This document shows, piece by piece, positions 1 to 64,000 of a stretch of DNA of 64,000 nt. The notes under the pieces are model-generated. The model was not told the DNA's origin and ran no database searches. It worked only from the letters and a program-made list of their open reading frames with translations. A program made the position numbers and the translations under genes. Position 1 is the stretch's first letter. Every line of letters starts with the position of its first letter. Source of the stretch: Bombella favorum (lineage in GTDB: Bacteria; Pseudomonadota; Alphaproteobacteria; Acetobacterales; Acetobacteraceae); assembly GCF_014048475.1 (NCBI RefSeq), contig NZ_NWUS01000001.1, positions 186,001 through 250,000 of the forward strand, given 5' to 3'.

Positions 1-457
1 TACCAGCTTCCATCGGATAGGTGATGAGCTGCTGTACCATCAGGGCAATACCTGCTGGAAAGAGGGGTAGCACATCATGGAGCATGTCCAGCGATGAGAT
101 CAGCCTGACGCCCGTACCGTTGCAGCCAATATCAGGCTTGAGCACGAACGGGAAATCAAGGTTCAGCTCTTTCATGGCTGTTTGCACGTCCTGAACGGCA
201 TCAGCACCATTATGAATGATCCGGTATGGGGCAATGGCCTTTTGGGCTGTTGGTCCGGCCATATCAAGAATGGAGCTTTTGCTCTCCCCACAGAGGCCGC
301 CCGTTTCAATACGGGGATTGGCAGCTGTGGAGATGCTGAGGTCACCATGACGCAACCCCATCAGAATCCAGTAGATGACGATGGGGGTATAGAAAATGCT
401 GTCGGGCCAGAACTCAAAGAGGGACAGCGTTTTATGAGGGGCTGAAGGTGCCGTCAT
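1..457 (-). CDS. ATP-grasp family protein, N-terminal part (runs off the window)
   Basis: Only about 152 N-terminal residues are present; the rest lies beyond base 1. The translation starts MTAPSAPHKTLSLFEFWPDS and then has hydrophobic and polar stretches including TAANPRIETGG and GESKSS. Near residues 100-112, FPFVLKPDIGCNGTGV resembles the first nucleotide-binding segment of ATP-grasp ligases, with the lysine of FVLKPD a likely ATP ligand. ATP-grasp enzymes join a carboxylate to an amine or thiol through an acyl-phosphate; the substrates here are unknown. The start is the ATG three bases after the stop of the DedA gene, so the two genes are probably one operon. Family call moderate, function open. 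Confidence 0.6.
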   Translation of the reverse strand, partial: MTAPSAPHKTLSLFEFWPDSIFYTPIVIYWILMGLRHGDLSISTAANPRIETGGLCGESKSSILDMAGPTAQKAIAPYRIIHNGADAVQDVQTAMKELNLDFPFVLKPDIGCNGTGVRLISSLDMLHDVLPLFPAGIALMVQQLITYPMEAG

Positions 458-460
458 GAA

Positions 461-1006
461 TTACGTATTCCTGCGTTGTAGATGGCTGATGAAGCGGCCC
501 ATTAGGAAAATACACAGGATGAAGCCGATGATCCCTGCCCAGCGCCAGCCGCCCTGATGTGCTAAAAGCCACCCGCCAATATGCAGGGCGAGCAAAAAGA
601 GCAGGCTCGTCCAGACTAAGGTTGCCCCAATGGCTGTTAGGGCAAATGCCAGAAAGGGAGCACGAAAGAAACCGCAGGCCGTATAGAGTGGTAGTCGGCT
701 CCCCGGAACAAAGCGGGAAATAGCAACAACCCCTATGATGTTTCGGGAGAACCATCGTTGAGCCTGTTCCTCGCTGGGAAGGGTGAGGAAACGACGCAGA
801 AACGTCCATCGGCTGCCCGCAAGCCCTAGGGCATAGAGGCCCATATCACCCAGAGCGACCCCAGCATAAAGGCTACCAAGCGCCAGAGGGATGGAAAGCT
901 GGTTCCCTTTGGCTGCGATCGCTGCCAGAACGGTTGCAACATCTTCGAGGATAAATGTACCAAGGATGACAGTGAAGGCTTTCAGCCAAGCAGGCTGAGA
1001 CGCCAT
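461..1006 (-). CDS. DedA family inner-membrane protein
   Basis: The 181-residue product has several hydrophobic segments (about residues 10-32, 40-62, 88-105, 112-142 and 155-172). It carries DedA/SNARE-associated features: an acidic FILEDV motif near residue 20 and SRFVPGSRLPLY near residues 97-108. DedA proteins act in the inner membrane; some are implicated in undecaprenyl-phosphate or phospholipid translocation. The frame is open further upstream to 1174, but that extension would overlap the divergent transglycosylase gene and lacks hydrophobic character, so the internal ATG at 1006 was chosen; its ribosome site is weak. It sits 3 bp upstream of the ATP-grasp gene. Confidence 0.8.
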   Translation of the reverse strand: MASQPAWLKAFTVILGTFILEDVATVLAAIAAKGNQLSIPLALGSLYAGVALGDMGLYALGLAGSRWTFLRRFLTLPSEEQAQRWFSRNIIGVVAISRFVPGSRLPLYTACGFFRAPFLAFALTAIGATLVWTSLLFLLALHIGGWLLAHQGGWRWAGIIGFILCIFLMGRFISHLQRRNT

Positions 1007-1142
1007 AATAGCACTTATACGGATCACAAATAATACGGTCCTGGCTGTGGTTGGGTGGGAATGTGCCACGAAATGGTCCTGTCTGCAATCGGCGACACCG
1101 GATATACAGGGCGCTCCTTGTTGAGATGGAGGGAGATCGGTC

Positions 1143-2186
1143 ATGACGGAAAATGGAATGATGAAGAGACGCAATTTTCTGGTCGCCGCCGCTAGTGGCT
1201 TGGCGATGACCGGCTTGCCTAGGCCTGCTTGGGCGGCCGGCCGTGCCGTGGCCGGGCGGTCCTCCGCTAGCTATGCGATGTTTTTGAGCGGTCTGCGGCA
1301 GCAGGCACTGACAGCGGGTGTGCCGTCATCCATCGTGGAGCAGTCTTTGGCTCTGGCGCAGGCCCCCAATCAGGATGTCTTGCGGCTGGACCGGCATCAG
1401 CCGGAATTCACTCTTACATGGGCGCAGTACCGGGCTCGTGTCATCTCTTCCGCTCGGGAGGGCAAGGGGCAGCAGGCCTATCAGCGGGTGAGGGGCACAC
1501 TCTCACCTCTGGGGGTACGGTTTGGGTGTGATGATAATGCCATCATGGGCATATGGGGGTTGGAGTCCGGTTTTGGGGAACATCAGGGCCGGTTCAACGT
1601 CATAGAGGCATTGGCGACTTTGGCCTTTGATGGCCGTCGGGCTGCTTTTTTCCGCAGCGAGTTGATCAAAGCCATGCAGATTCTGGCACAAGGGGCTATT
1701 AGTCCGGCTAATATGTTGGGCAGTTACGCTGGGGCCATGGGGCAGCCCCAATTCATGCCGAGTGCCTATCTGCGTTTTGCTGCAGATGGTGACGGCGATG
1801 GTAAATGTAATATCTGGAGCTCCGAAGCGGACGTTTTTGCTTCCATTGCTAATTATCTCGGGCGGTCAGGCTGGCAGCGTGGGGAGCCATGGGGTGAGGA
1901 AGTGGCGGTCCCGCTAGGCAATAATGGTAAATTTACCTCTATTGCGGCGACGAGCTCCAAACATGCCCCGGTTCATCCTGTCAGCACGTGGCAGGCTTTG
2001 GGTGTAAAGCCCATCCAGTCTTCTGGCTTCCAGGCGCCACAGGCATCGGGTAGTCTCATCCAGCCGGACGGCCCCGGTGGACAGGCCTTCCTTGTTTATC
2101 ATAATTTCCGTGTCATACGGGCCTATAACCCTTCCGACTATTATGCATTGGCGGTCGGGATTCTGGGCGATAGGATGGCTCGGTAA
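1143..2186 (+). CDS. Lytic murein transglycosylase, MltB/SLT_2 family
   Basis: This cleaves the MurNAc-GlcNAc bond of peptidoglycan with formation of 1,6-anhydroMurNAc. The 347-residue protein begins with a twin-arginine-like signal (KRRNFLV at residues 8-14, then a hydrophobic run and PAWA near 28-31), so a mature periplasmic enzyme is expected. The catalytic glutamate is probably Glu141 in IWGLESGFG. The MltB hallmark AGAMGQPQFMPSAY follows at about 196-209, then an Asp/Gly-rich stretch near 215-221. The start may be the ATG at 1143, 1158 or 1161. It precedes the D,D-carboxypeptidase gene in the same direction, making a murein-trimming pair. No peptidoglycan-binding C-terminal domain is obvious. 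Confidence 0.9.
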   Translation: MTENGMMKRRNFLVAAASGLAMTGLPRPAWAAGRAVAGRSSASYAMFLSGLRQQALTAGVPSSIVEQSLALAQAPNQDVLRLDRHQPEFTLTWAQYRARVISSAREGKGQQAYQRVRGTLSPLGVRFGCDDNAIMGIWGLESGFGEHQGRFNVIEALATLAFDGRRAAFFRSELIKAMQILAQGAISPANMLGSYAGAMGQPQFMPSAYLRFAADGDGDGKCNIWSSEADVFASIANYLGRSGWQRGEPWGEEVAVPLGNNGKFTSIAATSSKHAPVHPVSTWQALGVKPIQSSGFQAPQASGSLIQPDGPGGQAFLVYHNFRVIRAYNPSDYYALAVGILGDRMAR

Positions 2187-2284
2187 TCTTAGTGTCCGGC
2201 GGTATATCGCCGGGAGGCCGGGTATCGCGGTTTTTTTCATAAAGGTTCCGTTCTTGTGGCGGGGCGTGCAGTGCGGGGATTGAC

Positions 2285-3526
2285 GTGCAAACAAGACGTT
2301 CTCTCATGGGGGGGGCTGCCGGTTTTTCGGCATTTTCCCTGCTGGCATCATCACGGGTCGGGCAGGCTGCTGGGCTGCACAGGCAGGGGCGCGCCAACCC
2401 GGCTGGGCAGGTAAAACCAGTTAATTCGACAGTCGATTCGGCTGTGGGTGATGCCATAACCCCAATGGGCCCCATGCCGACTTCCGCCCGCTGGGCTTAT
2501 ATTCTGGACAGCACGACCGGGACGGCACTGCTCAGCCGCAATGCGGAAGAGCGCATGCCCCCATCATCTCTAACCAAGATGATGACGGCCTACGTCGTCT
2601 TTGCCTTTCTGGCATCTGGCCGCATCCGGCTGGAGCAGGAGTTTCCTGTAAGTTCCAAGGCATGGAAGATGGAAGGCTCCCGCATGTTTGTTCCACTGGG
2701 CAGTTCTGTCAGTGTGGAAAATTTAATCCGTGGGATGCTCATCCAGTCTGGTAATGATGCCTGTGTGGTACTGGCCGAGGGTATTGCCGGGTCTGAAGAG
2801 CGTTTTGTTGCTTTGATGAATGAGGCTGCCCACCGCATCGGCCTGCACAATTCCCACTTCATGAATGTGACTGGCCTGCCCGCCGAAGGGCACTATATGT
2901 GTGCGCTGGATGTAGCCATGCTGGCCCAGCATATTATTCGGGACTTCCCGCATTATTACGGTTTCTTCGGGGAGAAGGAGTTTACCTTCAACCATATCCG
3001 TCAGGGAAATCGTAATGTCTTGGTGGATAAAGGGCTGGCTGACGGGCTGAAGACCGGCCATACCGATGCGGGCGGTTTTGGTCTGTGTGCCAGTTCCGAG
3101 CGGAATGGAAACCGTATTATCGTTGTCATCAACGGGACAGCCTCCACGAATGAACGTGCCCATGAAGGCGAACGATTGATGAGCTGGGCTTTTTCCAGTT
3201 TTGAGACGGTTCAGCTTCTGCACAAGGGGCAGGTTGTGGAGCCGAATGCCGCTGTGTGGAATGGTGAACATCGGAGTGTCGGTCTAGCTGTTGCGGATGA
3301 TGTCAGCCTGACCATTCCTATTGGTTGGTCTTCCAAGGTGCAGATTAGTGTCGATTACCCGTCGCCCATTCCAGCACCGGTGGTAGCTGGGCAGAAGTCT
3401 GGTCATGTTTCTGTTGGCCTTCCGGGGCAGCCACGGGTTTATGCGTCACTTTATACGGTATCGCCGGTTGCCGAACTCGGATTTGTGGGGCGGCTCATGG
3501 CACGGTTTGGCCATGCCCCGCAGTAA
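2285..3526 (+). CDS. D-alanyl-D-alanine carboxypeptidase (PBP5/6 family, peptidase S11)
   Basis: This removes the terminal D-Ala from peptidoglycan pentapeptides in the periplasm. All three penicillin-binding motifs are visible in the 413 residues: SxxK at Ser95-Lys98 (SLTK), SGN at 155-157 and KTG at 256-258. An N-terminal signal (QTRRSLMGGAAG) resembles a twin-arginine leader. The translation starts with GTG. Some 60 Ala/Gly/Pro-rich residues lie between the signal and the catalytic domain. The C-terminal part (from about residue 315) matches the beta-rich domain usual after the catalytic core. The gene heads a tight run with tmk and holB, overlapping tmk by 14 bp. Confidence 0.93.
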   Translation: MQTRRSLMGGAAGFSAFSLLASSRVGQAAGLHRQGRANPAGQVKPVNSTVDSAVGDAITPMGPMPTSARWAYILDSTTGTALLSRNAEERMPPSSLTKMMTAYVVFAFLASGRIRLEQEFPVSSKAWKMEGSRMFVPLGSSVSVENLIRGMLIQSGNDACVVLAEGIAGSEERFVALMNEAAHRIGLHNSHFMNVTGLPAEGHYMCALDVAMLAQHIIRDFPHYYGFFGEKEFTFNHIRQGNRNVLVDKGLADGLKTGHTDAGGFGLCASSERNGNRIIVVINGTASTNERAHEGERLMSWAFSSFETVQLLHKGQVVEPNAAVWNGEHRSVGLAVADDVSLTIPIGWSSKVQISVDYPSPIPAPVVAGQKSGHVSVGLPGQPRVYASLYTVSPVAELGFVGRLMARFGHAPQ

Positions 3527-4166
3527 GCCTAACGGAGTGTTCATCACGCTGGAGGGAGGGGAAGGTGGCGGCAAGACTACACAGGTAGCTCGCCTTTCCG
3601 AACGGTTGAAGGACGCTGGTTTCTCAGTGTACCAGACACGGGAACCGGGCGGTACGCCAGCTGCGGAAGCCCTACGGAATTTTCTGCTCTTCGGGAAGGA
3701 TAGTTTCTGCTGGCAGTCTGAGATCATGCTGCACATGGCCGCTAGAGTCGATCATCTTACCAGAGCGATCCGCCCAGCCTTAGCAGAGGGAAAGATCGTT
3801 CTCTGCGACCGTTTTCATGATTCCACATGGGCCTATCAGGGTTATGGAATCGGGGAAGGGCAGGCCGAGGTGTTGAACTATATCAGCTCGTTGCGTCAGC
3901 TTGTTGGGGGAGAGCCGGACGTAACATTCTGGCTAGACCTGCCTTGCGAATTGGCCCGTCAGCGTATGGCTCAGCGTGGAGGTAAGCTAGACCGGTATGA
4001 GGGGCAGCATATGCAGTTCCATCAACGTGTCCGGGCTGGATTTCAGGATATAGCGGAACAGGATCCAGCCCGTATCGTGCGGGTTGATGCCAGTCAGTCT
4101 GTAGAGGATGTGCAGGATTGTCTGTACGATCTTGTGCTGCAGCGTCTTGCGGGTAGGACTGCGTGA
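3513..4166 (+). CDS. tmk: Thymidylate kinase
   Basis: This phosphorylates dTMP to dTDP with ATP for DNA synthesis in the cytoplasm. The 217-residue protein has the P-loop GGEGGGKT at 15-22, TREPGGTP near 42-49 and the DRF motif at 99-101 followed by DSTWAYQGYG, all diagnostic of Tmk. The ATG at 3513 was chosen because the family begins just before the phosphate-binding strand; the frame stays open upstream only inside the dacC gene. It overlaps dacC by 14 bp and holB by 4 bp, suggesting translational coupling. The order tmk-holB is common across bacteria. Confidence 0.96.
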   Translation: MPRSKPNGVFITLEGGEGGGKTTQVARLSERLKDAGFSVYQTREPGGTPAAEALRNFLLFGKDSFCWQSEIMLHMAARVDHLTRAIRPALAEGKIVLCDRFHDSTWAYQGYGIGEGQAEVLNYISSLRQLVGGEPDVTFWLDLPCELARQRMAQRGGKLDRYEGQHMQFHQRVRAGFQDIAEQDPARIVRVDASQSVEDVQDCLYDLVLQRLAGRTA

Positions 4167-5107
4167 ACGGGAATCCCCCGGAACCTCGTCTGGCCCCCCA
4201 TGTGTATGGGCATCAGGCAGCGATACAGCAGTTTGAAGAGGCTTGTGCCTCTGGCCGTTTGCATCATGCGTGGTTGATTTCTGGTCCAGCCGGTGTTGGT
4301 AAGGCGACACTGGCTTTTCATCTGGCCCGTCGTGTACTGGGTGGCAGCGATTTGAATAGCCCGGTCGGGCGGCGTATTTCTGCTGGCACACATGGCGACC
4401 TGCTGACGATCAGCCGTAAACTGGATCCACGGAAAGGGCAGCTGCGAGGAGGGGTCACGATCTCTGATGTTCAGCCTGTTCAGAATTTCTTGCACCATAC
4501 GGCTACAGAAGGTGGCTGGCGGGTTGTGATTGTGGATGGTCTGGAAACCTTGAACCGGTCTGCGGCCAATGCGCTACTGAAGATTCTTGAGGAGCCACCA
4601 CCCAAAGCGATATTGTTTCTGACGAGTTCGGCACCGGGCAGGTTGTTGCCAACATTGCGGAGCCGCTGCCGCTCATTGACCTTGTCCGGGCTGAAGGATG
4701 AAGAGATGAAGGCCGTTCTGCCAGAATTGCCCGATGATGTCCTACGCCGGGCTCATGGTTCTCCGGGCCGTGCGCTGTTTTTGGCACGGGGTAGGGATAG
4801 TGTCTGTGCGCAGCTTGTGGCACGGGCCATGGCAGGGGAAGAGCTGGATCATGAAAGTTGGATGACCATCAGCCAGCTTGCTCGTGAAGCAGACGGTTTT
4901 GCGCTATTATGCGATCTGCTAGGCGAAGCACTGGCTGATCAGGCACGGGATGCCGCTTTTGCGGGCGATCTGCCCCGGGCTGCCATCATGGCGGAGCGTA
5001 CGGCTCGGCTAGGGCAAATTAGGGGGCAGAGTGAACGCTTCAACCTTGACAAGGCAGAGGCTATCCGGGAAGCCCTTGCACTAGCCCGACAGGGGCGGCA
5101 GGACTGA
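4163..5107 (+). CDS. holB: DNA polymerase III subunit delta prime
   Basis: This clamp-loader subunit helps open the beta clamp for replication. The 314-residue protein begins with GTG in a GTGA overlap with the tmk stop. An AAA+ fold is seen: P-loop-like GPAGVGKA at 41-48 (Ala where the usual Ser/Thr would be), the sensor segment SAANALLKILEEPP near 133-146, and the SRC arginine-finger motif at 167-169. A lost P-loop hydroxyl fits delta prime being an ATPase-inactive partner in well-studied clamp loaders. The position between tmk and metG is a standard arrangement. Confidence 0.94.
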   Translation: MNGNPPEPRLAPHVYGHQAAIQQFEEACASGRLHHAWLISGPAGVGKATLAFHLARRVLGGSDLNSPVGRRISAGTHGDLLTISRKLDPRKGQLRGGVTISDVQPVQNFLHHTATEGGWRVVIVDGLETLNRSAANALLKILEEPPPKAILFLTSSAPGRLLPTLRSRCRSLTLSGLKDEEMKAVLPELPDDVLRRAHGSPGRALFLARGRDSVCAQLVARAMAGEELDHESWMTISQLAREADGFALLCDLLGEALADQARDAAFAGDLPRAAIMAERTARLGQIRGQSERFNLDKAEAIREALALARQGRQD

Positions 5108-5145
5108 ATGTGTATTTTGGAAACACTTGGACGACAGGACAGACT

Positions 5146-6687
5146 ATGACACGGCGTTTCACCATCACGACCCCTATTTTCTATGTGAATGGTGCGCCGC
5201 ATATCGGCCATGCCTACACGTCCATTGCTTGCGATGTGATTGCCCGATTCCATCGGCTGGATGGTAATGACGTATTGTTCGTCAGCGGGACGGATGAGCA
5301 CGGCCAGAAGGTGGAGCAAAGCGCAAAAGCGCAGAACGTGCCGCCGCAGGAGTTTGCGGATCGAATTTCCCAGAGTTTCCGTCAGATGCAGAAGGACATG
5401 GCCGTCCAGACGGATGAGTTCATCCGCACGACGGAAGTTCGGCATAAGAAGGCGGCCCAGACGCTTTGGGAAAAGGTTGCCGAGAGCGGCCATATCTATC
5501 TTGATGCTTATGAAGGCTGGTACTCCACACGTGATGAGATGTTCGTCGGTGAGGATGAAATTACCACACATCCAGATGGCAGCCGGACAGCGCCTTCCGG
5601 TGCGCCGCTGGAATGGGTGCGGGAGCCTTCCTACTTCTTCCGTCTTTCCAAGTTTCAGGACAGGCTTTTAAAGCTGTATGAGGAAAACCCCGACTTTATC
5701 GGCCCTCATGGTCCGAAACGGGAAATCGTCAGCTTCGTGAAGCAAGGGTTGCGCGACCTCTCCATCAGCCGGACCAGCTTCCGCTGGGGCGTAGAGGTGC
5801 CGGGTGATCCGGACCATGTCATGTATGTGTGGTTCGATGCGCTGGCAAATTATCTGACAGCTGTTGGCTATCCGGATATGCAGGACCCTCGGCATGTGCA
5901 TTGGCCTGCTGATGTGCATGTGGTGGGCAAGGAGATCATCCGCTTCCATTGCATCTATTGGCCGGCCTTCCTGATGGCGGCTGGCCTGCCCTTGCCGAAG
6001 CGGGTTTTTGCTCATGGCTGGTGGACAGTCGAAGGCGAGAAGATGAGCAAGTCTCTCGGTAATGTGCTGGACCCCAAGGCTCTGGCCGATGAATTCGGTC
6101 TGGATCAGCTGCGCTTCTTCCTGATGCGGGAAGTGCCCTTCGGCGGTGATTCCAACTTCAGCCGGCGTTCTCTCATCACCCGTATGAATGTCGAGCTGGC
6201 TAACGATCTCGGTAATCTTGCACAGCGGACGCTCAGTCAGGTAGCCCGTAATCTTGGAGGTGTTTTGCCGGAACGTGGCACGTTGACCGAAGATGATGAG
6301 AAGATTCTGGCTCAAGCAACGTTGCTACCCGATCTGACCCGTCGTCATATCGAGCGGTTGGCTATTAGTGATGCGTTGGAAGACATCTGGAAGCTCATCC
6401 GGGAGGCTAACGCTTATATTGACCGTCAGGCTCCGTGGGTCCTGAAAAAAGAGAACCCGGCTCGTATGGCCGATGTTCTGCGTGTTCTGGTGGATGTGAT
6501 CCGTACCGTGGCTACGCTGCTCCAGCCCTACATGCCGGATACAATGGAGAAGATGTTGGATCAGCTCGGTGTGGAGACGGGGGAGCGTCATATCGCCGCT
6601 TTGGAAACATTGCTTCCCGGTGGCCGCACCCTGCCTAAGCCGCAGGGTTTGTTCCCTCGCTTCGTGGAGGAAGAAAAACAGGCATGA
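5146..6687 (+). CDS. metG: Methionyl-tRNA synthetase
   Basis: This charges tRNA-Met with methionine. The protein is 513 residues and class I: PHIGH near 18-22, FVSGTDEHG near 46-54 and KMSKS at 299-303. The anticodon-binding helical domain follows (roughly 350-500). No four-cysteine zinc knuckle is seen in the connective domain (GWYSTRDEMFV instead) and no C-terminal tRNA-binding extension, so it is the short form. The ATG at 5146, preceded by AGGACAG, matches the family N-terminus (MTRRFTITTPIFYVNG) better than an in-frame GTG at 5110. Its stop overlaps the tatD start by 4 bp. Confidence 0.96.
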   Translation: MTRRFTITTPIFYVNGAPHIGHAYTSIACDVIARFHRLDGNDVLFVSGTDEHGQKVEQSAKAQNVPPQEFADRISQSFRQMQKDMAVQTDEFIRTTEVRHKKAAQTLWEKVAESGHIYLDAYEGWYSTRDEMFVGEDEITTHPDGSRTAPSGAPLEWVREPSYFFRLSKFQDRLLKLYEENPDFIGPHGPKREIVSFVKQGLRDLSISRTSFRWGVEVPGDPDHVMYVWFDALANYLTAVGYPDMQDPRHVHWPADVHVVGKEIIRFHCIYWPAFLMAAGLPLPKRVFAHGWWTVEGEKMSKSLGNVLDPKALADEFGLDQLRFFLMREVPFGGDSNFSRRSLITRMNVELANDLGNLAQRTLSQVARNLGGVLPERGTLTEDDEKILAQATLLPDLTRRHIERLAISDALEDIWKLIREANAYIDRQAPWVLKKENPARMADVLRVLVDVIRTVATLLQPYMPDTMEKMLDQLGVETGERHIAALETLLPGGRTLPKPQGLFPRFVEEEKQA

Positions 6688-7469
6688 AGGGGCTGATCGA
6701 CACACATTGCCATCTGGACAGGTTGGAAGACCTACCCGCCGGGCTGGACTTTGCTCGGCAGGCTGGTCTAGCTGGTATGATCACCATTGGTACACGTTGG
6801 TCGGAACGGGCAAAGCAGAAAGCTTTGACAGAGCATGATAGCCCGGACCTGCGCATTTGGTGTGCACTGGGCACGCACCCTGACCACGCCCATGAAGAAA
6901 CCTTACCCAGCCTTGATGACATGCTAGCCGAGCTTGAATCTCCCCGTGTGGCCGCCATCGGTGAATCGGGTCTCGATTATTTTCATGGCACGGACGAGGT
7001 AAAACCGGCCCAGCATGCGTCCTTTCGCCGTCATATTGAGGCCGCCCGTGTAACAGGCCTGCCATTGGTCATCCATACGAGGCAGGCGGATGATGACACT
7101 ATCGCCATCTTGCGGGATGAGCACGAGAAGGGAGCCTTTCCTTTCTTGATTCACTGTTTTGCTTCTGGCCCCAGGCTGGCAGAGGCCGCGTTGGAACTAG
7201 GCGGTTATTTGAGTTTCTCTGGGCTTCTGACCTTTAAGAAGTGTGAGGAAATCCGTGACGTGGCCCGTCATGCACCTGAGGATCGTATTCTGGTGGAGAC
7301 GGACAGTCCGTTCTTGGCCCCCGTGCCCAAAAGGGGCAAGCCGAATACGCCCGGTTATGTCGTTCACACGGCGGCCCGTCTGGCTGAGGAGCGTGGCCTG
7401 ACGGAGAAGCAGCTGGTGGAGGTAACGCAGGCCAATACACGGCGTCTTTTCACAAGGATAGCTGTATGA
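6684..7469 (+). CDS. TatD family metal-dependent deoxyribonuclease
   Basis: TatD enzymes are cytoplasmic metallo-hydrolases with DNase activity, linked to DNA repair and degradation. The 261 residues show the TIM-barrel metal-site motifs: IDTHCHLD at 5-12, GESGLDYF near 93-100, VIHTRQADDD near 130-139, a later LIHCF and VETDSPFLAP near 204-213. The ATG overlaps the metG stop by 4 bp, and the stop overlaps the next gene by 4 bp. The metG-tatD-MBL order is conserved in many alphaproteobacteria. Confidence 0.93.
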   Translation: MKGLIDTHCHLDRLEDLPAGLDFARQAGLAGMITIGTRWSERAKQKALTEHDSPDLRIWCALGTHPDHAHEETLPSLDDMLAELESPRVAAIGESGLDYFHGTDEVKPAQHASFRRHIEAARVTGLPLVIHTRQADDDTIAILRDEHEKGAFPFLIHCFASGPRLAEAALELGGYLSFSGLLTFKKCEEIRDVARHAPEDRILVETDSPFLAPVPKRGKPNTPGYVVHTAARLAEERGLTEKQLVEVTQANTRRLFTRIAV

Positions 7470-8254
7470 AAATCACGATTCTCGGTTGTGGTGGCTCCGC
7501 TGGTGTCCCCATGATCGGGGGGCAGGAAGGAGCAGAGACGGGCATCTGGGGGGTATGCGACCCCACAGATCGGCGTAACTATCGTCTGCGCTCTTCCATC
7601 GTGATTGAACATGAGGGTTTCCGTCTTTTAGTCGATAGTGGACCTGACCTGCGGCAGCAGATGCTGACGAATGGGCTGACCCATATTGATGCCGTGTTCT
7701 ATACGCACGCTCATAGCGACCATATCGCTGGGCTTGATGAGCTGCGGGCTATCAACCGTGTGATTGGTCGTCCGCTGCCACTTCTGGCCAGTGCGGATGT
7801 TCTGGTGGAATTGCGGCAACGCTTCGACTATGCCTTCCGCCCTTGGGAAGGGGGAACGTTTTACCGACCTTCTTTCGATGTGCAAGAAGTCCCGAATTGC
7901 GGGCCAATAAAAATCGGCCCGTTAGAAGGACATGTCTTCCCGCAGAAGCACGGCTGGACCACGAGCCTCGGCTTACGTTTTGGCCCGTTTGCTTATTGCA
8001 CAGATGTGGAAAGCTTCCCTGAGGCGTCAGAGGTCCTTCTGCAGAAAGTGCCTCTTTGGGTTGTGGGGTGTTTCCAGCGGGAGGCTCACCCGTCCCATGG
8101 CTGGCTTGGGCGTGTTATGGAATGGCGGGAACGGTTCCAGCCAGAGCGTACTATTCTGACCCACATGGGGCCGGACATGGACTACGGCGCACTGTGCAAC
8201 GACTTGCCCGCAGATGTCCGGCCTGCGTGGGACGGGATGGTGTTGACGGCCTAG
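7466..8254 (+). CDS. Metallo-beta-lactamase-fold hydrolase, PhnP-like
   Basis: A cytoplasmic MBL-fold phosphodiesterase-like enzyme of 262 residues. The metal-binding motif HAHSDH is at 81-86, followed by IAGLDELR. A Cys-Gly-Gly start (ILGCGGSAGVP at 5-15) and DSGPDLR near 57-63 match the PhnP/YycJ-like branch, which can hydrolyse cyclic ribose phosphates or small nucleic acids. The exact substrate cannot be read from sequence. The start is in an ATGA overlap with tatD. Its stop lies in a short inverted repeat shared with the convergent gene that follows. Confidence 0.88.
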   Translation: MKITILGCGGSAGVPMIGGQEGAETGIWGVCDPTDRRNYRLRSSIVIEHEGFRLLVDSGPDLRQQMLTNGLTHIDAVFYTHAHSDHIAGLDELRAINRVIGRPLPLLASADVLVELRQRFDYAFRPWEGGTFYRPSFDVQEVPNCGPIKIGPLEGHVFPQKHGWTTSLGLRFGPFAYCTDVESFPEASEVLLQKVPLWVVGCFQREAHPSHGWLGRVMEWRERFQPERTILTHMGPDMDYGALCNDLPADVRPAWDGMVLTA

Positions 8255-8267
8255 AAGGGGAATATTT

Positions 8268-8711
8268 CTAGGCGACGTTCTGCCAGATCGTTGTCTGTTC
8301 TGCCGGCTCCAGGCGAATGCATAGCAGTCCCTGAACCCAGTTAGGTATAGGCGGGAGAGTCAAAAGGGCTGTTCTCGCCTGATTGTCCTGTTTGGAGGAG
8401 GAAGCAAGGGCGGGGGGGATCGGCAAGGACCATTCCTGCGCTCCCACGAAAAGGATCAATTCCCTGACGGACTGATCACACAGCCCCGGGGCTGTCATAT
8501 CTAGACAGATATGCGGCGTTTCAGCAGGTAGGACAAAATTGAACCACCCCCCGTTCTGACGTTGGCAGGGAACGGCATTACCAGAAGGGGTAGTAAGGCG
8601 CAGCTCAGTTCTGACGGCCGGAGGCATCCAGTAACGAGCGGTGCTGCCAGCCCGCATATCTTCGTAACGGGATGGATCTTCCAGAGTGATGTCTGTCAAC
8701 GGTACCATCAT
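8268..8711 (-). CDS. Hypothetical protein, about 147 residues
   Basis: I do not recognise a family. The product has no signal peptide or membrane segment and is rich in Pro, Leu and polar residues (for example PLTDITLEDPSRYEDM at the start and PPIPNWVQGLLCIRLEP near the end); it looks soluble and beta-rich. Three starts are possible: GTG at 8717, ATG at 8711 and ATG at 8708, none with a strong ribosome site. It lies alone, convergent to the MBL gene 13 bp away and preceded by about 150 bp that could hold its promoter. The reading frame keeps neighbour-like codon use, which supports it being real. Confidence 0.6.
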   Translation of the reverse strand: MMVPLTDITLEDPSRYEDMRAGSTARYWMPPAVRTELRLTTPSGNAVPCQRQNGGWFNFVLPAETPHICLDMTAPGLCDQSVRELILFVGAQEWSLPIPPALASSSKQDNQARTALLTLPPIPNWVQGLLCIRLEPAEQTTIWQNVA

Positions 8712-8853
8712 GGCCACTTCAATTCCAAAAATACGAATTACGGGGCCAGTCTAGGGATAGAGTCTGTAGAAAACATGAATGGAGGGAATAATTTCTGACT
8801 GTCTTCAGTAAATTTTATGAATGAGAGTTCAGCTTACTGGCGCAGATTCACAT

Positions 8854-8888
8854 AAAAAAGGTGGGAGTGTATCGCCAACGCTCCCACC
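8854..8888 (-). terminator. Rho-independent terminator of the argH-lipoprotein transcript
   Basis: An 11-bp stem (8860-8870 with 8878-8888, one G-T pair) with a 7-base loop is followed on the minus strand by six T residues (8859-8854). It stands 35 bp after the small lipoprotein gene. Confidence 0.85.
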
Positions 8889-8922
8889 TTTCTAAGAACA
8901 AATCGCAGATAGTGACGATGCC

Positions 8923-9083
8923 TTATTCTGGCGGGTAAATCTGCGGATATGTCACCTTTTCAGAAGGGCCGGGCGGTTTGGGGCTGCCAGGCCGCCCGCA
9001 AGCACTTAGCCCTAGTAGAAAAACACCCCCCATGAGAGCTACCATGACCCTTGTCATGATGGATGGCTTAAGAAAAAGCATGG

Positions 9084-9087
<4 letters not shown>
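8923..9087 (-). CDS. Small lipoprotein encoded after argH
   Basis: A 54-residue product begins [20 protein letters not shown], then has a lipobox LGLSAC with the acylated Cys at residue 30. A short Gly/Pro-rich tail ([12 protein letters not shown], ending TYPQIYPPE) follows. Similar tiny lipoproteins often follow argH in alphaproteobacteria and may be related to the LptM/YifL group, although the outer-membrane role is not shown here. ATG 9087 overlaps the argH stop (ATGA), while ATG 9081 has the better distance from GGAG; either start keeps the lipobox. A strong terminator ends the unit. Confidence 0.8.
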
Positions 9088-10538
<1,451 letters not shown>

Positions 10539-10548
10539 GAGGACCGAT

Positions 10549-11121
10549 ATGATCAGAAACTGGAAAAAGATTCGTACGTGCGCCGTTCTGGCGGGCTGGC
10601 TAAGTGTAGCCGCTGCAGGCTTGTGGCACAATTCTGCACAGGCGGAGGCTTTACAGAGTCTTCAGGAGTTAGAGCCGGAACCAGCCTTGTCGGCCCCTGT
10701 TATGCTACCCGTAGCGGGGGTAGGGAGAACAAAGGCAACACTGCCCCTGCGAGCAGGCAAGCCGTATATGCTGCATCTTTGGGCCACATGGTGTATGCCC
10801 TGCCGGGAAGAGCTGCCCAAGCTAGCGGCATTTCTTGATAAGAACCCTGATATACCTGTCGTTCCTGTTGCGTTGGATAGTGGGGTGCCTGAAAAAGTGC
10901 AAGCGGCATTGCCTCGCCTTCATGCTGAAGGTCTCCCCGTCTGGACAGCGGACCGCCAGAATGTGGAGCCGTTTCTGAAGAGCCTTTCAGAACCGGGGCT
11001 GCCCATGACACTGCTCATCGATGCGCATGGGCAGGTCCGTTCCATTTCCGATGGCGGTGTGGATTGGCAAGAGATTGGTGCGGCCGGTACGGTCCGTTCT
11101 CTTCTTCAGCAGGTGGAATAG
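10549..11121 (+). CDS. TlpA/ResA-like thioredoxin-fold protein
   Basis: A periplasmic thiol-disulfide protein of 190 residues. An uncleaved or cleavable signal ([17 protein letters not shown], then NSAQAEA near 28-34) leads to a thioredoxin fold with the redox motif CMPC at Cys82-Cys85 ([14 protein letters not shown]). GLPMTLLID near the C-terminus supplies the cis-proline loop. ATG 10549 has AGGA five bases upstream and was preferred to ATG 10537, which would overlap the argH start. TlpA opposite argH is a usual alphaproteobacterial arrangement; a role in cytochrome c or cytochrome oxidase maturation is known for relatives, not shown here. Confidence 0.85.
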
Positions 11122-11130
11122 GGGGCTGCC

Positions 11131-11922
11131 ATGATGAGCCAGCAGAATGAGACGGGGCCCCTTTTGGATGAGGGGGAAGCGCATCCTTATCATGTACATC
11201 ACGGGAAAGAGGATAGCCCCTTTGTCATGATCAGCGATCATGCTGGCCGGATGGTGCCGGAGAGGCTGGGTGATTTGGGCCTGCCACCGGATGAATGGGA
11301 CCGGCATATCGCTTATGACATCGGTATTCGGGAGGTGGGGAGGCACCTTCAGCAGGCTCTGGACTGCCTACTTGTGGAACAGGTTTATTCCCGTCTTGTG
11401 ATCGACTGTAATCGGGCTGCAGGGCATCCAACTTCCATCCCGCCCATCAGTGATGGTGCGCCGGTGCGGGGTAATCAGGGCCTTTCAGCAGCGGAGAGGC
11501 AGCAGCGGGAAGAGGCCATTCTTCATGTCTATCATGATGAGATAGAACGTCATCTGAGCCGGAGGAATCTGGACGAGACTTTGTTCGTGTCTCTGCATAG
11601 CTTTACGCCTGCCATGCAGGATGGACAGGCACGCCCATGGCATATCGGCCTTCTGCATGACCATGACCCTCATTCAGCCCGACTGATGAAGGAACTTTTG
11701 GAAGGCGAAGGTAATCTTTGTGTAGGGGACAATCAGCCTTACGTCCTGAATACCCAAAACGAATATAGCGTACCGTATCATGCCGGACGGCGGAATCTAC
11801 CGGCTCTTGAGATCGAGATAAGGCAGGACCTCATTAGTGATGAGGCAGGGCAGCGTCTCTGGGCGGAGCGTCTGGCCCGTTTATTGCCCTGCCTCTGGGA
11901 AAGACGGAAGGACATGGCGTGA
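11131..11922 (+). CDS. N-formylglutamate amidohydrolase family protein
   Basis: The family hydrolyses N-formyl amino acids (for example N-formyl-glutamate in histidine breakdown) with a metal. The 263 residues show ISDHAGRMVP near 34-43, YDIGIREVG near 62-70 and NRAAGHPTS near 94-103, then LHSFTPAM and IGLLHDHD farther on. These match the FGase fold. No hut genes are near, so the natural substrate is uncertain and an uncharacterised amidase is equally possible. The ATG follows a GGGGG tract; a second ATG is three bases downstream. It overlaps aroE by 4 bp. Confidence 0.85.
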   Translation: MMSQQNETGPLLDEGEAHPYHVHHGKEDSPFVMISDHAGRMVPERLGDLGLPPDEWDRHIAYDIGIREVGRHLQQALDCLLVEQVYSRLVIDCNRAAGHPTSIPPISDGAPVRGNQGLSAAERQQREEAILHVYHDEIERHLSRRNLDETLFVSLHSFTPAMQDGQARPWHIGLLHDHDPHSARLMKELLEGEGNLCVGDNQPYVLNTQNEYSVPYHAGRRNLPALEIEIRQDLISDEAGQRLWAERLARLLPCLWERRKDMA

Positions 11923-12752
11923 CGATAGATGGAAAAACCAGATTGGCTGGTGTCATTGGCTGGCCAGTTGAACATTCCCGTTCTCCTTTGCTCCATAACC
12001 ACTGGTGCCGGGTGCATCAGGTCAATGGGGCTTATGTTCCTTTGCCAGTCGCACCGGGGCGGTTGGAAGCAGCTTTGAGGGGGCTAGCCGCAGCGGGCTT
12101 CCGAGGGGTGAATGTTACGATTCCGCATAAGGAGGAGGCTTTCCGCCTCTGTGATGAGCTGACAGAAACGGCTCGCCGGGCCGGAGCCGCTAATACGTTG
12201 CGTTTTGTAGAAGGACGGATCATCGGTGACTGCACGGATGGGACTGGCTTCTGTGATAATCTTGCGGCGCATGACGTTAGGTTAGAAGGACAAGCCCTTG
12301 TTCTTGGTGCGGGTGGAGCTGCCCGGGCTGTGGCTGCTGCCTTGCAGGATCGGGGTTGTGAGGTCTTCATTGCCAATCGCACGGCAGCTCGGGCCGAGGC
12401 TCTTGTACAGGCTCTGGGAGCCGGAACGGTTCTGGACTGGGCAGAATGGCCTGACCGACTGGGAGAGATGAGCCTTCTCGTTAATGCGACATCGCTCGGT
12501 ATGGGCGGCCGTGAGGATATGGACTGGGCCACCCTGTTGCAGGCGGGGCAGGCAGGGCTGAGCGTGGCGGACATCGTCTATACCCCACGACAGACACCTC
12601 TGCTGAAGGCAGCGCAGAAGCATGGATTTCGCACCGTGGACGGGTTGGGGATGCTGATCTGCCAGGCACGGGCTGGGTTTCAGGCATGGTTTGGTGTGCT
12701 GCCGGAGGCTGATGAAGCTAGTTTTGACCTTCTGGCGCAGGACCTCGCCTAA
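11919..12752 (+). CDS. aroE: Shikimate dehydrogenase
   Basis: This NADP-dependent enzyme reduces 3-dehydroshikimate to shikimate in aromatic amino acid synthesis. In 277 residues the substrate-binding HSRSPLLHN (19-27), catalytic Lys71 in NVTIPHKE and Asp107 in CTDGTGF are present. The glycine-rich NADP loop GAGGAARA is near 130-137, followed by NRTAAR near 153-158. The start is GTG in a GTGA overlap with the amidohydrolase gene. It leads the conserved order aroE-coaE-dnaQ. Confidence 0.96.
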   Translation: MTIDGKTRLAGVIGWPVEHSRSPLLHNHWCRVHQVNGAYVPLPVAPGRLEAALRGLAAAGFRGVNVTIPHKEEAFRLCDELTETARRAGAANTLRFVEGRIIGDCTDGTGFCDNLAAHDVRLEGQALVLGAGGAARAVAAALQDRGCEVFIANRTAARAEALVQALGAGTVLDWAEWPDRLGEMSLLVNATSLGMGGREDMDWATLLQAGQAGLSVADIVYTPRQTPLLKAAQKHGFRTVDGLGMLICQARAGFQAWFGVLPEADEASFDLLAQDLA

Positions 12753-12791
12753 CATGGTCTTTCCTAAGATGGTGATGAGCGGGGCCTGTTT

Positions 12792-13397
12792 GTGAAGGTT
12801 CTGGGGCTGACGGGCGGCATGGCGGCGGGAAAGAGTACGGTGGCTTCTCTTTTTCGTAAGGCCGGTGTGCCGGTTTTCGATGCGGATGCTTGTGTCCGCC
12901 AGCTTCAGGCGCCTCACGGGCGGTCTATCCCGGCTTTGCAGAAAGCATTCCCCGGCATCGTGCGTCATGGCGTGTTGGATAGAGCAGCGCTGCGCCGCCT
13001 GATTGCTGCGGATTCAACCGTTCTCCCTCGGTTGGAAGCCATTATTCATCCGCTCGTTCGGCAAGAAAGACGGTTTTTTTTGAAACGCTGCCGGTCCCGT
13101 CAGGTGCCATTGTGTGTTTTGGATATTCCCCTTTTGTGGGAGACAGGAGCGGACCGAGATTGCACGTTGATTATGGTGGCGATAGCCCCGCTGTCTGTCC
13201 GTCTGTCCCGAATCCGGCAGCGATATAAAAGGGGCGGCCTGATGAGCGAGGCTGATGCAAAGGCCCTACTAGCCCGGCAGATGCCGGACCGAGAAAGGCG
13301 ACGTCGGGCGGATGTCGTGATAAAAACAGGCCTCTCCCGGGCCTATGCGGCCCGCCAGGTGCGTGCTCTTTTGGCTTCCCTGTTGCGTGAAAGATAA
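12792..13397 (+). CDS. coaE: Dephospho-CoA kinase
   Basis: This makes CoA from dephospho-CoA and ATP, the final step of CoA synthesis. The 201-residue protein begins with GTG and has the P-loop GGMAAGKST at 8-16, VFDADACVRQL near 31-41, and LDIPLLWETGAD near 112-123, typical of CoaE. The C-terminus is Arg-rich. A 39-bp gap separates it from aroE, and dnaQ starts 4 bp after its stop, so all three are probably cotranscribed. Confidence 0.95.
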   Translation: MKVLGLTGGMAAGKSTVASLFRKAGVPVFDADACVRQLQAPHGRSIPALQKAFPGIVRHGVLDRAALRRLIAADSTVLPRLEAIIHPLVRQERRFFLKRCRSRQVPLCVLDIPLLWETGADRDCTLIMVAIAPLSVRLSRIRQRYKRGGLMSEADAKALLARQMPDRERRRRADVVIKTGLSRAYAARQVRALLASLLRER

Positions 13398-13401
13398 TGA
13401 C

Positions 13402-14097
13402 ATGACCCGTTCCATTCTCTTTGATACTGAAACAACAGGATTAGACCCGGATACTGGGGACAGGGTAATCGAGATTGCCGCTCTGGAGTTAGTGAACGAC
13501 CTACGGACAGAGAACTATTTCCACGTATTAGTGAATCCTGAGCGAGATATTCCTCCTGAGGCGACGAAGGTTCATGGGATCACATTGGCTGATCTTGAAG
13601 GGAAACCTCTTTTTGCTGACATTGCCGATGAGTTTTTAGCCTTTATCGGTGACGGGAAAATGATTGCGCATAATGCACCATTCGACTTCAAATTCATCAA
13701 TGCGGAGTTGAAGCGGGCAGGGCGGGCGCCATTGGATTATGAGAGCCGTGCTATTGATACCGTCATCATGGCTCGCAAGAAGTTTCCCGGCATGCCCGCC
13801 AATCTGGATGCTCTCTGTCGCCGTTTCGGGATCGACCTCTCCGAACGAGGTACTCATAATGCCTTGCTAGACTGTCGCCTTCTGGCTGATGTTTATGTGG
13901 AGTTGATAGGCGGGCGGCAGCGTGGTCTTGGGTTGAGTGACGATCGGCAGCAGTCTTCTACATCTGGCGGGGTAAGGAAACGCAAAGTCGTGACGGGACG
14001 TAAGGCACGCCCTATGCCGCCACCAGATGAGGCTACTCTGGCTCGTCATGCTGAATTTTTGGACAGCCTGTCTGACCCGATCTGGTTGAAGGAGTGA
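13402..14097 (+). CDS. dnaQ: DNA polymerase III epsilon subunit (proofreading exonuclease)
   Basis: The 3'-5' exonuclease that proofreads replication. The 231 residues contain the DEDDh motifs: FDTETTGLD with Asp8 and Glu10, HNAPFDFKF near 93-101 and THNALLDCRLLADVY near 152-166, with the catalytic His and Asp in the last. The basic and proline-rich C-terminal region (about 185-215) may bind the polymerase alpha subunit. The chosen ATG at 13402 lies just before the first motif. It overlaps the next gene in a GTGA junction. Confidence 0.95.
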   Translation: MTRSILFDTETTGLDPDTGDRVIEIAALELVNDLRTENYFHVLVNPERDIPPEATKVHGITLADLEGKPLFADIADEFLAFIGDGKMIAHNAPFDFKFINAELKRAGRAPLDYESRAIDTVIMARKKFPGMPANLDALCRRFGIDLSERGTHNALLDCRLLADVYVELIGGRQRGLGLSDDRQQSSTSGGVRKRKVVTGRKARPMPPPDEATLARHAEFLDSLSDPIWLKE

Positions 14098-14999
14098 AGA
14101 GAGTCCTCTTCATCACAGCGCATCGTCTCGGGGATGCCGTGATTGCCATGGGGGTCTTGGGTGGGTTGATGCAGCGTTATCCACACGCCCGGTTTACTGT
14201 CGCCTGTGGCCCAGCTGTGCAGGACTTGTTCCGCTATATGCCGCAATGTGATCACATCATTGTGGTGGAGAAGAAATCTCATAATCGGCACTGGCTGGCT
14301 TTATGGTGGCAGGTTGTGAGGTATCGCTGGGAAGCAGTGGTCGATCTACGGTCATCACCTTTGGCTTATGCGGTTTGGAGCCGTGCCCGGCATGTTGTCA
14401 GAGGGGGTAGGCAGGCGGGGTTGAAGCTGGAGCAGCAGGCCCGGTCTCTGGGGTTCGAACAGCCCTGCCGTCCGTATGTCTGGCTAGGGCAGGCGGAGCA
14501 GGAGGAAGCGGCACGTCTTTTGCCTGGTGATACCCGTTGGGTGGCTTTAGCCCCGACAGCGGGAACAGAAACGAAAATATGGCCAGCTGCAGCCTTTGCG
14601 GCTCTTGTCGAGCGGCTGAAGATGCGTGGATTGCGCCCAGTCTTGTTCTATGGACCGGGTGAGCGTGAAGATAGGCTGGCTGCTCCTGCACGGGCGGCAA
14701 TGCCAGACGCTCTGGACATGGGAGGGAGATACACAGTGGCGCAGGTGGCTGCTCTGCTGGCCCGATGCTCCCTGTTTGTGGGGAGTGATTCGGGGCTGAT
14801 GCACCTGTCTGCGGCATTGGATGTGCCAACAGTGGGGCTATTTGGTCCTAGCCATGCGGCACAATATAGCCCGTCGGGCCGCTGGGTTGAGGTGGTCGAG
14901 GCTCCCGGTCCATCGGGAGAGGGGGACATGACACGTCTGTGTGCAGAAGACGTTAATAGGGTCGCTATGGCCCTTTATGAACGTTCCAGAGAGCGGTAA
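14094..14999 (+). CDS. Glycosyltransferase family 9 (heptosyltransferase-like)
   Basis: A 301-residue cytoplasmic-face glycosyltransferase, probably acting on lipopolysaccharide core or another surface glycan. The N-terminus VKRVLFITAHRLGDAVIAMGVLGGL matches the family 9 start, and the donor-binding motif SDSGLMHLSAALDVPTVGLFGPS is near 224-246. The donor sugar cannot be told: heptose, Kdo-linked or other. GTG start overlaps dnaQ. The context (dnaQ upstream, pyrC downstream) gives no hint about the glycan. Similar genes are usual in the LPS-making Acetobacteraceae. Confidence 0.85.
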   Translation: MKRVLFITAHRLGDAVIAMGVLGGLMQRYPHARFTVACGPAVQDLFRYMPQCDHIIVVEKKSHNRHWLALWWQVVRYRWEAVVDLRSSPLAYAVWSRARHVVRGGRQAGLKLEQQARSLGFEQPCRPYVWLGQAEQEEAARLLPGDTRWVALAPTAGTETKIWPAAAFAALVERLKMRGLRPVLFYGPGEREDRLAAPARAAMPDALDMGGRYTVAQVAALLARCSLFVGSDSGLMHLSAALDVPTVGLFGPSHAAQYSPSGRWVEVVEAPGPSGEGDMTRLCAEDVNRVAMALYERSRER

Positions 15000-15050
15000 G
15001 AACCATTTACCACTGTGATAAAACGATGGCAGATTTTTCAGGGAGGCATC

Positions 15051-16373
15051 ATGCATTTTGATCTCATAATCCGTAACGGACGCTGCATATTCCCATGGGG
15101 GGAGGCGCAGGCCGATATTGGCATCCGGGACCAGCGGATTGCTTCCTTGTCTGTCTCTGCTCATGATGAGGCAGATCGTGTCATTGATGCTACCGGGTTG
15201 CACGTTCTTCCCGGTCTGATCGATTCTCATGTGCACCTGCGTGACCCCGGTAAGCCAGAGGCAGAAACGCTAGAGACGGGCACTCGGGCAGCAGCTCTGG
15301 GGGGTGTCACGGCTGTTTTTGATATGCCGAACACTAACCCGACCATCACAGATAAGAAGATGCTGGACTGGAAGCGCCAGCATATCGTCGATACAGCGAA
15401 TATTGATGTCGCTATGTATATTGGTGCCACCCGTGAGAATACACCGCTTTTGACTGATTTTGAGCAGGAAGAAGGCGTCTGCGGTGTTAAGGTGTTTGCC
15501 GGCTCCTCTACCGGTGACCTCATGATTGAGGACGATGAAGGGATCGAAGCTGTTCTACGCTCTGGCCATCGTCGTGTGTCGTTTCATTCGGAGGACGAAT
15601 ATCGCCTGCGGGAGCGGCGGAAGCTGTTTGAGCCGGGCCAGCCCTATCATTGCCATGCAGAGTGGCGGGATGCGGAATGTGCTATCCGGGGGACACAGCG
15701 TATTCTGGCCCTGTCCCGCAAGACGGGTCGCCCCATCCATATTCTGCATGTTTCAACGGAGGAAGAGTTCATTCTTCTGGGTGAAAATCGCCGTCACTCC
15801 ACGGTGGAGGTCCTGGTTAATCACCTGACCAATGAAGGGCCTGAATGTTATGAACGTCTGGGCGGTAAGGCTGTGATGAACCCGCCTCTGCGGAATGAAC
15901 GCCGCCATTTTGAAGCAGGCTGGGCGGCTCTGCGTGATGGGCGTGTTGATGTGGTGTCATCCGATCATGCACCGCATCCTAAGGATGCTAAGGAACTCCC
16001 GTGGCTGGAATGTCCGTCAGGCCTGACGGGTGTGCAGACGATCGTTCCGCTAATGCTGGATCACGTCAATGCAGGGCGGTTGAGCCTGACCCGCTTGGTC
16101 GATGTGATGGCTGCTGGCCCTGCCCGTGTTTATGGGCTGCCCAATAAGGGGCGTCTGGCAGTCGGGTTTGATGCCGATATCACCCTCGTGGATATGAAGA
16201 AGCAACGAACCATCACCAATGACTGGATTGCTTCCCCCGCCGGTTGGACACCGTATGACGGAAAGACTGTTACAGGGTGGCCTGTGGGCACTATCGTCCG
16301 GGGGCAGGTCGTGATGCAGGATGATGAAATTGTGACCCGTAATGTCGGGCGGCCTATCAGTTTCCAGCCCTGA
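15051..16373 (+). CDS. pyrC: Dihydroorotase, class I
   Basis: This zinc hydrolase closes carbamoyl-aspartate to dihydroorotate in pyrimidine synthesis. The 440 residues carry the metal motif DSHVHLRDPG (His60 and His62), the presumably carboxylated Lys147 in CGVKVFAGSSTG, histidines in FHSED and ILHVSTEEE, and the catalytic Asp305 in SSDHAPH. ATG 15051 follows a GGGAGG ribosome site. pyrB is not adjacent, unlike the pyrBC pairs of many bacteria; pyrE lies 25 kb away in this window. A clear terminator follows the stop. Related hydantoinase or allantoinase activities are less likely given these motifs. Confidence 0.92.
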   Translation: MHFDLIIRNGRCIFPWGEAQADIGIRDQRIASLSVSAHDEADRVIDATGLHVLPGLIDSHVHLRDPGKPEAETLETGTRAAALGGVTAVFDMPNTNPTITDKKMLDWKRQHIVDTANIDVAMYIGATRENTPLLTDFEQEEGVCGVKVFAGSSTGDLMIEDDEGIEAVLRSGHRRVSFHSEDEYRLRERRKLFEPGQPYHCHAEWRDAECAIRGTQRILALSRKTGRPIHILHVSTEEEFILLGENRRHSTVEVLVNHLTNEGPECYERLGGKAVMNPPLRNERRHFEAGWAALRDGRVDVVSSDHAPHPKDAKELPWLECPSGLTGVQTIVPLMLDHVNAGRLSLTRLVDVMAAGPARVYGLPNKGRLAVGFDADITLVDMKKQRTITNDWIASPAGWTPYDGKTVTGWPVGTIVRGQVVMQDDEIVTRNVGRPISFQP

Positions 16374-16381
16374 GGGGTAGC

Positions 16382-16419
16382 AGAGGCTCTTCCTAGTCAG
16401 GGAGAGCCTCTTTTCTTTG
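16382..16419 (+). terminator. Rho-independent terminator after pyrC
   Basis: A perfect 9-bp stem (16382-16390 with 16403-16411) with a 12-base loop runs into a T-rich tract. It ends the tlpA-to-pyrC transcript. Confidence 0.88.
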
Positions 16420-16547
16420 TTATTGTGACGTTGATGATAGGGATGCAGCCTGAAGTGGTAATTTTTGCCAAGGGAGGATGTTTGCTGTCCGTCCGTCATG
16501 CTATAGGGGGTTCAGAATTATCGTGATTGGTCCAGCAAGGATATGGC

Positions 16548-17240
16548 GTGTCAGACGATTTGATTAAGGAAGTGGAAGAAGAGCAGCGCCTGTTGCGGCT
16601 TCGTTCCATAGCCCTCCGTGTGGGTGGTGTGTTTGCGGTTCTTCTGGTTCTGGCCGGTATTGCCGGTGGCGTATGGGGATGGCAGCAGCACCGGCTGCAT
16701 ACGGCGCAGGCTGCGGCTTCGGATCGTTATTTTGAGGCCATGCAGCTTCTCGGTGACCTGAACAGCCCGCCTTCTACCGCTAGTGATGCACGCCAGAAGG
16801 CCGAAGGGATTTTCTCTGACTTGGCCCAGTCAGCACCGCAGGGCGTGCGGAGCTATGCTGCGATGTATCTTGCCGAGCTTAAAGAGCAGGACCACGATCA
16901 TCAGGCAGCGTTGGCTTTGTGGCAGAAGGTGGCAGATGATGCGGCTTCCGATGAGTCCTTGCGGATGATGGCGCAGTATCGTGTCTTGAATGCCCGTATG
17001 ACGACGGCTCCAAGGGAAGAGCTGCGGCGTGGTTATCAGGCTCTTGTACAGACAGGGGGAAACTGGGCCCCGCTGGCCAAGGAAGGATTGGCTGTGTTGG
17101 ACCTGCGAGATGATGCCAAACCGGAAGAGCGTGCAGAGGCACGGCGCCTTCTTCTGGAGGTTCAGGCGTCACCGGACAGTACGGATGATCTACGGCAGCG
17201 GGCCGGGATGTTGTTGCAGACTTTGGGAGAGGCCGGATGA
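16548..17240 (+). CDS. YfgM-like tetratricopeptide membrane protein
   Basis: A 230-residue protein with an N-terminal cytoplasmic segment rich in Glu (EVEEEQRLLRL), one membrane helix at about residues 22-45 and a periplasmic helical domain. In E. coli YfgM works with the SecYEG/PpiD chaperone network and is encoded next to bamB and der, exactly the layout here. GTG at 16548 was chosen, with AAGGA six bases upstream; it gives the usual short N-terminus. The last bases overlap bamB by 4 bp. The TPR content is inferred from Ala-rich helix repeats such as QAALALWQKV, not strongly readable. Confidence 0.8.
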   Translation: MSDDLIKEVEEEQRLLRLRSIALRVGGVFAVLLVLAGIAGGVWGWQQHRLHTAQAAASDRYFEAMQLLGDLNSPPSTASDARQKAEGIFSDLAQSAPQGVRSYAAMYLAELKEQDHDHQAALALWQKVADDAASDESLRMMAQYRVLNARMTTAPREELRRGYQALVQTGGNWAPLAKEGLAVLDLRDDAKPEERAEARRLLLEVQASPDSTDDLRQRAGMLLQTLGEAG

Positions 17241-18646
17241 ACCATCATTTTTCTTCATTGCTGGGAGATGGGACAGCAAGAACCTCCCGTCGGTCTCTTC
17301 TCAAGGGTGCTTGCTCATTTGCCGCTATGACAGGGTTGGCCGGCTGTGGTGCTTTTTCGGATGATCCCAAGAAAACCATCCTGCCGGGGCGTCGGATTGA
17401 TGTGCTGTCAACCGGGGCGGGGCTGGCTGTGGACCCTCGTAATAAAGCTCCCATCACGCTGCCTGCCGTACAGCCGATTACAGCTTGGGAGCAGGAAGGG
17501 CGTGTAGCCTCACATGAGGGCGTTAATGCGGCATGGCACGGTACCCGCCAGCTCTGGAGCACATCAGTTGGTTCCGGCGTTAATCGGGTGGGCTGGCTCT
17601 CCATGGTGGCTTTTGTGCCCAACCGTAAGGGGGCCCTGCAATCTCCGCCTGTGATTGGCAATGGGCGTATGTTCACGGTGGATGCGCAGGGTGTCATTCG
17701 GGCGTGGAGCTGGCCGGATCGCCAGCCGCTCTGGCATCTTCAGCCAGCCCGCAAAACACGTTCTACCAATATTGGCGGCGGTATCGCTCTGGCAGGCGGG
17801 ACGCTCTACGTCGTTGATGGCGTAGCGCAGGCACTGGCTCTGGATGCTGCAACAGGGCGGCAGAAATGGGCTGTAGATATTGGCACGCCGGGTCGTTCAG
17901 CCCCGACGGTTGTCGGTGGCCTGATGGTCTTCACGACTATTGATGCCCGCCTGTATGCTCTGGATGCAGCAACTGGTCAGCAGCGTTGGACGTATCAGGC
18001 GACTGATGTCAGCACGACCATGTTTGGTGCCGGGGCTCCTGCTATTGTTAATGATATTGTGGTTGCGGGCTTTGGTAGTGGCGATCTGGTGGCGTTGCGT
18101 GCGGCCTCAGGCGAGGTTGTCTGGAGTGACAGCCTTGGCGGCGGTAACGGGCTAGGTGCCATGTTGGACTTTGCCTGCGTACGTGGTGGCCCGGTGGTTG
18201 TTGGTGGCACTGCCTATGCTATTTCTCTTTCCCGTGTGCTGGTGGCGATCGATATGCGCTCTGGGCGCCGTCTGTGGGAGCGTGAGGTTAGTGGTCAGTC
18301 ACCGCTTTGTGTCTGTGGGGGGTGGCTGTATCTCATTTCTCTGGACCAACAGCTTGCTTGCCTTGACCGTGTAACGGGGCAAGTGCGTTGGGTTAAACAG
18401 CTAGCGCGGTATAGAAAGCCAGAGCAGGAGAAGGGCCCCATACAGTGGATAGGCCCCATCATGCTGAATAACAAGCTGGTCTGCCTCTCCAGCATGGACC
18501 GTGGCGGTATGGTGATCGTTGATGCCCGAACGGGGCAGGAAGAAGGAAAGATAGAGACGCCATCGTCCTGTCAGGTGCAGCCGATCGTTTGTGACGGTCA
18601 GTTGCTTGTCCTGAGTGAGGATGGTGTCTTACGCGCTTATGGTTAA
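17237..18646 (+). CDS. bamB: Outer membrane protein assembly factor BamB (PQQ-like beta-propeller lipoprotein)
   Basis: BamB is an outer-membrane lipoprotein of the BAM complex. The 469-residue product has a signal with RR (TSRRSLLKG at 16-24) and the lipobox LAGC with acylated Cys37. Repeated AxDAxTGxxxW blades (such as ALDAATGRQKW and ALDAATGQQRW near 195-240) form the propeller. The protein is longer than the roughly 390-residue E. coli form. It follows the YfgM-like gene in an ATGA overlap and precedes der. A PQQ dehydrogenase is excluded because the lipobox and the gene context fit BamB, and cofactor-site residues are not apparent. Confidence 0.92.
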   Translation: MNHHFSSLLGDGTARTSRRSLLKGACSFAAMTGLAGCGAFSDDPKKTILPGRRIDVLSTGAGLAVDPRNKAPITLPAVQPITAWEQEGRVASHEGVNAAWHGTRQLWSTSVGSGVNRVGWLSMVAFVPNRKGALQSPPVIGNGRMFTVDAQGVIRAWSWPDRQPLWHLQPARKTRSTNIGGGIALAGGTLYVVDGVAQALALDAATGRQKWAVDIGTPGRSAPTVVGGLMVFTTIDARLYALDAATGQQRWTYQATDVSTTMFGAGAPAIVNDIVVAGFGSGDLVALRAASGEVVWSDSLGGGNGLGAMLDFACVRGGPVVVGGTAYAISLSRVLVAIDMRSGRRLWEREVSGQSPLCVCGGWLYLISLDQQLACLDRVTGQVRWVKQLARYRKPEQEKGPIQWIGPIMLNNKLVCLSSMDRGGMVIVDARTGQEEGKIETPSSCQVQPIVCDGQLLVLSEDGVLRAYG

Positions 18647-18656
18647 TGCTGCTGAG

Positions 18657-20006
18657 ATGGGTAGATTGCCCGTCGTTGTGATTGCAGGGCGCCCCAATGT
18701 GGGGAAGTCCACTATTTTTAACCGGCTTGTCGGACGACGGCAGGCCATCGTGTCGGATGAGCCGGGTGTTACGAGGGATCGTAAGGACGGCGTGGCCCTT
18801 CTGCGTGGCCGCCGCGTGCGGCTTGTGGACACGGCAGGGCTTGAAGAAGCCGCCCCGGAGACGCTGTTCGGCCGTATGCGGGCGTCATCGGAGCAAGGCA
18901 TTGCTCAGGCAGATCTGGTCGTTTTCTGTGTGGATGCTCGGGCAGGTATCACACCGGCAGATGCTCATTTTGCCAATTGGCTGAGGCGGCAGAATCGTCC
19001 TGTTCTTTTGGTAGCCAATAAAGCGGAAGGGCGTGCCGGGGCTGAGGCTGCTATGGAGGCCTATTCTCTAGGCCTGGGAACTCCACTTGCCATGTCAGCT
19101 GAGCATGGTGAAGGTCTGGCTGACTTGATGAGTGAAATCGTCAGTCTGTTGCCTGATGAGGAGACGCTGGCCGAGAAGGATGGCGAGAAGCCGTTGCGCA
19201 TCGCCATCATTGGGCGCCCCAATGCGGGGAAATCTACGCTTTTGAATAGCCTTCTAGGCGAGGAGCGGATGATTACCGGCCCAGAAGCAGGACTGACACG
19301 GGATGCTGTCAGTGTCATGCTGGACGATGAGGCTGGGCCGATTGAGATTGTCGATACGGCTGGCATGAGGAAACGTGCCCGCGTCCAGGAAGGGCTGGAG
19401 CGTGTTTCCGTTTCTGCGTCTATTGAAGCTATGAAGATGGCGGAAGTGGTCGTGCTGGTGTTGGATGCGTCTCGTGGTGTTGATGAGCAGGACCTCCAGA
19501 TTGCTCGCTTGATCGAGCGGGAAGGGCGGGCTTGCGTCCTGGCATTGAACAAATGGGATGCTGTTAAGGAGCGTCAGGCGACCCGTAAGGCGATTTCTGA
19601 CCGTATCGAGATTTCTCTGGCTCAGATGCGTGGGATTGAGGTTGTGACCTTCTCAGCTCTGACTGGTGAGGGGCTGCATCGCTTTTTGCCGGCAGTTCGG
19701 CGGGCAAGTGAGGTCTGGAATGCCCGTGTGGGTACGAGCGACTTGAACCGTTGGTTTGAGGAAGCTGTGGAGCGTCATCAGCCTCCGCTGGTTGATGGAC
19801 GCCGGTTGAAGCTGCGTTATATGACCCAGGCCAAAAGTCGTCCTCCTACCTTTGTTTTGTTTGGAACAAGGGCAGAGCAGCTGCCAGATAGCTATAAGAG
19901 GTATCTCATAAATGGACTGCGGGAGACCTTTCATCTGCCCGGCACGCCGATCCGGCTGTTGCTGCGGGGAAGCAGGAACCCATTTGTGAAGCAAGACGAA
20001 CGTTAG
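18657..20006 (+). CDS. der: Ribosome biogenesis GTPase Der (EngA)
   Basis: A double-GTPase needed for 50S subunit assembly. In 449 residues the two G1 P-loops are GRPNVGKS at 11-18 and GRPNAGKS at 186-193; G3 motifs DTAGLEE and DTAGMRK follow, with NKAE and NKWD as G4. The C-terminal KH-like domain holds RRLKLRYMTQ and a FVLFGTRAEQLP segment. ATG 18657 gives the usual family start (MGRLPVVVIAG); ATG 18639 in the same frame overlaps bamB. No strong terminator follows; a good promoter for the next gene lies in the gap. Confidence 0.95.
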   Translation: MGRLPVVVIAGRPNVGKSTIFNRLVGRRQAIVSDEPGVTRDRKDGVALLRGRRVRLVDTAGLEEAAPETLFGRMRASSEQGIAQADLVVFCVDARAGITPADAHFANWLRRQNRPVLLVANKAEGRAGAEAAMEAYSLGLGTPLAMSAEHGEGLADLMSEIVSLLPDEETLAEKDGEKPLRIAIIGRPNAGKSTLLNSLLGEERMITGPEAGLTRDAVSVMLDDEAGPIEIVDTAGMRKRARVQEGLERVSVSASIEAMKMAEVVVLVLDASRGVDEQDLQIARLIEREGRACVLALNKWDAVKERQATRKAISDRIEISLAQMRGIEVVTFSALTGEGLHRFLPAVRRASEVWNARVGTSDLNRWFEEAVERHQPPLVDGRRLKLRYMTQAKSRPPTFVLFGTRAEQLPDSYKRYLINGLRETFHLPGTPIRLLLRGSRNPFVKQDER

Positions 20007-20010
20007 TGGA

Positions 20011-20038
20011 TTGAAATTGGAATAATAACGTCCATAAT
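20011..20038 (+). promoter_or_regulatory. Probable sigma-70-type promoter of the sugar transporter gene
   Basis: TTGAAA at 20011-20016 and CATAAT at 20033-20038 are spaced by 16 bases, each one mismatch from consensus. It stands 57 bp before the ATG of the transporter, where AAGGAG (20084-20089) is a strong ribosome site. Confidence 0.5.
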
Positions 20039-20094
20039 CTTTTGCCAGTCCCGTGCCGGAAGGGGCGTTTTAAGATCATGGATAAGGAGTCATC

Positions 20095-21528
20095 ATGGTA
20101 GGAGTAACGCCGGCAGCCAGAAGTGAGGGTGGGGCCTCTTCGTCGCAGAAGGCGACAGGGCGCGCCACTGTTCTGGGGATTCTTGCGGCCCTTTCTGGGC
20201 TGATGTTTGGGCTAGATACAGGCGTTGTCGCCGGTGCCTTGCCGTTTATTGCGGGTGATTTCCATGCCGGTGCAGCCATGCAGGGCTGGATCGTTTCTTC
20301 CATGATGGCAGGGGCTGCGTTCGGAGCCATGTTTGCCGGACGTATCTCTGTTTCATTCGGGCGTCCGGGGGCCATGCTGGGGGCCGGCATCTTGTTCTTG
20401 GTGGGTACGTTCTTCTGTGCGTTCGCGCCGGGAGTGGCTTTGCTCATCGTTGGCCGTGTGCTGCTAGGGCTGGCAGTGGGTGTCGCTGCTTTTGCAGCTC
20501 CGCTGTATATTTCTGAGATCACGGTGGAATCAGCCCGTGGTGCCATGATTTCCTTTTATCAGCTGATGGTCTCTCTCGGGATTTTTCTGGCCTTTGTGTC
20601 CGATAGTTTCCTATCTGCGGGAGGGCATTGGCGTTGGATGCTCGGGATTATGGCGGTCCCAGCTGTGCTGTTTCTGATCGTGGTGCTGATCCTTCCGCAT
20701 AGTCCTCGTTGGTTGATGATGCGTGGCGATAAGGAGCGTGCCCGTAAGGTCCTGCGTATTTTACGGTCTGATGAGGAAGTGGCGGAGGCAGAGCTTGCCG
20801 ATATCCATGACCGTCTCTCCAAAAGCAGTGATGCTGGGTATGGGCTGTTCCGCAGCAATCCCAATTTCCGGCGCTCTGTATTTCTGGGGATTGTTCTTCA
20901 GATCATGCAGCAGCTGAGTGGGATTAATGCGCTGCTCTATTATGCGCCGCGTGTGTTCGAAGCCGCCCATTTCGGGACGAACGCCGCCGTATGGGCAACG
21001 ACGCTCGTCGGGCTGACGAATATGGTCTTTACGGGTGTAGCCATACGATATGCCGATAAATGGGGACGTCGCCCGCTGCTGCTGACAAGCTGCATCGTTG
21101 TTGGAGCGTCCCTGCTTGGTGTGGGTGCTGTGTTGGCTATCGGTGGTGATAGTTTGGTGGCGGCCATTCTGCTTTGCGCTCTGATCCTTCTCTTCGTCGC
21201 TGGTTTTGCCATTGGTGAGGGGCCACTTGTCTGGGCACTGTGTTCGGAAGTTCAGCCGACACGTGGGCGTGACTTCGGGATTGGCTGCTCCACGGTGACC
21301 AACTGGGTGGCCAACTGGGTTGTGTCCAGCGTATTCCCGCTGATGATGCTGGCTATGGGTGCTTCTTGGACGTTCATCCTCTTTGCAGCCTTTAATGGTC
21401 TGTTCGTACTCATCACTCTTGGGTTTGTCCCGGAGACGAAGGGTGCTTCGCTGGAGCGGATTGAGGCAAATCTTTTTGCAGGGGTGCCCCTGCGTAAACT
21501 GGGAGAACCAGAGAATAATGGGCAGTAA
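20095..21528 (+). CDS. MFS sugar porter (GalP/XylE-like proton symporter)
   Basis: A 477-residue inner-membrane transporter with about 12 membrane helices. Sugar-porter hallmarks are seen: LMFGLDTGVVAGALPFI near 41-57, LPHSPRWLM near 200-208, QQLSGINALLYYAPRVFE near 270-287 and VPETKGASLE near 450-459. Together they point to uptake of glucose, galactose, xylose or a related monosaccharide by proton symport. The ATG has an excellent ribosome site. The gene has its own probable promoter and overlaps the next transporter gene by 11 bp. Confidence 0.9.
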   Translation: MVGVTPAARSEGGASSSQKATGRATVLGILAALSGLMFGLDTGVVAGALPFIAGDFHAGAAMQGWIVSSMMAGAAFGAMFAGRISVSFGRPGAMLGAGILFLVGTFFCAFAPGVALLIVGRVLLGLAVGVAAFAAPLYISEITVESARGAMISFYQLMVSLGIFLAFVSDSFLSAGGHWRWMLGIMAVPAVLFLIVVLILPHSPRWLMMRGDKERARKVLRILRSDEEVAEAELADIHDRLSKSSDAGYGLFRSNPNFRRSVFLGIVLQIMQQLSGINALLYYAPRVFEAAHFGTNAAVWATTLVGLTNMVFTGVAIRYADKWGRRPLLLTSCIVVGASLLGVGAVLAIGGDSLVAAILLCALILLFVAGFAIGEGPLVWALCSEVQPTRGRDFGIGCSTVTNWVANWVVSSVFPLMMLAMGASWTFILFAAFNGLFVLITLGFVPETKGASLERIEANLFAGVPLRKLGEPENNGQ

Positions 21529-22927
21529 GATGGCGGATCCTAGCCTTGAGGGAGAATACGACCCGGAACGGCATGCAGGCCTTTACGGGATGCAGCGCTT
21601 CAAGGCGATGTCGTCTGTCATTCTGGCATTGATGCTCTCAATTCTGGATTATTCTGTTGCGAATGTGGCTTTGCCCACAATCGCAACAGACCTCCATTCT
21701 TCTGCATCACAGGCGATCTGGGTTATCAATGCCTACCAGTTGGCCAATCTGGCTTGTCTCCTGCCATTGGCTGCTATTGGGGCCCGGGTTGGGTTTGGGC
21801 GGATGAGCCAGCTGGGGATTGTTTTGTTTCTTGTTGCGTCCGTGGCCTGTGCTGTGTCGCAGAATATGCTGGAATTGACGTTGGCCCGTGCCCTTCAGGG
21901 TGTTGGCAGTTCCTGCATTATGAGCGTCAATATTGCGCTTGTCCGCTTTATCTACCCGCATAAGCTCATAGGTAAGGGCATCGCTCTCAATGGGTTGTTT
22001 ATCGGGTTAGGCGTGGCACTGGGGCCGACGATTGGTTCTTTCATCCTGTCTGTAGCATCTTGGCCTTGGATATTCTGGGTTAATCTGCCGCTAGGGGGCG
22101 TTGCTATTCTACTGGCCAGCAAAGCCCTGCCTAAAACGCCACGGAGTGAAGTGAAGGTCGATATCTTTGGTTCAGTTCTTACAGTGGCGTCCTTTGCCCT
22201 GCTGGGGATTGGGCTAGATAGTTTCATGCATGGTGATCTAGGTTGGGGGGCCGGGCTGACGGGGTGGAGTCTTGTTAGTTGGTGGCTGCTTCTGCGTTGG
22301 CAGAAGAAACGGCCAGAGCCCATTGTACCGCTGGACCTATTGAAGCGTGTACCGTTCTTGCTGGCGTGTTTGATCAGTTTCTGTGGCTTTGTGGCCTCGA
22401 ATCTTTATATCGTTGCCATGCCCTTTACACTGACTGTTGCTTTTCACAAAAATCCTGCAACGGTTGGGCTGCTTATTGCGCCTTGGGCTGTTGGTGTTGC
22501 TGTCATGTCTTTTACCGTTGGCAAGATTGCCGACCGGTTCCCAGCGGCACTGCTGTCATCCATCGGGTTAATCGTGACGGGGATTGGCTTCATTTTGCTT
22601 TGCATCCTACCGCTGGATGCAGATAATACAGCAATCGCTTGGCGAACCCTTGTGGCAGGTATGGGTTTTGGTTTCTTTCAGCCCCCAAATAATCGCGCCA
22701 TTATGGTGACGGCCCCTCCTGGTCGGGAAGGCGGTGCCAGTGGAATGCTTTCCGTTGCTCGGTTGTCCGGTCAAACAACAGGGGCTCTGTTAGTCGCAGG
22801 GCTGTTTACCTTATTCCCCCACCCGGCCTTCATCTGCCTTGGCGCAGCAGCTGCTGTAGCTTTTTGTGGTGCCGCCTTAAGTGCGGGCCGGACACTTTTC
22901 AAGTCTCGGCCTGCTAAAACGGTATAA
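21518..22927 (+). CDS. MFS transporter, DHA2/EmrB-like family
   Basis: A 469-residue membrane protein with about 12-14 helices. LMLSILDYSVANVALPTIATDL near 39-60 is the usual first-helix motif C of drug:H+ antiporters of the DHA2 group, followed by a WVINAYQLA motif. It probably exports drugs, sugars or organic acids, but the substrate is unknown. ATG 21518 overlaps the sugar porter stop; ATG 21530 is an alternative. A long hairpin follows the stop. Confidence 0.82.
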   Translation: MGSKMADPSLEGEYDPERHAGLYGMQRFKAMSSVILALMLSILDYSVANVALPTIATDLHSSASQAIWVINAYQLANLACLLPLAAIGARVGFGRMSQLGIVLFLVASVACAVSQNMLELTLARALQGVGSSCIMSVNIALVRFIYPHKLIGKGIALNGLFIGLGVALGPTIGSFILSVASWPWIFWVNLPLGGVAILLASKALPKTPRSEVKVDIFGSVLTVASFALLGIGLDSFMHGDLGWGAGLTGWSLVSWWLLLRWQKKRPEPIVPLDLLKRVPFLLACLISFCGFVASNLYIVAMPFTLTVAFHKNPATVGLLIAPWAVGVAVMSFTVGKIADRFPAALLSSIGLIVTGIGFILLCILPLDADNTAIAWRTLVAGMGFGFFQPPNNRAIMVTAPPGREGGASGMLSVARLSGQTTGALLVAGLFTLFPHPAFICLGAAAAVAFCGAALSAGRTLFKSRPAKTV

Positions 22928-22938
22928 TATGCCAATGC

Positions 22939-22981
22939 CTCCCCCGTAGAATGGCCTTTTAAAAGCCGTTCTACGGGGGAG
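22939..22981. terminator. Long hairpin between convergent MFS and ubiA genes
   Basis: A 13-bp perfect arm pair (22939-22951 with 22969-22981) continues inward with a TTTT/AAAA and GGC/GCC core. There is no long T-tract, but it lies in the convergent gap and probably ends transcripts from both sides. Confidence 0.65.
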
Positions 22982-23014
22982 TGGAGAGTACTCCCTAACT
23001 CTCTTTCTATAAAA

Positions 23015-23941
23015 CTAAAGGGTGTCGATCGCTCCCAGAATAAAGGCTGCTGCTAGAACAAGTCCTACTGTGACATTCTGCCGAAAGAAATGGAGGCAGA
23101 GCGGGGCATCATGTGGGGAAAGGCGAACTGTCTGACGGATCAGAAGGAAGCAGGCTAGTAGGAAGGGCGGCCAGAAAAGGGAGAGTTGGCCTGCCTGAAT
23201 GGCTGCGAGGGCGAAGAGAGTCAAAGCTGCCCCATAGCAGCTGCCTATGAAGAAACTGGCGTGTTTCAGCATAAGCCGGGATGTGGATTTTACGCCAATG
23301 CGTGCGTCATCTTCCATATCCTGAAAGCCATAAATGGTATCAAATCCGAGCTGCCAGACGATAACACCGCCATAGAGTAGGATTCCAGGCAGGTCCAGAG
23401 TATGCTCGCTGGCTGCATAGCCCATGGGAGCTCCGAACCCAAAAGTGAACCCCATGACAAGCTGGGGCCACCATGTCAGCCTTTTTGCGGTGGGATAGAA
23501 GGCAACGAGGAGCATGGCTAGAGGGGCAAGGGCCCAGCAGATTGGCGGTAGAGCCAGTAGAACAGCCAGTCCCCCAAGCAGCAGAATTGCCAGTAGTCCT
23601 AGCCCTTGTTTTAAGCTGAGTGCTCCACTGGCCAAAGGGCGCCCCGCCGTGCGAGCAACTTGGGCATCAATTTTGCGATCCCAGATATCATTAATGACAC
23701 AACCTGCTGACCGCATAAGAAGCGAGCCAATGGCGAACAATGCCGTATAAAGAAGCCGTTGCTTTAGGGGCGGGCCATTGGGAGCCAGAAAAATGCCGAA
23801 CACGCCGGGAAGCAGTAGTAGCCATGTTCCTACAGGGCGGTCCAGCCGGGCAAGAAGAGCATAGGAGTGCCATGGCTCTGGCAAGCGACCGATAAGGCCG
23901 TTGCTACGGATGTCGGTATGGGGGTGGTGATTTTGAGACAT
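23015..23941 (-). CDS. ubiA: 4-hydroxybenzoate polyprenyltransferase
   Basis: This inner-membrane enzyme attaches the polyprenyl tail to 4-hydroxybenzoate in ubiquinone synthesis. The 308-residue protein has eight or nine membrane helices, the first prenyl-diphosphate motif NDIWDRKID at 84-92 with VARTAGRPLASG after it, and a second acidic motif YGFQDMEDDARIGVKS about residues 204-219. Start ATG 23941. Ubiquinone is the electron acceptor of the PQQ polyol dehydrogenases elsewhere in the window. It is divergent from rsmE with an 87-bp gap. Confidence 0.93.
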   Translation of the reverse strand: MSQNHHPHTDIRSNGLIGRLPEPWHSYALLARLDRPVGTWLLLLPGVFGIFLAPNGPPLKQRLLYTALFAIGSLLMRSAGCVINDIWDRKIDAQVARTAGRPLASGALSLKQGLGLLAILLLGGLAVLLALPPICWALAPLAMLLVAFYPTAKRLTWWPQLVMGFTFGFGAPMGYAASEHTLDLPGILLYGGVIVWQLGFDTIYGFQDMEDDARIGVKSTSRLMLKHASFFIGSCYGAALTLFALAAIQAGQLSLFWPPFLLACFLLIRQTVRLSPHDAPLCLHFFRQNVTVGLVLAAAFILGAIDTL

Positions 23942-24028
23942 GGGTGAGTGATTGGATAGAAATAGGAAGGGGTCAATATTTTATCGCACATGCTGGAAAA
24001 TAAGTGGGGAAAGCGGTATGCCCAAACC

Positions 24029-24745
24029 ATGAGCCGTACCGATCCACGCCTTTTCATCGCCGATGTTTCATCTCCCTGGAGGGAAGGGGAGATGTTACCC
24101 TTATCCGCTGGCCAGGCCCATTATTTGGGTAAGGTCATGCGTCTTCAGCCGGGGGATGGTGTCGTATTGTTCAACGGCCGGGATGGAGAATGGCAGGCCG
24201 TTATGGCGGGGCTGCAAAAGAAACAGGCCACAGTGCGTCTATTGTCTTGCTTGCGCCCCCAGCAGGATACGGAAGGGGTAGAGCTACTGTTTGCTCCGCT
24301 TAAGCGGGATGCAACAGAGCTGCTCATCCGTATGGGCACGGAGCTGGGTGTGACACGTTTTCGTCCAGTCCTGACGGCTCGGACGAATACACATCGGTTG
24401 AATTATGAACGACTGAATCTGATTGCGCAGGAGGCAGCAGAACAGTGTGAAAGGCTGGATATCCCGGTTCTCATGCCGCTGGAGCCTCTGGCGGCTGTTC
24501 TGGCTCGTTGGCCCGCTCGGCGGAAGATGGCTGTAGCATTAGAACGTCAGGGAACAGGTGGCCCTCCCAGTGGCTGCGATGCGTTGTTGATTGGCCCAGA
24601 GGGAGGCTTTGCCGAGGAGGAAGTGCAGCGGCTAGCCCGGCATGAGGCTGTACAGTCTTTTTCGCTTGGTCCCCGGATTTTGCGGGCGGATACGGCGGCT
24701 TGTGCGGCATTGGCCCAGATTAGTGCCGTCAACAGGCAGGTATGA
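24029..24745 (+). CDS. rsmE: 16S rRNA m3U1498 methyltransferase
   Basis: RsmE methylates N3 of U1498 in 16S rRNA using S-adenosylmethionine. The 238-residue SPOUT protein has the RsmE start DPRLFIAD, the PUA-like domain to about residue 75 and C-terminal knot motifs: IAQEAAEQCERLDIP near 132-146, GPEGGFAEEEV near 190-200 and LGPRILRADTA near 214-224. ATG 24029 fits the family; an in-frame ATG at 23990 has no better ribosome site. It lies upstream of gshA in the same direction. Confidence 0.9.
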   Translation: MSRTDPRLFIADVSSPWREGEMLPLSAGQAHYLGKVMRLQPGDGVVLFNGRDGEWQAVMAGLQKKQATVRLLSCLRPQQDTEGVELLFAPLKRDATELLIRMGTELGVTRFRPVLTARTNTHRLNYERLNLIAQEAAEQCERLDIPVLMPLEPLAAVLARWPARRKMAVALERQGTGGPPSGCDALLIGPEGGFAEEEVQRLARHEAVQSFSLGPRILRADTAACAALAQISAVNRQV

Positions 24746-24886
24746 AAATCCGATAACTGCCTGAATATGAGCTGGTTCTCTTGAATGAAAGTAAATTTGC
24801 CCCCTAGTATAGGGGTATCTGGCTTACGGACAGTCTGAACGTCCTGCGGCATATCGTGGTGAATTTTAGCCGGTAAGGTTTTGTAC

Positions 24887-26272
24887 ATGTCCAATCCAGG
24901 TGAGAGCAATACAACGCTGATTGAAAACAGAGCGCAGCTTGTCGAGGTGCTGGCGCGTGGCTGCAAGCCTCAGGAAGAGTGGCGCATTGGCACAGAGCAT
25001 GAGAAATTTGGTTTCCGACTGCCAGCGCGTGCCAGAGGAGAGTTGAAGCCTTTTGCTCCACCCGCTTACGAGCCCGAAGGCATTGGTGCTTTGCTCGCCG
25101 CACTGGAGGGGCCAGAATGGCAGGCCATCCGTGATGATGGGCATCTGATCGGCCTGAAAGGTGCAGGCGTGCATAAGGGGCGGTCCATCTCTCTGGAGCC
25201 AGCTGGGCAGTTTGAACTTTCTGGGGCACCTGTCAGGACCCTTCAGGAGACCGAGCAGGAAATGATCGCTCATTTCCAGCAGATCACGGGGCCTGCCCGG
25301 GAGCTTGGTTTGGGGTTTGCTCCACTTGGTTTTCAGCCACTTTGGGCTCGTGAGGCTATGCCGTGGATGCCCAAGAGCCGCTATGCCATCATGCGCCGTT
25401 ATATGCCCACAGTTGGGCGTCGTGGGCTGGATATGATGACACGCACCTGCACGGTGCAAGTGAATCTGGATTTCTCCAGCGAGACAGATATGGCCCGTAA
25501 AATGCGGGTGTCTCTTGCGCTTCAGCCCCTCATCACGGCTTTTATGGCTAATTCACCTTTTGCTGAAGGTAAGCCGACGGGGCGTCTCTCCAACCGTGCT
25601 TATATCTGGTTGGATACGGACAATCAGCGTAGTGGCCAGCCGACATTTTTCTTTGAAGAAGGCTTCGGGTTCGAGCGCTATGTGGATTGGGCGTTGGATG
25701 TCCCGATGTATTTCGTCAATCGGGATGGGCGGAATATTGATGCAGCAGGATGCTCGTTCCGTAAATGGCTGGATGGTGTCGAACAGGAACCATTAGCAGG
25801 GCTGCGGCCAACGGTTGGTGATTTTGAGGATCATTTGACGACCCTGTTCCCGGATGTCCGGCTTAAGCAGTTCCTTGAGATGCGGGGTGCGGATGCTGGC
25901 CGCCCGGATATGATGGTCGCACAGTCTGCTTTCTGGGTTGGACTGCTGTATGATCCCGATGTGTTGGCCGAGGTGGAACGGGTGGTGAAAGAACAGCCGT
26001 GGCTGACCTATCAGTCTCTGGCGGAGCTTGTTGTTGAGCAGGCTATGGATGCTCCGTTCCCTGGGGGGCTTCGTGCGCTGGCAAAGCGAATTCTCGAACT
26101 GGCCGAGCAGGGGCTGCAGAAGCGTGGATATGGGGAAGAATATTACCTTGCCCCCCTCTATGAGATTGCTGACGGAGCCAAAACGCAGGCTGAGCGGTGG
26201 CTGGAGCGTTATCATGGGGTCTGGCAGGGTGATGTCCGGCATATTTTCCGGGAAGCGGATATTTCTCTGTAA
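24887..26272 (+). CDS. gshA: Glutamate-cysteine ligase, plant/alphaproteobacterial (GCS2) type
   Basis: This ATP-dependent enzyme forms gamma-glutamylcysteine, the first step of glutathione synthesis. The 461-residue protein shows IGTEHEKFGFRL near 36-47 (ATP/metal-binding glutamates), GLKGAGVHKGRSISLEPAGQFELSGAP near 88-114 and MTRTCTVQVNLD near 185-196, the hallmarks of the plant-like class. ATG 24887 has AAGG nine bases before it. gshB is not nearby. lolA follows 13 bp after the stop. The 141-bp upstream gap also holds a weak hairpin at 24801-24815. Confidence 0.93.
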   Translation: MSNPGESNTTLIENRAQLVEVLARGCKPQEEWRIGTEHEKFGFRLPARARGELKPFAPPAYEPEGIGALLAALEGPEWQAIRDDGHLIGLKGAGVHKGRSISLEPAGQFELSGAPVRTLQETEQEMIAHFQQITGPARELGLGFAPLGFQPLWAREAMPWMPKSRYAIMRRYMPTVGRRGLDMMTRTCTVQVNLDFSSETDMARKMRVSLALQPLITAFMANSPFAEGKPTGRLSNRAYIWLDTDNQRSGQPTFFFEEGFGFERYVDWALDVPMYFVNRDGRNIDAAGCSFRKWLDGVEQEPLAGLRPTVGDFEDHLTTLFPDVRLKQFLEMRGADAGRPDMMVAQSAFWVGLLYDPDVLAEVERVVKEQPWLTYQSLAELVVEQAMDAPFPGGLRALAKRILELAEQGLQKRGYGEEYYLAPLYEIADGAKTQAERWLERYHGVWQGDVRHIFREADISL

Positions 26273-26285
26273 GGGGAAGAGGCAA

Positions 26286-26912
26286 ATGATGATGCGGCGT
26301 ATTGTCGTGGCGTGTGGGGTGGCTCTTGCTCTGGGTGGGGCGGTCCTGCCACTGCGTCAGGCTGTAGCTGGTGTTAGTCTGACATCAGCTCAGCAGGGAT
26401 GGGTGAATAAGATCGAGGCCAGCCTTGCTGCAACAAAGACTTTTCAGGCCCGCTTCGAGCAGGTGACGGAACAGAACGGAACATCTACCGGGACGGTTCT
26501 TCTGGAGAGGCCGGGGAAGATGCGGTTCTCTTATGATCCGCCCAGCCCGCTTCTTCTGGTCGCTAACGAAGGTAAGGTTGTGTTCCAGGATCATAGCATT
26601 GGTCAGGTTACTATGATTCCTTTGGACCATACGCCACTCGGTCTTCTTTTGCGTCCTGATCCCCGTTTTTCGGGGGATGTCTCCATTCTGGGCTATGAGC
26701 AGCAGGGTAATGAGATACAGCTCCAGGTGACTAGAACGGAAAATCCAGGCGAGGGCGAGATGACATTGTTCTTTGCCACTCATCCGCTCAGCCTGAAAGG
26801 GTGGACCGTGCTGGATGCACAGGGACACAGGACAGTGGTTCATTTCTCTAGCGTGAAGACCGGTGTTAGCATCCCGGCCTCAAGTTTTGTTCTCCCGAAG
26901 GATGAGGATTAG
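26286..26912 (+). CDS. lolA: LolA-like outer-membrane lipoprotein carrier
   Basis: LolA ferries lipoproteins across the periplasm to the outer-membrane receptor. A 208-residue product starts with a signal (RRIVVACGVALALGGAV, cleavage near QAVAG at residues 26-30) and then has the LolA pattern: FQARFEQV near 52-59, TGTVLLERPGKMRFSYDPP near 67-85, and LLLVANEGKVVFQDHS. Three ATGs in a row at 26286-26294; the first has AGAGG upstream. It abuts rsmI, which is on the other strand, with no bases between the stops. A role with the lipoproteins BamB and LpoA in this window is consistent. Confidence 0.88.
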   Translation: MMMRRIVVACGVALALGGAVLPLRQAVAGVSLTSAQQGWVNKIEASLAATKTFQARFEQVTEQNGTSTGTVLLERPGKMRFSYDPPSPLLLVANEGKVVFQDHSIGQVTMIPLDHTPLGLLLRPDPRFSGDVSILGYEQQGNEIQLQVTRTENPGEGEMTLFFATHPLSLKGWTVLDAQGHRTVVHFSSVKTGVSIPASSFVLPKDED

Positions 26913-27809
26913 TCATCCTTTTTTCTGTTTAGCCAGCTCAAGCGCCCGATTATAGACGGTACGCTTGGGCAGGTTCACAATCCCTGCCACGAGAGCGGCG
27001 GCATCCTTGACAGAATGCGTCTTTAGGGCAGCCATCAAGGTTTGATCGAGCTCTTGAGCCCCTGTATCTTCTGCGGCGGGTGGGCCGAGGAGTAAGGTAA
27101 TTTCTCCCCGAGGAGCGGTTTCTTCGAAATGGGCGATGAGGTCTGCGAGGCTGCCCCGGATCATTTCCTCAAAATGTTTTGTCAGCTCGCGTCCTACAGC
27201 AGCGGGACGGTCGGCCCCGAACACCTGTTGTTGGGTTTTTAGCGTTTCTAGGAGCCGGTGAGGCGATTCATACCAGATGAGTGTGGCTGTAAGACCAGCC
27301 TGCTCGGCAGCACGCAGGGCTGCGAAGCTGTGCCGGCGAGCCTCCCCCCGAGGTGGAAAACCCAGAAACATGAACGGAATAGGCGGCAGGCCGGAGAGTG
27401 TCAGGGCTGTGACGGCGGCGTTGGCACCCGGCAGGGAGGTGATGGCGATATCGGCTTCCTGCGCTGCCCGGACGAGGCGATAGCCGGGGTCCGAGACGAT
27501 GGGCGTCCCCGCATCGGATACCAGAGCCAGACATTGGCCTTGGCGGAGGCGTTCTATAAGAGCCGGGGTGCGGTCCTGCTCATTATGATCATGCAGGGGG
27601 AAAAGCTGATTGCTTATGCCATAATGCCGTAACAGCTTTGTGGTAACGCGTGTGTCTTCACACAATATGGCATCAGCCATCTTCAGGGCATCAAGGGCAC
27701 GCTGGCTGATATCGGCAAGATTACCGACAGGCGTTGCCACCAGCATGAGCTGCCCGGTAGAAGAAGAGAGTGATCCGTGATCGGGGGGAGTATATGGTTT
27801 CTCAGACAT
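26913..27809 (-). CDS. rsmI: 16S rRNA (cytidine1402-2'-O)-methyltransferase
   Basis: RsmI methylates the ribose of C1402 in the 16S rRNA decoding site. The 298-residue protein has the tetrapyrrole-methylase-like fold: LVATPVGNLADIS near 23-35, LCEDTRVTTKLLRHYGI near 49-65, LVSDAGTPIVSDPGYRLV near 93-110 and LPGANAAVTAL near 122-132. ATG 27809 has GAGGA five bases upstream, which decides the start. The gene order rsmI beside an LpoA-like gene is conserved in proteobacteria. The C-terminal extension (about 265-298) is helical and is usual in the family. Confidence 0.94.
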   Translation of the reverse strand: MSEKPYTPPDHGSLSSSTGQLMLVATPVGNLADISQRALDALKMADAILCEDTRVTTKLLRHYGISNQLFPLHDHNEQDRTPALIERLRQGQCLALVSDAGTPIVSDPGYRLVRAAQEADIAITSLPGANAAVTALTLSGLPPIPFMFLGFPPRGEARRHSFAALRAAEQAGLTATLIWYESPHRLLETLKTQQQVFGADRPAAVGRELTKHFEEMIRGSLADLIAHFEETAPRGEITLLLGPPAAEDTGAQELDQTLMAALKTHSVKDAAALVAGIVNLPKRTVYNRALELAKQKKG

Positions 27810-27820
27810 CGTTATCCTCA

Positions 27821-29314
27821 ATGAGCCGCTCTGGCCCTTATAGCCGTGATGGGCAGGGGCACGGCAAGAGAGGAAGCAGCCGGACCGCCCTGGCTGTTGG
27901 TATTTTCATGTTTCTGGGAGCCTGCTCCGGAGAAAATGGTCATGAAAGGGCAACATCCCCGGTGGCGACTGCGCCAGTGCCGGTGGAGAAACCGGCCCGT
28001 ATCGGGTTGATTGTCCCGCTTAGTGGCCCTCATGCTGCTATTGGCCAGCGTATGCGGGATGCTGCCAGACTGGCACTGCCGGAGAATCAGACCCCTTCGA
28101 TGGATGTGTTTGATAGTGCCCAGCCGGAAGGTCCAGTTCATGCAGCACGGCAGGCTTTGGCAGCTGGTGATAAGATTGTGCTGGGGCCACTTACGGCAGG
28201 CGATACCCAGGCCGTAGCGTCTGTCCTGCAACCAGTCAGCGTCCCGGAGCTTGCTTTTACCAGTGATGTGGCACAGGCCAAACCGGGTGTCTGGGTCATG
28301 GGGTTAACACCAGAACAGCAGGTTCGTCGCCTTGTGGATGCAGCCCGGCTGGATGGCCGGAAACGCTTTGCGGCGTTTCTGCCAGATACGGCTTTAGGCC
28401 ATTCCATGGGAGAGGGGCTGACCCTTGCTTGTCAGGAAGCAGGGCTTGAGACGCCACAAATTGCGTTCCATAGCAGTGATCTCAACGACATCACCCAGAA
28501 GATGGCACAGTTGAGCCATCATTCATTAGCAGGGGGGACGGGGGCTGCGCAGGCCTCTCCGGGAGCAGAGAGTGGCCCTTCGGCTGTTGACCCGTTGAAT
28601 GATGGTGATGAGATAGGGGCTTCTGCGGTTAAGTCGGAGCATACGGATCAGCCAACCGGAGCGGCCTCTGAGGCTTCCCCTCCGCCTTTTGATGCGCTGC
28701 TTCTGGGCGATACGGGGCTTGATCTGGCCCGTGTGATTGATGCGTTGCGGACTAATCAGCTTCTTGTCCCGCAGGTGCGTATTCTTGGGCCGATGCTTTG
28801 GCGTTCCTTTGATGCCAAGCTGGGGGATTTGCGAGGTGCTTGGTATGTGGCGTTTGATGAGAAGCAGCGTAGTGGTTACGTGCAGAGCTATCAGAACGCC
28901 TATCAGCAGAAACCATCCCCGGTTGCTGATTTTGCTTATGATGCAGCTGCCCTTGCTGGTGCTTTGATCCGTCAGAATAAACTGAATGTGGCTACATTGA
29001 CCCAGCGGGAGGGGTATCTTGGGGTGAATGGCCTTTTCCATCTGCGGCCAGATGGTCGGATGACCCGTGCTTTGGGCATTTATCAGATTGCCCCGGGTGG
29101 GGGGAGCCAATTGATTGTTCCAGCATCTCGTGATCTGGCACCAGCATCTAGCCAACCCGCTGGGACTGTCGTGCCAGGGCAGCAGGCGGCGGCGTCATCA
29201 GGGGCGGTGCAGGCCAAGGCTATGCAGACCCCTCCGACAGCGGTTTCCGATGTTGCTGTTTGGTCTCCGTCTCGTCATGCGGCGGTTGGAAGTGATGCCC
29301 TTTCAACGCCTTGA
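27821..29314 (+). CDS. Penicillin-binding protein activator LpoA-like lipoprotein (type I periplasmic-binding fold)
   Basis: LpoA homologues are outer-membrane lipoproteins that stimulate the class A penicillin-binding protein. From the start at 27821 the product has 497 residues with a hydrophobic signal (TALAVGIFMFLGAC, Cys near residue 35). A periplasmic-binding-like domain follows, with IGLIVPLSGPHAAIGQRMRDAA near 63-84. Internal Ala/Ser/Pro-rich inserts (about 238-285) are low-complexity. The start is uncertain: ATG 27821 does not overlap rsmI, whereas ATG 27794 has a strong GGGGGAG site but overlaps the rsmI start by 16 bp. It is divergent from rsmI by 11 bp. Confidence 0.82.
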   Translation: MSRSGPYSRDGQGHGKRGSSRTALAVGIFMFLGACSGENGHERATSPVATAPVPVEKPARIGLIVPLSGPHAAIGQRMRDAARLALPENQTPSMDVFDSAQPEGPVHAARQALAAGDKIVLGPLTAGDTQAVASVLQPVSVPELAFTSDVAQAKPGVWVMGLTPEQQVRRLVDAARLDGRKRFAAFLPDTALGHSMGEGLTLACQEAGLETPQIAFHSSDLNDITQKMAQLSHHSLAGGTGAAQASPGAESGPSAVDPLNDGDEIGASAVKSEHTDQPTGAASEASPPPFDALLLGDTGLDLARVIDALRTNQLLVPQVRILGPMLWRSFDAKLGDLRGAWYVAFDEKQRSGYVQSYQNAYQQKPSPVADFAYDAAALAGALIRQNKLNVATLTQREGYLGVNGLFHLRPDGRMTRALGIYQIAPGGGSQLIVPASRDLAPASSQPAGTVVPGQQAAASSGAVQAKAMQTPPTAVSDVAVWSPSRHAAVGSDALSTP

Positions 29315-29345
29315 TGGCGTATGCGGTATTGGAGTGATGTAACAG

Positions 29346-29379
29346 AAAACCCCGTCCGAGGAGATCGGCGGGGTTTTTC
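29346..29379 (+). terminator. Rho-independent terminator after the LpoA-like gene
   Basis: A stem of AAAACCCCG (29346-29354) with CGGGGTTTT (29369-29377) and a 14-base loop is followed by further T residues. It can also serve the opposite strand, since the other side is A-rich. Confidence 0.88.
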
Positions 29380-29404
29380 TTTGAGGAAGAGAGGGGGTTC
29401 TTCT

Positions 29405-29803
29405 TTAGCAGGTGGCTGTATCAGTCTGATGCAGGGGAAGGACGGGCCGAATAGTATGCAGGGCTTCAGAAAGATTCCGGTACCGCCCGAGTTCATTGTC
29501 TCGCAGGCAGTCTGTCAGGATCCATTCAGGGCCGCTCAGGCTGATGATGTAGGCAGGATCAGTATTTTCCCGAACCCAGATGACCACCAGGTTGGCGTCA
29601 TCTGTACGTTGTTCTGGTGCGGCTTCGATAGAGGCATCAAGAATGCCCATTTTCTCGCTGGCGGCGAGCCATTTGGCGAGATAATGGCGGTGGTGAGGAA
29701 GGAGTTTCTGGCGGAATGGGACGACAATACCGGCGGCACGATCCCGGGCGTTGGAGGAGGGGGCTGTGGCGTGATTCGCCACGCAAAACGCTTTTTGAGC
29801 CAT
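29405..29803 (-). CDS. Conserved-looking hypothetical protein, 132 residues
   Basis: I do not recognise a named family. The protein starts MAQKAFCVANHA, is soluble and mixed-charge, and its C-terminal half is the most distinctive: NLVVIWVRENTDPAYIIS, then SGPEWILTDCLRDNELGRYR and LSEALHTIRPVL (about residues 70-122). The start has an excellent ribosome site (AAGGAG eight bases upstream), which supports translation. It lies between the LpoA terminator and the LpxL-like gene, in the opposite direction to lpoA. Confidence 0.72.
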   Translation of the reverse strand: MAQKAFCVANHATAPSSNARDRAAGIVVPFRQKLLPHHRHYLAKWLAASEKMGILDASIEAAPEQRTDDANLVVIWVRENTDPAYIISLSGPEWILTDCLRDNELGRYRNLSEALHTIRPVLPLHQTDTATC

Positions 29804-29974
29804 GTCAGAATCTCCTTCATGGCAACAGGGAAATCCCCTGTCGCATTACCATCAGAACAACCCATGAGTGCCGAAGCGCGCTATCTGAAAAGTGAACAGG
29901 AAGGCTTGGCTGCTATGATCTTGCTCTTATTTTGCAATCCTACCATGTTTTCTGTGCATGGCTAGAAGAAAAAT

Positions 29975-30886
29975 TTACTTTTCCTTATTCTGATAATAGG
30001 ACTTGGCCCATCTCCTATGCAGCCAGAGCCAGTTTTCCGGGCGTTTTGTGATCCATTGTTCCAGTTCATCATTCAGGCGTTGGGTGAGATGCCGAATCAT
30101 TTCATGGCGGGACAGGAATGGTTTGGTGAGAGTCTGGGGATCGAGAGAAGAGGTCACTTCAAGCACCAAACGGGCGGGACCTTCCCGCCAGACATAGCCC
30201 GTAATAATCAAAGCGTTGAACCGGAGCGCAAGAGCCGCAGCGGCCGGGGCGGTCATGGTGGGATGGCCGAAGAAAGAAACCTCGATCCCATCATTCATTT
30301 TCTGGTCGCCTAGAACTCCGAGATATCCGCCTTTGGCAAGATGATGGACGGCCTCTCGTGCGCCTTGTTTTCCCTTAGGGAAGAATGAAACTGGCACACC
30401 GGCAATACGACGCCGGAGTTGGCAGAGGAGCTGGTCTACTAACGGGTTATTGGGGGCCCGATAGAAGGGTGAGAATCCCATCCCATAATGGGCGACGATC
30501 AGGGGCATGAGTTCCCAGTTGCCGAGATGGCCCGAGAAGAAAATGACAGGTCGTCCGCTTTGGCGGGCATGATGCAGTAGCTGGTCGTTCAGGACACGCC
30601 AACCCGGCCCACTTTCTGAATCTGAGGGGAGAGTTGGTAGATGAGGGAGTTCCGCCAGTGTGGAGCCGATATTTCCCCAGCAGCCTTGGATGATCTTCTT
30701 GCGGCTTTGTTTTCCTAGCGTTGGGAAGGCTCGTTGTAGATTAAGGTCTGCAATGTGGGATGAGGGGAGAAACAGGCCAATATGACGGGCAATGCCCCCC
30801 CCTAGTCGGGAGGAGAGACCGGCAGGCATTTTACTAGCAGACCAAAGAAGCCCCTTCAGGCCCCATGCTTCAAGATGATGCTTCAT
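29975..30886 (-). CDS. Lipid A late acyltransferase, LpxL/HtrB family
   Basis: This family adds a secondary acyl chain to lipid A at the inner membrane. The 303-residue product has the HxxxxE acyltransferase motif in FFSGHLGNWE (His120, Glu125) and FFPKGKQGAREAV plus LGVLGDQKMNDGIEVSFFGH farther on. An N-terminal hydrophobic part anchors it. It is directly upstream in transcript order of none but follows lpxK by 35 bp on the minus strand, and the block waaA-lpxK-LpxL gives a lipid A/Kdo operon. Which chain it adds is not readable. Confidence 0.88.
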   Translation of the reverse strand: MKHHLEAWGLKGLLWSASKMPAGLSSRLGGGIARHIGLFLPSSHIADLNLQRAFPTLGKQSRKKIIQGCWGNIGSTLAELPHLPTLPSDSESGPGWRVLNDQLLHHARQSGRPVIFFSGHLGNWELMPLIVAHYGMGFSPFYRAPNNPLVDQLLCQLRRRIAGVPVSFFPKGKQGAREAVHHLAKGGYLGVLGDQKMNDGIEVSFFGHPTMTAPAAAALALRFNALIITGYVWREGPARLVLEVTSSLDPQTLTKPFLSRHEMIRHLTQRLNDELEQWITKRPENWLWLHRRWAKSYYQNKEK

Positions 30887-30921
30887 GTGTCTTTCTGGTC
30901 TGTTGGGCAGAAGGGCTTCTA

Positions 30922-31914
30922 TTATCCGTGATCATTTGCCAGAAAATGATCAAGAAGTTCATCGGCTATAGCGGGGTTGCTCCATCGGGGTTCAACGTCA
31001 AGACTAATGACGAAATTCTGGAAAAGGGAGGGCAGCTTGACGTAGTCCTTCTCAGTCGTCACCAGCATAGTGTCTGGCGCATGAGCAAGTTGGGCAAGTT
31101 GCTTTAATTCACGGTCTGAATAGATGTGGTGATCCGGGAAGGTGAGAGTCCGCAGTAAGGTGAGGCCGGCCTCCTGCAGGGTAGAAAAGAATTTCTGCGG
31201 GCGGCCAATTCCGGCAAAGGCGATGATCTGAAAACCCCGCAGTTTGTGGAGGCTTGTTCCGGGGGAGAGTATCCCTTTCAGGACAGGGAGAGATTGGGGA
31301 ACCTGTTTGGCAATATGCTGGCGGTCTTCCCCAAAGATTACGACCGCTTGTAGGCGAGGCAGAATGTCGGAAAGGGACTCCCGTAATGGGCCAGCGGGGA
31401 GCAGACGCTGGTTGCCTAGCCCCGCAGGGCCGTCAACGATCAGGATGGACATATCCTTATGAAGGGAAGGGTCTTGCAACCCATCATCCATCACCAGGCA
31501 GTCCGCTCCTGCAGCGATGGCCTGTAAGGCATTGGCCTGCCGGTCTGGCCCCCTCCATGTAGGGGCAAGGCGGGCTAGCAATATGGTTTCATCCCCGACA
31601 TCAACGGCTTTGTCCAATTCAGGATGGATAAGCCCCGTTTTTCTGGAACGCCCGCCATAACCGCGGGTGATAGCGTGAGGGGTACGGCCTCTTCGTATTA
31701 GTTGTTGGAGTAGATGTAGGGCCATGGGGGTCTTACCAGTCCCCCCAACGGTGATGTTGCCGCAGCAGAGAACCGGGACCGGCAGTTTGAGTGAGGGCTG
31801 GTTTTGCCGTTGTCGGGTGAAGAATCCCGTTGCTTTGCTGAGGGGCAGCAGGAGGTTGGATAGCGTGGTTGGGGCAGGGTTCTGCCAGAAGGAGGGGGCC
31901 ATCAGTCTCATCAT
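30922..31914 (-). CDS. lpxK: Tetraacyldisaccharide 4'-kinase
   Basis: LpxK phosphorylates the 4' position of the lipid A precursor at the inner membrane. The 330-residue protein has a short hydrophobic N-terminus and the P-loop GNITVGGTGKTP at 52-63. The family motif VMDDGLQDPSLHKD follows near 139-152, then GPAGLGNQRLLPAGPLRE near 160-177. The start ATG shares one base with the waaA stop (TAATG), a sign of translational coupling; the next ATG at 31911 is also possible. Confidence 0.95.
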   Translation of the reverse strand: MMRLMAPSFWQNPAPTTLSNLLLPLSKATGFFTRQRQNQPSLKLPVPVLCCGNITVGGTGKTPMALHLLQQLIRRGRTPHAITRGYGGRSRKTGLIHPELDKAVDVGDETILLARLAPTWRGPDRQANALQAIAAGADCLVMDDGLQDPSLHKDMSILIVDGPAGLGNQRLLPAGPLRESLSDILPRLQAVVIFGEDRQHIAKQVPQSLPVLKGILSPGTSLHKLRGFQIIAFAGIGRPQKFFSTLQEAGLTLLRTLTFPDHHIYSDRELKQLAQLAHAPDTMLVTTEKDYVKLPSLFQNFVISLDVEPRWSNPAIADELLDHFLANDHG

Positions 31915-33215
31915 TATGCCTTATTAGGCAAAACTGTGTCCTTAATAAGGCGAACCGCACATGCGCTGGCCTGATTCCTTTTGGGGGGATGGGGAATGGG
32001 CAGATGTGGGATAGTCAACCAATGTGCGAGAGTGTTGGCATCGTTGATGCGATGAAGAGAAGCGGCGTAGCGGGAGCAGAGGTCAACCCAGTTCTGCATA
32101 TAGGGGCCAATGGCTGTAGGGCGTTGGAAATGGAGAGATTCCAAGGGATTATGCCCCCCGCCGGGGAGGGTGAGAGAGTTGCCGATGAAGACACGGTCAG
32201 CTAGCTGAAAAAAAAGTCCAACCTCTCCCAGCGTATCAATGATCCACAAATCATCTTGTGGATGGGGAAGCTGTTGCTTGGAACGCTGCGGGGCCTGATG
32301 GTATTGGGCTAACTCCCGCCCCCGTTCAGGATGGCGGGGAATGATGATGCCGAGTAGGTCCGGCCGTTTTTCTCGGGCTTTTCGCACTGCTTCTACGATG
32401 ATGTCTTCTTCGCCTGGATGTGTTGAGGCCGCTACAAAAATGGGTCGCTGTCCGATCTGCCTGCGGAGGGCTGCGGCTTCGTTCTTATTAAAGGGTAGAG
32501 GTGGTGTGTCTTCCTTCAGATCGGCAGGGGGAAGGAGTGGTCCGATGCCGAATCGGGCAAAGGCTCGCTCATCTTCCAGGCTCCGGGGCATGATCCAGCT
32601 GCAGGGTTTCATGAGATGGCGCAGCAGCGGGGTTGCCCATCGCCAGCGTGCTGCAGATTGCGGCGAGAAACGCCCGTTGAGCAGCATGACGGGAAGCTGT
32701 CTTTTCCGGCACAGACCAAGGAGGCCCGGCCAGAGTTCACTTTCCGTGAGGACCAGCCCGATAGGCTGCCAATATCTCATGAAACGCTCAAGAAGATGCG
32801 GCGCATCGTAGGGGATGAGCTGATGGATCAGCCGTCCTGTATGAGTGGCTGGATGAGTCGCCACCGTTTTCCCACCGGTTAAGGTGGTGGTCGTCATAAG
32901 GATGGTCAGGTCCGGGCAGTCCATTAGGAGTTGATTAGCAACAGGGAGAATGCAGCGGCTTTCTCCTACGCTTGCAGCGTGTATCCAAAGGAGATGTTGG
33001 GCATGGGGCGGGCGGGCTACTCCCGGCCTTGCGAAACGTTCAGGGAGGCGGGTGTTATCTTCTTTGCCTTGGTGCAGCCTTTTGCGTGCATGGCGGCGGA
33101 GCCACGGCATGGCTATGTGGCCGATTAGTGACCATATCTTGAAGAGGGGATCAGATGGAGAAGCTGAAATCGGGCAACAGCGTATTGAACGTTCTATACG
33201 GCGCATGTGGTGCAT
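31914..33215 (-). CDS. waaA: 3-deoxy-D-manno-octulosonic acid (Kdo) transferase
   Basis: WaaA adds Kdo to lipid A on the inner leaflet. In 433 residues the N-terminal part has the family block QGKEDNTRLPERFARP near 49-64, the catalytic glutamate in HAASVGE (Glu85) and LTESELWP near 157-164. GGGHNPLE (near 369-376) contacts the CMP-Kdo donor. The product length is usual for WaaA. ATG 33215 was taken; ATG 33206 is nearly equal. Whether it adds one or two Kdo residues cannot be told. It leads the minus-strand LPS unit with lpxK and the LpxL-like gene. Confidence 0.93.
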   Translation of the reverse strand: MHHMRRIERSIRCCPISASPSDPLFKIWSLIGHIAMPWLRRHARKRLHQGKEDNTRLPERFARPGVARPPHAQHLLWIHAASVGESRCILPVANQLLMDCPDLTILMTTTTLTGGKTVATHPATHTGRLIHQLIPYDAPHLLERFMRYWQPIGLVLTESELWPGLLGLCRKRQLPVMLLNGRFSPQSAARWRWATPLLRHLMKPCSWIMPRSLEDERAFARFGIGPLLPPADLKEDTPPLPFNKNEAAALRRQIGQRPIFVAASTHPGEEDIIVEAVRKAREKRPDLLGIIIPRHPERGRELAQYHQAPQRSKQQLPHPQDDLWIIDTLGEVGLFFQLADRVFIGNSLTLPGGGHNPLESLHFQRPTAIGPYMQNWVDLCSRYAASLHRINDANTLAHWLTIPHLPIPHPPKRNQASACAVRLIKDTVLPNKA

Positions 33216-33361
33216 TTTCGCATCATCTCTTCGTTACAAGATAGGAGGAAGGGTAAAAAATTTTTCCTTAGGACAGGAGGGCCTTGCCGAGATGGGCATC
33301 CTTGTGCAACGAGATGACCCACTTAATTATAGATGCAGGATTATCCTCAAGGGAGCTGACC

Positions 33362-34213
33362 ATGTCAGAAACGGAAGCGCACACGCAGCAGGAAACGGCC
33401 AAGGGCAGACTTATGGCCGGTAAGCGCGGCGTTGTCATGGGTGTGGCGAATAAGAACTCCATCGCTTGGGCTATTGCTAAAGCCTGTGCTGATCAAGGGG
33501 CTGAGATCGCCTTCACATATCAGGGTGAGGCACTGGGCAAGCGTGTTCGCCCATTGGCGGAGAGTGTGGGTTCCTCCATGGTTCTGCCCTGCGATGTAAG
33601 CGACGATAATGCCATCAATGCCACATTCGATGAGGTCGAAAAGGCATGGGGCAAGATTGATTTCGTTGTTCATGCCATTGGCTGGGCTGATAAGCAGTAT
33701 CTGCGTGGGCGTTATGTGGATACCCCTCGTGAGGCTTTTCTGCAGGCGCTGGATATTTCCTGCTTCTCCTTTACCGCAGTGGCCCGCCGGGCGTCAGCTA
33801 TGATGAATGCCGGTGGCTCCCTGCTGACCTTGACCTATCTGGGTGCTGAACGTGTCATGCCCCATTATAACGTGATGGGCGTAGCCAAGGCAGCACTGGA
33901 GGCTTCCGTCCGCTATATGGCGGTGGATCTGGGGCGTGATGATATCCGTGTGAATGGTATTTCCGCTGGCCCGATCATGACACTGGCCGCTAATGGCATT
34001 GGCGATTTCCGCTACATTCTGCGTTGGAATCAGGTCAATGCCCCGATGGAACGTAACGTGTCTCTGAAGGATGTTGGCGGGTCTGGCCTGTATCTGTTGT
34101 CTGACCTTTCCAGCGGTGTGACGGGTGAGATCCATCATGTTGATTGCGGGTACAACATCATTGGTATGAAGAACCCGGACGCTCCCGATATGAGCCTCGC
34201 ATCAGGGGAATAA
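33362..34213 (+). CDS. fabI: Enoyl-[acyl-carrier-protein] reductase (NADH), FabI
   Basis: FabI reduces enoyl-ACP in fatty acid elongation. The 283-residue SDR protein has the catalytic pair Tyr169-x6-Lys176 in HYNVMGVAKAALE, and TLTYLGAERVMP before it. The NADH site GVANKNSIAWAIAK (27-40) also matches. The start at ATG 33362 has GGGAG six bases upstream; longer readings have no ribosome site. It precedes aroC by 6 bp in an operon. A FabI isozyme is the usual target of triclosan-type inhibitors, as family knowledge. It lies head to head with waaA. Confidence 0.94.
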   Translation: MSETEAHTQQETAKGRLMAGKRGVVMGVANKNSIAWAIAKACADQGAEIAFTYQGEALGKRVRPLAESVGSSMVLPCDVSDDNAINATFDEVEKAWGKIDFVVHAIGWADKQYLRGRYVDTPREAFLQALDISCFSFTAVARRASAMMNAGGSLLTLTYLGAERVMPHYNVMGVAKAALEASVRYMAVDLGRDDIRVNGISAGPIMTLAANGIGDFRYILRWNQVNAPMERNVSLKDVGGSGLYLLSDLSSGVTGEIHHVDCGYNIIGMKNPDAPDMSLASGE

Positions 34214-34219
34214 GAACTA

Positions 34220-35314
34220 ATGTCTGAAAACAGTTTTGGGCGTCTTTTTCGTGTCACGACATGGGGGGAGAGTCATGGTCCAGCTATTGGCTGTGTTATT
34301 GATGGCTGCCCACCACGCCTAAAACTGTCTGAAGACGACATCCAGCCTTGGCTGGACAAGCGGCGGCCGGGACAGTCTCGCTATACGACTCAACGTCGTG
34401 AGCCGGATCAGGTCCGGATTCTGTCTGGCGTTTTCGAGGGGCAGACGACGGGGACACCCATTTCCCTGATGATTGAGAATACGGACCAGCGTTCTCGCGA
34501 CTATGGCGAGATTGCGCGGCAATATCGCCCCGGTCATGCTGATATCGCTTATGATCTGAAATACGGCATTCGTGATTATCGTGGTGGTGGTCGGTCTTCT
34601 GCTCGGGAGACAGCCATGCGTGTTGCCGCTGGGGCTGTAGCTCGGGTTATCCTGCGGGAATTGGTTGGCCCACAATTGCTTATTCGTGGTGCCCTCACGG
34701 GTATTGGTGGGCAGTCTGTAGACCGAAGCCGCTGGGATTGGGCAGAAGTGGAGCAGAATCCGTTCTTCTCGCCGGATGCTGAAATCGTTCCGTCCTGGGG
34801 GGAACAGCTGGAGGCGGTACGGAAGTCAGGTTCATCCATCGGTGCAACGCTGGAAGTTGTGGCAGAAGGCGTGCCTGCCGGTCTGGGTGCGCCTGTCTAT
34901 GGCAAGCTGGATGCCGAGCTTGCTGGTGGCATGATGGGTATCAATGGTGTGAAGGCTGTTGAGATTGGCGACGGGATGGGCGTGGCTTCCCTGCATGGGG
35001 AAGAGAACGCCGATCCTATTCGCCCTTCGGGAAATCCGATGGAGCCTGCTTTTTTGAGCAATCATGCCGGAGGGATTCTAGGCGGTATTTCTACAGGGCA
35101 GCCTATCGTGGCACGAATGGCTATCAAGCCGACCAGTTCCATTTTACTGCCGGTTCCAAGCGTTACACGGGATGGCGAGGCTGTAGAGGTTCGGACCAAA
35201 GGGCGGCATGACCCCTGTATCGGTATCCGAGCTGTGCCAGTGGCTGAGGCCATGATGGCGTGTATTTTGGCAGACCAGCTTCTGCGCAACCATGCCCAGT
35301 GTGGATGGCTTTGA
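34220..35314 (+). CDS. aroC: Chorismate synthase
   Basis: This flavin-dependent enzyme makes chorismate from EPSP, the last common aromatic step. The 364-residue product has the family signatures: the N-terminal [34 protein letters not shown] near 50-65, [13 protein letters not shown] near 118-130 and KTKGRHDP-like [17 protein letters not shown] near 325-341. It starts 6 bp after fabI. With aroE and the chorismate mutase gene elsewhere in this window it forms part of the aromatic pathway. Confidence 0.96.
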
Positions 35315-35350
35315 AAAACAGTGTTATTCAGCCGGAAGGCTAATCGGCTG

Positions 35351-35399
35351 TAACAATATATAGTGCCTCTTACCTATTGGTGTACCCTATATATGGCGA
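35351..35399 (+). promoter_or_regulatory. Pair of NrdR-type boxes upstream of nrdA
   Basis: Two 16-base sites, 35351-35366 (TAACAATATATAGTGC) and 35384-35399 (ACCCTATATATGGCGA), resemble the NrdR consensus ACACTATATATTGTGT in either orientation. They lie 33 bp apart, close to three helical turns as usual for NrdR pairs. A 6-bp stem-loop (35329-35350) touches the first box. NrdR binding here would repress nrdAB when dATP is high; this is inferred. Confidence 0.7.
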
Positions 35400-35507
35400 T
35401 GAGGCACACTTCCCGCTTAAAAACAAGCCTTGAAATGAGCTCTTCATCCGTGGGAAATGGGGCCAATAATTATGCTCAAAATGATGCCGAAATGAGGGGC
35501 TCGATTC

Positions 35508-37421
35508 ATGACCATGCATGATGCGCAGACGTTCGCTCACCCAGCGGGTGTGCCTGAGGAACCTGAGCTCTTCCCTAATGTCGTTCAGCTGCCGGGACGC
35601 CCTCCTGTCCGGACATCGCCGGAGCGTGATGAGCGGCTGACGGATTTCGGCCGTGCCACTCTGGATGACCGCTACCTGTTGGAAGGGGAGACATATCAGG
35701 GGCTGTTTGCCCGTGTGGCGTCTCACTACGGGGCCGATGAGGGCCATGCGCAGCGGATTTATGACTATATGTCCCGGCATTGGTTCATGCCAGCGACGCC
35801 GGTTCTCTCCAATGGTGGGACGAATCGTGGTCTGCCGATTTCCTGCTTTCTCAATGAGTCGGAAGATAGTCTGGAAGGTATTGTTGGGCTCTGGAATGAG
35901 AATGTTTGGCTGGCTGCCAAAGGGGGAGGCATCGGCTCTTATTGGGGGAATCTGCGTTCCATCGGGGAGAATATTGGCCGTAATGGCAAGACATCTGGTG
36001 TGATTCCCTTTATCCGGGTAATGGATAGCCTGACGTTGGCCATCAGTCAGGGTAGCCTGCGGCGTGGGTCTGCAGCGGTCTATTTGCCAATCTGGCATCC
36101 CGAAATTGAAGAATTCATCGAGATGCGCCGCCCCACTGGTGGCGACCCGAACCGTAAGGCACTTAATCTGCATCACGGTGTTCTGCTGACGGATGATTTC
36201 ATGCGGGCTGTAGCGGGTGATGAAGAGTGGCCGCTGATTTCTCCCAAGGATCATAGCGTCATTCGTAAAGTATCTGCCCGTGCTTTGTGGATCCGTCTTC
36301 TGACGGCACGTATGGAGCAGGGCGAGCCGTATATTGTATTCTCGGATACGGTGAATCGGGCCCGCCCGGAACATCATCGTTTGGCAGGGCTGGAGGTGAA
36401 GACCTCCAACCTTTGCGCAGAAATTACCCTGCCGACTGGGATTGACCATCATGGCAAAACCCGCACGGCGGTTTGCTGCCTTTCTTCCCTGAATCTGGAA
36501 TATTGGGATGAATGGAAGGATGACCCACAGTTTATCAAGGACGTGATGCTGTTTCTTGATAACGTATTGCAGGACTTTATCGATAATGCGCCTGATGACA
36601 TGGCGCATGCCCGTTATGCCGCTATGCGGGAGCGATCAGTCGGGCTGGGCGTGATGGGGTTCCATTCCTTCCTCCAGTCCAAGATGGTGCCATTTGGCAG
36701 CGTTATGGCTAAGGTGTGGAATAAGAAATTCTTTGAGCATATTTCAAAGCAAACGGCTGAGGCTTCCCGTGAGCTGGCAAAGACACGTGGTCCGTGCCCG
36801 GATGCCGAGGAGTATGGCTTTCAGGAGCGTTTCTCCAATAAAATGGCCGTTGCGCCGACGGCATCCATCTCCATCATTGCGGGTAATGCCAGCCCGGGGA
36901 TTGATCCCATCAGTGCTAACGTTTTCCTCCAGAAAACGCTCTCTGGCTCCTTTACGGTACGGAACCGTCATCTTGCCAAACTGCTTCAGAAATACGGGCG
37001 GGATACAGATGATGTCTGGTCGTCTATCACTCTGACCAAGGGGTCCGTGCAGCATCTGGACTTCCTGACGCAGGATGAGAAGGATGTCTTCAAGACTGCT
37101 TTCGAGATTGATCAGCGTTGGGTAATTGAACATGCCGCCGATCGTGCCCCGTTCATTTGTCAGTCGCAGTCAGTCAATCTGTTCTTGCCGGCAGATGTGC
37201 ATAAGAGAGACCTCGTGCGCATCCACTATGAGGCATGGAAGAAGGGCGTTAAATCGCTCTATTATTGTCGTTCACTTTCCATACAGAGGGCTGATACGGT
37301 CTCTAACGTGGCTGTAAAGCGTGATATTATGGAGGGAGATGATGATCATCTCCCGCAGGCCACACCACGCCATGCGGAGAGTGGTGTCGGCAGTTATGAA
37401 GAATGTCTCTCCTGCCAGTAA
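35508..37421 (+). CDS. nrdA: Ribonucleoside-diphosphate reductase alpha chain, class Ia
   Basis: NrdA reduces ribonucleotides to deoxyribonucleotides with a radical relayed from NrdB. In 637 residues the catalytic set is visible: Cys113 (PISCFL), Asn301-Cys303-Glu305 in SNLCAEITLPT, Cys323 in VCCLSSLNL, the tyrosine pair in KSLYYCRS near the end, and the C-terminal thiol pair Cys633-Cys636 in ECLSCQ. The protein is short: the 90-residue N-terminal ATP-cone of the well-known enzyme is missing, and the first 45 residues are low-complexity. The ATG has GAGGGG upstream. A hairpin-rich gap precedes nrdB. Confidence 0.95.
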   Translation: MTMHDAQTFAHPAGVPEEPELFPNVVQLPGRPPVRTSPERDERLTDFGRATLDDRYLLEGETYQGLFARVASHYGADEGHAQRIYDYMSRHWFMPATPVLSNGGTNRGLPISCFLNESEDSLEGIVGLWNENVWLAAKGGGIGSYWGNLRSIGENIGRNGKTSGVIPFIRVMDSLTLAISQGSLRRGSAAVYLPIWHPEIEEFIEMRRPTGGDPNRKALNLHHGVLLTDDFMRAVAGDEEWPLISPKDHSVIRKVSARALWIRLLTARMEQGEPYIVFSDTVNRARPEHHRLAGLEVKTSNLCAEITLPTGIDHHGKTRTAVCCLSSLNLEYWDEWKDDPQFIKDVMLFLDNVLQDFIDNAPDDMAHARYAAMRERSVGLGVMGFHSFLQSKMVPFGSVMAKVWNKKFFEHISKQTAEASRELAKTRGPCPDAEEYGFQERFSNKMAVAPTASISIIAGNASPGIDPISANVFLQKTLSGSFTVRNRHLAKLLQKYGRDTDDVWSSITLTKGSVQHLDFLTQDEKDVFKTAFEIDQRWVIEHAADRAPFICQSQSVNLFLPADVHKRDLVRIHYEAWKKGVKSLYYCRSLSIQRADTVSNVAVKRDIMEGDDDHLPQATPRHAESGVGSYEECLSCQ

Positions 37422-37498
37422 GGCAGGGAGCAGGATGGGCAGGCTGTCGAGCCCATGCCCATTGGAGAGGAATAATGCAGTCCCGTAGCCTGTGGGAC
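37411..37498 (+). other. Row of three stem-loops at the nrdA-nrdB junction
   Basis: Stem 1 is 37411-37416 with 37422-37427 and encloses the nrdA stop. Stem 2 is 37437-37445 with 37450-37460, imperfect. Stem 3 is GTCCC 37480-37484 with GGGAC 37494-37498. They could affect mRNA stability or relative nrdB expression; this is inference. Confidence 0.45.
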
Positions 37499-37553
37499 GC
37501 CTGAATAGGGGACGGGCAACGGGGCTGGTTTCAGAATAAAAAGGTTTTGTGAG

Positions 37554-38576
37554 ATGACAGATGGCACCCCATTGCCGCCAGCCCCCGAAGCGGCCGAACA
37601 GGCCAATCTTCTGGTTGAAAACCCGGTCTACAAGCCATTTCGCTACCCGTGGGCCTATGATGCATGGCTAACCCAGCAGCGTTTGCACTGGTTGCCGGAA
37701 GAGGTGCCGCTGGCTGAGGATGTAAAGGATTGGCACCGCAAGCTGTCTGAAGCTGAACAGAATCTTGTCACGCAGATATTCCGCTTCTTCACGCAGGCTG
37801 ATGTGGAAGTGAATTCTGCCTACATGAAATATTACAGCCAGGTCTTCAAACCGACTGAAGTTCTGATGATGCTCTCCTGCTTCTCGAATATCGAGACGAT
37901 CCACATTGCAGCCTACTCGCACCTGTTGGATACGATCGGTATGCCGGAGACGGAATATTCCGCCTTCCTGAAATATAAGGAGATGAAGGACAAGTATGAT
38001 TTCATGCAGTCCTTCAACATCAACAGCAAGCGAGAAATCGCCAAGACCATGGCGGCGTTTGGTGCCTTCATGGAAGGACTGCAACTGTTTGCGTCTTTTG
38101 CCATTTTGCTGAACTTCCCTCGCTTCAACAAGTTGAAGGGGATGGGGCAGATCGTTTCGTGGTCCGTGCGTGATGAAACATTGCATTGCCTGTCCATGAT
38201 CCGGCTATTTCGTACCTTCATCCGGGAAAATCCGGAGATCTGGACAGAAGAATTCCGTGCTGAGTTGGTGGAAATCTGCCGTCAGACGGTGTCTCACGAA
38301 GATGCGTTCATTGAGCTGGCCTTTGAGATGGGACCGGTGGAAGGGCTGTCAGCGGGGGAAGTGGAGCAGTATATTCGCTTCATCGCAGATCGCCGCCTGA
38401 TTCAGCTGGGGCTGGATCCGATTTATGGCATTGAGGAAAATCCGCTGCCATGGGTGGATGACATGCTTAATGCTGTTGAGCATACCAACTTCTTTGAGAA
38501 TCGTGCGACAGAATATTCCCGTGCGTCTACTCAGGGAACATGGGAAGATGCCTTCGAGAGTGGTGTGTTTTCCTGA
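37554..38576 (+). CDS. nrdB: Ribonucleoside-diphosphate reductase beta chain, class Ia
   Basis: NrdB holds the diferric-tyrosyl radical. The 340-residue product shows the iron and radical segment SNIETIHIAAYSHLL near 110-124, where Glu, His and Tyr are spaced as in E. coli Glu115, His118 and Tyr122, and later ETLHCLS (near 204) and VSHEDAFIELAFEMGP (near 246-261) for the other ligands. No ATP-cone is seen here either. ATG 37554 follows AAGGTTTTGTG. It is cotranscribed with nrdA. The 224 bp after its stop hold no clear terminator or convincing gene. Confidence 0.95.
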   Translation: MTDGTPLPPAPEAAEQANLLVENPVYKPFRYPWAYDAWLTQQRLHWLPEEVPLAEDVKDWHRKLSEAEQNLVTQIFRFFTQADVEVNSAYMKYYSQVFKPTEVLMMLSCFSNIETIHIAAYSHLLDTIGMPETEYSAFLKYKEMKDKYDFMQSFNINSKREIAKTMAAFGAFMEGLQLFASFAILLNFPRFNKLKGMGQIVSWSVRDETLHCLSMIRLFRTFIRENPEIWTEEFRAELVEICRQTVSHEDAFIELAFEMGPVEGLSAGEVEQYIRFIADRRLIQLGLDPIYGIEENPLPWVDDMLNAVEHTNFFENRATEYSRASTQGTWEDAFESGVFS

Positions 38577-38800
38577 AAGAAAAAGCATGGAAATTACCCG
38601 TTCTCTGAAGGGTTTATGCCGAGGCTATCTTGACCGTGCCCGGATTGCTGATCATATGAACGGAAGTATTTTCTAAAGGGGAAAGGCTGCTTCCTGTCTG
38701 ATGGTTCGTTCTGGAAAGAATGTAGCCTAGGGCGGGGAGGCAGCTGCCCGAGACTGTCTGTTCCTGCATGTAGGAATGGGTAGAACTGGAGTTGTGCGTT

Positions 38801-39859
38801 TTGGTTTCTTCCTCATCAGAGCCCTACGTTGTATCTGGCGGTGAGGCTGCGGGTAGAGAGGTCAAGGGGGAAGATGCCCTGAAGGCCCTCTCAGCCTATC
38901 TTGCCGATGATATGACTGCCTGTAATCAGGCCATCATTGATCGGATGCAGAGCTCTGTGCCGCTTATTCCTCAGCTTGGTGCACATCTTGTAGCGGCCGG
39001 GGGGAAGCGACTGCGCCCCTTGCTGACGCTCGCATCGGCTCGCCTTTGCGGATATGGGGAGAAGGAGGAGGAGAGACGCCATATCGGTCTAGCGGCCTGT
39101 GTGGAGTTCATCCATACAGCAACGCTATTGCATGATGATGTGGTGGATGAAAGCACCCTCCGGCGTGGTATGGCCTCTGCCAATGCGCTGTTTGGTAATA
39201 AAGCATCCGTGCTTGTGGGGGACTTCCTCTTTGCACGCTCCTTCCAGCTGATGACGGCAGATGGATCGCTTGAAGTCATGGCGATTCTGTCGGCGGCATC
39301 GGCAACGATTGCGGAAGGAGAGGTCCTTCAGATGTCCACGCAGAATGATCTTTCCACGCCTATAGAGCGTTATTTGGAGGTCATTCACGGCAAGACGGCG
39401 GCTCTGTTTGCTGCGGCCTGCCGGGTTGGGGCTGTTGTCGCCGGGCATAATCGTGAAGCCGAGCTGGCATTGGAGCAGTATGGTACCAGCCTTGGTATGG
39501 CCTTCCAGCTTGTAGACGATGCGCTAGATTATGCGGCAGATCAGCAGGTGTTGGGCAAGACGGTCGGGGATGATTTTCGGGAAGGGAAAATCACGCTCCC
39601 GGTGCTAGCAGCTTATGAGCAGGGCACTGAGGAGGAGCGTCAGTTCTGGAAGCGTGTGATCGAAGATAATGAGCAGACTGAGGCAGATTTGTCCCACGCT
39701 CTGGAGATTATCGCCCGGAGGGATGCCATTCGTATAACCATTGAGCGGGCTCGTGAGTATGTCGGGCAGGCCGTGGAGGCTTTGGCTTGTTTCCCGGAAA
39801 GTGAGCTGAAAAATCTGTTGCGTGAGACCGTGCTTTATACGGTTGAGCGAGCCCGTTAA
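38801..39859 (+). CDS. ispB: Polyprenyl diphosphate synthase (octaprenyl/decaprenyl type)
   Basis: This makes the all-trans polyprenyl diphosphate used for the ubiquinone tail. About 352 residues: GKRLRP near 68-73, the first aspartate-rich motif LLHDDVVDE near 109-117, and a second at LVDDALDYAAD near 225-235. The start is a TTG (38801) with GGAG at 38788-38791; an upstream TTG at 38792 sits too close to GGAG. The chain length (C40-C50) is not readable. It is convergent with murI, and the last four bases overlap. Confidence 0.9.
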   Translation: MVSSSSEPYVVSGGEAAGREVKGEDALKALSAYLADDMTACNQAIIDRMQSSVPLIPQLGAHLVAAGGKRLRPLLTLASARLCGYGEKEEERRHIGLAACVEFIHTATLLHDDVVDESTLRRGMASANALFGNKASVLVGDFLFARSFQLMTADGSLEVMAILSAASATIAEGEVLQMSTQNDLSTPIERYLEVIHGKTAALFAAACRVGAVVAGHNREAELALEQYGTSLGMAFQLVDDALDYAADQQVLGKTVGDDFREGKITLPVLAAYEQGTEEERQFWKRVIEDNEQTEADLSHALEIIARRDAIRITIERAREYVGQAVEALACFPESELKNLLRETVLYTVERAR

Positions 39860-40680
39860 GAGAAAATCTCCCAACCATTGGTGAAGCCCAGCCATGCTAT
39901 ATGGCTGGCGAGGTCTTGGTTGTTTTGTGGTGGGGCTGTCAGGAAGAAGCGGTCCGGTGTCGCTGTCAGGCCGGAGGGAGGAGGTGCTTCTGCTACATCT
40001 CCTAACCGCCGGAGGGCCTGCTGCGCTACAGCGGGGGCGGGGTCTAGCCACATGATGCCGGTTGGACCGAGCCGCTGGAAGTAGGGCAGTAGAAATGTGT
40101 AATGCGTGCAGCCCAGCCCGACAGTATCGATGTCGCTTCCGCCGGGTTGTTCGAAAAGATACGTCAGTTCTTGCTGTACCTCGGCAGGTTCAAGCTGTTC
40201 CCCTCGAAAAGCCCGTTCTGCCATATTGGCCAGATGACGGGAGCCATGAATGAGCAGATGACAATCAGCAGCGAAATCTTCGTGTAGTTGCTTCAGATAG
40301 GGGCGGCGTGCTGTAGCACTGGTAGCCAGCAAGCCGATGGTACGACTGGCAGATACCCGCCCAGCCCAGCGGATAGGGGGAACACAGCCTACAATAGGGA
40401 GTGTTAGGCGTTCTCGTAATATGGGAAGAGCTAGAGTGCTAGCTGTATTGCAGGCAATGATGATGAGGGTGGGTTTGAGAGCATCAGAGGCTTTGCAGAT
40501 CAGCTCAGTAATGCGCTCTCGCAGAAGATCATCCGGTTGTTCGCCGTAGGGAAACAAGGCCGTATCGGCGAGATAGTCTATTGTCAGGGATGGAGCCAGA
40601 CTGCGTAGCGCCTGAACAACACCCAGCCCTCCGATACCGGAATCAAATACCAGAAGACGGGGAGAGGAGGGTGCTGGCAT
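39856..40680 (-). CDS. murI: Glutamate racemase
   Basis: MurI makes D-glutamate for peptidoglycan. The 274 residues show the two catalytic cysteines, Cys77 in IACNTAST and Cys191 in GLGCTHYTF, plus VFDSGIGGLGV near 11-21 and the SATARRPY segment near 121-128. The ATG at 40680 is used. The stop overlaps the end of ispB by 4 bp from the opposite strand. A strong hairpin lies 44 bp upstream, between murI and pyrE. Confidence 0.95.
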   Translation of the reverse strand: MPAPSSPRLLVFDSGIGGLGVVQALRSLAPSLTIDYLADTALFPYGEQPDDLLRERITELICKASDALKPTLIIIACNTASTLALPILRERLTLPIVGCVPPIRWAGRVSASRTIGLLATSATARRPYLKQLHEDFAADCHLLIHGSRHLANMAERAFRGEQLEPAEVQQELTYLFEQPGGSDIDTVGLGCTHYTFLLPYFQRLGPTGIMWLDPAPAVAQQALRRLGDVAEAPPPSGLTATPDRFFLTAPPQNNQDLASHIAWLGFTNGWEIFS

Positions 40681-40723
40681 GGTTATGCCTCTGACTGAAA
40701 TGGAGAAAGGCGGAACCAGTGAG

Positions 40724-40755
40724 GGGAGATGAAAGGCGGATGCCTCTCATCTCCC
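40724..40755 (-). other. Strong stem-loop between pyrE and murI
   Basis: GGGAGATGA (40724-40732) pairs with TCATCTCCC (40747-40755); AGGC (40734-40737) pairs with GCCT (40742-40745), leaving a GGAT loop. There is no T-tract, so it may be an attenuator, RNA stabiliser or partial terminator after pyrE. Confidence 0.5.
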
Positions 40756-40779
40756 GCTGGGGAGTGTGAAGGAGATGAA

Positions 40780-41523
40780 TTAGCCCCGCTTGAAGGCGAG
40801 TGCTTCCTCTGCGCTGCCTACGCCACCATGAGCTTTGGACCAGCTGCATGGGTCTTCAAGGAAGCGGCGAACCTCTGCGCTATCTTCGGCGGAGAAATAC
40901 TGACCATCGGCACAGGCTTCCAGTACGTCCCACCATGTGCAGAGAGCGTGCAGGCTGATGCCCATCTCCTGAAGGGTCTTCTGCGCACCGGGGAAAACGC
41001 CATAGAAGAAGACCACAAACGTATGATCCACAATGGCACCAGCCTCCCGCAGAGCATTGGCAAAGCGGATCTTGGAGGCACCGTCTGTTGTTAGGTCTTC
41101 CACCAACAGGGTGCGCATACCTTCCGGCACATCGCCTTCAATCTGCGCATTGCGGCCAAACCCTTTGGGTTTTTTGCGAACATAGGCCATAGGTGTCATC
41201 AGACGGTCGGCAATCCATGCGGAAAAAGGAATACCTGCTGTCTCACCACCCACAACAGCATCAATGCTCTCATAGCCGATGTGCCGGCCAATTTTTTCGA
41301 CAGCCAGTTCCATCAGTTTCTTACGGGCGCGGGGGAAGAAAATAATCTTGCGGCAGTCGATATAGACCGGGGACTTCCAGCCGGAGGTCAGTGTGTACGG
41401 TTCGCTAGGGCGGAAGTTAATGGCCTTGATTTCCAGAAGAATGCGCGCCGTTGTCAGCGCAGCATCACGATCCCACTGTGTGGGGCGGATGCCCAGATTT
41501 GATGCTGTGCCAGATGCAGGCAT
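40780..41523 (-). CDS. pyrE: Orotate phosphoribosyltransferase
   Basis: PyrE joins orotate to PRPP to give OMP. The 247-residue product has the PRPP-binding motif TLLVEDLTTDGASK near 138-151, LTSGWKSPVYIDCRK near 45-59, VVGGETAGIPFSAW near 88-101 and VRKKPKGFGR near 111-120. It is longer than the roughly 215-residue E. coli form, with an added C-terminal segment. ATG 41523, with GGAGAG upstream, fits better than an upstream start. It is in the same direction as murI and 100 bp away from it. Confidence 0.9.
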   Translation of the reverse strand: MPASGTASNLGIRPTQWDRDAALTTARILLEIKAINFRPSEPYTLTSGWKSPVYIDCRKIIFFPRARKKLMELAVEKIGRHIGYESIDAVVGGETAGIPFSAWIADRLMTPMAYVRKKPKGFGRNAQIEGDVPEGMRTLLVEDLTTDGASKIRFANALREAGAIVDHTFVVFFYGVFPGAQKTLQEMGISLHALCTWWDVLEACADGQYFSAEDSAEVRRFLEDPCSWSKAHGGVGSAEEALAFKRG

Positions 41524-41728
41524 TATTCTCTCCGTAATCTCGAAAAATGGTTCCTTTGGAGACATCTACCCGTTAGAAGGGGAGAGGGGTAGGGTAAAGA
41601 TGCCTTTTTTGCCTATTCTCCTTATTGATGACGCTTTATTCTGTTATGGGCAGGAGCGATGAGGAAGTCCTGTCTTTCTCAATGGAGGTTTTTCCTTCGG
41701 GGAACAGGGTATTGTAAGGGTATGGGAT

Positions 41729-41983
41729 ATGAAAGTTGCAACTGGTCATATCGGTCGTAAATGCGAACGCGCCGTAATTACAGCTTATCAGGAGCTGCAT
41801 GATATGGGGCAGAGTGAGATGAGCATCTTTGCTGCTTGCACTACCCTGTATCGGATACATCACCCAGAATCGTCTCTGCCAGAAGCCCGCCTTCTGGTCT
41901 CAGAATGGATAGATCATCATATTGTTCGGCGTTCTTCAGACCCAACACGGGGCTGTAATTGTCCGCCGATAAACCCACGCTGA
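41729..41983 (+). CDS. Small hypothetical protein, 84 residues
   Basis: I do not recognise the family. The product MKVATGHIGRKCERAVITAY then has helical, charged stretches (ELHDMGQSEMSIFAA, SSLPEARLLVSEWID) and a short Cys-containing tail (RGCNCPPINPR). The ATG has AAGGG eight bases upstream. A strong terminator 44 bp after the stop marks it as an independent transcript, which supports it being a real gene. No signal or membrane helix is seen. Confidence 0.6.
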   Translation: MKVATGHIGRKCERAVITAYQELHDMGQSEMSIFAACTTLYRIHHPESSLPEARLLVSEWIDHHIVRRSSDPTRGCNCPPINPR

Positions 41984-42026
41984 GAACACGACACGGTCTG
42001 ATATAGCTGCAGGCCAGAATACGATG

Positions 42027-42058
42027 AAGCGGAGCACCGACGGGGTCTCCGCTTTTTT
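42027..42058 (+). terminator. Rho-independent terminator of the small hypothetical gene
   Basis: AAGCGGAG (42027-42034) pairs with CTCCGCTT (42047-42054) around a 12-base loop, followed by a run of T. It sits 44 bp after the 84-residue gene. Confidence 0.87.
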
Positions 42059-42073
42059 GATGCCTGTTGTGCC

Positions 42074-42122
42074 TTGAAAAAGGCTTCCTTCTGGCCGTCT
42101 GGAAGATCAGACAGCCAGAAGG
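42074..42122 (-). terminator. Rho-independent terminator of the first sldBA operon
   Basis: A long stem (CCTTCTGGC 42087-42095 with GCCAGAAGG 42114-42122, plus TCTG/CAGA inside) is followed on the minus strand by a five-T run (42081-42077). It begins seven bases after the sldA stop. Confidence 0.85.
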
Positions 42123-42128
42123 AGGCAG

Positions 42129-44324
42129 TTATTTTGCATCCTGCTCTGGCAGAGCATAAACGACCAGCTGATCGGAGACAGGTGTTCCCATAAGGTGATG
42201 CCCCCCTGCCATGATGGCGACATATTGCCGACCATTTACAGCATAGGTCATAGCATTGGCCTGCCCGCCTCCTGGAAGCACATCAGTCCAGAGCGTTTTG
42301 CCCGTTTTAAGGTCAATGGCATGGATCTGATTGTCACTGGAAGCACCAATGAAGGCGACTCCGCCCGCTGTCATGACGGACCCACCGTTATTTGGTGTGC
42401 CGATTGTTAGCGGCATGCCTGTCGGTATGCCCCATGGCCCATTGGCGCGAGCCGAACCAAAGGGACGTTGCCAGAGGACCTTATGTGCCTTTAGGTCGAT
42501 GGCGGTGACCATGCCGTAGGGTGGAGCGTTGCACATCACCCTCGTAAATTCATTCCAGAATGGTCCAACCAGGGCACCGTAAGGGGTTTCGGCTTGTGCT
42601 GCATTACCGGCTGTCATGCCATGACGTGGTGTGTATTGGGGAACATCGACCGGAATCAGGCGTAGCTGGTCCGCTGTTTTCCGGGTTACGAGCTGGTTGT
42701 ACATGGGAACATTGTTCCAATTTGCCAGTACGATGCCTGTTTGCGGATTATAGGAAATGCTGCCCCAGTCACTGCCGCCATTGTAGCCTGGTGCTTCAAT
42801 CCACGGGCGGTCGAGGGAGGGCGGTGTGAACTCGCCAACATAATGGGCACGCCGGAACTTGATGCGGCAAGCGAGTTGATCCAGTGGCGACATACCCCAC
42901 ATGTCAGCTTCTGTGAGTTTTGGGAAACCAAGACGAGGCACACCGACAGACCATGGCTGCGTTTGTGTACGCTGGTCATCCTTCACGCCACCTTCGGTTG
43001 GAACGGATTTTTCCACGACGGGGAAATCTGGCAGGGGCTTCCCTGTCCGGCGGTCGAGGATGAAGGTTTGCCCCCGTTTTGTAGGCATGATGAGGGCAGG
43101 AATGACGCTGCCATCATCAGCGTGATAATCGAACAGCGTGGCCTGAGAGCCGATATCATAATCCCAGACATCTTTATGGACGGTCTGGAAGACCCAGCGT
43201 GGTTCACCAGTACGGACATCCAGCGCAACTACAGAGGATGAGACCTTGTTCTCTGCATCGCTGCGCATAGCGCTATAGTAGTCAGCTGATGAGTTGCCCA
43301 TAGGGACATAAACCAGCCCTAAAGCATTATCGCCCGTCATGGCTGTCCAAGAGTTAGGTGTACCACGACTGTAATAATGGTCTTTGTCTGGCTGGTGATG
43401 ATCGTTTGGATTATTGACATCCCATGCCCAGAGGAACCTGCCGCTTTCGGCATCATACCCCCGGATGACACCAGACGGCGCCCAGCGGCGTTGGCCGTCC
43501 AGCACCTCATGATTGACGACAATCACACCATTGATGATGGGAACTGGGCTTGTCACCCCGACGAAACGCGGAACAGACCAGCCCATACCCTGCATGAGAT
43601 TGACCTGCCCACCATGACCAAAGCCTTCGCAGAGTTTCCCGTCATCAGCGTTTACGGCAATCATGCGGTTATCCAGAGTGCCTTCAATGATGCGGTTATG
43701 GCAGGGCTGCCCCTCTGGTACCGTGGACGAGGTATAGTAGGTGACGGACTTACAGGCGGATGTGAAGGGGATAGCATCGTAACTCTCGTGAGAGTGGAAA
43801 CGCCATTTCTCTTTGCCCGTTGTGGCATCAATGCGCATCATGTCGTTGGTGGCTGAGCAGAGATACAGGGAATCCCCAATTTTGATCGGTGTGGTCTCCG
43901 GTGCCAGTCGGTTGAGGTTACCCTTAGGGACCAGAACGCCTGTGTGATAGACGAAGGCCCGTTGCAGTTTCCCGACATTCTCCGGGGTGATTTGCTTTAA
44001 CGGGGAATAACGGGTTGCTCTGTCGTCGTGCCCGTAGGCAGGCCAGTCCTCAGGTTTGGGGTTGGCACTTTCTTGCGGAACAGCCTGCGGCAATTGGTCA
44101 ATTGGCAGTTCGTCAACATCCGGCAAATTGGCTGCGTTAACGCCCGTTGCCTGTGGCGTTTCAGGGGCGGGCGGATGGTAAATGCTGGAGGCTACGTCCT
44201 CTGGAGGAATGGCCCTGTGAGTGGTGCTAGGGGGAGCAGTTTCTTGTGCCTGCGCTGCTGGGAATGACGCACCGAGCACAGTACCGCTCAGAAGGATACC
44301 AAGAAGATAGGCCTGATTACGCAT
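42129..44324 (-). CDS. sldA: PQQ-dependent polyol (glycerol/sorbitol/arabitol) dehydrogenase large subunit, copy 1
   Basis: The periplasmic PQQ quinoprotein that oxidises polyols and passes electrons to ubiquinone through SldB. The 731-residue product has a signal peptide (MRNQAYLLGILLSGTVLGAS to AAQAQ), a proline-rich linker and a propeller with blades such as ALDVRTGEPRWVFQ and IDLKTGKTLW. QVNLMQGMGW, HHQPDKDHYYSRGTPNSW and HKDVWDYDIGSQ are typical of the family. It lacks its own membrane helices; the separate membrane subunit gene is upstream, and the 8-bp overlap (ATGCGTAA) couples them. The substrate range of each copy is unknown. Confidence 0.88.
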   Translation of the reverse strand: MRNQAYLLGILLSGTVLGASFPAAQAQETAPPSTTHRAIPPEDVASSIYHPPAPETPQATGVNAANLPDVDELPIDQLPQAVPQESANPKPEDWPAYGHDDRATRYSPLKQITPENVGKLQRAFVYHTGVLVPKGNLNRLAPETTPIKIGDSLYLCSATNDMMRIDATTGKEKWRFHSHESYDAIPFTSACKSVTYYTSSTVPEGQPCHNRIIEGTLDNRMIAVNADDGKLCEGFGHGGQVNLMQGMGWSVPRFVGVTSPVPIINGVIVVNHEVLDGQRRWAPSGVIRGYDAESGRFLWAWDVNNPNDHHQPDKDHYYSRGTPNSWTAMTGDNALGLVYVPMGNSSADYYSAMRSDAENKVSSSVVALDVRTGEPRWVFQTVHKDVWDYDIGSQATLFDYHADDGSVIPALIMPTKRGQTFILDRRTGKPLPDFPVVEKSVPTEGGVKDDQRTQTQPWSVGVPRLGFPKLTEADMWGMSPLDQLACRIKFRRAHYVGEFTPPSLDRPWIEAPGYNGGSDWGSISYNPQTGIVLANWNNVPMYNQLVTRKTADQLRLIPVDVPQYTPRHGMTAGNAAQAETPYGALVGPFWNEFTRVMCNAPPYGMVTAIDLKAHKVLWQRPFGSARANGPWGIPTGMPLTIGTPNNGGSVMTAGGVAFIGASSDNQIHAIDLKTGKTLWTDVLPGGGQANAMTYAVNGRQYVAIMAGGHHLMGTPVSDQLVVYALPEQDAK

Positions 44325-44697
44325 CGATACTGACTTTCTGGTTACGGAGAAGGTGAGGTATGCAAGCAGCAACGGCAATAGCCAGCAGGGTGGGGCCGAA
44401 GAGGCGAGGTAGCCACCCCCAGAAGTGGAAGCCAACCTCATAGATGGTCCAAGGTATGGTCAGGACCCAAGCGAGCAAATAGCCCCACGCTCCCGCAATG
44501 TTCTGACGGAAGAGGTAAACACCGGAAATGCAGAGGAGGATCCCGCATGGGGTGTAATACCAGGACCCACCCAAAAGAATGAGCCATGACCCAAAAATGA
44601 CGAAATAAAGACCGAAGAGCAGAATCAACAGGGCAAGTATCCAGACGAGCACATCGGCGACCCCTGGTTTCTTCTTCGGATAAGAGAAAAAAGACAC
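44317..44697 (-). CDS. sldB: Polyol dehydrogenase membrane subunit SldB, copy 1
   Basis: A 126-residue membrane anchor and ubiquinone-site subunit with about four hydrophobic helices. Its sequence (LLILLFGLYFVIFGSWLILL, PRLFGPTLLAIAVAACIPHL) resembles the N-terminal membrane domain of membrane-bound glucose dehydrogenase, as known for SldB. Translation starts at GTG with GGAG eight bases upstream. Copy 2 shares nearly the same core, but the first 20 residues differ sharply (SFFSYPKKKPGVADVLVW here). Confidence 0.88.
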   Translation of the reverse strand: MSFFSYPKKKPGVADVLVWILALLILLFGLYFVIFGSWLILLGGSWYYTPCGILLCISGVYLFRQNIAGAWGYLLAWVLTIPWTIYEVGFHFWGWLPRLFGPTLLAIAVAACIPHLLRNQKVSIDA

Positions 44698-44754
44698 AGT
44701 TCTGTCTCCAGTAAAATAAAGAACATACTGTGACTATGAGGGCAGAATATCAGA

Positions 44755-44810
44755 ATAGAAAAATAGATAAATAAGATAGTTTTATATATTTTATAGGTAA
44801 ATTAGATTAA
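44755..44810 (-). promoter_or_regulatory. Conserved upstream elements of sldBA copy 1
   Basis: Blocks ATAGAAAAATAGATAAAT (44755-44772) and ATAGGTAAATTAGATTAA (44793-44810) recur almost exactly before copy 2. Block A lies 58 bases before the GTG in both copies. They probably contain promoter or operator sequence; no factor is identified. Confidence 0.5.
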
Positions 44811-44816
44811 TTTTTG

Positions 44817-44854
44817 AAAAGTACTGGCCACATGAACAGGTCATGTGGCCAGTA
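44817..44854 (-). terminator. Rho-independent terminator of sldBA copy 2
   Basis: A perfect 14-bp stem (44822-44835 with 44841-44854), a 5-base loop and a TTTT tail on the minus strand. It is 10 bp after the sldA copy 2 stop and separates the two operons. Confidence 0.88.
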
Positions 44855-44863
44855 AATAGTGTA

Positions 44864-47074
44864 TTACTTTTTATCAGCTTCCGGTAGCGCATAGACGACC
44901 AGAGCATCAGAAACAGGGCTACGCATAAAGTGATGCCCCCCTGCCATAATGGCAACATATTGCCGACCATTTACGGCATAAGTCATGGCATTGGCCTGTC
45001 CCCCGCCGGGCAGGACGTCAGTCCAGAGTGTCTTGCCTGTCTTGAGGTCAATGGCATGTATCTGGTTATCAGTCGAAGCACCGATGAATGCTACGCCGCC
45101 TGCTGTCATAACGGACCCACCGTTGTTTGGTGTGCCGATTGTCAGCGGCAGGCCTGTCGGTATACCCCAGGGGCCATTGGCACGAGCTGAACCAAGTGGC
45201 TTCTGCCAGAGGACCTTATGTGCTTTCAGGTCAATGGCTGTAATCACTCCATATGGTGGCTCATTGCACATCATCTGGGTAAAGCTGTTCCAGTAAGGGG
45301 TAACAACAATACCATATGGTGTTTGCGCCTGTGCCCCGTTGCCTTCAGCCCCACCGGCACCAGGATTATACTGCGGTGAGTCGATGGGAATCAGCCCCAT
45401 CTTGTCGGCTTTCTTGCGGCTCACCAGCTGATCATACATAGGCAGGCTGCTCCAGTTGGCGAGCATGATGCCTGTCTGCGGGTTGTAGGAAATGCTACCC
45501 CAGTCGCTGCCACCATTGTAGCCGGGATATTCAAGCCACGGCTGCTTGATAGTAGGTGGTGTGAACTCACCAACATAATGGGCACGCCGGAACTTGATGC
45601 GGCAAGCTAGTTGATCCAGAGGGGAGATGCCCCATGTGGCTGCTTCTGTCAGTGGCGGGAAGCCAAGGCGAGGCACGCCGATAGACCAAGGCTGCGTTGG
45701 AGCCCGTGGATCATCTTTAACAAAGCCAGGGTTAGGAGCAGGTTTTTCCACGACGGGGAAATCTGGCAAGGGCTTCCCTGTCCGGCGGTCGAGGATGAAG
45801 GTCTGTCCCCGTTTTGTAGGCATGATGAGGGCAGGAATGACGCTACCATCATCAGCGTGATAGTCGAACAGCGTGGCCTGAGAGCCGATGTCATAATCCC
45901 AGACATCCTTATGGACGGTCTGGAAGACCCAGCGTGGTTCACCAGTGCGGACATCCAGCGCAACTACAGAGGACGAAACCTTGTTCTCTGCATCGCTGCG
46001 CATAGCACTGTAATAGTCAGCAGCAGAGTTACCTGTGGGAACATAAACCAAGCCCAGAGCATTATCGCCGGTCATGGCGGCCCAAGAGTTGGGCGTACCA
46101 CGGCTGTAATAATGGTCTTTGTCCGGCTGGTGATGATCGTTTGGATTATTGACATCCCATGCCCAGAGGAACTTGCCGCTTTCGGCATCATACCCCCGGA
46201 TGACACCGGACGGTGCCCAGCGGCGTTGGCCGTCCAGCACTTCATGATTGACGACAATCACACCATTGATGATGGGAGGTGCCGTTGTCATAGCCACAAA
46301 GCCGGGGACGGACCAGCCCATGCCTTGCATGAGATTGACCTGCCCACCATGACCAAAGCTCTCGCAGAGTTTGCCGTCATCAGCATCAACAGCAATCAGT
46401 CGATTATCTAATGTCGATTCGATGATGCGGTTATGGCAGGGTTGCCCCTCCGCAGCGGTGGAAGAGGTGTAGTAGGTGACAGCCTTACACGCTGCGGTGT
46501 AGGGGATGGCATCATAGCTTTCATGGGCATGGAAGTGCCATTTTTCCTGCCCTGTAGCTGCATCGACACGCATCATGTCGTTTGTGGCGGAGCAGAGATA
46601 CAAGGAATCCCCAACCTTGATCGGCGTAGTTTCTGCCGCCCATTTATTGGGTTTGTCTTTAGGGGGAAGGCTGCCGGTATGATAAACAAAGGCCCGCTGC
46701 AATTTCCCGACATTTTCCGGTGTGATTTGTGTCAGGGGGGAGAAGCGTGTGGCCTGATCGTCACGCCCGTAAGCGGGCCAGTCCTCCGGCTTGGGATTGG
46801 CACTTTGCTGCGGAACAGCCTGCGGTAGCTGATCAATTGGTAGTTCATCAATGTCCGGCAGATTGGCCGGATTTACGCTGGGAGGTTGCGGCGTTCCAGG
46901 AGCTGGATCATGGAAAATGCTGGATGTCGCCTGCTCCGCTACCGGGGTGTCATTATCTGGGCCGGGTGTTTCAACGGAGGGCGGGATCTGTGCTCGAGCC
47001 GTCTGGAAGGGAAGTGAGGCCCCCAGAACGGTACCCGTCAGAAGAACCCCGAGGAGATAAGCCTGATTACGCAT
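44864..47074 (-). CDS. sldA: PQQ-dependent polyol dehydrogenase large subunit, copy 2
   Basis: A 736-residue paralogue of copy 1, similarly secreted (MRNQAYLLGVLLTGTVLGAS) and with the same propeller blades and PQQ-family motifs. The N-terminal linker (TPVAEQATSSIF) and several loops are different from copy 1, for instance TTAPPIINGV, ERYP-free segments near residue 430 and the variable region NPGAGGAEGNG near residue 570. Its GTG-started partner gene overlaps by 8 bp. The two copies may differ in substrate or in regulation. In Gluconobacter oxydans relatives of these genes also exist as more than one set (family knowledge). Confidence 0.88.
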   Translation of the reverse strand: MRNQAYLLGVLLTGTVLGASLPFQTARAQIPPSVETPGPDNDTPVAEQATSSIFHDPAPGTPQPPSVNPANLPDIDELPIDQLPQAVPQQSANPKPEDWPAYGRDDQATRFSPLTQITPENVGKLQRAFVYHTGSLPPKDKPNKWAAETTPIKVGDSLYLCSATNDMMRVDAATGQEKWHFHAHESYDAIPYTAACKAVTYYTSSTAAEGQPCHNRIIESTLDNRLIAVDADDGKLCESFGHGGQVNLMQGMGWSVPGFVAMTTAPPIINGVIVVNHEVLDGQRRWAPSGVIRGYDAESGKFLWAWDVNNPNDHHQPDKDHYYSRGTPNSWAAMTGDNALGLVYVPTGNSAADYYSAMRSDAENKVSSSVVALDVRTGEPRWVFQTVHKDVWDYDIGSQATLFDYHADDGSVIPALIMPTKRGQTFILDRRTGKPLPDFPVVEKPAPNPGFVKDDPRAPTQPWSIGVPRLGFPPLTEAATWGISPLDQLACRIKFRRAHYVGEFTPPTIKQPWLEYPGYNGGSDWGSISYNPQTGIMLANWSSLPMYDQLVSRKKADKMGLIPIDSPQYNPGAGGAEGNGAQAQTPYGIVVTPYWNSFTQMMCNEPPYGVITAIDLKAHKVLWQKPLGSARANGPWGIPTGLPLTIGTPNNGGSVMTAGGVAFIGASTDNQIHAIDLKTGKTLWTDVLPGGGQANAMTYAVNGRQYVAIMAGGHHFMRSPVSDALVVYALPEADKK

Positions 47075-47444
47075 TGTGGTGTTCCTTCTGGTTACGAAGA
47101 AGGTGAGGTATGCAGGCAGCAACGGCAATAGCCAGCAAGGTGGGGCCGAAGAGGCGAGGCAACCATCCCCAGAAGTGGAAGCCAACTTCATAGATGGTCC
47201 AAGGTATGGTCAGGGCCCAAGCGAGCAAATAGCTCCAGGCTCCCACGGGGTTTTGGCGAAAGAGATAGACACCGGAAATGCAGAGAAGGATCCCGCATAG
47301 GGTGTAATACCAAGACCCACCCAAAAGAATGAGCCATGACCCAAAAATGACGAAATAAAGACCAAAGAGCAGGATTAGTAGAGCCAGAGCGTAGGTAATT
47401 AGGCTCGCAATTCCTAGCTTTGGTCTGGAAGATGATGGTGACAC
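47067..47444 (-). CDS. sldB: Polyol dehydrogenase membrane subunit SldB, copy 2
   Basis: A 125-residue membrane protein, parallel to copy 1, with about four hydrophobic helices. After the divergent N-terminus (SPSSSRPKLGIASLITYA) it is nearly the same as copy 1 from LALLILLFGLYFV onward. The start is GTG with GGAG eight bases upstream, in the same distance as copy 1. It forms an 8-bp coupled overlap with the sldA copy 2 start. Confidence 0.88.
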   Translation of the reverse strand: MSPSSSRPKLGIASLITYALALLILLFGLYFVIFGSWLILLGGSWYYTLCGILLCISGVYLFRQNPVGAWSYLLAWALTIPWTIYEVGFHFWGWLPRLFGPTLLAIAVAACIPHLLRNQKEHHNA

Positions 47445-47501
47445 GGCACTATCTCCAGTTTAGCAGAAACCATGTCGTAACTATGGAGGCATTTTTGGGA
47501 G

Positions 47502-47559
47502 ATAGAAAAATAGATAAATGAATTAAGCCTATGAGGTTTCCATAGGTAAAATAGATTAA
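47502..47559 (-). promoter_or_regulatory. Conserved upstream elements of sldBA copy 2
   Basis: ATAGAAAAATAGATAAAT (47502-47519) and ATAGGTAAAATAGATTAA (47542-47559) match the blocks before copy 1; the second block ends 2 bp before the chorismate mutase stop codon. Their spacing is 40 bases here and 38 in copy 1. Confidence 0.5.
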
Positions 47560-47560
47560 C

Positions 47561-47908
47561 TTATTCCCCTACTATCTTGGAAGAAGAGGATTTGTGACGA
47601 GTTTTTGAGGCAATGACCTTATGGTTGGCAATGACTTCTCCGACAAGAAAGGTGAAAAACTTTTTCGTGAAGTCTTCATCAAGTCCCGCATCATTGGCCA
47701 GAGTACGTAAGCGGGTGAGCTGCTCTTTCTCACGGGCTGGGTCGCAGGCAGGGAGGTGGAAAGATGCTTTTAGTGCTCCTACATCAGCTGTGCAGCGGAA
47801 CCGTTCTGCCAGCATATAGATAAGGGCTGCATCAATATTATCGATGCGCTGGCGGAGGGCCGCCAGCTGCTGTGTTGGATCAAGAAGTGTGTCATGCTCA
47901 GAAGTCAT
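47561..47908 (-). CDS. Chorismate mutase, AroQ type
   Basis: This converts chorismate to prephenate for Phe/Tyr synthesis. The 115-residue all-helical protein has LAALRQRIDNIDAALIYMLAERFR near 15-38 (with the Arg and Lys-rich active-site helix after it, DVGALKASFHLP), and a C-terminal helix FFTFLVGEVIANHKVIASK. Such a stand-alone small mutase is typical of the AroQ-alpha group. ATG 47908 overlaps the phosphatase stop by 11 bp. It is downstream in the transcript of the metallophosphatase gene and runs toward the sldB copy 2 upstream region. Confidence 0.82.
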   Translation of the reverse strand: MTSEHDTLLDPTQQLAALRQRIDNIDAALIYMLAERFRCTADVGALKASFHLPACDPAREKEQLTRLRTLANDAGLDEDFTKKFFTFLVGEVIANHKVIASKTRHKSSSSKIVGE

Positions 47909-48635
47909 TGAGATCAATCCATGCAAGATGGCCGCCTTTACCAGCGCCAAGATCCATAAAGATGGCTTTTCCCCCTAGTCGACCGGTGCGATGCAGAGGG
48001 CGGCCATCAAGAGACCGCCTATCGTGGCCGACATAGACGGTTGTGCTTTCGGGAATACGGTTAATCCAGCTCAGTCGTCTTTCTGGGTAGCCGTCCGGCT
48101 GAAGGCGGCTGGTCGTCTCCCCGAAGAGTGCTCGGGAGAGGGGGGCAGACATGTCGGCAAGCCCTGTCTGTGGTGGTGGGCCGGAGAGCATGGCCGTATG
48201 GAACCCACCGTGAACAAAGAGCATATTACCCAGCCTTTGCCATGCCGGTGCCCGAGCAATAGCTTGGTAGGAGCGATTGGCAAGGTCCTCGGCAGTAGAG
48301 GTCTGAATCTGCTTTAGGGTGGTTTCCAGCGGGAGATCCCGCCGTAGCCGTCGCCCTTCTAGTGCACGACCCAGTTTGCGGTCGTGATTGCCTAGAACGA
48401 ACATGCCTCTGCGGGTCTCCAGCAGGTCTAACATGGTCTCCAGCACGCCAGCACTGTCTGGTCCGTGATCGACCAGATCACCAAGTTGGATGATGAAGCG
48501 TTTTGTGGCTATGGCATGGCGGAAAGCATTGAGATCACCGTGCACGTCTCCCACAACGCGAAGACCATGCTCACGAATGCGGGATAAGACCGATTCGTCA
48601 AGCAGTGGTTCTGAAAAGATAGGTCGATCGTTCAC
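47898..48635 (-). CDS. Metallophosphoesterase (Ser/Thr phosphatase-like or ApaH-like)
   Basis: A 245-residue phosphoesterase. The dinuclear metal motifs are present in order: GDVHGDLNAF at 29-38, GDLVDHGPDS at 52-61, GNHD at 82-85, and a later FVHGGFH and VGHDRRSLDG. The fold fits the PPP-family protein phosphatases or diadenosine tetraphosphatases; substrate unknown. The start is GTG with a weak ribosome site. It overlaps the chorismate mutase start by 11 bp. Confidence 0.85.
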   Translation of the reverse strand: MNDRPIFSEPLLDESVLSRIREHGLRVVGDVHGDLNAFRHAIATKRFIIQLGDLVDHGPDSAGVLETMLDLLETRRGMFVLGNHDRKLGRALEGRRLRRDLPLETTLKQIQTSTAEDLANRSYQAIARAPAWQRLGNMLFVHGGFHTAMLSGPPPQTGLADMSAPLSRALFGETTSRLQPDGYPERRLSWINRIPESTTVYVGHDRRSLDGRPLHRTGRLGGKAIFMDLGAGKGGHLAWIDLNDF

Positions 48636-48701
48636 GGTTTTGGAAACTCAGCCTCCAGTTGCCTTAAAGGGCACTAATTGTCTGATGATAATGACAGAAG
48701 G

Positions 48702-51700
48702 TCAACCACTTACCATACGGATGCTTTCATCCAGATTGACGGAGAGTAGGCGGCTCACGCCTCGTTCCTGCATAGTGATCCCATAGAGGCGATCCATATG
48801 GGCCATGGTCAATTGGTGATGGGTGATGACCAGAAAGCGTGTGCCTGTTTCTTGGGTGATATCTCTGATTAGTGTGCAGAAGCGTTCTACGTTTGCATCA
48901 TCAAGAGGTGCATCTACCTCATCCAGCACGCAGATAGGAGCAGGCGTACATTGGAATGCTGCAAAAATAAGGGAAAGGGCCGTAAGGGCCTGCTCTCCGC
49001 CGGAGAGAAGAGACAGGGTAGATAGTTTTTTACCGGGGGGCTGGGCGAATATTTCCAGTCCGGCTTCCAGAGGGTCGTCACTGCCGACCATCTGAAGGTG
49101 CGCCTTGCCGCCACCGAACATACGGGTGAAGAGCTTCTGAAAATGTTCGTTAACATCTGCAAAAACGGCCATGAGACGCTGCCGTCCTTCACGGTTGATC
49201 GCCCCGACCCCGCCCCGTAGGCGTGCGATGGCACTGGCAAGGTCCTGATGTTCCTTAGCGATTCGTTCGGACTCCTTCTGGGCCGTCTGAAATTCTTCTT
49301 CGGCACAGAGGTTGACTGGCCCCAGGTCATCACGGTGCTTTGTGGCACGCTTTAGGGCCTGTCGTAGAGTCTGTTCGGCCTCGGCTGAGATATTTTCTGG
49401 CACTTCGGGATTTTCTGGTAGCGGCGCATCGTGGCGGAGAAGAGCCAGTGCTTCCTCGGCTTGCTCAACCCGTTCCCCAAGGCGGATGGTATCCTCACGG
49501 TAGCGGCTGCCTCCCTCCTTGTGGTGGTCCAGAAGGGCCTGTTGCTCCTGCAGGGTAGCCGCAGTCTGGGTGAGACGGGTAGTGAGTGCTTGTTCTGCTT
49601 CTTCCAGCGTTTTGAGCGTTTCCATATCCTGCTGGAGCTGCTCTTGATGGTGGGTGAGGCTGCTATCTTCTGCTTTGTCTGGTGTTGCGGCCATCAGGGC
49701 AGAATGACGATCCTTCAGATCCGCAATGCGGGCCTGTAGCTGGGTATGGTGTTCAGCCTGTTTTTGGCTATCAGCCTGAAGATGGTCATGTCGCTCCTTT
49801 AGCAGGGATAGTTCCTGCATCAGAGCGTTATGGTCTGTCTGATAGCGCTGGAGGTTGGCCTTCGTTTTGGCTAGTTCGTCCCCCATCTGATCCAGTTGTG
49901 CTTTCAGGGAGGCTATATCTGGGAGCTTACTCTGATTTTTCTGGCAGTTTTCCTCATCGCTCAGACGTTTCTCCAAAGCCGCCTGCAAGGTTTTGCGCTG
50001 TTGGGCAAGACTTTCCTGCTTGGCCTGAAGACCGGCGAGCCGGCGGCTCTGCTCTTGCAGGGCCTGCTCTTGTAGCGTGGCGTCTCTGCGGGCTATGTCG
50101 GCTTTCTGGCTAGCGTCTGTGGCTGCTTGCTTGGATTGCTGGAGGGCACTCTGTGCTTTTTCCATATCCAGCTGCAGGGCAGAAAGGTTGATCTGCGCCC
50201 GTGCATCTAGGATGCCTTGTTTCTGTTCAGTTAGTTCTTTGATGTCCTGTTCAAGGCGGGTAATGGTGTGTGTTAACTCCTCCAGCCGTTCCTTGAGGGC
50301 ATTGTCTCTGAACAGGGCTTGCTGTTGTTCAGATTCAGCTTTCTGCTGTTGGGTGCGGGCCAGCTCACAGGCAGTTCGGGCTGCCTGTTCTTCTGTTCGA
50401 ATTGCCTGGAGAGCGGCGGCGGCATCGGACACAGGTCTATCCGATAGGGAGAGGGCTGCTAGGTCTGTCTGGGCAGCATCAAGCTGCTTTTTTATACGCT
50501 CCTGCTGCGCTGCATGGTTGGAAACCTCTTTCTGGAGAAGGGCGATCTGTTCCTGCTGGAAGGCATGGCGTTGGGTTAGACCATCCAGAAAGTTTGTCTG
50601 TTGTGCCTGTTCGTCACGTTCCTTCTGACAGGATTGACGCTGTTCCGTTAGTGTCTGTTCCAGCGCTTCACGTTGCTGGTGTAGAGCATGAGTGACGTCC
50701 TTTTGGGCATCATAGCTCTGGGTGAGTGTCTTGATGACTGTTTCGGTCTTTTTAAGACGCTGCGCCTGCTGGAGACGAACCATTTCAGCCGTGGGCGTGT
50801 TGGGCTGGCGAATGAAGCCATCCCAACGCCACAGAGCACCGTCGTTAGTCACCAGTGCTTGCCCGGGGTGGAGATGAACCTGAAGCGCGGGGCCATCTTC
50901 AGCTTTTTCTAGAAGGAAAATGGCACGAAAGGCCCGTTCTAGGGGGGCAGGTGTTGTTATCAGCGAGGCGAGGCTGGGTAGGGTTGCCAGTTGTTTATTT
51001 GCTAAGGCCTGTTCCGTAAGGGAGGGGAGGGAACGCCATTGCCGTGGTGTATCGGCAAGCATGTCGCCTTTAGGTGGGAGAGATGCCTCCAGCCCGTCCG
51101 TTATAGCACTGGCGACTGCCTTGGTGAGGGTGTCCGGAATGTCCAGTTGGTCTAGTATGGGATGAGGGATGGTCAGGAGGCTGCTGTGCAGGCTGCGGTG
51201 CAGTCCTTCATATTCTCCCTTATGGCGAAGCAGGTCTGCCTCGATTTTTTGCAGAGCATGACGTGCTTCTTCTTCTTGCTTCAGAAGATGTTCATGCTGC
51301 TCTTCGGCTTGCGCTATGGTTTCGAGGCGTGAAGTGATCTGTTCTTTCAGCGTGTTGAGGTTAGCTTGGGTTATTTCAAGCTTTTTGGAGCTGATGGCTG
51401 TAGCCTGAGTATTTTTAAGACTGGTCTGTGCGGTAGCGTGGCGTTCTTGCTGTTCTTTTAGCTGCTCGGTAAGCCGGGTGATGTCTTGTTGTAAGAACCC
51501 GTGACGTTGCTGGCACTTTTCTAACGCCGCTTGTTCTTTCAGCCAGAGTGTTTCCGCTTTTTCCCGTTTCTGGATTAGGTCTTTTTCAGTGTGAGAAGCC
51601 TGCTCTGCCTTTTCCTCTGCGGCCTGATAGGCAAGTGCAAGCTGTTTCTTGTCTGCTTCATTAAGCAGGTTGTTTCTGACGTCCTGACTTTGTGTCTGAT

Positions 51701-53249
51701 CTGCCTTCAGGCGGTCCTGCTGTTTGGCGATAGCCTGCGTCAGTTCTTGTTCACGCTGTTGCAGTTGCCGAAGTCGTGCTTGTGCTTCTTGTAAATCACG
51801 TTGCGTACGTTCGCTGATGAGCCTCTGTTCTTGAAACTGTGTTTCTGCCTCTTTGGCCGTGTGCTCGCAGGCTGCAGCCTGTTCCAGACTGTTTGCCACC
51901 TGCTGGCGTCGCTGATCGGCGATCGTGTTCTGAGCACAGTCTTGTTCAATAATTTGTAGTTCGGCTGTCAGATGCTCAATGTTTGTGCGGTCATCGGCGA
52001 TCTGCCGAACTAGTTCCTGCTGGCGGCTTAGGAGCCGTTCATGCTGGAGTGTTCCATCCTGATAACGGGTAGAAAGTGCCGCATGTTCAGCCTGTTGGGC
52101 TGCTTCTTGCTGTTTCAGCTCATTAAGCTGTTGTTCCAGTTCCGGTATTTTGGCCGTTGCTGTTTGCCTGTGTAAGGCAAGTTGCTCTAGGGCCTTTTGC
52201 GTCGTGGTCTGCTGTTCTTCCAGCCGGGTTAGTTCAGCCTTCTGGCGGGCGAGATCGTCCTCCAACTGGGTTCGCTGGCGGGTGTGATCTTCCGAAGCTT
52301 TTTGCCTGTGTTGAAGAGCGGATTCCGTGATGCCGACATGGATGCGGACTTGCTCTAGCTTACGGCGGAGGGTTGCTAGCTCATCGCCTTCCTGCTGGTG
52401 CTTTTCTCGTTGGGTGTTGACATGGTTCTGTGCTGTTTGAAAGGCTTTCTCGCTTTTGGTCAGAGCCTCACGGGCTTTTTCCAGCGCAGCACGGCGACTT
52501 TTGACCAGCTCTTCCGCTCTGGCGTGCTGGAGGATGAGCAGGGCCCGTTCATGCTGACGAATGGTTTCGGAAGCGTGCCGGTAGCGTCGGGCCTGTTCAG
52601 ACTGGGTAGAAAGATTGCTGAGCTGCTGGTCGAGCGTCTGACGATGCTCTTCGGCTCGTTCTAGATTGCTTTCAGCTTGCCGGAGTTTCAGTTCAGCATC
52701 CCGACGGCGGACATGCAGGCCAGTAATGCCGGCGGCTTCCTCCAATAGGAGGCGGCGTTCTTCCGGCTTTGCTGCAATGAGCTGGCTGACACGGTTCTGA
52801 CTGATGATAGAGGAACTGCGCGCCCCGGAGGAAAGGTCCGCAAAGATGGTCTGCACATCTTTGGCCCGCATGACACGGTTATTGATGCGGTAGGTACTGC
52901 CGGCACCACGTTCTGCCTGTCGCGAGACTTCTAGCTCTTCAGATTGCTGAAATGGTGGTGGGGCGAGACCGGTGGCAGCCGCCAGATGGAGGGTGACGCG
53001 AGCTAGATTGCGGGCTGGTCGACTCCCTGTCCCGGCGAAAATGAGGTCGTCACTTTCGCCACCACGCAGTGCACGGGCTGAGCTTTCCCCCATCGTCCAA
53101 CGCAGGGCCTCGACAATATTGGACTTGCCGCACCCGTTAGGGCCAACAATACCGGTAAGACCGGGAAGAATGTCCAGATGGACCTCATCAGCGAAGCTTT
53201 TGAAGCCAACAATATCGAGGCGGGTCGTGAGCGCCTTATGCTGTGTCAT
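48702..53249 (-). CDS. smc: Chromosome segregation ATPase SMC
   Basis: SMC organises and segregates the chromosome. The 1515-residue protein has the head Walker A GPNGCGKSN near 33-42, long Gln/Glu/Ala-rich coiled coils, a hinge near residues 690-815 (HPILDQLDIPDTLTKAV through ALVTNDGALWRWDGF), the signature LSGGEQALTALSLIF near 1410-1425, and Walker B ICVLDEVDAPLDDANVERF near 1436-1454. It is longer than the usual 1150-1190 residues, mostly in the coils. It lies after the DsbA-like gene with a 45-bp gap. The start at ATG 53249 matches the family. Confidence 0.95.
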   Translation of the reverse strand: MTQHKALTTRLDIVGFKSFADEVHLDILPGLTGIVGPNGCGKSNIVEALRWTMGESSARALRGGESDDLIFAGTGSRPARNLARVTLHLAAATGLAPPPFQQSEELEVSRQAERGAGSTYRINNRVMRAKDVQTIFADLSSGARSSSIISQNRVSQLIAAKPEERRLLLEEAAGITGLHVRRRDAELKLRQAESNLERAEEHRQTLDQQLSNLSTQSEQARRYRHASETIRQHERALLILQHARAEELVKSRRAALEKAREALTKSEKAFQTAQNHVNTQREKHQQEGDELATLRRKLEQVRIHVGITESALQHRQKASEDHTRQRTQLEDDLARQKAELTRLEEQQTTTQKALEQLALHRQTATAKIPELEQQLNELKQQEAAQQAEHAALSTRYQDGTLQHERLLSRQQELVRQIADDRTNIEHLTAELQIIEQDCAQNTIADQRRQQVANSLEQAAACEHTAKEAETQFQEQRLISERTQRDLQEAQARLRQLQQREQELTQAIAKQQDRLKADQTQSQDVRNNLLNEADKKQLALAYQAAEEKAEQASHTEKDLIQKREKAETLWLKEQAALEKCQQRHGFLQQDITRLTEQLKEQQERHATAQTSLKNTQATAISSKKLEITQANLNTLKEQITSRLETIAQAEEQHEHLLKQEEEARHALQKIEADLLRHKGEYEGLHRSLHSSLLTIPHPILDQLDIPDTLTKAVASAITDGLEASLPPKGDMLADTPRQWRSLPSLTEQALANKQLATLPSLASLITTPAPLERAFRAIFLLEKAEDGPALQVHLHPGQALVTNDGALWRWDGFIRQPNTPTAEMVRLQQAQRLKKTETVIKTLTQSYDAQKDVTHALHQQREALEQTLTEQRQSCQKERDEQAQQTNFLDGLTQRHAFQQEQIALLQKEVSNHAAQQERIKKQLDAAQTDLAALSLSDRPVSDAAAALQAIRTEEQAARTACELARTQQQKAESEQQQALFRDNALKERLEELTHTITRLEQDIKELTEQKQGILDARAQINLSALQLDMEKAQSALQQSKQAATDASQKADIARRDATLQEQALQEQSRRLAGLQAKQESLAQQRKTLQAALEKRLSDEENCQKNQSKLPDIASLKAQLDQMGDELAKTKANLQRYQTDHNALMQELSLLKERHDHLQADSQKQAEHHTQLQARIADLKDRHSALMAATPDKAEDSSLTHHQEQLQQDMETLKTLEEAEQALTTRLTQTAATLQEQQALLDHHKEGGSRYREDTIRLGERVEQAEEALALLRHDAPLPENPEVPENISAEAEQTLRQALKRATKHRDDLGPVNLCAEEEFQTAQKESERIAKEHQDLASAIARLRGGVGAINREGRQRLMAVFADVNEHFQKLFTRMFGGGKAHLQMVGSDDPLEAGLEIFAQPPGKKLSTLSLLSGGEQALTALSLIFAAFQCTPAPICVLDEVDAPLDDANVERFCTLIRDITQETGTRFLVITHHQLTMAHMDRLYGITMQERGVSRLLSVNLDESIRMVSG

Positions 53250-53294
53250 TGAACCCCGTTTGGACTGTAACGATGGAGGAGTTGAGAGTGGTGA

Positions 53295-53951
53295 TCAGGC
53301 CTTGCTGACGAGCTCGGCGAATTTTTCTACAGTTTCGGGGTCTTGAGCGAAGGGCGTATTATTGAAGCGGAAATACGGTGTGCCCTTGATGTCGTAGGTC
53401 TGCCCGTCCTGCTGGGTTAGCTGGTATAGTTCCTGCCCGAATGTCATGTCTTTGCTGATCTTATCAAACTCATTAGGGGCAATACCGGCGAGGGCAGCTT
53501 CTTGCTTGAGATGAGCAATCGGGTCCCCACCAGAGAAGGCCCATTGCATCTGGCGGGAGAAGAGGGAGCTTATGAAGGGCAGATAACGTTCCTCCGGCAA
53601 GGTGCGTGCGACCATAGCGGCAATCATGGCTACTTGATCCAGCGGGAAGTCATGGAACTGGTAGCGGATCTTTCCAGTATCAATGAACTGTTCCTTGACC
53701 TTGGGGAAGACATCTGTCGCAAAATGAGCGCAATGGGTGCAGGTCAGGGAGAACCATTCCTGGACTAGTACAGGAGCCTTAGCATCGCCGATGATGCGGG
53801 GGGCAAGGCGGGGGTCTTTTGGTGCCGGGGTAGGTGTCTGTGCCAGAGCGGGACGCTGTGCGATGAAGCTGCCAGCTGTTAGGCCAGTTGCCAGCAAGGC
53901 GGGGCCACTAGCCAGAAAATGACGGCGTGAAAGTGAATGGCGAGCGGTCAT
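53295..53951 (-). CDS. DsbA-family periplasmic thiol-disulfide protein
   Basis: A 218-residue thioredoxin-fold protein with a twin-arginine signal: LSRRHFLASG (residues 7-16), a hydrophobic segment and cleavage near ALAQ. The redox motif is CTHC (Cys71, Cys74; SLTCTHCAHF), with a cis-Pro loop in KGTPYFRF near 190. Related proteins oxidise or reshuffle disulfides in secreted proteins. The product resembles the DsbA/BdbD group with the 'thioredoxin_4' domain. It shares the smc direction and lies 86 bp from the CBS protein gene. Confidence 0.87.
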   Translation of the reverse strand: MTARHSLSRRHFLASGPALLATGLTAGSFIAQRPALAQTPTPAPKDPRLAPRIIGDAKAPVLVQEWFSLTCTHCAHFATDVFPKVKEQFIDTGKIRYQFHDFPLDQVAMIAAMVARTLPEERYLPFISSLFSRQMQWAFSGGDPIAHLKQEAALAGIAPNEFDKISKDMTFGQELYQLTQQDGQTYDIKGTPYFRFNNTPFAQDPETVEKFAELVSKA

Positions 53952-54037
53952 GACGGCTCCTTTCTTCTGGAAGAGGGGGATGATAAAGGATCGATTAACG
54001 GTTTATCTTGCCATGAACGGTAAGAGAGGTCGTACCG

Positions 54038-54922
54038 TCAAGAGGATGGATCAGAAGGTATCGTCTGTCCTTCGGTTATTTCCGGCTGACGCCGAAGATG
54101 AGCAGGTACCCGCATTCGCAAGGTCAGTATGTGCCGGGCATCGGAATCAATAACCCGGAACTCTAACCCGCTGGGATGAACCAGAACCTCATCACGGGCG
54201 GGGACATGTTCAGCTAGATGAAAGACAAGGCCGCCAACGGTTTCGATCTCTGCTTCTCGTTCTTCTCGTGTCAGGACAGGGCCGAGGCGCTCTTCCAGTT
54301 CTTTAACTGGCAGGCGAGCGTCAAGGTCAATCGTGCCATCAGGACGGTTGAACCACGGGGTCGTGACCGGTTCGTCATGTTCGTCTGATATGTCGCCGAC
54401 AATAGTTTCGATAAGGTCTTCAATGGTGACGAGACCGTCAATACTACCATATTCATCGATGACGAGCGCCATATGGGTACGGCGTTGGCGCATTTGGAGC
54501 TGCAGGTCCAGCACTGGGATGCTGGGGGCAACAAGCAAGGGCTGACGGAGGAGGGAGCGTAGATTGAAGGGCTCTTCTGTACCGATATGGGCGACAAGAT
54601 CCTTGACGTGGATCATCCCGATGATGTCGTCTAGCTCCTTATGATAAACAGGCATACGGGAGTGATTTTCCTCCCGCATCAGGCCTAGTGCTTCGTCAAA
54701 GGAGAGATCATCCGGCATGGCGATAATGTCGGCACGAGGGACCATGACGTCATCCGCCGTGATGGTGCGCAGGCGCAGCACATTCATGATAAGTGCCCGT
54801 TCTTGCCTGTCCAGCTCGGGAGCGTCAGGATTTGTCTTCCCCAGACTGGCGGCTTCCCGGACGAGGTCAGCAATATGCTGCCTTATGGTCTTTGTGCGTG
54901 CCTTGCGGTGGAAAAGTTTCAT
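54038..54922 (-). CDS. CBS-pair hemolysin-like protein, CorC/TlyC family
   Basis: A 294-residue cytoplasmic protein with two CBS domains: VMVPRADIIAMPDDLSFDEAL near 59-79 and LVIDEYGSIDGLVTIEDLIETIVGDISDEHDE near 154-185. A C-terminal CorC_HlyC domain follows (LEERLGPVLTREEREAEIETVGGLV and the GLEFRVIDSDARHI stretch). The position next to ybeY and phoH is classical; the apolipoprotein N-acyltransferase gene lnt, usually following corC, is not there. A role in magnesium/cobalt efflux is known for E. coli CorC; direct evidence is lacking here. Confidence 0.9.
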   Translation of the reverse strand: MKLFHRKARTKTIRQHIADLVREAASLGKTNPDAPELDRQERALIMNVLRLRTITADDVMVPRADIIAMPDDLSFDEALGLMREENHSRMPVYHKELDDIIGMIHVKDLVAHIGTEEPFNLRSLLRQPLLVAPSIPVLDLQLQMRQRRTHMALVIDEYGSIDGLVTIEDLIETIVGDISDEHDEPVTTPWFNRPDGTIDLDARLPVKELEERLGPVLTREEREAEIETVGGLVFHLAEHVPARDEVLVHPSGLEFRVIDSDARHILTLRMRVPAHLRRQPEITEGQTIPSDPSS

Positions 54923-54981
54923 CGGGTGCGGAATGTTCCTGTTTACGGACGGGGAAAGAGAATGAGGTAATACCGGATGGT

Positions 54982-55473
54982 TCAGCTGTTTGGATAGATA
55001 CGTGGCTTCCAGGGGTCGCCAAAGCCCATCCGTCTAAGAATGAAGGTTTCTAGCCCTTCCATCTGTCGGGCTTCACCCGGATGATGGTGGTCATACCCGG
55101 CTAGATGGAGGAGGCCGTGCACGGTCAGATGGACCGTGTGAGCCCGAAGGGTCTTTCGAGCCTGTAGGGCTTCCCGGTGCATGGTCTCGTAGGCAAGGAT
55201 GATGTCCCCGCCCAGCATGGGGGCTGGCGGCTCGAAGGTTAGAACATTGGTCGGTTTGTTTTTGCCCCGAAACTGGGCATTAAGCTGCCGGATATGGCGG
55301 TCATCTGCGAAGACGAAAGAAGGGCCCGGCCTGTCTCCAGGGAAGATGTTTCCATGACGCTGGGCCATCTGGCAGGCTCGCTGGACGAGCTGTTCTACAT
55401 TGCCCAAAGCTGCACGCCAGCGTGGATCGGCGATCAGGACCTCAGCGTGGGGAGCGGTAGGGCGTTTCATCAT
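54982..55473 (-). CDS. ybeY: Endoribonuclease YbeY (rRNA maturation)
   Basis: A zinc-dependent single-strand endoribonuclease in 16S rRNA 3' maturation and quality control. The 163-residue protein has the metal motif HGLLHLAGYDH at 119-129 and NVLTFEPPAP near 76-85. ATG 55473 and 55470 both fit (MMKRPTAP); longer upstream readings lie inside phoH in another frame. The gene overlaps phoH by 32 bp. The order phoH-ybeY-corC is conserved across proteobacteria. Confidence 0.92.
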   Translation of the reverse strand: MMKRPTAPHAEVLIADPRWRAALGNVEQLVQRACQMAQRHGNIFPGDRPGPSFVFADDRHIRQLNAQFRGKNKPTNVLTFEPPAPMLGGDIILAYETMHREALQARKTLRAHTVHLTVHGLLHLAGYDHHHPGEARQMEGLETFILRRMGFGDPWKPRIYPNS

Positions 55474-56545
55474 GTGTCCGGTAAGAATGGTAGGGCTCGG
55501 ATGCTGTGTCGGCACTCTGCTGATCGTAAGCTTCGACGATGCGGGCGACAAGAGGGTGACGGACAACGTCAGCCGCCGTAAGCGGGCAGACAGCAATGCC
55601 TTTAACACCTTCCAGCGTTGCTACGGCATCTCGTAGGCCGGATGTGACCCCACGGGGCAGGTCAATTTGGCTGAGGTCGCCCGTAATAGCCATGCGTGTA
55701 CCAGACCCCATGCGGGTCAGAAACATTTTCATCTGGGCGGGGGTGGTATTTTGAGCTTCGTCAAGGATGACATAGGCATGAGCCAGCGTCCGCCCTCGCA
55801 TGAAAGCAAGTGGGGCGACTTCAATTTCTCCACTGGCCATGCGGCGCGAGACCTGATCGCCGGGCATCATGTCATGGAGGGCATCATAGAGGGGCCGTAG
55901 ATAGGGGTCGATTTTCTCTCTCATATCGCCGGGCAGGAATCCCAGCCGCTCCCCAGCTTCAACAGCGGGGCGGGAGAGAATAATACGGTCCACCTGTCCC
56001 GCCTGAAACATGGCTACAGCCTGTGCAACGGCCAGATAGGTCTTACCTGTTCCCGCTGGTCCAAGACCAAAGACAAGCTCCTTTCTGGCTAGTGCGCTCA
56101 TATAAGCACTCTGCCCAGGGGAGCGGGGAGCGATGACGCCACGCTTGGTTTGTATCTGCGGAAGGTTGTCCAGTGAAGAAGCATCCATAGGTGGGGCTGT
56201 TCCTTCTGTGGAAGAGCGATGTGCAACACGCCGGTGGGATGGCAGAGCTGTCAGCCTTATGACACCATCAACCTGATCGCCATCCAGAATCACACCCCGG
56301 CCGACCTGTTGGTAGAGGGCATGGAGGACAGCCTGCGCCCGATTGACGGCCTCCGTCTCTCCGGAAATGGCTACACGATTACCCCGGCAGACCAACCTTG
56401 CCCCGGTTCCCTGTTCTAGGCGGATAAGGTGGCGGTCATGATCGCCGAGGACTTTCTGCAGACGATGATTATCCTCAAAGCGCAGGGTTGTCGTGCGGTG
56501 TCCTTCCTGACCGGAAGAGAAGGAAGCTGATGCAGAACGGCTCAA
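55442..56545 (-). CDS. phoH: PhoH-like ATPase (YbeZ)
   Basis: A 367-residue cytoplasmic ATPase, probably acting with YbeY in RNA processing. The P-loop is [14 protein letters not shown] (around 160-173), [39 protein letters not shown] follows, and Walker B is VILDEAQNT. The start is a TTG in a TTGA overlap with the miaB stop; AGGAAGG lies about nine bases upstream. N-terminal [14 protein letters not shown] is typical. It precedes ybeY by overlap. Confidence 0.92.
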
Positions 56546-57927
56546 ATGGCTGTGCCTTCCTGTTCATGGAGGTGACCACCAAGGGAGTTGGTGAAAGGAG
56601 CTGTAATACGAACCTTGACGATCTGCCCGATCTGGGATGGGTCACCTTCGAAATGGACGGGCTGGAGATAGGGGGACCGTCCATTTAACTGACCCGGCTT
56701 ACGCCCGAGCCCAGTGACAAGAACATCCTGAACCGTGCCAACAAGAGACGCATTGAATGCGTCCTGTTGTTCTCGCAGAAGAGCCTGCAGGGCTGCAAGC
56801 CGTTTTTCTTTCACATCCTCAGCAACTTGAAAAGGCTGTCCGGCTGCAGGGGTGCCGGGGCGCTGGGAGTATTTGAAGCTATAAGCACTGGCGAATCGTA
56901 CATCGCGCACCAGCTGCATGGTGGCTTCAAAATCTTCGTCTGTTTCACCGGGATGGCCGACAATGAAGTCGGATGTCAGAGCGATGTCTGGGCGGGCTTG
57001 TCGGAGGCGGCTGATAATTTCCCGGTATTCATCAGCCGTATGACCTCGGTTCATGGCCTTCAATACTTTGTCTGATCCGCTCTGGACCGGTAGATGAAGG
57101 TACGGCATGAAAATAGGATTATCCCGGTGAGCATCAATCAGGGCCTGTTCCATGTCTCGTGGGTGGGATGTGATGTAACGCAGGCGTTTGAGAGCCGGAA
57201 TCTTTTCGTGCAGGAGAGAGGCCAGCTCTGGTAGGGAGGCGGTTCCGCCATTCCAGTCACCATGAAAGGCATTCACATTCTGCCCTAGTAGGGTGATTTC
57301 TTTGACGCCACTGGCAACAAGCCGTTCAGCTTCTGCCAGAATGGAAGCCACGGGACGGCTTGTTTCAGCACCTCGTGTGTAGGGGACCACGCAGAAGGAG
57401 CAGAATTTGTCACAACCTTCCTGAATGGTGAGAAAGGCCGTTAGATTGCCTTCATTTTGCGGTGCAGCTTCTTCCGGGAGAAGGTCGAACTTGGATTCAA
57501 CAGGAAAGTCCGTGTCAATTACGCTGCCACCGGCACGGGCAATGCGGGCTACCATCTCGGGTAGGCGATGGTAGGTCTGCGGGCCGAGGACGAGGTCCAC
57601 GTAAGGGGCACGGGCCAGCAGTTCCTTACCTTCCGCCTGTGCCACGCAGCCTGCTACGGCGATGAGGGTTTCCTTGCCTTCCAGCTTTCGGGCTTCACGG
57701 ATCTGGCGTAGCCGCCCCAGTTCGGAGAAGACCTTTTCCGCAGCTCGCTCACGAATGTGGCAGGTATTGAGGATGATCATGTCCGCATTATCTGGCAGGT
57801 CTACCGGGCTGTACCCAAGTGGTCGCAGAACATCTGCCATACGGGCACTGTCATAGACATTCATCTGACATCCCCATGTGATGATGTGCAGGCCTCGTGA
57901 TGGGGAGTTGGAAAGCTGTTCTGGCAT
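56542..57927 (-). CDS. miaB: tRNA-2-methylthio-N6-dimethylallyladenosine synthase
   Basis: MiaB methylthiolates A37 of tRNAs using radical SAM chemistry. The 461 residues carry the N-terminal UPF0004 cysteines Cys20, Cys56 and Cys94, the radical SAM cysteines Cys172, Cys176 and Cys179 in GCDKFCSFC, and a C-terminal TRAM domain ([17 protein letters not shown] near 413-429). The start codon at 57927 is ATG. It is upstream of phoH with a 4-bp overlap, so translational coupling is probable. Confidence 0.95.
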
Positions 57928-57983
57928 GAATGATAGTCGCTGTCTGTTCGTGAATCGGCGGGCTTATAAAAGGAAAGGGCAGG

Positions 57984-58934
57984 TCATGAGAGGGCAGTAT
58001 CCTGCGGCCGGTTCTGCCGTAGCTCTTCACTGCCTTGTTCAATGGCGGCCCGGGCAGCATTGGAGAGTGCTTTGCGGGATGGATAGTCCTCTGGTTTGAT
58101 AGGCGGATGGAACATAACCGTAGCCCGCATGGAACGCCATTTACCAAGGCCCATCAGATGCGGGCCGAAATCCATGTCACCAAACCATGAAAAGACGAAA
58201 GAACGTCGATGCCGCCCAACAGGCAGCCCCTCTAGCCGGTCATAGGTAACTGTGACGGGCTGGATGATGCAGGATGGGTGATCATCAGCCTTTGGTTCAC
58301 CAGGGCGGCGAACAGGTTTTGCAATAGCAAAGAGTGATGACATGAAGGGAAGAAGACCATTGCCCTTGGAAGTTGTACCTTCTGGGAAAAAGGCGATGTC
58401 ATACCCTTTGCGAAGCTGGTTGATAACGTTTTCGACATCCTGACCCGCTTCCTGCCGGTTGCGGTTGATGTAGATAGTCCGTCCCAGAAAGGTCAGATAA
58501 CCAATGACTGGCCAATGGCGGACTTCCTGCTTGGCAATGAAGAAGGCTGGAAGCACTTTACCCAGTACCAGCACATCCAGCCATGAGCTATGATTGGCGA
58601 CATAGATGACCCGTCGTTTATCCGCACGGGGGGTAAGAGAGCCTGCTCGCTCTCCGAGCGTGCGGACCTCCATATTGAGGATGCGACAAGCTACGCTCCA
58701 GAAAAAGAGCGGGAAACGGCGGAACATCTTGCCCGGCATAAGTAGGCACGAGCCCTGCCCAACACATCCGGCTGCAGCCCAGCCCAGCAGGGCACCAGCC
58801 CGCAAGCGGGCCCTCAGGCGGTCCATGAATGTGTCCTGCAAGGCACGGCTTTCTTCCGCAAAGAGACGATCCGGGTCAAAAACAGGCCGCTGGCTGTTTC
58901 GTTTTCTGGTTGAATGAGGCTCTGCAACAGACAT
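57984..58934 (-). CDS. plsC: 1-acyl-sn-glycerol-3-phosphate acyltransferase
   Basis: PlsC acylates lysophosphatidic acid to phosphatidic acid in membrane phospholipid synthesis. The 316-residue product carries the NHSSWLD motif (His115-x4-Asp120) and FPEGTTS (183-189), the two hallmark acyltransferase motifs. A hydrophobic stretch near 47-85 anchors it to the inner membrane. It shares the minus-strand gene order plsC-miaB-phoH. Specificity could also include ornithine lipid or another lysolipid, because Acetobacteraceae have several such genes. Confidence 0.9.
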   Translation of the reverse strand: MSVAEPHSTRKRNSQRPVFDPDRLFAEESRALQDTFMDRLRARLRAGALLGWAAAGCVGQGSCLLMPGKMFRRFPLFFWSVACRILNMEVRTLGERAGSLTPRADKRRVIYVANHSSWLDVLVLGKVLPAFFIAKQEVRHWPVIGYLTFLGRTIYINRNRQEAGQDVENVINQLRKGYDIAFFPEGTTSKGNGLLPFMSSLFAIAKPVRRPGEPKADDHPSCIIQPVTVTYDRLEGLPVGRHRRSFVFSWFGDMDFGPHLMGLGKWRSMRATVMFHPPIKPEDYPSRKALSNAARAAIEQGSEELRQNRPQDTALS

Positions 58935-59112
58935 AGTCGTCTAGATAGGCATTTTATGGAGGAGAGACAATCTTTATCAGCAGGATAGAATGATCTTCTT
59001 GTTTAGGTAGAGTGAGGAATAGCTTGAGATGACAGAACAGAAACTTTTTAAAGACAAAACTGTCTGTCATAAGGAGCCGGATGGCCGGAGCTAGGCTGAA
59101 CCAGCGGGGAAA

Positions 59113-61209
59113 ATGGCGAGTAATCGTTTGATAGGCAGGATGGGAAAACAGGCAGAACGCATTGTAACGCTACTACTATGCGTGGGGCTGGTGGGATGGG
59201 AGACCATGCCGGTATGGGGCGAGGATAGCATGCCCGTTGTGCATGAGCTCGTACGGCATCCTTTGCCTTACACCACTATGGTCGTGCCGACGGCGGACAA
59301 GGATGTCACATCTGGTATGGCGGCGGCGTCCCAGCTAGTGAGCCTTCAGGCGACCAGAAATGTTGGTCCATATGCGCTTGCTGGCCGCATACGGGAAGAT
59401 TACGAGCGATTGCAGGGGGCGTTGCAGTCTCGTGGCTATTACGGTGGCCACGTGACTGTTACGGTGCAAGCTGAAGGTAAGACCATTGATGGCCATGCTC
59501 CAGACCTTGCCGGTTTTCTGTCCTCAATACGTTCTGGTGAAACGGTAACCATCCGTCTTGGTGCCGTGTTGGGGGAGCAGTTTACTGTCGGGCAGATCAT
59601 TGTTGTTGAGGATGATGAGGGGGACGGCAAGGAGGTGGCTGCTGGGGAGAAACAGCAGAGTCATGTACCGGCTGTCCGCAAGGTTCTAACCCTTTCGAAA
59701 GGGGAGCGTGACAGTCTGGGGATGGAGAGCGGTGCTCCCGCTGTGGCGGCGGACGTGCTGGCTATACAGGGCCGGTTGTTGGGTTATCTTCAGGAAGAAG
59801 GATACGGCCTATCCAGTGTGCAAGCTCCTCAAGCCATTCTGCATCCAGAGCGGAAGCAGATTGATGTGCAGATCAGGATGAAGCGTGGGCCAAAGCTGGT
59901 TATTGGCCCTATGGCTCTCAACGGATTGAAACGGGTCAAGCCGGATTATATCCGGCGGCGTATATTGTTGAGGGAAGGGCAGCTGTATCAGCCTTCTGTT
60001 TTGGAACAGGCAAGGCTTGATCTGGGCAGTACTGGCTTGTTTGCCTCGGTCGTGCAGAGGAATGGCGATAAGGTGCTGCCGCTGTCGGAACAGAAGGTGC
60101 CTCCCCAGAGGGAGCGGACAACCCACAAGAAAGTGGCGACGCAGCACTCTCCTGCCGGGGTGGATGGGGCTTTGCCGATTGATTTTGATTTTACTGAGGG
60201 TAAGCGTCATCGCCTGACAGGTGATGTTGGGTATTCAACCGATCTGGGTGGTCGTGCCGGTGTTTCATGGCTGCATAGAAATTTGCTGGGGCGGGGTGAG
60301 CAGCTGCGTGTTGCGGCCATGGCTACGGGGCTGGGAGGAACGGCGCAGCAGGGGCTTGGTTATGATGGTTATGTGGATTTCATGAAGCCGGATTTTCTAC
60401 AGCGTAGCCAGGTGCTTGACCTCCGGGTCGAGGCGATCCGTCAGCTTCTCTATTCTTACCGGCAGACAGCTCTTCTAGTTCAGGGGCGTGTTGAGCGTCC
60501 ACTATGGAAAGATTTTTCTGGAAGTGCCGGGGTTACGCTGGAGCAGGAACATATTCGCCAGTTCGGTAGAAGGGCGGATTATTTCATCGCTTCTATTCCG
60601 GTGAAGCTGGATTATGATGGTACTCACCGCTCCAATCCTATCGAACCGGCAACGCATGGTCTGCGTGTGTCGTTGGGGGTGACGCCTTCCATTTCCATGG
60701 AGCATCAGACATCCTTCTTTATTCCCATGAATATGCAGGCCTCCACTTATTTCGATCTGACACATGTGGGCCTAACAAAACCGGGCAATAGTATCATTGC
60801 CGTGCGTGTCATGGTGGGGTCTATTCAGGGGGCGAGCACTTGGAATCTACCACCGGATCAGCGTCTGTATGCTGGTGGTCCGGGCTCTATTCGTGGCTTT
60901 CGTTATCAGGGTGTCGGGCCACAATATGGCACGACCAAATATGCCATTGGTGGAACAAGTATGGATGCTGGGACTGTCGAGTTCCGCCAGCGTTTGCCCA
61001 AAAATTTTGGACTGGCGGCTTTTGCGGATGCTGGTCAGGTTAGTGGCAATTCCATACCCGGGCATGGAAAACTGCGTGTCGGCTGTGGTGGTGGTATCCG
61101 CTATTTCACGCCGATCGGACCGGTCCGTGTGGATGTAGCTGTGCCGATCAACAGGCCGCATCGTGGGGATAAATGGGAGCTTTATTTGGGGCTGGGGGAG
61201 ACTTTCTGA
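59113..61209 (+). CDS. tamA: Autotransporter assembly complex outer-membrane protein TamA (BamA/Omp85 family)
   Basis: TamA is an outer-membrane beta-barrel with POTRA domains that works with TamB. The 698-residue protein has a signal (RIVTLLLCVGLVGW then PVWGED near 39), POTRA-like segments (RIREDYERLQGALQSRGYYGGHVTV near 93-117, GPMALNGLKRVKPDYIRRRILLREGQLY near 267-294) and a C-terminal barrel with RGFRYQGVGPQYG and QRLPKNFGLAAFADAG. The final residue is phenylalanine (LGLGETF), typical of Omp85 proteins. A GGGGAAA site precedes the ATG. A low-complexity acidic insert (DDEGDGKEVAAGEKQQ) lies near 172-187. The stop shares a base with the tamB start. Confidence 0.9.
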   Translation: MASNRLIGRMGKQAERIVTLLLCVGLVGWETMPVWGEDSMPVVHELVRHPLPYTTMVVPTADKDVTSGMAAASQLVSLQATRNVGPYALAGRIREDYERLQGALQSRGYYGGHVTVTVQAEGKTIDGHAPDLAGFLSSIRSGETVTIRLGAVLGEQFTVGQIIVVEDDEGDGKEVAAGEKQQSHVPAVRKVLTLSKGERDSLGMESGAPAVAADVLAIQGRLLGYLQEEGYGLSSVQAPQAILHPERKQIDVQIRMKRGPKLVIGPMALNGLKRVKPDYIRRRILLREGQLYQPSVLEQARLDLGSTGLFASVVQRNGDKVLPLSEQKVPPQRERTTHKKVATQHSPAGVDGALPIDFDFTEGKRHRLTGDVGYSTDLGGRAGVSWLHRNLLGRGEQLRVAAMATGLGGTAQQGLGYDGYVDFMKPDFLQRSQVLDLRVEAIRQLLYSYRQTALLVQGRVERPLWKDFSGSAGVTLEQEHIRQFGRRADYFIASIPVKLDYDGTHRSNPIEPATHGLRVSLGVTPSISMEHQTSFFIPMNMQASTYFDLTHVGLTKPGNSIIAVRVMVGSIQGASTWNLPPDQRLYAGGPGSIRGFRYQGVGPQYGTTKYAIGGTSMDAGTVEFRQRLPKNFGLAAFADAGQVSGNSIPGHGKLRVGCGGGIRYFTPIGPVRVDVAVPINRPHRGDKWELYLGLGETF

Positions 61210-64000
61210 TGTTAACATTGGGACGCAGGCTTCTCCGGTATAGCTCCATCTTTTTGGCAGGCTTGGTTCTGCTGGTGTTGCTGCTGCTTGTGGGGATCAA
61301 TCTTCCGCCGACCAAACGGTTTGTAGAGCAGAAGCTGCCGGACTGGTCGGGCGGCATGGTTCAGGTCGAGGGAATTAGTGGGATTTTGCCTTGGCATCTG
61401 GCGCTCTCTCATGTGGTCTTACGGGATCCTCAGGGCATATGGCTGGAAGGGCGTGATGCCGACTTGCGTCTTAGCTTGTTGTCTCTTTTGCATAAGCAGG
61501 TTCATGTGCGTCATCTTTCGGCGGGACTGCTTGTTTATGATCGCAATCCTGTTTTCCCGTCGACCCAAAAACCTAAGGAAACATCCCCAACCGAGTTGCC
61601 AAACTGGGGTGTACGAGTTGATCATTTGGAGCTGTCCTTGTTGACAGTAGGGCAGACTGTTTTTGGGCAGGCAGCGCGTCTGAATATTGAGGGGCGGGCC
61701 CATCTGGGTAGCCTTAGCAGTCTGACACACATGCCATCTTTCAAAGCGATGCCTGCAACCCAGCTCTGGTTGAAGGTGGAGCGCTTGGATGATCCAGCCC
61801 ATCTTTTGGTTGACCTAAAGACCCAGCGGCAGAGAGGGAAGCTTCAGCTGCATTATGACGAGGAGGTGCATGGTTTTGCTACCTCTCCGGGAGGGATGGC
61901 TGTGCTGGACCCTCTGTCTGTTGATCTCTCTGTGGATGGTCCTTATCGAGCGTTGGCAATTAAGCTGGATGCCCGAGCCGCAACTCATCAGGAAAGCCCT
62001 TTGACAGTCATGGTAAAGGGTAGTCTGGATTGTGTGCATCTGAAAGACGACCTAACACTCGCTGTTCATGCGCCTCCCATGGCCTTTCGGCCTGATGTGG
62101 GATGGGAAAAGCTGGATATGACGGCAGCTCTTCACGGGGCAATGCTGGACCCTCAGGGTAGCATACAGTTTGACGGCATGAATCTAATGGCGTCAGGAAC
62201 CGGAGCGGAGCATGTGCATGTTCAATTTGATGGACAGGCAGGCGGAGTGCAGGCCCTTCTTGCCCGTGATGTAGCAGCCTTCCAGAAGGCTCGTACGGGC
62301 AAGGACGAGGCAGGTAAGTTGTCCCTGTCTGCCCGTCTTGATGGTGTCAGAGTACCGGGGAAGGTCCCAACCATTTTGGCGGATGCCCCGCTGATTTTTG
62401 ATGGCACAATACAGCCTTATCAGCCTGATAGGCCTTATCAGATACGCTTAGAGCATGATGCGATAAAACTGGTTGCCGCAGGGAACGTGGCTTCCACCCT
62501 GGCAGGGCATATGCAGCTTGATGTAGAGAAATTGCCGGACCTTGCCGGTTTGATCGGTCAGCAGATGGCTGGATCAGCGCATCTTGGTGGGGATTTCAGT
62601 GTGCCTTTGCAGGCACCAGGCGATATGGTGGCCACTTTGGAGGGGCGTTTCGGCCTGACGGAAGGTCCAGCTCAGGCCGTTGCGCTGATTGGGGATCAAG
62701 GAACGCTGCACCTTCAGGCAAAGCGGGATGGAACTGGTCAGCTGCATCTGGACCAAGCCGTTTTGGGAGGGCGTTCTTTCCGGCTAGAGGGGAAAGGTCA
62801 GTTGGACCCGAAGCAGGTTTTAGCTGCCTCTTTCACATTAGCTCTGTCTGATCTGAAAGCTTTGCACACAGCCTTACGTGGTCAGGCTACGTTGGAGGCC
62901 AGTGTAGGGGGGGCGATGACGGACCTGGCTATGCAGGCGCATCTGGGGGGTATGCTGGGGGTCATACACCCTAGTGTTTCATTGCCTGTTGCACCGTTGG
63001 ATCTAAAGCTGGATGTAGCCCATCTTCCGTCTCAGCCTCAAGGGGCAGTGCAGGTGAGTGGTATGCTCGACCGGTCCCCTCTGAAGCTGCATATGAATTT
63101 CGCCCGCAACGTTGATGGTGGAATGGCAGCATCTATCGATGCTCTGGAATGGAAAGAACTGCAGGGCAGGGCAGATGTGGCTCTACCCGCAGGGCGGCGT
63201 ATTCCCCGTGGGGATGTTGAGTTGAAGATCGCCCGGTTGGATAGCTTTAGTCGTCTTTTAGGGAGGCCCATGGCGGGTCATCTCCAGCTGGCGATGCATA
63301 CGCTACCGGGAACACAGATAGCAGACAAACCACCCATCCAGCCTGATCGTTTGACGCTGGCACTTGATGGTCAGTTCCATATGGGTGGCTACGCCGTGAA
63401 TATGTTGAAATTGAAAGGTGAGATTCAACATCTTCAGCAGGACCCTACGGCGGATCTTGCACTTCAACTTTCCGGCTTGCGGGCTAACGCAATTACGGGC
63501 GATCTGAAACTGCGAGTAAAAGGCCCTCAGACAGCGTTGTCTGTGCAGACTGAAGGTACTTTTGATCATGTTATGGAAGCACCGGCCCGTTTCGCTCTCC
63601 TTGCGCAGGCCAATTTACCAATGCAGAGTGTTAAGTTGGAAAAACTATCTGCCAGCGTGAAAGGGGATGCGCTCCGTCTTCTGTCGCCTGTTAGCGTAGC
63701 CTATGGGTCGAAGCTTGCCGTTGAAAAGCTCTCATTGGAGCTACGCCCTCCTCATGGGGCGGTAGGACGGGTGGCTTTGAATGGGACACTTAAGCCCGAT
63801 TTGGCTCTCGATGCCCGGCTTGAGCATATCACACCAGCCTTAGCAGAACCGTTTGTTCCGTCACTTCATGCCAGAGGTGAGTTTAATGCTGCAGCGAAAT
63901 TGAAAGGCAGCATAACGGCCCCTGTGGGGCGTATCACTCTTGATGGGACAAACCTGGGCCTTCTGAGTGAGTCAACGGTATTGCTACCGGCAGGACAGTT
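61209..64000 (+). CDS. tamB: Translocation and assembly module protein TamB, N-terminal part (runs off the window)
   Basis: TamB is an inner-membrane-anchored periplasmic bridge partner of TamA, also linked to phospholipid transport. About 930 residues are visible with no stop before base 64000. The start MLTLGRRLLRYSSIFLAG leads to a membrane helix (FLAGLVLLVLLLLVGINL, near 16-33) and then a beta-rich periplasmic body: WSGGMVQVEGISGILPWHLALS near 48-69, and LRDPQGIWLEGRDADLRLSLLSL, as in TamB N-terminal AsmA-like repeats. The ATG overlaps the tamA stop by one base (TGATG). The C-terminal DUF490 region is outside the window. Confidence 0.9.
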   Translation, partial: MLTLGRRLLRYSSIFLAGLVLLVLLLLVGINLPPTKRFVEQKLPDWSGGMVQVEGISGILPWHLALSHVVLRDPQGIWLEGRDADLRLSLLSLLHKQVHVRHLSAGLLVYDRNPVFPSTQKPKETSPTELPNWGVRVDHLELSLLTVGQTVFGQAARLNIEGRAHLGSLSSLTHMPSFKAMPATQLWLKVERLDDPAHLLVDLKTQRQRGKLQLHYDEEVHGFATSPGGMAVLDPLSVDLSVDGPYRALAIKLDARAATHQESPLTVMVKGSLDCVHLKDDLTLAVHAPPMAFRPDVGWEKLDMTAALHGAMLDPQGSIQFDGMNLMASGTGAEHVHVQFDGQAGGVQALLARDVAAFQKARTGKDEAGKLSLSARLDGVRVPGKVPTILADAPLIFDGTIQPYQPDRPYQIRLEHDAIKLVAAGNVASTLAGHMQLDVEKLPDLAGLIGQQMAGSAHLGGDFSVPLQAPGDMVATLEGRFGLTEGPAQAVALIGDQGTLHLQAKRDGTGQLHLDQAVLGGRSFRLEGKGQLDPKQVLAASFTLALSDLKALHTALRGQATLEASVGGAMTDLAMQAHLGGMLGVIHPSVSLPVAPLDLKLDVAHLPSQPQGAVQVSGMLDRSPLKLHMNFARNVDGGMAASIDALEWKELQGRADVALPAGRRIPRGDVELKIARLDSFSRLLGRPMAGHLQLAMHTLPGTQIADKPPIQPDRLTLALDGQFHMGGYAVNMLKLKGEIQHLQQDPTADLALQLSGLRANAITGDLKLRVKGPQTALSVQTEGTFDHVMEAPARFALLAQANLPMQSVKLEKLSASVKGDALRLLSPVSVAYGSKLAVEKLSLELRPPHGAVGRVALNGTLKPDLALDARLEHITPALAEPFVPSLHARGEFNAAAKLKGSITAPVGRITLDGTNLGLLSESTVLLPAGQ

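Follow-up and report, generated by a model that had tools for sequence, protein, structure and literature searches.

A tandem pair of putative PQQ polyol dehydrogenases

The window analysed here is a 64,000-nucleotide stretch of the Bombella favorum genome (1.97 Mb, 7 contigs), and its minus strand carries a tandem sldBA-sldBA pair predicted to be of the PQQ polyol dehydrogenase type. A racemase/pyrE-like region borders the pair on one side and a chorismate-mutase-like region on the other, as judged by eye from the open reading frames. Unit 1, first in the order of transcription, comprises sldB (47067-47444, GTG start), which encodes a small membrane subunit matching the N-terminal positions 2-103 of TIGR03074, and sldA (44864-47074), which encodes the large subunit (PF01011, E = 1.3e-199). 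Unit 2 comprises sldB (44317-44697), also matching the N-terminal part of TIGR03074, and sldA (42129-44324; PF01011, E = 1.1e-197). Longer sldA reading frames run from 47191 and 44441, 39 codons too early and within sldB; alignment places the conserved starts, with signal-peptide-like sequence, at 47074 and 44324. Among named relatives, Bombella intestini R-52487 is the closest; the window's sldA products are 98% and 99% identical to its copies.

PF01011 spans its whole profile (1-595) in both SldA copies, as in the eight-bladed PQQ propeller. TIGR03074 is split between the subunits, with SldB covering positions 2-101 and 2-103 and SldA covering 143-783 and 144-783; that SldA alone falls under the curated cut-off is expected of a split protein. 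The separate small SldB upstream corresponds to the membrane domain of the one-piece glucose dehydrogenase. In Foldseek, the SldA model (pLDDT 74.8, medium confidence) had quinoprotein dehydrogenases as its top matches, the best being 8gy2_A (TM 0.56, rmsd 7.1); pLDDT is below 50 for residues 574-580, and the model served for the fold comparison only. We take Asp466, Lys493, Asn607 and Asp730 of Escherichia coli Gcd to be active-site residues of membrane glucose dehydrogenase. The equivalents of these residues and of His775, which affects KM according to PMC5982196, are all conserved in SldA of unit 1 (5/5, by alignment with Gcd), and the position of His262 is not, being Thr. From the domain, the subunit split and the active-site residues, the two units are predicted to be SldBA-type membrane PQQ polyol dehydrogenases. 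A third PQQ dehydrogenase, 37% identical, is encoded elsewhere in the genome (G000:C5:13429-15432), and a relative of 36-37% identity is present in 11/11 Bombella genomes.

Mosaic identity between the two units

The original prediction was that 43008-43260 and 45743-45995 in the two sldA genes align without gaps and differ at 10 of 253 bases, with near-identity extending to synonymous sites, and these counts proved exact. At the offset of 2735, all 84 residues (84/84) are identical, nine of the differences fall at third codon positions and one at a first, and the segment occurs at two places only in the window's own genome. The region just outside and the 5' parts of the genes had been described as far more diverged, in agreement with 25/79 differences between 42929-43007 and its partner (Fisher p = 2.6e-10); the wider flanks of the segment differ at 213/879 and 211/977 bases. 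When we permuted the 571 codons that specify the same residue in both sldA copies (Met and Trp excluded), none of 20,000 permutations was as low as the best observed stretch, 81 codons with 10 differing codons.

A two-state hidden Markov model (HMM) assigned low divergence to 43008-43271, to 43362-43553 and to four further short stretches, so the sldA pair of the window has more than one tract; the model independently set a tract edge at 43008. The first converted tract, which holds the originally predicted segment, thus covers 43008-43271 in unit 2 and 45743-46006 in unit 1, as seen in the divergence profile, trees, base counts and HMM. The second was delimited by the HMM and covers 43362-43553 in unit 2 and 46097-46288 in unit 1. 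The sldB genes show the anticipated nearly identical core and abrupt N-terminal change: pS is 0.93 and 0.60 in the first windows and 0.15-0.40 in the core. From the repeat comparison and trees, the homogenised sldB core extends over 47086-47385 in unit 1 and 44336-44635 in unit 2, the two being 90% identical.

GC-biased conversion was considered and rejected. Fourfold-site GC in the core is 0.66 and 0.68, slightly above the neighbouring segments, and single-copy relatives trend alike (0.56 vs 0.42-0.56).

Synonymous divergence across Bombella

Eleven Bombella genomes were searched for sldA. Both copies are found in 7/11 (the window genome, B. intestini, B3987, B. apis, B. pluederhausensis, B. 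mellum and B. saccharophila), and a single copy in 2/11 (B. dulcis, unit-2-like, and ESL0385, unit-1-like); of the remaining two, G007 has its genes cut by contig ends, and in G010 only the 36% relative was found. In 35-codon windows, mean orthologue pS, calculated without the window-B. intestini pair, is 0.47-0.77 all along sldA. Between the copies of one species it drops to 0.00-0.19 somewhere in sldA in 7/7 two-copy species, with minima of 0.11 in the window genome, 0.04 in B. intestini and B. pluederhausensis, 0.08 in B. mellum, and 0.00 in B3987, B. apis and B. saccharophila. These minima sit at overlapping but non-identical places.

In the silent-site score test, at most 1/1000 permutations reached the observed value in 6/7 species pairs (0 in the window genome, B. 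intestini, B3987, B. apis and B. saccharophila, 1 in B. pluederhausensis), and B. mellum was the weakest and not significant (139/1000). The longest-run test gave 34/1000 for the window genome, 27/1000 for B. mellum and 0/1000 for the other five. Among between-species pairs, 5/113 reached 5/1000 or less in the silent-site test, and most of these involve the window genome, B. intestini and B3987, or B. saccharophila and ESL0385; conversion common to related lineages would yield such significant between-species tracts. Mean silent identity is 0.68 for within-species copies vs 0.50 for orthologues. The longest exact identity between Bombella copies is 48-185 bases, and three orthologue pairs of distant species have no exact identity of at least 30 bases. 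Synonymous divergence between the copies is not uniform along the gene: the HMM gained 12.9-45.6 log units over a uniform rate in 7/7 paralogue pairs, and for nine control pairs of the same copy the gain was -1.1 to 4.0. At synonymous sites, paralogues are closer than orthologues in bounded tracts, as in interlocus gene conversion.

Strong synonymous-site constraint in the middle of sldA, imposed by codon choice, by RNA structure or by an overlapping gene, might produce a low-divergence core without recombination, and the core is indeed also the part most conserved at the protein level. However, same-copy orthologues in the core (mean pS 0.52-0.63, windows at columns 375 to 420) are as diverged as elsewhere, copies from different species are equally far apart there, and the same-copy control pairs have no low-rate segment. 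The flat orthologue profile refutes this explanation, to which we attach practically no probability.

We also considered an assembly artefact, in which repeat collapse overwrote one copy. In the B3987 assembly, both sldA copies are interrupted by N stretches at the same position, within the homogenised core (L108 5579-5600 and 8287-8304), where collapsed repeats are possible, and two G007 contigs (L012 1-889 and L021 1-1165) end inside sldA at both sides of the core, breaks that were probably caused by the near-identical copies. Recent conversion would itself cause such breaks, however. The window tract keeps 10 scattered differences, so reads of both copies were separated, and tract positions differ between separately assembled genomes; an artefact is thus very improbable.

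Segment phylogenies

Phylogenies were compared for 10 sldA segments (18 rows) by AU tests, without G007 and G010 (2/11 Bombella). Segment edges were picked after viewing the pS profile, and the by-species constraint let the window genome mix with B. intestini and B. saccharophila with ESL0385. As originally predicted for conversion, the central sldA segment and the sldB core group by species and the sldA ends by copy. For columns 368-451 (43008-43259), grouping by copy is rejected (p-AU 2.4e-68) and grouping by species is not (0.31). The reverse holds at the sldA 5' end (columns 0-61; by-copy 0.10, by-species 5e-113) and in columns 540-639 (42444-42743; by-copy 0.41, by-species 4e-107); columns 125-189, 190-264 and 452-539 likewise reject by-species only. 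Tracts by species with flanks by copy are the pattern of interlocus conversion.

Of the ten segments, two (columns 62-124 and 640-744) fit neither simple topology and one (columns 265-324) is compatible with either, because tracts differ between species. In columns 325-367, by-copy grouping is rejected (p = 4e-4) and by-species grouping has p = 0.049. These four segments have mixed histories that are compatible with recurrent tracts but do not prove them.

The sldB tree comprised six species, B. saccharophila (which lacks the second sldB) and ESL0385 being excluded. In the sldB core, by-copy grouping is rejected (p-AU 1.1e-4) and by-species grouping is not (0.33). Pairing the window genome and B. 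intestini by copy is rejected as well (p-AU 0.003), and joining each species with itself is not (0.31), which argues that conversion continued after these two split. A donor signal appears at third positions of columns 290-324, a stretch of only 35 codons, where unit 1 of the window genome and of B. intestini is 0.83 and 0.77 identical to B3987 unit 2 vs 0.74 and 0.69 to B3987 unit 1. This tentatively suggests transfer from unit 2 to unit 1 in the window/B. intestini lineage; B. saccharophila points the other way.

Age of the duplication and single-unit loci

Both sldA copies are common to the genus Bombella, with the same unit order and flanks. In a quick protein tree, the 16 Bombella rows group together (99), as do the unit-2 genes (99) and, weakly, the unit-1 genes (37), and eight Gluconacetobacter rows group together apart from Bombella. 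We conclude that the Bombella duplication is older than the sampled species and separate from that of Gluconacetobacter. If each species had instead duplicated the unit recently, within-species copies would be closer than orthologues, as they are over much of the gene (silent identity 0.68 vs 0.50). Against such separate duplications, grouping by copy holds across species at the 5' end, in columns 540-639 and for 31 copy-specific residues, the species have their unit order and flanks in common, and the protein tree joins the unit-2 genes (99) and does not contradict unit 1 (branch support 37). Separate duplications therefore have hardly any claim, and the original view that an old duplication with later recombination fits the mosaic better than uniform drift is supported by the genus-wide copies, non-uniform divergence and conflicting segment trees.

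Single-unit and incomplete loci are also found in the genus, and we read them as further outcomes of recombination between the units. The B. dulcis unit (L037 6751-9319) combines a unit-1-like sldB 5' end with a unit-2-type sldA between conserved outer flanks; its sldB start has an identity of 0.80 with B. mellum unit 1 and of 0.57 with unit 2 (45 and 60 bases compared). It looks like the product expected from a crossover between the units. ESL0385 has unit 1 only, with conserved outer flanks. In B. saccharophila, which has no sldB in unit 2, the second sldA is preceded by about 140 bases with a palindromic, terminator-like stretch (L036 6887-7034). Given that the sorbitol dehydrogenase of Gluconobacter oxydans is reported to require SldB (title of Shinjoh 2002, listed among the references of PMC8102297), both SldA proteins of B. 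saccharophila likely share one SldB.

A retained copy-specific block and its parallel in Gluconacetobacter

Columns 540-639 (42444-42743 in unit 2, 45179-45478 in unit 1) group by copy in all species and stand out in the divergence profile, trees and residue counts. A residue was counted as copy-specific when the two copy sets do not overlap. In Bombella, 38 such residues occur over 728 columns; in the 662 columns that are free of gaps, counted from column 62, there are 31, and the 100-column block accounts for 15 of these. The rate of the block among 12 single-copy outgroups is ordinary (0.25, vs 0.15-0.27 for the other segments starting at column 125). By alignment with E. coli Gcd, Asp466 and Lys493 map to the core and Asn607 to the start of the block; some copy-specific columns adjoin the positions of His262 (199, 201), Asn607 (551) and His775 (723, 725, 726).

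A second genus has an independent tandem pair. One scan with 7 kb flanks found two sldA copies in 9/77 loci, six in Bombella and three in Gluconacetobacter (G. asukensis, G. tumulicola and G. aggeris). Of 200 sampled genomes of the family, 31 have a close sldA, 27 of them outside Bombella, and the only two-copy genome among these 27 (G181) matches the G. asukensis locus in sequence. The G. tumulicola copies share 528 identical bases, with 182 same-residue codons free of silent change (0/5000 permutations), and this tract corresponds to columns 365-549 of the Bombella alignment; G. asukensis (1592/5000) and G. aggeris (383/5000) have no significant run. In Gluconacetobacter, 33/661 columns are copy-specific, with 16 in the 96 block columns, a count from which the G. 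tumulicola conversion removes columns in 365-549 by construction. In the two species without such a long tract, difference density after column 62 is highest in the block (19/96 in G. asukensis, 20/96 in G. aggeris), the two segments before it having 3/81 and 11/88 differences in G. asukensis and 6/81 and 9/88 in G. aggeris. The copy-1 proteins of Gluconacetobacter (L081, L083, L086) have a long branch and small deletions in the block, and they may be specialised or relaxed.

When the analysis was limited to columns variable among the 12 outgroups, 7/14 copy-specific residues fell in the block in Bombella (53/323 columns; p = 0.003) and 12/24 in Gluconacetobacter (51/323 columns; p = 4e-5). 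Since the block was defined on Bombella, only the Gluconacetobacter p value is an independent test. Only three columns are copy-specific in both genera.

The block is probably one of functional divergence in both genera. An alternative that keeps real, if lesser, weight is that it is functionally meaningless, being the fastest-evolving part or one that conversion missed by chance; divergence itself blocks recombination, so an early-diverged block would protect itself. Against this, the block has an ordinary outgroup rate, yet it contains 15/31 and 16/33 of the copy-specific residues. A broader proposal seems to us plausible, although we would put it slightly below an even chance: the pairs of both genera may be in the same modular regime, in which conversion shares the core and selection keeps the block from Asn607 onward different, so that conversion would map the part that sets the substrate.

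Discussion

The mosaic identity, with a core that groups by species, ends that group by copy and flat orthologue divergence, is a direct observation. We hold it to be very likely that it arose by an old duplication of sldBA with recurrent gene conversion. In this scenario, the whole sldBA unit would have been duplicated in tandem in the Bombella ancestor, and the units would then have diverged at their 5' ends and in the inner block. Homologous recombination between the neighbouring direct repeats would have repeatedly copied short stretches, of tens to several hundred bases, leaving the flanks unexchanged. Such copying would bring synonymous divergence almost down to zero in the core of sldB and in central sldA, independently in different species, and would have persisted even after the window lineage split from B. 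intestini. We suspect that the process is RecA-type recombination, by copying or by a short double exchange that then became fixed, and that the 5' end and the 42444-42743 block are held apart by selection since the two enzymes may have different tasks.

The process is of a familiar kind; what is new is the locus at which it is described. PMC6053082 reports that recurrent gene conversion makes paralogues in bacteria evolve in concert over long periods and, as in Bombella, same-species paralogues are closer than orthologues, synonymous sites included, recurrently in many lineages. There, 22/26 genes encode members of stable complexes, and the word dehydrogenase is absent from the main text. Bombella differs in that only segments are homogenised and others stay copy-specific.

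The duplication itself was already known. PMC9147383, in the part available, reports a membrane-bound alcohol dehydrogenase gene of undefined substrate that is present twice in the Bombella genomes it covers, with three exceptions, ESL0385 among them; from the presence pattern, the duplicate pair is almost certainly the one described here. That part does not mention gene conversion for the duplicate, and the word recombination is absent from its main text. It describes the ESL0385 copy as truncated, whereas the single sldA found here (L038 7001-9322) has an open frame over query residues 1-767. Like Bombella, G. oxydans WSH-003 has two homologous PQQ polyol dehydrogenase units, sldBA1 and sldBA2, and sldBA2 is inactive on D-sorbitol despite high homology (PMC8927921, available part, which describes neither their arrangement nor conversion); orthology to the Bombella units is not implied. 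Among the matches listed for Bombella and acetic acid bacteria, by titles and abstract openings and with most subscription papers outside coverage, we found no report of conversion of these dehydrogenase genes. Also new are the Gluconacetobacter tandem pair, with its 528-base tract in one species, and the parallel core-and-block pattern.

Segment-wise concerted evolution is clear and repeatable in these bacterial genes, being seen across seven species of one genus and replicated independently by a tandem pair in another. Since the segments differ in history, trees or identity values computed over entire genes are misleading for these dehydrogenases. As a short stretch, the retained block is a convenient candidate for a possible difference in substrate between the two enzymes of these bee-associated acetic acid bacteria. 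We consider the parallel core-and-block pattern the part most worth following; if the modular regime is true, improvements in the converted core would reach both enzymes without loss of the two specificities.
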